Virus record (IMG/VR): IMGVR_UViG_3300013125_000059
Coordinates: 1-20,363 of that record
Direction: 5' to 3' (one strand)
DNA: 20,363 bases
Source: a virus
Each line of letters starts with the position of its first letter. Position 1 is the stretch's first letter. The notes beneath the pieces are model-generated. The model saw only the letters and a list, made by a program, of their open reading frames with translations. It did not search any database and was not told the DNA's origin. Below, piece after piece: positions 1 through 20,363 of this stretch. The position numbers were made by a program, and so were the translations under genes.

Positions 1-81
1 TTCTGCCTTTGAATAATTTTCTACACTATCTGCTCTAACGTATTCAACGTCATCAATTTTTATTGTTGATGGTTGTTTCAT
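1..81 (-). CDS. N-terminus of a small phage protein, cut by the window edge
   Basis: An open frame begins with ATG at 81-79 on the minus strand and stays open to position 1, giving 27 residues that start MKQPSTIKIDDVEYVRADSV. A clear SD (AAAGGA) lies about 6 nt upstream, which fixes the start. The opening pattern (a short I-D-x-V-E-Y-V-R segment) is common in small accessory proteins of phages, but I cannot assign a function. It is the last visible gene of the minus-strand left arm and is separated from the acidic protein upstream by a 90-bp gap holding two hairpins. The C-terminus is outside the window. Confidence 0.65.
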   Translation of the reverse strand, partial: MKQPSTIKIDDVEYVRADSVENYSKAE

Positions 82-171
82 ATAAGTCCTTTCATAAAAT
101 TTAGTAGTGGGGAGTATTGGATATACCTTTACTCCCCTATGTAGGCTTTTCAGCCGTTGTTAATCGTAACT
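82..171 (-). other. Intergenic hairpins between two left-arm genes
   Basis: This gap has a perfect 8-bp inverted repeat, GGGGAGTA at 109-116 and TACTCCCC at 130-137, with a 13-nt loop. A second small hairpin (GGCT/AGCC, 144-155) lies beside it. On the minus strand the large stem is followed by ACTACTAAATTTTATG, a weak U-run, so it could be a leaky terminator, an attenuator or an mRNA-stabilising stem before the gene at 81. No promoter is obvious. Confidence 0.45.
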
Positions 172-345
172 TTAATATTCCTCTGCATCCGGAAACTCAT
201 CCCTTTGTTTCCACTTCCAGTCTTCGTATTGTTCTTTGGTTACTCCATCATCGTCGTTGTCGTCGTCTTCTTCGTCTTCCGTACCCTCTTCTTCTTCAGT
301 TTCTTCTTCATCTTCTGGGTTATGGGCTTTGCAATAATCACACAT
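172..345 (-). CDS. Small highly acidic protein with an N-terminal CxxC
   Basis: This 57-aa frame starts at ATG 345-343, preceded by GGGAG with 6 nt spacing, and ends TAA at 172-174. The protein opens M-C-D-Y-C (a CxxC pair). A run of about 25 residues follows that is nearly all Glu/Asp, and the tail is rich in aromatic and charged residues (DWKWKQRDEFPDAEEY). Such acidic small proteins can act as DNA mimics or bind basic host proteins, but nothing here proves that. The gene sits 10 bp after the stop of the membrane-protein gene upstream. The plus-strand frames over the same bases have no SD and look like antisense shadows of the GAA/GAC run. Confidence 0.7.
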   Translation of the reverse strand: MCDYCKAHNPEDEEETEEEEGTEDEEDDDNDDDGVTKEQYEDWKWKQRDEFPDAEEY

Positions 346-355
346 ATAAACTCCC

Positions 356-691
356 TTAGAATTTAGATATACAATTTGCCACAGAGTTATTTACCATGTC
401 GGAGTACTTGCTGCTTTCTGGATCCATACCAAAGACTATTATTTCTTCGGCACTGTAATGTTCCTCTAGATAGGCTAGTCCGCACTCGCAGAAGGATATG
501 CTACCACCATTTTCAGTACACCCCTCTATAAACCCTTGTTTAAACTCGGGGGACATGGCGGTCTTCGTTCCCTTTATGGCGTATTCGTTTATACTCCAAC
601 CTAAAATTACTAAACTCACTAAGACTACTACTACCTTTAAGGTAGTGGATATTGTCCTAATGTTTTTTCTTATAAAGTTTTTCTTCTTCAT
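356..691 (-). CDS. Single-pass membrane protein with conserved-looking cysteines
   Basis: 111 aa. A basic N-terminus (KKK..RK) is followed by one hydrophobic helix at about residues 18-34, then a soluble domain of about 75 residues with Cys58, Cys68, Cys70 and Cys107. The N-in/C-out topology predicted from the charges would place the Cys domain outside the cytoplasm, where disulfides could form. The pattern GFIEGC...SFCECGL..LEEHYSAEEI resembles small exported bacterial proteins of unknown function carrying a C-x-C motif; I do not recognise a named family. An SD (AAAGGGA) lies upstream. It could be a superinfection-exclusion or envelope protein, but that is inference from topology only. Confidence 0.75.
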   Translation of the reverse strand: MKKKNFIRKNIRTISTTLKVVVVLVSLVILGWSINEYAIKGTKTAMSPEFKQGFIEGCTENGGSISFCECGLAYLEEHYSAEEIIVFGMDPESSKYSDMVNNSVANCISKF

Positions 692-729
692 AAAAATTCC
701 CTTTCTAACTATATACCGAGGGAAGCCTT

Positions 730-1089
730 CTATTGTCCAGCCTGTACGGCCTTATTTTGTAGAGACTTTAAAATTTCTACTAACTTATCTACCCTCGTCT
801 CTAAGGTTACTAGTCTGGCTTCGATCAGATCAGTACTCTTTGGAAGGGAGAAATTATTATATTCACCATTCTTTTCGAACATTAAGGTTACTTCGGTTCC
901 GGTACCCCATGCTTTTATTTCGTCTATGTCTTTTTTGTTCCATTCATTATCACAATACATGGAGGCCTTTTGGTCATCCCCGTAATTAATTTGTACCATG
1001 GTATAAGACCTACCCTTCTTACTTACTAAGGGGTTACCATTCTTATCTACGGTGTTTATATAAGATGCGTTTAACTTAACTTTTTCCAT
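730..1089 (-). CDS. Putative ssDNA-binding (OB-fold-like) protein with C-terminal coiled coil
   Basis: 119 aa. Residues 1-85 are predicted mostly beta, with alternating hydrophobic strands (VKLNASYI, YTMVQINYG, TEVTLMFEKNGEYNNFSLP) and short turns, as in phage OB-fold single-strand-binding proteins. Residues about 88-112 form an amphipathic helix (ARLVTLETRVDKLVEILKSL) that could drive oligomerisation. It starts at ATG 1089 after a good SD (AAAGGA), 8 bp after the stop of the nuclease gene, so the two are co-transcribed. A neighbouring PD-(D/E)XK nuclease makes a recombination/repair pairing plausible. The OB-fold call rests on pattern, not on a named motif. Confidence 0.55.
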   Translation of the reverse strand: MEKVKLNASYINTVDKNGNPLVSKKGRSYTMVQINYGDDQKASMYCDNEWNKKDIDEIKAWGTGTEVTLMFEKNGEYNNFSLPKSTDLIEARLVTLETRVDKLVEILKSLQNKAVQAGQ

Positions 1090-1097
1090 AGTTTCCT

Positions 1098-1796
1098 TTA
1101 AATAAATTTATATCCTAACTTTTCTAATCTCTCACTGTTTAATCCTGTATATAGAATCTTGGCTGCTAAGAAAGCACCGAGTTTATCTGGATGAGTCTCA
1201 AACTTATAAGACCCATCTTCTTGTAATAAAAGAGCAGATGTTCCTTCTACGTTTATACCTCCCTCTAACAGGGCCTGTCTGTAGGCAGACGTTTGTAGTT
1301 TTACTTCCGGGTATAAGTCTTTACCAGTCTTTACGTCTACTATCATAAGTTTCCCATTTACCTTGGCTAACATATCTAATGTCCCGGCATACCCATACTT
1401 CTTACTTATTACAGTCTTCTCGTTTTCCACTATCTCTACGTTGTGATGACTTACCCAATCTCTAAAAGACCTTGCGTAGCCTTGAAAAGGACCCTCTATA
1501 CCAGCAATACTTCCCATATTCTTCCATCCTTCCACTATAGAATGCACTGTGGTACCCCTGTTTTTAGCTTTCTTGTTGGTTTGATAAGGAGCTGATAGAG
1601 ATTCTTTTCTGTCTGGTAGTTGATTTCCTTTAGCCAGTTCTGAAGCAATAAAGTCGTATACTTCTCCACCGAACCAACGGGTTAAAGCGGATGACTTGTC
1701 TATCACAGATAAGATGGTAGTAACGGATAAATAGATCTCATTATTAATGGTGTATGCTCCTGATATTCTTTTTGTTCTTAAATCTTTTTCATTCAT
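1098..1796 (-). CDS. PD-(D/E)XK nuclease of the RecB/Cas4-like exonuclease group
   Basis: 232 aa. The core motifs are in order: RGTTVHSIVE (about 80-89, the R-G-x-x-x-H helix seen in RecB-type nucleases), AGTLDML (Asp141), MIVDVKTGK (Asp154 and Lys156, the D-x-K of the active site) and LQTSAYRQAL (Gln168/Tyr172, the QxxxY motif). These place it with RecB-like phage exonucleases that resect DNA ends for recombination or genome processing. There is no FeS Cys cluster, so it is not a typical Cas4. The next gene is the OB-like protein, a typical exonuclease/ssDNA-binding partner arrangement. A TTGACA promoter ends only a few bases before the start codon, so the message would have almost no leader. 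Confidence 0.85.
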   Translation of the reverse strand: MNEKDLRTKRISGAYTINNEIYLSVTTILSVIDKSSALTRWFGGEVYDFIASELAKGNQLPDRKESLSAPYQTNKKAKNRGTTVHSIVEGWKNMGSIAGIEGPFQGYARSFRDWVSHHNVEIVENEKTVISKKYGYAGTLDMLAKVNGKLMIVDVKTGKDLYPEVKLQTSAYRQALLEGGINVEGTSALLLQEDGSYKFETHPDKLGAFLAAKILYTGLNSERLEKLGYKFI

Positions 1797-1808
1797 AGTA
1801 CTTTCTAT

Positions 1809-1838
1809 ATAGTATCATCAACTATCAACACTTGTCAA
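1809..1838 (-). promoter_or_regulatory. Sigma70-type promoter for the nuclease operon
   Basis: Minus strand: TTGACA at 1838-1833, an 18-bp spacer, then TACTAT at 1814-1809. The predicted start near 1802 lies only about 6 nt before the ATG at 1796, so the transcript would be nearly leaderless. The -35 box sits inside the last codons of the upstream zinc-ribbon gene. The spacer nearly matches that of the promoter at 3065-3093. Confidence 0.6.
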
Positions 1839-2106
1839 TACCCTTAAACCACCCGAGACCGTTTTTCTTGCTATAGAGCTTGGAACACTCGTTACTACAG
1901 AACTCTTGGTCTATCTTCCTCTTGTAATCTTCCTTACCGCAGTTTTTGCAAATAATCTTATAAAATGAAACGAAGGTCTTCTTATTCTCGTCCCATACTC
2001 TTTTTTGTGCGGTTTTCTTATAGCACTTAAAACATTTACCTTGTTTGTAAGCTACGATATTTATTTCTTCTATTGGTTGGTGGCAAATTATGCAGATATC
2101 TTCCAT
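1825..2106 (-). CDS. Double zinc-ribbon small protein
   Basis: 93 aa with four Cys pairs: CIIC (5-8), CFKC (25-28), CKNC (53-56) and C-x3-C (70-74). This makes two four-Cys zinc-binding ribbons joined by a basic linker. Lys-rich composition suggests nucleic-acid binding. Similar treble-clef or ribbon proteins are common as small phage accessory genes; no specific activity can be assigned, and no HNH residues are visible between the ribbons. The SD (GGAG) lies 7 nt before ATG 2106. Its 3' end carries the -35 box of the nuclease promoter. Confidence 0.75.
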   Translation of the reverse strand: MEDICIICHQPIEEINIVAYKQGKCFKCYKKTAQKRVWDENKKTFVSFYKIICKNCGKEDYKRKIDQEFCSNECSKLYSKKNGLGWFKGIDKC

Positions 2107-2206
2107 TATGACTCCATTAAAAAGGACGCGCAGTCCCCAGATGTAATATCACCCGAGGACTCGTTTGTCTCCTATAAACTCCCCGAAGGGAAAATAAATA
2201 GCTAAG
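2107..2206 (-). terminator. Hairpin cluster, possible weak terminator of the lysis operon
   Basis: Reading the minus strand from 2206, there is first a C(UUCG)G-type tetraloop stem (CCC-TTCG-GGG) flanked by partial CTAT/ATAG pairing. Next comes AGTCC...GGACT enclosing GAT-ATTAC-ATC. Last is GGAC-TGCGC-GTCC followed by five T. The last stem plus T-run is a plausible weak intrinsic terminator just before the zinc-ribbon gene. The whole segment could also be a structured 5' leader. No coding frame with an SD lies here. Confidence 0.4.
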
Positions 2207-2317
2207 TTAAAGTACTAATCCTAAAATCTTCAACACTTTCCAAACGGTTTTGATGTCGTACTTGGAATCAAATAGTAACGCTTCTATTTTCTTTACTTGT
2301 TCTTTGGTTATCTTCAT
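2207..2317 (-). CDS. 36-aa protein coupled to the lytic transglycosylase
   Basis: The start codon overlaps the transglycosylase stop codon by one base (TAATG at 2319-2315). An SD (GGAG) lies in the end of that gene, so the two are translationally coupled. The product is 36 aa: a charged amphipathic N-half (MKITKEQVKKIEALLFDSKYD) and a more hydrophobic end (VWKVLKILGLVL). It could be a lysis accessory peptide, but the hydrophobic stretch is short for a membrane-spanning helix, and no holin or spanin family is recognisable. The coupling is visible in the sequence; the lysis role is inferred from position. Confidence 0.6.
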   Translation of the reverse strand: MKITKEQVKKIEALLFDSKYDIKTVWKVLKILGLVL

Positions 2318-2886
2318 TATAGTTTCTCCATATAAGAATTATTTAAGTACGCTACCCAAGGAGTCCACCCTTGCTCTTTCCAGATAGAATAAGCACAGTC
2401 TACGTTTTTATACATATCGGACACCTCTTTTAAAGTACAACCTTCTTTGTTGAAGTGGATACTGTTGATTTGATATATACCCACGTCTATAGTTCCATTG
2501 GTATTGATATTTATTGCATTCTCCCTTAATCCAGACTCAGCTTTAGCAATAGCTAGTGCTATCTTACAGTCTAGATCCCCAAACTTCTTACAAATATATT
2601 TTTCTATATCTGTTTCCAGTTCGATGTTAGAGGCCTCCACTATTACAGGGCTTATTACTACTTCCGGTTCGATCTTTTCTACCACCACCAGAGGCTTAAA
2701 TTTGACTTCTACGGGGTTTTGAGTAAGAACACGGTGTGTATTACCCCAATTAACTAATTGTTGCATACCATACAAGGTAGCAAGCACTACTGCTAGAATT
2801 ACAGATAGCAGCACAGTACCAACAAAAGGTACTTTGTAGTAGTCTATTCTTTCCATTACTTTTAGATCTTTGGCAGTTTCCTTCAT
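2317..2886 (-). CDS. Membrane-anchored lytic transglycosylase (lysozyme-like)
   Basis: 189 aa. A hydrophobic segment at about residues 19-41 acts as an N-terminal signal anchor. A Pro/Val/Glu-rich linker (about 57-90) follows, then a lysozyme-like SLT domain (about 93-183). The catalytic Glu117 lies in IAKAESGLRENAIN, and the family's G-[LIV]-x-Q-[IV] motif appears as GIYQI (136-140), followed by a WTPW-type C-terminal helix region. Cys99, 107, 150 and 164 may form disulfides, consistent with a periplasmic or external domain. It would cleave peptidoglycan, either as the endolysin (signal-anchor type) or for DNA entry. The SD GAGGAAG precedes ATG 2886. It is flanked by a zinc ribbon upstream and the coupled 36-aa gene downstream. 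Confidence 0.85.
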   Translation of the reverse strand: MKETAKDLKVMERIDYYKVPFVGTVLLSVILAVVLATLYGMQQLVNWGNTHRVLTQNPVEVKFKPLVVVEKIEPEVVISPVIVEASNIELETDIEKYICKKFGDLDCKIALAIAKAESGLRENAININTNGTIDVGIYQINSIHFNKEGCTLKEVSDMYKNVDCAYSIWKEQGWTPWVAYLNNSYMEKL

Positions 2887-2887
2887 T

Positions 2888-3034
2888 TTATAAACTTCCT
2901 CTTACATGATCGCAACTTATACATTCATTACAACTTAGTAAGAAACAAACTTCCTCGGATGTCTTAACTTTTCTTCCGCAACCCTTACAGAAGTGTTCTA
3001 TAAGCATCCAAAAAGGGAATCTTGATATATTCAT
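2888..3034 (-). CDS. 48-aa cysteine-rich zinc-ribbon protein
   Basis: A short frame from ATG 3034, after a good SD (AAAGGA, 7 nt spacing), to TAA at 2890-2888. The 48 residues include CKGC (16-19), then Cys30, Cys35, Cys38 and Cys41 (C-x4-C-x2-C-x2-C), enough for one or two metal sites. It is the first gene behind the minus-strand promoter at 3065-3093 and lies 1 bp before the start of the transglycosylase gene. Function is unknown; small promoter-proximal Cys-rich proteins in phages often act on host transcription or nucleases, which is only a possibility here. Confidence 0.7.
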   Translation of the reverse strand: MNISRFPFWMLIEHFCKGCGRKVKTSEEVCFLLSCNECISCDHVRGSL

Positions 3035-3064
3035 AGCAAGTCCTTTCAATTATGTACTACACCA

Positions 3065-3093
3065 AACATACACCATCTATCACCAAGTGTCAA
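3065..3093 (-). promoter_or_regulatory. Leftward sigma70-type promoter of the divergent switch
   Basis: Minus strand: consensus TTGACA at 3093-3088, 17-bp spacer, TATGTT at 3070-3065. The predicted start near 3058 gives a leader of about 24 nt with a strong SD before ATG 3034. The -35 box is only 6 bp from the -35 box of the rightward promoter, so the two polymerases or a bound regulator would interfere with each other. Confidence 0.7.
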
Positions 3094-3118
3094 TACCTAT
3101 TTACAACACGCAGTATTG
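3091..3118. promoter_or_regulatory. Candidate operator between divergent promoters
   Basis: A perfect 6-bp inverted repeat, CAATAC (3091-3096) and GTATTG (3113-3118), brackets the rightward -35 box and overlaps the leftward -35 box. This is a natural place for the neighbouring HTH protein to bind. The same GGTATTGACA block recurs at the nuclease promoter. Confidence 0.4.
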
Positions 3119-3128
3119 GTGGTAGTAT
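3100..3128 (+). promoter_or_regulatory. Rightward promoter of the HTH-sigma operon, leaderless geometry
   Basis: TTTACA (3100-3105), 17-bp spacer, TAGTAT (3123-3128) with an extended TGG before the -10. Exactly 6 nt separate the -10 from ATG 3135, so the predicted first base of the RNA is the A of the start codon. No convincing SD is present. Confidence 0.6.
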
Positions 3129-3134
3129 TACGAC

Positions 3135-3305
3135 ATGGACAAAGAACGACTTTATACAATACAAGAAGTTGCCGAAATCCTAAGATTCCATCCCCAGACC
3201 ATATACAAATTAGTACGATCTGGAGAATTGAAAGCCACTCGCTTCCGAAAGGAATGGAGGATAGTAGGCAAGGATTTGGTGGCTTATTTGGGAGATAAAG
3301 GATAA
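3135..3305 (+). CDS. Excisionase-family (HTH_17/MerR-like) DNA-binding protein
   Basis: 56 aa from ATG 3135 to TAA 3305. It matches the small excisionase/HTH_17 domain closely: [20 protein letters not shown] (first helices and HTH), [19 protein letters not shown] (the wing), then DLVAYL. The domain fills the whole protein. It is likely a transcription regulator or excisionase that binds the divergent promoter region just upstream. Its stop overlaps the sigma-factor start (TAATG), so the two are made together. The longer overlapping frame at 3116-3298 is a shadow with no domain resemblance. Confidence 0.85.
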
Positions 3306-4117
3306 TGACTTCTACTTCTCTGGGTATTTACTTAAACTCTATAGGAAACATAGACCTGCTCAGCCCGAAAGAAGAAGTAGAACTGGCAAAGAAAATAGAA
3401 CAAGGGGATACAAAAGCCCGAGATAAGTTAGCAGAGGCTAATCTTAGGTTAGTAGTATCCACAGCTAAGAATTACCTCGGAAGAGGTTTATCCTTTATGG
3501 AACTTATTCAAGAAGGAAACGTAGGACTTATTACCGCCGCCGAAAAATTTGATTGGAGACGGGGGTTTAAGTTCTCCACTTATGCGATGTGGTGGATTAA
3601 ACAAGCAATGACTAGAGCCATAGCAGATCAAGCTAGAACCATCCGATTACCAGTACATATAAACGAACGGGCTACGAAATTTAAGAGAGCACGAGATGAA
3701 CTTGCACAAGACTTGGACAGAGATCCAACTGATAAAGAGATATCCGACAGGTTGGGAGTTAAAGAGGATCGTGTGACTGATTTACAAAAGGTACTACAAA
3801 AGACACTTTCATTGGATATGATGATTAACGATGAGGAAGATACTACCTTTATAGACTTTGTGGACGATTCTTGTGAAGAGATAGTAAGTTCTGTTAATAG
3901 GGAATTCATCGTGAGATTTATTAACCAAGCTTTAGAAACACTACCCGAGAGAGAAAAAGAGATCATTAAAAGAAGATTCTCTATAGGAACAATAGATCAA
4001 AAGACCCTAGAAGACGTAGGGTCGGATTTCGGGATTACGAGAGAACGGGCTAGACAGCTAGAGAAACAAGCTCTAGATAAGTTGGCCAAATTTGATTTCC
4101 TTTCTTCCCTCCTTTAA
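3305..4117 (+). CDS. RpoD-like RNA polymerase sigma factor
   Basis: 270 aa. Region 1.2 (about 5-35), region 2 with [26 protein letters not shown] split across 47-72, and region 2.3-2.4 [20 protein letters not shown] (87-106). The Gln and Thr that read the -10 box in RpoD are kept (Q100, T103). Region 3 runs about 118-165, and region 4 has the -35-reading helix TRERARQLE (245-253). The acidic segment 174-192 is reminiscent of region 3.2. Region 1.1 is absent, and the protein is much shorter than a bacterial housekeeping sigma. Translation is coupled to the HTH gene. It probably redirects host RNA polymerase to phage promoters, perhaps the late set described below. Confidence 0.93.
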
Positions 4118-4279
4118 TGCATCTCCATAACAATTGAATATATCTACCGCCTCCTGTGTAGTGATTGCTATATACTTCTCAGCATATTGACTTATAAGCT
4201 TAGATTTCTGTTCTTTAGTGTACTTATTACTAAACATCACCATCTTGATTTTCTTTCTGTCTATTTCTCTTTGGTCCAT
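4073..4279 (-). CDS. Small charged protein converging on the sigma gene
   Basis: 68 aa from ATG 4279, with a very strong SD (GGAGGAG, 4-5 nt spacing), to TAG at 4075-4073. An in-frame ATG 12 nt upstream is less likely because it would sit inside the SD. The protein is Lys/Glu-rich and helical ([31 protein letters not shown]). No family is recognised. Its last 45 bases overlap the 3' end of the sigma gene in antisense. The convergent arrangement could let each transcript dampen the other. Confidence 0.65.
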
Positions 4280-4360
4280 ATACTCCTCCAATCAAATACA
4301 AGTCTGAAACAGGACAAGCTCTATCTATTTCCTGGGGAACAAGTAGTTATATAGTGGGTA
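4280..4360. other. Upstream region of the 68-aa gene
   Basis: AT-rich spacer. On the minus strand TATATA near 4348 could serve as a -10, but no good -35 lies at the right distance. Apart from the SD of the 68-aa gene I see nothing else here. Confidence 0.3.
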
Positions 4361-4362
4361 AT

Positions 4363-4387
4363 GAGTGTACTCGTAGTTAGTACACTC
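4363..4387. repeat. 9-bp perfect inverted repeat (GAGTGTACT / AGTACACTC)
   Basis: Arms at 4363-4371 and 4379-4387 with a 7-nt loop CGTAGTT. GGG (4356-4358) can further pair with CCC (4388-4390) across a 4-nt bulge. There is no T-run on either strand, so it is not an intrinsic terminator. An operator, an origin element or an RNA stem are all possible. Confidence 0.6.
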
Positions 4388-4410
4388 CCCTAAATCCCCC
4401 TCCCCGACCC
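4387..4410 (-). other. G-quadruplex motif
   Basis: On the minus strand the tracts GGG, GGGG, GGGGG and GGGG are separated by loops TC, A and ATTTA, a canonical G4 pattern. It stands out in an AT-rich genome. It abuts the 9-bp inverted repeat in the noncoding control region. Confidence 0.65.
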
Positions 4411-4472
4411 GATTACGTTTGGTAGGCACTTACGGAATGTATACAAAATGCACTATTAGCCGATACTGTACC

Positions 4473-4484
4473 ACCTTTAAAGGT
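4473..4484. repeat. 12-bp perfect palindrome ACCTTTAAAGGT
   Basis: Perfect dyad in the noncoding region, suited to a homodimeric DNA-binding protein. No second copy was noticed in the window. Confidence 0.35.
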
Positions 4485-4532
4485 TATCATATCCAATAGA
4501 TTAAGAATTGCGTCTTAAAACGATAAGTAATT

Positions 4533-4560
4533 TTGGCTTTTTAAAGTTCCCCAGTATAAA
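4533..4560 (+). promoter_or_regulatory. Possible rightward promoter in the control region
   Basis: TTGGCT (4533-4538), 16-bp spacer, TATAAA (4555-4560). Transcription would start near 4567 and run through the hairpins at 4561-4639, against the minus-strand RNA. The boxes are moderate matches only. Confidence 0.3.
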
Positions 4561-4639
4561 AGGTCACTCTTGTAGAACACGTTACGCCTGTTCTATGGTT
4601 CGTGACTTACCGTCTTGTCCACGGTTTCTTAATAGAAAC
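4561..4639. other. Cluster of perfect stem-loops
   Basis: Three stems in series. The first is GTCAC/GTGAC (4563-4567, 4602-4606) enclosing TAGAACA/TGTTCTA (4573-4579, 4589-4595). The second is ACCGT/ACGGT (4609-4613, 4621-4625). The third is GTTTCT/AGAAAC (4624-4629, 4634-4639). All pairs are Watson-Crick, so the sequence does not say which strand is transcribed. The 108-codon frame at 4508-4834 over this region is not believable as a protein. Confidence 0.45.
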
Positions 4640-4668
4640 AAAAAAAGACACCTCTATTACGAGATGTC
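4640..4668 (-). terminator. Intrinsic terminator of the minus-strand RNA
   Basis: Minus strand: GACATCTC, loop GTAATA, GAGGTGTC, then seven T. The stem is 8 bp with one G-U pair, which would be an A-C mismatch on the other strand. This supports minus-strand use. Confidence 0.75.
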
Positions 4669-4838
4669 CTTGTTTGAAACTATTGAGTTGGTTAAACCTT
4701 GGCAGGTTATTTGCATTAAAAATACCCTTTACTGTGATGTCGGTGTGAAGAGTATTTGCATAGTCCAACACCACAATAAAAGGTACTTGAACCTCTTCAC
4801 TTTTAGCGTATGCGTCGCTGTATTAATTTGTTAATCTA
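4640..4838 (-). ncRNA. Candidate structured phage RNA with an H-type pseudoknot (about 200 nt)
   Basis: The unit runs from a promoter (4839-4874) to an intrinsic terminator (4640-4668) on the minus strand and has no SD-led frame. Near the 5' end is a hairpin AGCG/CGCT. Then GTGAAGAG (4800-4793) pairs perfectly with CTCTTCAC (4752-4745). GTGGTGTTGG (4774-4765) pairs over 10 bp with CCGACATCAC (4743-4734). The two stems interleave (a-b-a'-b') with one base between a' and b', which is an H-type pseudoknot. Two G-U pairs in stem b and one in the terminator would be A-C mismatches on the plus strand, so the structure is strand-specific. It does not fit tRNA or tmRNA layouts. Function is unknown; a regulatory, decoy or packaging RNA are options. 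Confidence 0.55.
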
Positions 4839-4874
4839 AATATACAACTAATAAACTTTATATGCAATATGCAA
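4839..4874 (-). promoter_or_regulatory. Promoter of the minus-strand RNA, with the TTTATTAGTTGTA element
   Basis: Minus strand: TTGCAT (4874-4869), 18-bp spacer, TAGTTG (4850-4845) inside TTTATTAGTTGTA, followed directly by TATATT (4844-4839). Either hexamer could serve as the -10, giving a start at about 4838 or 4832. The same 13-bp element precedes the portal gene and the gene at 9648. Confidence 0.55.
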
Positions 4875-4875
4875 A

Positions 4876-4904
4876 TTTATGACATCCGTTAGTTGTGCTA
4901 TATT
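4876..4904 (+). promoter_or_regulatory. Extended -10 promoter of the late operon, leaderless geometry
   Basis: TGC-TATATT (4896-4904) is an extended -10, preceded by GTTAGTTG. Only AATCTT separates it from ATG 4911, so the RNA should begin at the start codon. The -35 position (4876-4881, TTTATG) is a poor match. The same GTGCTATATT is found before the gene at 17263. Confidence 0.6.
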
Positions 4905-4910
4905 AATCTT

Positions 4911-5105
4911 ATGGATAACAAGAAAGTACTAGTTACCGCAGAGATGGTAGTAAAGGAATTAAAGTTTAGAACCCTGTTAAGCGGGGATAAACAAGCAACT
5001 CTAACTCTAGAGACTTCCTATGACGATCAAGAAGTAACCGAACAACTCAAAACCTTAGCAGATAAGAAGTTTGTAATGGTAGTAGTTATGGAGGGTAATC
5101 AATGA
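4911..5105 (+). CDS. Small protein preceding the terminase genes
   Basis: 64 aa. I chose ATG 4911 rather than an in-frame ATG 18 nt upstream because that codon lies inside the promoter. The chain has the look of a small alpha/beta domain (ELKFRTLLSGDKQATLTLET, then EVTEQLKTLADKKFVMVVVMEG). No family is recognised. Its TGA overlaps the next ATG by 4 bases (ATGA), so it is coupled to the small terminase. No SD is present, as expected for a leaderless message. Confidence 0.7.
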   Translation: MDNKKVLVTAEMVVKELKFRTLLSGDKQATLTLETSYDDQEVTEQLKTLADKKFVMVVVMEGNQ

Positions 5106-5485
5106 GACCAGCTTCCTTTGGAAAAGATAAAAAAGAAATGGCAGTACAAATATTAAGATACAACGAAGGTTGGACTAATGGGGAAATAAGTGAGTTTTTA
5201 GGCATCAGTTCGGCATCTGTCAGTAGATACTCCATAGTGCCAAAAGATCCCGAGAGGTTGAAGGAGTTTGAACAGGAGTTCATGCATGCGATAAAAGCCA
5301 TGCAATATGCAGGTATCGCAGAGGTAAATAAGAGACTACTAGAACTATTACCCAAAGAGAGAAGAATATCCGAAGTAGTAAAGGCAGGGGAGTTCTACCA
5401 AGGTAAGAGTACCAACAGTAACGTACAGGTAAACATAGCTAATGTATTAACAGATGATAGAGATAAGTATAACTTGGATGGTTGA
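5102..5485 (+). CDS. terS: Putative terminase small subunit
   Basis: 127 aa. An N-terminal helix-turn-helix (about 22-42: WTNGEISEFLGISSASVSRY) is followed by a helical central part (51-85) and EVVKAGEFYQGK...NVQVNI, a layout seen in phage small terminases and their HTH-containing relatives. It would bind the packaging site and load genomic DNA on the large terminase. Position directly upstream of the large terminase supports the call. The start overlaps the previous gene by 4 bases. Confidence 0.7.
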   Translation: MRPASFGKDKKEMAVQILRYNEGWTNGEISEFLGISSASVSRYSIVPKDPERLKEFEQEFMHAIKAMQYAGIAEVNKRLLELLPKERRISEVVKAGEFYQGKSTNSNVQVNIANVLTDDRDKYNLDG

Positions 5486-5559
5486 ATGCTGGTAAAGGGT
5501 AAACTACCGACCATTCCCTTTCTGGTCACCCTTCGTGGGCAGTACTCACCCGTCTCGTG
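5486..5559 (+). other. TerS-TerL spacer, GC-richer, with inverted repeats and a 24-codon frame
   Basis: The spacer is visibly richer in G and C than its flanks. It contains AAAGGG...CCCTTT, CCC-TTCGT-GGG, and GGG-CAGTACTCA-CCC around the palindrome AGTACT. A 24-aa frame (ATG 5486 to TGA 5558-5560) begins right after the TerS stop and overlaps the TerL ATG as TGATG, so it could act as a coupling frame. It could also be the packaging recognition site. Neither role is proven. Confidence 0.35.
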
Positions 5560-6438
5560 ATGGAGTTAAAGCGAGGCAACCAGCGTTTAGCTATGAATCA
5601 AGGATACCGTAAATGGATAGAAGATAACTTAAGTATCGTTAACAAGGAAGGTAACTTAGTACCCTTTCTATTAAACAATGTGCAGAATAAATTTTTGACT
5701 GAAGACTTGGGGACCGATGGCAAGAATAAGGCGATTGTACTTAAAGCTCGCCAACAGGGATTCTCTAGCCTAGTAAATGCTATATTCACCGCCGACTTTC
5801 TTATAAAGCCTAATACATACAACGTAGTTATCGCAGACGATACAGACAACGCCCAAGGACTACTTAAGAGAGTGAAAGATTACTTAACCTGTTGGGCCGA
5901 GAAGAGAAAACTTAAGTTGGAGGATATACTAAAATATAACTCCAAGTATGAACTCTACCTACCTTCAATGGAGATAGGTGGAACTAAAGTAGAATGTAAC
6001 TCTACTTACATCATAGGTACGGCTCAAAATATAAACGTCGGGCGTTCTAAGACGATAACCAATCTTCATTTATCGGAGGCGGCGTTCTACCCCCACTTCT
6101 CGGAGTTGTTGAGGGGAGTACTTCAAGCAGTCGTCCCTAGTGGTAGGGTAGTTATGGAAACCACAGCCAATGGGTTTAACGAGTTTAAGGAGTATTGGGA
6201 TTCCTCCGTAAGAAACGAGACCGGATTCAACCCCCTATTCTATAGAGCTAGTGACTTTTATTCCCCAGAGTTTCTAGAAGATAAGAAGAAAGAATTAAAG
6301 GATAGTTACGCTCAAGAGTACCCCGATACCCCAGAGGAAGCATTCTTAACTAGTGGGGAACAGTACTTCGATCGTGCAGCATTAAAAAGACTCTTAGAAT
6401 TGACCAGAGATCCTTCGGAGGTACTAAATTATGTTTAG
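5560..6438 (+). CDS. Large terminase, ATPase half (split gene)
   Basis: 292 aa if started at ATG 5560 (GTG 5557 and ATG 5593 are alternatives; none has a good SD). It carries the packaging-motor ATPase: adenine-binding and Walker A region KARQQGFS (62-69), Walker B NLHLSEA with Glu173, and the coupling motif ETTANGF (200-206). The protein ends just after the ATPase domain at FDRAALKRLLELTRDPSEV, where intact terminases continue into the nuclease. The nuclease is the next gene, in another frame and overlapping by 8 bases. Together they should form the DNA-packaging motor at the portal. Confidence 0.92.
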   Translation: MELKRGNQRLAMNQGYRKWIEDNLSIVNKEGNLVPFLLNNVQNKFLTEDLGTDGKNKAIVLKARQQGFSSLVNAIFTADFLIKPNTYNVVIADDTDNAQGLLKRVKDYLTCWAEKRKLKLEDILKYNSKYELYLPSMEIGGTKVECNSTYIIGTAQNINVGRSKTITNLHLSEAAFYPHFSELLRGVLQAVVPSGRVVMETTANGFNEFKEYWDSSVRNETGFNPLFYRASDFYSPEFLEDKKKELKDSYAQEYPDTPEEAFLTSGEQYFDRAALKRLLELTRDPSEVLNYV

Positions 6439-7066
6439 AATATACCGCAAATTAGAACCCAACGAGAAGATAGTTGTTGGAGTAGATACCGCTTCTGGAC
6501 TTAACGACTACGTAGCAGTGCACTTCTTGTCTAAGACCAATATAGATGTCCCTTGGGTGTACCACAGTAAGCAAACGATAACAGAAGCCACTAACAAGAT
6601 CGCAGATGCCTTAAACAAAATATACGATATTACAGGTAAGAAACCCATTGTGGCATATGAGAGAAATAACGGCGGAGCCTTTGAGATGGACAGACTGGCT
6701 AGTATGAACAGACTTAATAAGTACGAAGTGTTTAGGATGCCAGAGTTTGGGAAGCAAGAGGCTGGTACTACAGTTAGATTGGGCTGGGACACTAATAGCG
6801 CTACTAGACCAATCATGTTGCAGGAATTGAAGGATGCAATAGATAAGGGGGTATTAAGGATATACGATAAGGCTACGGTTAACGAAATGTTCTCATTTGT
6901 TGTAGTTCAATCTACTAACACATGGAAAGCCCAGGCAGAACGTAATGCACATGATGATCTTGTTATGAGTTTATCCATCGCTTGGCAGTTGTATCAAAGA
7001 GTCCAGCCTGATCTAAATGACATAAAGGTTATAAAGAATGACTTTAACAACTGGTCACTTGCTTGA
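6431..7066 (+). CDS. Large terminase, nuclease half (split gene)
   Basis: 211 aa, the RNase H-like terminase nuclease. Acid residues are in place: Asp19 in VVGVDTASG, Glu77 in IVAYERNN, and Asp175/Asp176 in AHDDLVMSLSIAW. It cuts concatemeric DNA at the start and end of packaging. An SD (GGAGG, 9 nt before ATG 6431) lies in the end of the ATPase gene, so this half can start translation by itself. The first residues (FRIYRKLEPNEKIVVGVD) match the linker and first strand that would follow the ATPase in a single-chain terminase. Nothing seems missing at the junction. Confidence 0.92.
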   Translation: MFRIYRKLEPNEKIVVGVDTASGLNDYVAVHFLSKTNIDVPWVYHSKQTITEATNKIADALNKIYDITGKKPIVAYERNNGGAFEMDRLASMNRLNKYEVFRMPEFGKQEAGTTVRLGWDTNSATRPIMLQELKDAIDKGVLRIYDKATVNEMFSFVVVQSTNTWKAQAERNAHDDLVMSLSIAWQLYQRVQPDLNDIKVIKNDFNNWSLA

Positions 7067-7087
7067 ATATAGTCACTTTATTAGTTG
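7059..7087 (+). promoter_or_regulatory. Late-type promoter before the portal gene
   Basis: TTGCTT (7059-7064), 17-bp spacer, TAGTTG (7082-7087) within TTTATTAGTTGTA. Exactly 6 nt (TAACTT) separate it from ATG 7094. No SD is present. Confidence 0.5.
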
Positions 7088-7093
7088 TAACTT

Positions 7094-9016
7094 ATGACTA
7101 AGAATATCCGCATCAACGAATTAATGGAACATTACTCCAATGGTAGAGATGAAATGGAGAGAAGAAAACTCAGAAAGAATGGTTGGGATGATATATTAAA
7201 AGCTTTCTTTGGAAGACTTCCCTCTAATTGGCCCTATCATGCCCGTATAGTTGATCCAGTACTTAGAACTGTAATCTTGGAAAAGAATTCACGTTTATTA
7301 AACGGTAAGTTGAGAGGTTCCTTAGTTCCTAGGGAGGGCGGGGATATCGTTAAGGCTAAAATAAACAACGCTATATTAGACTATCAATGGGATAAAGCTG
7401 ATAAAGACGGATCCATGATCAATAAGATTTCTTTATCTGATATACAGGCGAGATTATTTGGTGCTTCCTTTGGATTAGTGTACTGGGACAGCACTAAAGA
7501 ATGTAATGAGTTTAAAGTCTTAGATAATAGAAACGTGTTTACTGATTATCAATCATCCGATGTCAAAAACTCCAAGTGGATTCAAGTAAGAGAGTGGGTA
7601 AAGATAGAAGATCTGGAAGAGATGAACGAACACCTACCAGAGGACATGCAATACAGAAACCTAGGAGATTTGAAATCTGCAAAGAGCAAGGATAGAAGAG
7701 ATAGTAAGTATACTTCTGTTATTAAAGAATCACATGGAGTAGAAGATAATGTTGGTGACGATAATTCGTTTCCAGCCATAGAGATGGTAACGGAATACAG
7801 AGAAGATAAATGGATATCGTTCTTCCCTAATTATTCTATTATTACTAGGGAAATAGACAATCCAAGAGAGGATGAGAAGATTCCCGTAGTACTACTAAGA
7901 TATTACTTTGTCGGGGATGATATATACGGAGATAGCGAGATAGAAAGTGTGTTACCACTTCAAAGAGCTATTAATGCAACACTTTCGGCTTTTATAGATC
8001 ATGTAAATATCACACTAAGACCTCCCGTAAAGATCGCAGGTAATGCAACAGTTAGAATGGACACGATAAGCTACGGACCAGACGCTAGATGGTTAGTTGG
8101 AGATAGCGTAAACAACGTACAAACACACCAAACAGGTTCTAACGAAGTCATAAGTTCCTTCCAAAGCTCCTATAGTGTTCTAAAATCAGCACTTAACACA
8201 GCAATGGGTGAAACAAGCTTGGGTATATCTAATATAAATCCTTTCTCGGGAGATAAAACAGCTACTGAGGTTAGAAACACTGAAAAACAAAGACTTACAA
8301 GAGACCAAAGAAACCAAATAGAACTAGAGCAATTCTTAGCAGATATTATGATGCTTTGGTTAGGAAATAACAAACAGTATCTATTCATGGACAAAAAGGG
8401 GATGGTCAAGATACAAAGGATAGTAGGTAAAGAGATGTTAAAGGAACTACAAGCTTTAGGTTTAGATCAAATGGAGGTACCAGGAGAAACCATGGATGCA
8501 TTAAGACAATCTATAGTAGATCGCGGAGGACAAGTTAGTGACGCAGAATTGGACATGATCACAAGAGAAACTAGCGTACCTAAATATCCAGTGGTTATGA
8601 ACCCCGAAGAAAAGAATCCAGAGAACTACGATATCAAGTCTAAATTAGAGCTTGATGAAGAAGGATCCTTCGGTTCTATATACATGACCGAGGATGATAT
8701 GGAAGGTACCTATGATTACATTCCTTCTATAAAATCCATGGCCGTTAATGAGAACGATAAACAAATACAGGGCCGTACCAAAGCTTTGGAGTTAATTCTA
8801 AACCCAAGTATAGCTCAACAACTACAGGCTCAGAATAAGAAGATAAATATTGCCGATCTATTAGTAGAGGTTCTAGAAGATGCTGGTATAAAAAATGCCG
8901 AGAGAATAATAGAGGATATGCCACAAGAAGCTCCACAAATGCCTCAACAAGGAATGAGTTTACCCTTCCAAGTAAGTAGCGAAACAGAATCTCAAGCCGG
9001 TATTGGCACGATGTAA
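7094..9016 (+). CDS. Portal protein
   Basis: 640 aa, the size of podovirus-type portals. The N-half has the portal wing region. The central signature YFVGDDIYGDSEIESVLP then LQRAINATLSAFIDHVNI (about 268-303) matches the portal pattern G-x-S-x-[IV]-E followed by LQ..IN. Further on are GDKTATEVR and a long helix (KQRLTRDQRNQIELEQFLADIMMLW), as in portal stem and crown regions. The C-terminus is Gln/Met/Pro-rich. It forms the dodecameric vertex through which DNA enters and leaves. It lies directly after the terminase pair, as is usual. The start is fixed by the promoter, 6 nt upstream; no SD exists. Confidence 0.9.
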   Translation: MTKNIRINELMEHYSNGRDEMERRKLRKNGWDDILKAFFGRLPSNWPYHARIVDPVLRTVILEKNSRLLNGKLRGSLVPREGGDIVKAKINNAILDYQWDKADKDGSMINKISLSDIQARLFGASFGLVYWDSTKECNEFKVLDNRNVFTDYQSSDVKNSKWIQVREWVKIEDLEEMNEHLPEDMQYRNLGDLKSAKSKDRRDSKYTSVIKESHGVEDNVGDDNSFPAIEMVTEYREDKWISFFPNYSIITREIDNPREDEKIPVVLLRYYFVGDDIYGDSEIESVLPLQRAINATLSAFIDHVNITLRPPVKIAGNATVRMDTISYGPDARWLVGDSVNNVQTHQTGSNEVISSFQSSYSVLKSALNTAMGETSLGISNINPFSGDKTATEVRNTEKQRLTRDQRNQIELEQFLADIMMLWLGNNKQYLFMDKKGMVKIQRIVGKEMLKELQALGLDQMEVPGETMDALRQSIVDRGGQVSDAELDMITRETSVPKYPVVMNPEEKNPENYDIKSKLELDEEGSFGSIYMTEDDMEGTYDYIPSIKSMAVNENDKQIQGRTKALELILNPSIAQQLQAQNKKINIADLLVEVLEDAGIKNAERIIEDMPQEAPQMPQQGMSLPFQVSSETESQAGIGTM

Positions 9017-9017
9017 T

Positions 9018-9046
9018 TTGATACGAACACCTGTTAGTGTTATAGG
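9018..9046 (+). promoter_or_regulatory. Promoter before the gene at 9053, leaderless geometry
   Basis: TTGATA (9018-9023), 17-bp spacer, TATAGG (9041-9046), then 6 nt and ATG 9053. The spacer contains GTTAGTG, a partial copy of the late element. Confidence 0.5.
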
Positions 9047-9052
9047 TATATC

Positions 9053-9418
9053 ATGTTCAATATTTTCAATAATAAAGGACTCTCTGATGATGAAGTCCGA
9101 ACTCTCCAAAGAGCAGAACGATTAAGAACTGTAGTAACTATGCCTGGATGGGATGATGTTGTCTCCATACTAGGTGATATTTCTCAGTCCATGTACCCAA
9201 ACCCCAAGGATAAGAAGTACGACCTCTTTCCCTGGAAAGGTATAGAGAAAGACTATACTTATGCTAGAGGTGGTACTGAGGTAGTAAAAGAATTCCTGAG
9301 TGTCATGAGTCAGCAGGAAGAGGTCTACAAGAACCTGTACGAGAAGAGTATGAAAGTTAAGGACAAGGAAGAAGATGACGAAGAACTATACCAAGGACTA
9401 CAGCACTCAAGAAACTGA
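9053..9418 (+). CDS. Small head-module protein of unknown function
   Basis: 121 aa. Mostly helical: SDDEVRTLQRAERLRTVVTMPGWDDVVSILGDIS, then a charged C-terminus (KVKDKEEDDEEL). The segment MPGWDDVVSILGDI is distinctive but not a motif I can name. Located right after the portal, where small head-completion or connector-associated genes are often found. The start is supported by the promoter spacing. The end overlaps the next gene by 44 bases in a different frame. Confidence 0.7.
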   Translation: MFNIFNNKGLSDDEVRTLQRAERLRTVVTMPGWDDVVSILGDISQSMYPNPKDKKYDLFPWKGIEKDYTYARGGTEVVKEFLSVMSQQEEVYKNLYEKSMKVKDKEEDDEELYQGLQHSRN

Positions 9419-9605
9419 AGAAGGAAGAGTTTACCAGGCAATAGATCTGAACTTTAGGCCAGATAAGAAGTGTAACCATAAGTTTATCCGCAAGTCATCA
9501 ACTAAAGTGGAGTGTGAGAAGTGTCACGTGGGGTTTTTTGACAACGGAGACTTCCCTCTAAATGAACTAAATAAATACTACGGTAAGAATATAGATATAG
9601 AATAG
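9375..9605 (+). CDS. Small zinc-binding protein overlapping its neighbour
   Basis: 76 aa. A metal site is suggested by C-x-H (CNH, 33-35) and C-x2-C (CEKC, 48-51), a C/H-C-C ribbon, followed by GFFDNGDFPLNEL. The SD AAGGAAG lies about 6 nt before ATG 9375, inside the preceding gene, so this gene uses SD-led initiation, unlike its leaderless neighbours. It overlaps the previous gene by 44 bases. No function can be assigned; location suggests a head-assembly accessory. Confidence 0.65.
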   Translation: MTKNYTKDYSTQETEEGRVYQAIDLNFRPDKKCNHKFIRKSSTKVECEKCHVGFFDNGDFPLNELNKYYGKNIDIE

Positions 9606-9610
9606 ATTAT

Positions 9611-9639
9611 TTGCACGTGATATTTTCTTTTATTAGTTG
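9611..9639 (+). promoter_or_regulatory. Late-type promoter before the coiled-coil protein
   Basis: TTGCAC (9611-9616), 17-bp spacer, TAGTTG (9634-9639) within TTTATTAGTTGTA, then 8 nt to ATG 9648. A start at the usual distance would give a leader of 0-2 nt. No SD is present. Confidence 0.5.
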
Positions 9640-9647
9640 TACCTCAT

Positions 9648-10811
9648 ATGGCATTTTCAGATTACTTAAAACCAATAGGCGTAGGTTCAATGTCTCCTAC
9701 TTCAACTTCAAAGGTATATACAAATCCTGTTAGTAAGAGTGCATCCCCTGCGGTTAGCGGTGCTGGTAGTAGCGGTGGTGGCGGAGGATCCTCTTTGGGA
9801 CCTACAACCACATCCAAATCTACAGGCGGTTCAACAAGTAAGTCTTCTACTAAATCTACTAAATCTAATAAATCTAATAAATCTACTAAATCTACTAAAA
9901 CACAATCCCAGATTGATGCAGATGCAGAGGCCAAATTGAAAGCCGAAATAGATGATTTATATAAAGAAAGTGCTGGATTTTTAAACAAACAACAAGCAAA
10001 CTTGGAGGCTTCTAAGCCCCAAATGTTACAGATTGCTGCTTCCCCCTACGAACAAGCTATTCCACAAGTACAGGCATCTGCTGAAGCAGGTCGCGCCGAG
10101 TATGGAACAGGAATGGAACAAGCATCCTTACAGGGAAGAAGCTTATTATCTGATGCCCAAAGATTAGCCAATGAGTTATATCAAAGGAACATTCAAGCTT
10201 TCGGCGGTGCTCCTTTATCCTCTACAGCAGCAGCAGCGGGGGAATTATTGGGAAGAGAAACAGCAGGACAAATGGGACAGATAAGACAGAATACAGCCCA
10301 GTCCGTTCAAAACTTACAACAGGGGTTGATCAACTTCAATAGAGATGTGGAGACCAAAGTACAACAATTAAATCTTCAGAAGAACGAGGCTTTAGCAAGA
10401 GCAGAGGTAGCATTCAGAGATGCCCTGTCTCAAATAGACGCACAAAGAGGTCAATTAGCACAGAACAAAGCTGCTATGAAACTAGACGCTTTGAGAGCTT
10501 TTAGGTCTGAGGTATCTAACATAAATGCACAAGAGAGGGCGTTCCAACAGAATATCGAATTAATGAGAGAGCAGAACAGATTGAACACACAGTCACAACT
10601 AGATTCCTTACTATCCTCACAGGGAGAAATAGGAAGTTACATCACTGGACAACAACAGCAACTGGGAGCATCCGGGCAAAGCAATCTACAGAGCATGGCT
10701 TCTAACACTCAAATAGGTGGTGGAGGAGCAGCAGGTATTCCTTCCAATGTGTACGGGTACATAGGTAATTTATTCGGTGGAAGAAAAGAAGATAGATACG
10801 GCTTAGCATAG
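9648..10811 (+). CDS. Low-complexity/coiled-coil virion protein candidate
   Basis: 387 aa in three parts: a Ser/Thr/Gly/Lys-rich disordered N-terminus (about 1-85, including a poly-Gly run and six S-[TN]-K repeats), a long Gln/Ala-rich helical region (about 88-325) with heptad character, and a Gly-rich C-terminus with NVYGYIGNLFGG. It has no catalytic motif. Composition and position between portal and giant virion protein resemble internal or ejection proteins of podoviruses, which leave the capsid and line the DNA path. This role is inferred from context. Confidence 0.6.
   Translation: MAFSDYLKPIGVGSMSPTSTSKVYTNPVSKSASPAVSGAGSSGGGGGSSLGPTTTSKSTGGSTSKSSTKSTKSNKSNKSTKSTKTQSQIDADAEAKLKAEIDDLYKESAGFLNKQQANLEASKPQMLQIAASPYEQAIPQVQASAEAGRAEYGTGMEQASLQGRSLLSDAQRLANELYQRNIQAFGGAPLSSTAAAAGELLGRETAGQMGQIRQNTAQSVQNLQQGLINFNRDVETKVQQLNLQKNEALARAEVAFRDALSQIDAQRGQLAQNKAAMKLDALRAFRSEVSNINAQERAFQQNIELMREQNRLNTQSQLDSLLSSQGEIGSYITGQQQQLGASGQSNLQSMASNTQIGGGGAAGIPSNVYGYIGNLFGGRKEDRYGLA
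9846..9899 (+). repeat. Six 9-bp tandem repeats, TCTACTAAA/TCTAATAAA
   Basis: Six in-frame units encode STK-STK-SNK-SNK-STK-STK. Unit length is a multiple of three, so gain or loss would keep the frame. The symmetrical order of variants suggests past slippage or unequal exchange. Confidence 0.9.
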
Positions 10812-10812
10812 A

Positions 10813-10841
10813 TTGACCACTCTCTTTACGTTTATTACTAG
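10813..10841 (+). promoter_or_regulatory. Promoter before the giant virion protein, leaderless geometry
   Basis: TTGACC (10813-10818), 17-bp spacer, TACTAG (10836-10841), then exactly 6 nt (TTACTC) to ATG 10848. The -10 is preceded by CGTTTAT as in the promoter at 15347-15376. No SD. Confidence 0.55.
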
Positions 10842-10847
10842 TTACTC

Positions 10848-13800
10848 ATGGCAACTGTTAAAGAAAAGATATCCAATTTTGTAAAAAGTAAATTGTCTAA
10901 CTTAATGGGTAGTACGGATAACCCCACAGATGTTTCGATAAAGCCATCTTTTTCTAGCAGAATATGGGAAAGTCCTATAGGACAATCCCTAGTTAATCTA
11001 CAAAGAGTAACTGAACCCACATACACCGCTCCTAAATCAACAACAGTTCCACAAGCACTTAAAACAGCAGCAACAGACATAATTAGAACCCCAGTACAGT
11101 TCGGTAGAACAATGGGCAGCAATATATCGGATCTAGTTAGGTATCAGTACGGAAAAGACTTTGGAACACTTGCACAACAACCCACCTTCAAAACACAGGA
11201 AGAATACAAGAAGGACGTTTTCAACCAGGCCAAGAGAGCCGGTATTATGGGAGTTACTATAGCAGGTGCTAAGTACCCCTCTGTAGTAGCTTCTCAAACC
11301 TTGTTAAGTGGCGGATTAAACACCTTACTAGAAACTCCCAGACTAATCAGTGGGGAAACCAAATTATCAGAATTACCAAATAAATTCGCTATAGGAGCTA
11401 TAGAATCCTTCCCAAGAGCACTAGCAGTAGCAGGTGTTGTCGGCCCCACACAACCCTTAATGGATAAGATTACCCCTGTTATTACTTCTAAGGTAATGAA
11501 AGCAATGGGGACTAATTCTGCGTTATCCAACCAAGTAATACAAAGATCTTCTGATGCGGTTATGAATATCTTACAAGGCATACCCGTAAACATAGCCTTG
11601 GAGAGAGAACCTGTAGATGTACAAAGCGTGATTATAGATGGATTAACAGGAGCTCTTCTAAGTACATCGGCAAACCAAGCATTAAAAGGACTACCAAAGG
11701 AAGAAGTTGTTAAGAAGATACAAGAGGTTGTAGATTCCAAGGTAAAGCCTACAGCAGAACCTGTAGTAGAAACCAAGACAGTAAGCCATGGGGTAAGAGA
11801 ATTAACTAAGGCAATGAAGAAGACTGGGATAACCTTAGGGGAAGTAAACGGTAGTAAGGTATTCAAGAGTATGGACGGTAGAGAAATGGACCTAACAGAT
11901 GCACAGAATATCTTAGGAAAAGATTTAGTTAAATATGCGGGAAATATAGCACCTAAAAAGGAATCTATTACTACGCTAGTGAGAGACTTAAATAACAATC
12001 TAGGAAGACCTTCCACTATAGAGGACGTATCTAAAGTAACCGGCGGATGGAAGACCCCTACTCAAAAGGCAGAGTTCGACAAAGCAATGTTATTAGGGGA
12101 TGCAAAAACCGTGGAATCTATGCTTCCAGACGTTCCTACGCAGTACAAGACAATATTTAGTGATCGTATAAACAAACTACTCGGAACAGATATATCTGAG
12201 ACAGGATCTAAGATGGCTATGGGAGCAATGGCAGGTATAGAACCAGAGTATGATGAAAATGGAAATATGGTGGGGGTTAAGATCAACCCTACTAAGGCGG
12301 CACTTGGGGTAGCTTTTATGGGAGCTACAAGTAACAAGTCTTTCGATCTAAAAGATGCCACGGATAGTTTGAAGTTCCTGGATGACGATACTGTCTTCAA
12401 ACAAACTTTAAAAAACACAGCAGACTCTATAAATTCTAAAAACTTAGGAGATGTTAGATTGGACGAGCAGGCCTTCGATGAATCTATGATCAGGGGCATA
12501 GACCTAGAAGACTTCTCGGCTAAGTCCAACAAGAATTTCTTGGGCGGTTTAAAGAGTTACTATGATTCAGTGTTCTTCCCTACTAGAAACCTACCAGAAG
12601 ATCTACAAAACGCACACAGAAACTTCTGGGCAAAGAGAATGGCTACAACAGAGGTAGCTACAGAAAGAGCTGCTAAATTCTTTAATATCCCAGAAGAAAA
12701 GGGATGGAAAATGATTAACGACATAGAGAGTGGTAAGAGAACTCCTGAAACAGAGGCCATTAGACAAGAGTTCGACAAACTATATAAAGAAGCTACCGAT
12801 GAGGGGTTGGATGTAGGTTACCTGGATAATTATGTTACTCATATATGGGAACAAACACCTGAGCAGGTCAAAAGTTTATCTAACTCCTTGGGACAGAAGT
12901 TTAAATTCAGTGGGGAAAGAGGACTTCCTACCTATGCAGAGGGACTAAGGGTCAACGAATACGCAGGACAGCAATTATTCACACCTAAATATACCCACCC
13001 TTCTCAGATCTTGGCAGAATATGTCAAGAAATTAGAAGATACTAAGGCAAACATAGAGTACTTTAAGTTCCTAAAGGAAAAAAAGTACATAGTACCAGAA
13101 AGAGTTGGTAGAGATTTAAATTATCAACCCATAACAGCTAGTTTCTTTCCAAAGTCTAGAGCAATTATGGGACCGGATAACATAACCGTAAGCAACTGGT
13201 ACGCACCTTCTAAATTAGCAGGAGTAATAAACAGCCAGTTCGGGTCTACAGATACTCCAGCAAGACAGGCTCTAAAGTTTATATCGGGTATAAGTGGAAA
13301 GACCCAAGATATAACTTTATCCGGTGGTATAGGACCTCTTAACTACTGGACTATAGGTAACATGATGAAACAAGCGTACACAGGAATAGGGGATATCTTA
13401 ACAGGACACCCTGTAAGAGGAGTAAAGACAGGATTTATAACACCCATGAAGGCTTTCTTTACAGCTTTTAGCGAACCTGCTTCCGTTAAGTATTTTGATA
13501 ACAACCAAGGTACACTGAAGGAAATGGCTGAAGAAGGCATTACGTTTAGCAGAGTGGGAGACTACACTGATAGATTTACCAACGCTCTAAAGAAACAATC
13601 CCTGTCTGAGAAAACAGGTAAGGCCTGGAACAAGTTCTTCAACGAACCCACATTCAAGCGCTTCATGCCAATCATGCAGGTAGAACTATATAAGGACATA
13701 AAGAACTCCTTACTTACTAAGGGTATGGACGACCTACAGGCTAGAAGTTTGGCAGCAAATACCCTAAGGAATATGGAGGGTATGAGCAATTCCTTAGCAG

Positions 13801-15350
13801 AGGGAAGAGATCCCGCAGTACAGGACGCCATAGGAGCATTGTTCTTTGCACCTAGGTACAGAGAATCAATCATGAACTTCTTAAATAGTACCCGAAGATC
13901 TATTGGATTAACCAGAGATCCCCTGAAGTATTTAGTAGACCCCGCATACGCAAGAAACAGGTCCTTTGTATTGGGAACCGTTGCTATGTATGGAATGTAC
14001 AACGCATTAAACAGAAAATTGACTGGTCATGATATGAAAGATAATCCAGCAGGACAAGAACTACATCTACAAATACCTTTAAAGGATGGGGATTATGCAT
14101 TTGTTCCTCTATTACCCTCGGTATTCTATCTTCCTAGAACCGCTATAGAGGCTGCATCCGCAATATATAAAGGGGACATATCAGAGGCAAAAAGGAAAGC
14201 TACCGGGTTATTATCCCAGCCCATCAACCTAGTATCCCAACTTACAAATAACCAAGATTACTTTGGCAATCCTATTTACGATGAAGGGGACGATGCCCTC
14301 ACTAAATACAGAAAGTTGGGGGGTTATCTGATTGGTAACTTATCCCATCCCTATATAAGGGAGATTATTGCCGTAAACCAAGGCAGGAAACCTCTCTACC
14401 AAGGAATAATAAATGCCCTCGAACTACCAGTAAAGTTTAAAACTGAGAAGAGTCTGTTCTGGAATAAGTACTTTGCTAACAAAGCTGTAGCCGAGGATTT
14501 TAAAGTACTAGCAGAGAGTGATCCACAAAAAGCACAGGAGTTCTACAACAAGAACAAGACTAAGATAGATGACTTTATGGCACAAAAAGTTACCGCATCC
14601 GCTTATTACGATGCTAAATCCTCTGTAGATGCTTTAAAGAAATCCGGTGCGGATCCAGAGATAATACGAGAGGCCGAAAAGAGCATGAACAACGTATTCA
14701 AACCCAAGAATGGGGAACCTACACAAATGATTGATGGAAATAATGCGGGGGATACTTACGCCAGAATGTACGGATTCGATACCTACTTAAAAGAAGTTCC
14801 TCAAGATGAACTAGAACTAAAGAAGTATGCTTCTGAGGTCCTGAAAGACGCTAGGGGAGTCTATTCCAATAAGTACATACCAGAAGACCTTAAGTCCGGA
14901 ATGATAGAAAAGATGGGTCTAGATCCTCGTGAGGTAGAAATAGATGTTATATCCGGTAAAACTGTAGTAGACAGGGCGTTATGGGCCAGAGAGTACCTAG
15001 CAGGGGTACCCGAAGAGCAAAGAGCTAAGGCTTTGTCCGATCTGATTAATTACAAGACACTATCTGGTAAGAGAATAATGACTAAAGATGTAGCTAAGGA
15101 ACTGGGATTAGAGGGAGCTTACAATTCCTTCTATATTAAACAAAGTTCCTCCGGAAGACCGGGCGGTAAGGTTACACTAAGAAAGGTTTCTCCAGAGAAA
15201 GTATCTGAACCAATAGAAGTAGGAAAGATGCCCGAAATTAAACCAATAAGTATAAGTGAAATGCTGTCCAAGACCCCAGACTACACGGCCAGTAAGTCTG
15301 CGATATCTGAATCAGAACTATCCAAACTAAGAAAACCCATAAAAGCTTGA
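10848..15350 (+). CDS. Giant (1500 aa) virion-associated polyvalent-type protein
   Basis: 1500 aa, about a fifth of the window. The N-terminal third has hydrophobic/alanine-rich stretches (IMGVTIAGAKYPSVVASQ, IGAIESFPRALAVAGVVG). The middle resembles helical modules of large phage virion proteins: RNLPEDLQNAHRNFWAKR, LDNYVTHIWEQTPEQVKSL, then IGPLNYWTIGNMMKQAYTGIG and FFAPRYRESIMNFLNSTRR. The C-terminal 300 residues are charged and coiled-coil-like. I see no clear enzymatic site. Such giants near the portal in podovirus-like genomes are carried in the capsid and injected with DNA, sometimes bearing toxins or lytic domains. The start is set by the promoter spacing. The downstream gene is the scaffold. 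Confidence 0.7.
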   Translation: MATVKEKISNFVKSKLSNLMGSTDNPTDVSIKPSFSSRIWESPIGQSLVNLQRVTEPTYTAPKSTTVPQALKTAATDIIRTPVQFGRTMGSNISDLVRYQYGKDFGTLAQQPTFKTQEEYKKDVFNQAKRAGIMGVTIAGAKYPSVVASQTLLSGGLNTLLETPRLISGETKLSELPNKFAIGAIESFPRALAVAGVVGPTQPLMDKITPVITSKVMKAMGTNSALSNQVIQRSSDAVMNILQGIPVNIALEREPVDVQSVIIDGLTGALLSTSANQALKGLPKEEVVKKIQEVVDSKVKPTAEPVVETKTVSHGVRELTKAMKKTGITLGEVNGSKVFKSMDGREMDLTDAQNILGKDLVKYAGNIAPKKESITTLVRDLNNNLGRPSTIEDVSKVTGGWKTPTQKAEFDKAMLLGDAKTVESMLPDVPTQYKTIFSDRINKLLGTDISETGSKMAMGAMAGIEPEYDENGNMVGVKINPTKAALGVAFMGATSNKSFDLKDATDSLKFLDDDTVFKQTLKNTADSINSKNLGDVRLDEQAFDESMIRGIDLEDFSAKSNKNFLGGLKSYYDSVFFPTRNLPEDLQNAHRNFWAKRMATTEVATERAAKFFNIPEEKGWKMINDIESGKRTPETEAIRQEFDKLYKEATDEGLDVGYLDNYVTHIWEQTPEQVKSLSNSLGQKFKFSGERGLPTYAEGLRVNEYAGQQLFTPKYTHPSQILAEYVKKLEDTKANIEYFKFLKEKKYIVPERVGRDLNYQPITASFFPKSRAIMGPDNITVSNWYAPSKLAGVINSQFGSTDTPARQALKFISGISGKTQDITLSGGIGPLNYWTIGNMMKQAYTGIGDILTGHPVRGVKTGFITPMKAFFTAFSEPASVKYFDNNQGTLKEMAEEGITFSRVGDYTDRFTNALKKQSLSEKTGKAWNKFFNEPTFKRFMPIMQVELYKDIKNSLLTKGMDDLQARSLAANTLRNMEGMSNSLAEGRDPAVQDAIGALFFAPRYRESIMNFLNSTRRSIGLTRDPLKYLVDPAYARNRSFVLGTVAMYGMYNALNRKLTGHDMKDNPAGQELHLQIPLKDGDYAFVPLLPSVFYLPRTAIEAASAIYKGDISEAKRKATGLLSQPINLVSQLTNNQDYFGNPIYDEGDDALTKYRKLGGYLIGNLSHPYIREIIAVNQGRKPLYQGIINALELPVKFKTEKSLFWNKYFANKAVAEDFKVLAESDPQKAQEFYNKNKTKIDDFMAQKVTASAYYDAKSSVDALKKSGADPEIIREAEKSMNNVFKPKNGEPTQMIDGNNAGDTYARMYGFDTYLKEVPQDELELKKYASEVLKDARGVYSNKYIPEDLKSGMIEKMGLDPREVEIDVISGKTVVDRALWAREYLAGVPEEQRAKALSDLINYKTLSGKRIMTKDVAKELGLEGAYNSFYIKQSSSGRPGGKVTLRKVSPEKVSEPIEVGKMPEIKPISISEMLSKTPDYTASKSAISESELSKLRKPIKA

Positions 15351-15376
15351 CATCACAACATTACGTTTATTAGACG
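15347..15376 (+). promoter_or_regulatory. Promoter for scaffold and capsid genes
   Basis: Consensus TTGACA (15347-15352) overlaps the stop codon of the giant gene. It is followed by an 18-bp spacer and TAGACG (15371-15376) in CGTTTATTAG. The leader before ATG 15432 is about 50 nt and can fold: CATCAC (15351-15356) with GTGATG (15393-15398), or CACAAC with GTTGTG. This late message has a leader and an SD, unlike the others. Confidence 0.45.
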
Positions 15377-15431
15377 TGAGGTATAGGTTGTGGTGATGCT
15401 CCCCACTTAATTAGAGCAGGAAAGAAGTAAT

Positions 15432-16238
15432 ATGAACGATACTAACCAGATCGTAGGGCAGAAGAATGCTGAAGGACAACAGCTAACGCCAATGCCTAGC
15501 GATGAAACCAAACCCGTAGAAAATTCGGCAATCAGTGGATCAACTGATAGCGGAGAAGTAAACGAAGGTCAGTTCTCTGACCGAACAGCAAAGCAAATTG
15601 AAAAACTTCTTGAGAAAAATAAGGAGTTATCCGAAAAGCTTAAGAAGTATGAGGTGGAGAAATCCACATCGATCTTTAACATGTTTGACTCTGGGGTTAA
15701 ACAGCAAACGCAAACACCAGTTGTCGAAGACTATACAGATGACTTCGGGGATCTAGACACTCGTTCCTATAACAAGGCAATGCGAGAACAACAGGCAAAG
15801 GCCGAACAAGCCTTAAATATAGCCAGACAGACACAACAGGAACTCGAAAGAAGAGATATGGAAAGGCAAGAGAAAGAGGCTATGGCCAAATTCACCTGGT
15901 TAAACCCCTCCAGTCCCAACTTTAACGAGGACGCAGTTGAAATGGTAAAGGCCAAGTTAGTTATGAACTACGCAAATGGCAGTAAGACCGAACTTGTTGA
16001 TGTCGCAGGTAGTGTAGATAGATTCCTAAGACCAGCTTCTGTTGAGGAAGTCAACGCTAAAGTTGATGCTTCCCGTGAATACAACGAGGCCAAAAAGTTA
16101 GTCAACTCTCCTGTTAGGGGGACTAGACAAACTACATCGAATATAGAATCTTCCGACCTAGAAGAACTGAGAAGACGATCCCTTAAAGGAGATCGTGATG
16201 CACTAGCTGAGAGACTTAGAAGAGTCACGACTAGATAG
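15432..16238 (+). CDS. Capsid scaffolding protein
   Basis: 268 aa, acidic and polar. The N-terminus is disordered, followed by a coiled coil (about 50-76, KQIEKLLEKNKELSEKLKKYEVEK), a second Gln/Glu-rich helix (about 115-153) and a basic C-terminal helical end (LEELRRRSLKGDRDALAERLRR) suited to binding the capsid protein. Length, composition and position immediately before the major capsid gene fit scaffolding proteins, which shape the procapsid and then leave. SD AGGA lies about 10 nt upstream. The family is inferred by composition and synteny. Confidence 0.8.
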   Translation: MNDTNQIVGQKNAEGQQLTPMPSDETKPVENSAISGSTDSGEVNEGQFSDRTAKQIEKLLEKNKELSEKLKKYEVEKSTSIFNMFDSGVKQQTQTPVVEDYTDDFGDLDTRSYNKAMREQQAKAEQALNIARQTQQELERRDMERQEKEAMAKFTWLNPSSPNFNEDAVEMVKAKLVMNYANGSKTELVDVAGSVDRFLRPASVEEVNAKVDASREYNEAKKLVNSPVRGTRQTTSNIESSDLEELRRRSLKGDRDALAERLRRVTTR

Positions 16239-16277
16239 TTGAAAAACTTAGTAATAAATTAAGAATTGGAGAATTCT

Positions 16278-17195
16278 ATGGCAATAGGTATGCAAACCTA
16301 TACACAAGGCGACTTAAGAGAAAGTCTATTAGACATCTTAAGAGACGCATCTCCTCTTGGTGGAAATTGGTTAATGGGTAACTTAGGCGTGTCCGAAGCT
16401 TCTCAACCTTACCATCAATGGGATGTCTTCAGCATTGCCAGACCTACATCTGTTACTTACAGAGCAGAAGGTTTTGATGCTACAGTAGCAGATTTAACAG
16501 CTCCATCTAAATCCGGTAACTATACCGCAATTGTAGATGAAGTAGTGCAGGTAACAGGATCTAATATAGCTTCTGTTAACGCATTAGGTGTAGACCCAGT
16601 AACTTTCCAAAAAGAGAAAAGATTAAATGTCTTGAACGCTAAAATGGAATTTACATTGGTCAACGGTGCAGCTCCAGTGTCCGGTGCTTCCGGTGTTGCT
16701 AGAAACATGGCTGGTATCGAAGGTTTAATTTCAACCAACGTAACCGCTAGAGCTTCTGGTACATCTTTCACCTCCACTGAGTTAGAAGACATCTTACAAG
16801 ATACCTGGGATAAAGTAGGTGCTGAATACGTAGCTAATACTATGTTAGTTCCTATGGTAATAAAGAGAAGAATCTCTTCCTTTACAACCAACGTCACCAG
16901 AAATACTTCTAAGACAGATATGTTATTCACTAACGTTTCTGTTTATGAAGCTTCTACAGGTGTTGTAGAGATCGTCGCTCACAAAGACGTTAGAACCACA
17001 GCCGGTACAGTCGCCGTATACGCAATCAATCCTGACATGTTCAGAATTGCCTTCTTAAAAGGAAGACAACCTGCATGGAAAGATCTTGCCGTAAGCGGGG
17101 ATTACCAAAAAGGAATGTATGTAACCGAATTTACCGAAGAATCTTTGAACGAACAAACAAGTGCAAAGAGAACTGGGTATTCTAGAGGTTTATAA
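16278..17195 (+). CDS. Major capsid protein, DUF5309/SU10-like
   Basis: 305 aa from ATG 16278, which has a proper SD (GGAGA, 5 nt spacing); an in-frame ATG 12 nt upstream has none. The pattern fits the DUF5309/SU10 capsid group of HK97-fold proteins: N-terminal helix and DILRDASPLGGNWLM, then YHQWDVFSIARP and RAEGFDAT. Further on, IEGLISTNV is followed by TMLVPMVIKRRIS, VVEIVAHKDV, and the C-terminal FLKGRQPAWKDLAVSGDYQKGMY.VTEFTEE.LNE. It forms the icosahedral shell. Codon use here is more even (GCT/GTT/GGT-rich), as expected of a very highly expressed gene. A strong terminator follows. Confidence 0.88.
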   Translation: MAIGMQTYTQGDLRESLLDILRDASPLGGNWLMGNLGVSEASQPYHQWDVFSIARPTSVTYRAEGFDATVADLTAPSKSGNYTAIVDEVVQVTGSNIASVNALGVDPVTFQKEKRLNVLNAKMEFTLVNGAAPVSGASGVARNMAGIEGLISTNVTARASGTSFTSTELEDILQDTWDKVGAEYVANTMLVPMVIKRRISSFTTNVTRNTSKTDMLFTNVSVYEASTGVVEIVAHKDVRTTAGTVAVYAINPDMFRIAFLKGRQPAWKDLAVSGDYQKGMYVTEFTEESLNEQTSAKRTGYSRGL

Positions 17196-17217
17196 TACTT
17201 ACCTCGTGTAGCGAATT

Positions 17218-17245
17218 AAGCCCTCATTTAGGTGGGGGCTTTTTT
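17218..17245 (+). terminator. Intrinsic terminator after the capsid gene
   Basis: AAGCCCTCA pairs with TGGGGGCTT (9-10 bp with wobbles) around a TTAG-type loop, followed by six T (17240-17245). It would end the scaffold-capsid transcript. Confidence 0.85.
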
Positions 17246-17247
17246 CG

Positions 17248-17256
17248 TGCTATATT
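17248..17256 (+). promoter_or_regulatory. Extended -10 promoter just after the terminator, leaderless geometry
   Basis: TGC-TATATT at 17248-17256, then exactly 6 nt (TAAAAT) to ATG 17263. GTGCTATATT is identical to the promoter at 4899. The -35 position falls within the terminator stem and is not a match, so the extended -10 must carry recognition. Confidence 0.6.
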
Positions 17257-17262
17257 TAAAAT

Positions 17263-17640
17263 ATGGAACAGATACTTGGAGTACCTCTCCAGTTAAAGAA
17301 AATGATAGACGACCTGGTAGAGGAATCGTCACATGCCTCAGAACAATACCCCGTAACAGAAAGAGATTGGAAAATAGTTGTACAGATGTACGAACTGTGG
17401 AGGGTATTCTTTCCTAATCATTACGATCAGTTTATTAAGAGTGCGGAAATGTATAGAAGAGAACATTTGTTTAATAAGGGTGTTGTAAAAGAGGGTAACT
17501 CTATGCTGCAACATAAATTAGAGATACCCGAGATGCTATACAACATGATTAAGAAGGTATTCCCTAGATTTAGATTCACAAACGAACAGACAGTTAAAAA
17601 ATTTATAGCACTACTTCCGGAGTTCGGATCATACTCCTAG
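17263..17640 (+). CDS. Small head-module protein of unknown function
   Basis: 125 aa, helical and rich in aromatics (ERDWKIVVQMYELWRVFFPNHYDQ..., PRFRFTNEQTVKKFIALLPEFG). No motif or family recognised. It begins the transcript after the capsid terminator and precedes the glycosyltransferases by 19 bp. Position after the capsid gene is where connector or head-tail joining genes usually lie, so that role is possible but unsupported by sequence motifs. The start is fixed by the leaderless promoter; no SD. Confidence 0.65.
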   Translation: MEQILGVPLQLKKMIDDLVEESSHASEQYPVTERDWKIVVQMYELWRVFFPNHYDQFIKSAEMYRREHLFNKGVVKEGNSMLQHKLEIPEMLYNMIKKVFPRFRFTNEQTVKKFIALLPEFGSYS

Positions 17641-17659
17641 TGGTGGGAAAAGAATAATA

Positions 17660-19534
17660 ATGTCCAAGGATAATAAAGAGAGGATAGCTAGAATAGCGTT
17701 GGCCATGATCGTTAAAGACGATTCCGAGGCCGAAATATTTAGAAGATGTTTAGGGAGTTTCTCTCCCGTAGTAGATGGAATATTTGTTACAATCACGGGT
17801 CCTTCCGGTAAGCATGAAAAGATTCACAAAATTGTCAGTGAATTCGGAGGCAAGTCACAGTCAGTCAGTATTAAATCAGATCCCAATATCTACAAAGAAG
17901 TAGATGGGAAGATCGTATTCGCCAACTTTGCAGAGGCTAGGAACGTATCATTCGACTTCGTAGAAGGGGATTACGACTGGGTACTGTGGGCTGACGTAGA
18001 TGATGTGTTAAACGGTGCTTTGGAACTTAGAAAGGTCGCACAAGATGCCCTGGACAAAGACCTGGGAGCTGTGCATTGTACATATTGGTACGCAGTTAGA
18101 CTAAATAATAGCGGTAATATAGAGCAAGTGCTAATAGAACATCAGAGAGAAAGGTTAGTGAGGAAGGATAAGTTTAAATGGATCTCCCGGATACACGAGG
18201 TGTGTGTTCCTAAAGATAACTACAACCCAAAGTATTCCAAATATTTATACAACCCAGCAGAAGGAAAAAAGCTTGTATGGATACACCTATCCGATGAGGG
18301 AAGAATATCCACTAATATTGATAGAAACAAACAACTTCTTATGTGGGAAATAGAAGATACCAAATGGAGAGATCCAAGACCAATGTTCTACCTGGCCAAA
18401 GTATACTTCGATAATGCCTCTGCCTTGTTTGCCGATAAGAAACCCCAGGAGGCTGGAAGAGAAGATGATAAGGCCATTGAGTTATTGACTAAGTACCTCG
18501 AATTGAGCGGTTGGGAGGAAGAGAGAGCTAATGCTCTAGAATACATGGGATTAATACACGTCAGAAACGGGAGAATCACCAAAGCTATAGACATATTTCA
18601 TGCGGGTATTAGGGAATATCCAAACTTACATCTAAACTACCTTAGACTTTCTGATTGCTACTACAAGATAGGACACAAGAAGAAGGCCGACTTCTGGCTA
18701 GATGTTGCAGCTAAACTACCAGCACCCAGTTCAGAAACTATGGGTGACACTATTGGAAACAGTTACGAGATCAAGCTGTTAACTGCTACCTTATTTTTAA
18801 ATAAAGCCAAACTAGAGAACGATCTAGAAGGGGTTAAGAAATGGGCTACTGTAAGAGCTACCTTGATGGGAGCGGACGATGGGATATTAGAAGACGTTCA
18901 AACACTAGAAGCCCTCAACTTTGCTGTTACAGGGGTGTTCAATCTATCCAAATGGCTAAAAGACAATGGATACGAGAACTCCGTAGAGCCTATATTAAAC
19001 GCATTGCCACCGGTACTGAAAGAACAACAGGCTGTCAGTGCTATAGCCAATAATATATTGCCTCCTAAGAAATGGGATAAGGGATCTATTGTATACTTCG
19101 CATCTTTCGGAGCTCCACATTTCGAGACATGGAGTGCCAAGAGCCTGGAGAGGGGAATTGGTGGTAGTGAAACAGCCGTAATCAGACTATCGGAGGAATG
19201 GGTAAAGATGGGTAAGGACGTTACGGTATTCTGTGACTGCGGTGAGGAAGAAGGAATGCATAACGGAGTTAAATACAAGAACTGGACGCTATTCAATTGG
19301 AATGATGAATACGATACTTTGATACTATGGAGATCCCCGCACCTACTAGACAGAGAGATAAAAGCTAAGAGATTATTTATGGATCTGCACGATGTAATAT
19401 CCGCCGTAGATTGGACACCAGAAAGAGTGTCTGCTGTGGACAAGATATTTGTTAAATCTAAAATGCACAGAGAATATTTACCAAAGGTATCTGACGATAA
19501 ATTCGTCGTAATTTCTAATGGGATAGACTTATGA
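17660..19534 (+). CDS. Fused glycosyltransferase: GT2 domain, TPR-like linker, N-half of GT4
   Basis: 624 aa in three parts. Residues 10-215 are a GT-A fold family 2 transferase: IALAMIVKDD start, ARNVSFD and the metal/nucleotide site WVLWADVDD (D112-x-D114-D115). Residues 240-355 are TPR-like helical repeats (MFYLAKVYFDNASALFADKKP, ALEYMGLIHVRNGRITKAIDIF). Residues 474-624 are the first Rossmann half of a GT-B family 4 transferase: IVYFASFGAPHFETWS, GIGGSETAVIRLSEE (the GGSE loop) and KFVVISNGIDL, where the frame stops. The second GT4 half is the next gene. It would transfer sugars to a phage or host surface structure, or to phage DNA or protein. Confidence 0.85.
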   Translation: MSKDNKERIARIALAMIVKDDSEAEIFRRCLGSFSPVVDGIFVTITGPSGKHEKIHKIVSEFGGKSQSVSIKSDPNIYKEVDGKIVFANFAEARNVSFDFVEGDYDWVLWADVDDVLNGALELRKVAQDALDKDLGAVHCTYWYAVRLNNSGNIEQVLIEHQRERLVRKDKFKWISRIHEVCVPKDNYNPKYSKYLYNPAEGKKLVWIHLSDEGRISTNIDRNKQLLMWEIEDTKWRDPRPMFYLAKVYFDNASALFADKKPQEAGREDDKAIELLTKYLELSGWEEERANALEYMGLIHVRNGRITKAIDIFHAGIREYPNLHLNYLRLSDCYYKIGHKKKADFWLDVAAKLPAPSSETMGDTIGNSYEIKLLTATLFLNKAKLENDLEGVKKWATVRATLMGADDGILEDVQTLEALNFAVTGVFNLSKWLKDNGYENSVEPILNALPPVLKEQQAVSAIANNILPPKKWDKGSIVYFASFGAPHFETWSAKSLERGIGGSETAVIRLSEEWVKMGKDVTVFCDCGEEEGMHNGVKYKNWTLFNWNDEYDTLILWRSPHLLDREIKAKRLFMDLHDVISAVDWTPERVSAVDKIFVKSKMHREYLPKVSDDKFVVISNGIDL

Positions 19535-20094
19535 AAACTAAATTATTTTGGGGATCAAGTTATGATAGAGGCTTAGAGCACCTACTAAAGATGTGGCCTT
19601 CTATACTAGAGAAATTTCCCGCTGCTACTTTAGAAGTATGCTACGGATGGGAACTATTTGACAGAGCCTTTTACAATAATCCTGAAAGACAGGCGTGGAA
19701 GCAAAAGATGGAAGAGTTGATGACACAAAAAGGCATCACTCACCACGGAAGAGTATCCAAGAAGGAACTAAAAGACATAGAATCTAAATGTGATATCTGG
19801 GCTTATCCAACTCACTTTGACGAGATTAACTGTATTACAGGTCTAGATTGCCAGTTAAGGGGAGTGGTTCCTGTAGTAATAGACAAAGCAGCATTAGTAG
19901 AGACAGTACAATCCGGGATCAAAATTGAGGGAGATATATACGATAGAGAAACTAAGTCTAAGTTCCTAGGATCCCTACTGGAGATAATGGGTGATGACGA
20001 TATGTGGGAAAGAGAATCCCAGAAAGGTAAGAAGTTTGCTCCCAAGTTCTTGTGGGAGAACGTAGCCAAAGAATGGAGTAAAAACTTCAAATGA
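19531..20094 (+). CDS. Glycosyltransferase family 4, C-terminal (donor-binding) half
   Basis: 187 aa. It begins exactly at the first strand of the second GT-B Rossmann domain (KLFWGSSYDRGLEHLLKMWP) and contains ITHHGRVSKKELKDIESKCDIWAYPTHFDEINCITGLDCQ in segments, the nucleotide-sugar site. The usual E-x7-E motif is E-x7-D here. The TTATGA overlap with the previous gene couples translation. A single-chain GT4 normally has about a dozen extra residues between NGIDL and the LFWGSS strand, and they are absent, so the split looks real and not a reading error. It likely pairs with the preceding gene product. Confidence 0.82.
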   Translation: MKTKLFWGSSYDRGLEHLLKMWPSILEKFPAATLEVCYGWELFDRAFYNNPERQAWKQKMEELMTQKGITHHGRVSKKELKDIESKCDIWAYPTHFDEINCITGLDCQLRGVVPVVIDKAALVETVQSGIKIEGDIYDRETKSKFLGSLLEIMGDDDMWERESQKGKKFAPKFLWENVAKEWSKNFK

Positions 20095-20363
20095 ACGGAA
20101 GAAATAGCACTAAAATAGCATTAATAAAGCCTTCTAACGAACCTCTAAGCAATTGGGAATCCTGGTGTGACGGACTATACGCAGCGTTAAATGAACTCGG
20201 GTCCTGGTACAGCATAAAAGTATTCGGATACTCCGACCAGCCCAGTGTGATAACAAGAGGAAATATAGAAATACAATTATCCAACAATATATCTTCTTTA
20301 AAATACTGGTTGAGGTCATTTAATCCCAAACTAGTAATAGGGTGGGGGGTATCGTACGATAAA
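20091..20363 (+). CDS. Third glycosyltransferase-like protein, cut by the window edge
   Basis: ATG 20091 overlaps the preceding TGA (ATGA), and the frame is open to the end of the window, 91 residues so far. The start (STKIALIKPSNEPLSNWESW) and the segment LYAALNELGSWYSIKVFGY fit the N-terminal Rossmann domain of a GT-B glycosyltransferase. FNPKLVIGWG would be a later strand of the same sheet. The call rests on this pattern and on co-translation with the GT4 genes. The minus-strand frames here are shadows. Confidence 0.65.
   Translation, partial: MNGRNSTKIALIKPSNEPLSNWESWCDGLYAALNELGSWYSIKVFGYSDQPSVITRGNIEIQLSNNISSLKYWLRSFNPKLVIGWGVSYDK

Follow-up and report, generated by a model that had tools for sequence, protein, structure and literature searches.

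Here we ask what occupies the gap before the late operon of an uncultivated virus of bacteria. We analysed an entire virus record of 20,363 bases (IMG/VR record IMGVR_UViG_3300013125_000059; hereafter the window). It encodes a sigma factor, a portal, an SU10-like capsid protein and a large terminase divided between two open reading frames (ORFs). About 800 bases, mostly non-coding, separate the sigma-factor gene (end 4117) from the late operon (start around 4911). An earlier note, made from the sequence alone, placed in this gap a candidate for a new structured RNA, read from the minus strand, that contains a pseudoknot and has a promoter and a terminator of its own. The element precedes the small terminase gene and is encoded on the other strand from the late genes, and the comparative evidence given below supports it as a predicted RNA.

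The gene layout shows some further features. The two terminase ORFs (ATPase and nuclease) lie at 5557-6438 and 6431-7066. Among related loci (L numbers), the same split point is found in L003-L006, L184-L195 and L218, and in L005 the two halves are about 7.3 kb apart. The sigma factor (3305-4117) is virus-encoded and of the primary type. It is preceded by an HTH_17 protein, and its regions 2-4 also match the PADLOC MzaA model, probably via the sigma fold.

A predicted transcription unit opposite the late operon

We predicted a minus-strand RNA of 193 nt, from about 4832 to 4640 (Table 1), close to the unit of about 200 nt described before. Its promoter ranks 18th in the 20-kb window by weight matrix, with a fraction of contig stretches as good of 0.025, and is missing from a plain consensus scan. 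It diverges from the late promoter, as the earlier note had it, and lies 8 bp from the -35 of that promoter. The RNA also has its own terminator. The late operon from 4911 is probably leaderless, judging by the predicted promoter. Two operons of the window (ATG at 3135 and 4911) seem to be of this kind, the predicted -10 box ending 6-7 nt before the ATG.

Table 1. Predicted features of the element and its surroundings, in minus-strand order
Feature	Position	Strand	Basis or detail
Divergent late promoter, extended -10, TTTATG-17-TATATT	4876..4904	plus	promoter scan; ATG at 4911
RNA promoter, TTGCAT-17-TATATT	4839..4867	minus	weight-matrix scan; transcription start ~4832
Small 5' hairpin, AGCG-ACGCAUA-CGCU	4805..4819	minus	minimum-energy fold; just 5' of S1
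S1 5' arm, GUGAAGAG	4793..4800	minus	8 perfect pairs with 4752-4745; p ~0.005
S2 5' arm, AAGUACCUUUUAUUGUGGUGUUGG	4765..4788	minus	24 uninterrupted pairs; compensatory changes against relatives
Loop segment, ACUAUGCAAAUA	4753..4764	minus	sequence; from S2 5' arm to S1 3' arm
S1 3' arm, CUCUUCAC	4745..4752	minus	within S2 loop; pairs with 4800-4793
S2 3' arm, CCGACAUCACAGUAAAGGGUAUUU	4720..4743	minus	24 pairs; five U at 4722-4718, then A and AUG; model R2 match 4818-4707
19-codon ORF, MQITCQGLTNSIVSNKDIS	4657..4716	minus	sequence; start right after U-run, stop inside terminator
Intrinsic terminator of the RNA, 11 pairs then T-run	4644..4671	minus	z to -5.1 in windows covering the terminator
Terminator-like hairpin, likely end of sigma-factor unit	4609..4625	plus	terminator scan; convergent with the RNA

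A small protein gene could instead lie on the plus strand (4664-4834 or 4508-4834), with the hairpin incidental. The frame is open for 56-108 codons, and two of the three nearby changes in L002, a near-identical sister contig, are synonymous in it. However, its codon score is -0.37, against at least 0.15 in 99% of true gene stretches, and the plus-strand ORFs over the element score like wrong frames, as non-coding sequence does. These ORFs have no family match and no homologue outside L002. We rejected the candidate and consider this reading extremely improbable; the conserved protein gene that the earlier note had set against its RNA was not found in homologues. On the minus strand, the 19-codon ORF, which differs by two amino acids in L002, is unlikely to be a protein gene in its own right. 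Of the 14 substitutions that separate L002 from the window over 9 kb, three sit within six bases (4687, 4688 and 4692), in the 3' linker of the RNA.

A long hairpin whose loop pairs with upstream sequence

The predicted fold has two interleaved stems. Hairpin S2 encloses a loop of 21 nt, eight of which pair with the sequence just upstream to form S1, entirely by Watson-Crick pairs, as had been described. The second stem had been given as 10 bp; it is real, but it is the inner part of a helix of 24 pairs. S2 contains five G-U pairs that would be A-C on the plus strand, and three of them are in the inner part, where three had been counted. The preference for one strand was borne out: the minus strand has a minimum free energy of -62.2 (z -5.05, with none of 200 shuffles as good), and the plus strand has a z of -0.60. 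The longest stem in 150 simulated 20-kb windows has 19 pairs, against 24 for S2. Given the hairpin, S1 has p ~0.005 when the upstream letters are shuffled, and the best combined S1 and S2 score in 2.08 Mb of shuffled related DNA is 58.0, against 67.5 in the window.

The loop segment between the S2 5' arm and the S1 3' arm contains AUGCAAAUA, which is found again after S2. In L159, too, a hairpin precedes S1. Of note, ATGCAAAT occurs three times in the 20-kb window, always within 4709-4876 (the RNA gene and its promoter). These copies adjoin a TTGCATA direct repeat and are possible protein-binding sites.

The two stems are unequal in predicted energy (S2 alone -30.7, S1 -10.2 kcal/mol), and on one side they are linked by 4 nt. 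By a geometric argument made by hand, a single molecule should be unable to complete both S1 and the 24-bp S2. The computed energies and linker lengths, read as for the alternative structures of an attenuator, imply the same exclusion. Because the second stem is 24 bp long, a pair of competing or partial states describes the fold better than a single static H-type knot.

Relatives are found by structure

We assembled about 200 related loci from searches with the large terminase and the portal. Sequence comparison returned little. A nucleotide search of 50,697 phage records gave no match, and both the loop and stem patterns in IMG/VR and sequence searches with the RNA recovered only L002. Model R1, whose sole source was the window, recovered no relatives and did not pick out L159. 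A structural search led to L159 and L187/L186.

One mark of the proposed family is loop-upstream pairing with a long S2, which is present in the window (p 0.005) and in relatives. To keep selection out of the assessment, all long terminator-like hairpins with a large loop in the related loci were listed with S1 ignored, and loop-upstream pairing was tested afterwards. Six of the nine hairpins in this set have significant pairing (p ≤ 0.027 each). They lie on the minus strand of L195, L186/L187, L184/L034 and L159, that is, at four independent loci (p 0.007, 0.007-0.013, 0.007-0.010 and 0.027). The Fisher combination is 2.6e-6 for upstream pairing, a value that counts near-copies twice, against 0.79 for the downstream control. 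A further member, L218, came from newly fetched loci (S1 p 0.015).

The same anatomy recurs in L187/L186, L218, L184, L195 and L159, and on the other strand in L189/L193: promoter, S1 5' arm, S2 5' arm, loop with S1 3' arm, S2 3' arm and usually a U-tract. Each of the six minus-strand members has a sigma70-like promoter that ends at most 45 nt upstream of S1 (combined p 5e-6). In L187, L184, L195 and L218 the element is opposite the late operon and upstream of the large terminase gene; the distance to that gene is about 740 nt in L218 and roughly 120-310 nt in the other three. The site varies, since L159 and L189/L193 carry it in early or replication regions, the latter pair in the leader of replication genes. 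S2 is followed by a U-tract and AUG in L187, L184, L195 and L218, and by UUUUU-A-AUG in the window. The ORFs after the element have 7 (L187), 68, 19, 75 and 19 codons and are unrelated to each other, the 19-codon ORF of L195 included.

These contexts bear on the main rival reading, in which the element is a small noncoding RNA that stands alone and acts in trans or as an antisense of the late transcript. Its pseudoknot would then lock the 5' end into the RNA's own hairpin for stability, and S2 with its U-tract would simply end the RNA. The promoters in six members favour such an RNA, as does the position in four relatives, opposite the late operon and upstream of the large terminase gene. The element is conserved and the flanking ORFs are not, which fits better here than under gated termination; the lack of conservation downstream speaks against regulation of a particular gene. 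However, S2 and its U-tract stand directly before a start codon in L187, L184, L195 and L218 (after one A in the window), the L189/L193 copy is in a replication-gene leader, and a search for targets by complementarity in the window gave nothing convincing. We regard the stand-alone RNA as a serious possibility, although we lean against it. A cis-acting attenuator is a live alternative to it because the hairpin directly precedes the start codon in several relatives.

Several candidates were set aside. L213 and L214, the best two short DNA matches from 49 whole records, gave no comparable stem on folding, and L213 reads as coding; the remaining short matches from these records were also discarded. 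The long G-U stems of L198, L003, L009 and L076 have no significant S1 pairing. The L154 match is a simple repeat and the L025 match an end palindrome (1-133, a perfect 47-bp palindrome at the contig end, probably an assembly artefact). The hairpin of L188 (minus 364-266) has an S1 p of 0.124, overlaps the start of the terminase gene and was excluded from the members. Plus-strand model matches in L187 and L218 mirror the same hairpin and add no members.

Other structures were seen upstream of terminase genes. L003 (1641-1729 plus) and L012 (2207 minus) have very stable ones (z -7.9 and -9.7), that of L003 without S1 pairing. By eye, tRNA-like elements are present in L008 (1380-1561, a tandem duplicate) and L005 (about 2700-2830), of which ARAGORN calls none; L006 has a tRNA-Pro at a similar position.

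Compensatory change in both stems

We compared the S2 stems pair by pair. Between the alignable L187 and L218, 14 pairs are identical, 6 compensatory, 3 one-sided and 2 broken; between the window and L187 the corresponding counts are 12, 7, 4 and 1. With the order of pairs shuffled, the window gave p 0.005 in comparison with L187 and likewise with L218, in the same register. Across five members, 13 of 25 S2 pairs show double changes, a count not reached in any of 500 shuffles and far above that of slid controls; such pairing counts are inflated because members were chosen partly as hairpins, and lowered because L195 is out of register by three in this alignment. The covariation on which the earlier note had staked its candidate is therefore present. 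The letters of S1 differ in every minus-strand member and its pairing is kept in all. The closely related L189 and L193 show a C-G to U-A change at one S1 pair and double changes at two S2 pairs (54 of 500 shuffles, a comparison in which two sequences cannot give significance).

Covariance models connect the window to these relatives. Model R2, built from L187 and L218 only and run on both strands of the window without filters, placed its top match on the predicted element (25.5 bits, E 7e-4). The second-best match in the window scored 17.7 bits, and the best in 0.88 Mb of unrelated phage control DNA 19.4 bits. A five-member model scored L189 at 25.5 and L159 at 23.2, both outside the training set, with controls at no more than 20.7. 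We take homology of the window element and its relatives as probable and not as proven, because any strong hairpin gains score from such models; the stems are so diverged that it rests on moderate statistics (paired-stem p 0.005). The comparison shows a predicted architecture, the long hairpin S2 and the S1 pairing of its loop with the 5' region, in which both parts are kept by compensatory change. The relatives thus keep the same predicted fold with almost entirely different letters.

It could be asked whether S2 is only a long intrinsic terminator or insulator, with S1 fortuitous. Long terminators are common, and S2 with its U-tract is terminator-like in most members. However, S1 has p 0.005 in the window, its pairing is in excess in the selection-free set with a clean downstream control, and L189/L193 carry a compensatory S1 change. 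In the window, moreover, a separate and stronger terminator follows about 50 nt further on. We consider this reading unlikely.

Rfam 15 gave no match at the gathering threshold in the window (best sub-threshold hit 18.4 bits, against 44) and none for L187, L159, L184, L193, L195, L188, L218 or L189, in line with the statement that the element fits no known family. A literature search, whose coverage of subscription journals was mostly lacking, found no description of it. The element likely represents an undescribed family of regulatory RNAs, as far as sequence comparison can tell.

A proposed mechanism

Our preferred reading, to which we give an even chance, is a short (~193 nt), self-limiting minus-strand phage RNA of an undescribed structured family, in which a pseudoknot gates a terminator-like hairpin. 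During transcription S1 would form first, once its 3' arm has been synthesised, and its loop would then contain the 5' arm of S2. The emerging S2 3' arm would then pair only near the top, because the S1-S2 link of the minus-strand members (0, 0, 2, 3, 4 and 10 nt) is too short for complete S2. S1 and complete S2 should not coexist, since a link of 0-10 nt faces a helix of 22-26 bp that is about 60-70 Å long; this constraint is inapplicable to L189/L193, whose link is 38-39 nt. Among members, S2 has -25 to -38 and S1 about -6 to -10 kcal/mol.

S1 would thereby delay or limit the completion of S2 and, wherever S2 serves as the terminator, as it appears to in most relatives, would gate termination. 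While S1 holds, the polymerase would pass into a downstream ORF in some relatives, or to the second terminator in the window; when S1 opens, S2 would close and transcription would stop. The resulting RNA would be compact, with its 5' region held by the hairpin that it forms itself, and would be transcribed opposite the late (terminase) genes or just upstream of them. The U-tract after S2 is shorter in the window than in most other members (five U, as opposed to seven or eight), and with only these five before AAUG the window S2 would be a weak terminator. Because of the five U and the second terminator that follows, the result in the window may be RNAs of two lengths and not the control of a gene. 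More tentatively still, these elements could be a new class of transcription attenuators, carried by viruses whose bacterial hosts are uncultivated, that gate termination by geometry through a pseudoknot within the terminator loop.

Comparison with known systems

We compared the element to three kinds of known RNA. RNAs of type III toxin-antitoxin systems are short and structured, a terminator separates them from the toxin gene, and ToxI forms a pseudoknot (PMC12373285). Such an RNA, or an AbiF-like one, would neutralise a toxin or a host defence. As with ToxI and the AbiF-associated RNA (RF03085; PMC12373285), a phage or prophage would encode a short RNA that folds into hairpins or a pseudoknot and has its own promoter and a terminator before the next gene. 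Unlike them, the element lacks repeats: the known ones are in tandem, of about 34-50 nt, whereas the window has only a 7-nt double repeat (4860-4874). It also has no Rfam match and no adjoining toxin gene, with no ToxN/AbiQ/AbiF-type Pfam or PADLOC match among the neighbours. An antitoxin-like function is thus very unlikely.

Phages also make small RNAs, including antisense RNAs opposite late genes, and carry moron-type inserts of promoter, gene and terminator. Like these, the element is a unit of its own, oriented against the late operon. It differs from them in a specific conserved pseudoknot architecture, which is not described for them in the literature searched. The element would give a little-known group of viruses a further RNA family, found by structure where sequence search fails, and it warns that sequence-led searches for RNA families can miss fast-evolving phage RNAs.

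In riboswitches and leader attenuators such as preQ1-I, a pseudoknot competes with an intrinsic terminator, so that pseudoknots competing with terminators are already known in principle. Attenuators of the preQ1-I type have a promoter-proximal pseudoknot followed by a terminator hairpin, and the window element is predicted to share this layout, in which the two would compete. Unlike these attenuators, the members have no conserved ligand-pocket sequence and their downstream genes differ. The conserved unpaired core of an aptamer is absent, as the loops differ and only the stem pairing and the U-tract with AUG recur. The S1 3' arm, moreover, lies inside the terminator loop, and the competition would be geometric instead of resting on shared bases. 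If this gating is true, a simple rule, a linker too short for two helices, tunes termination without a ligand. With neither shared bases nor a ligand pocket to preserve, almost the entire sequence could change as long as the architecture stays.
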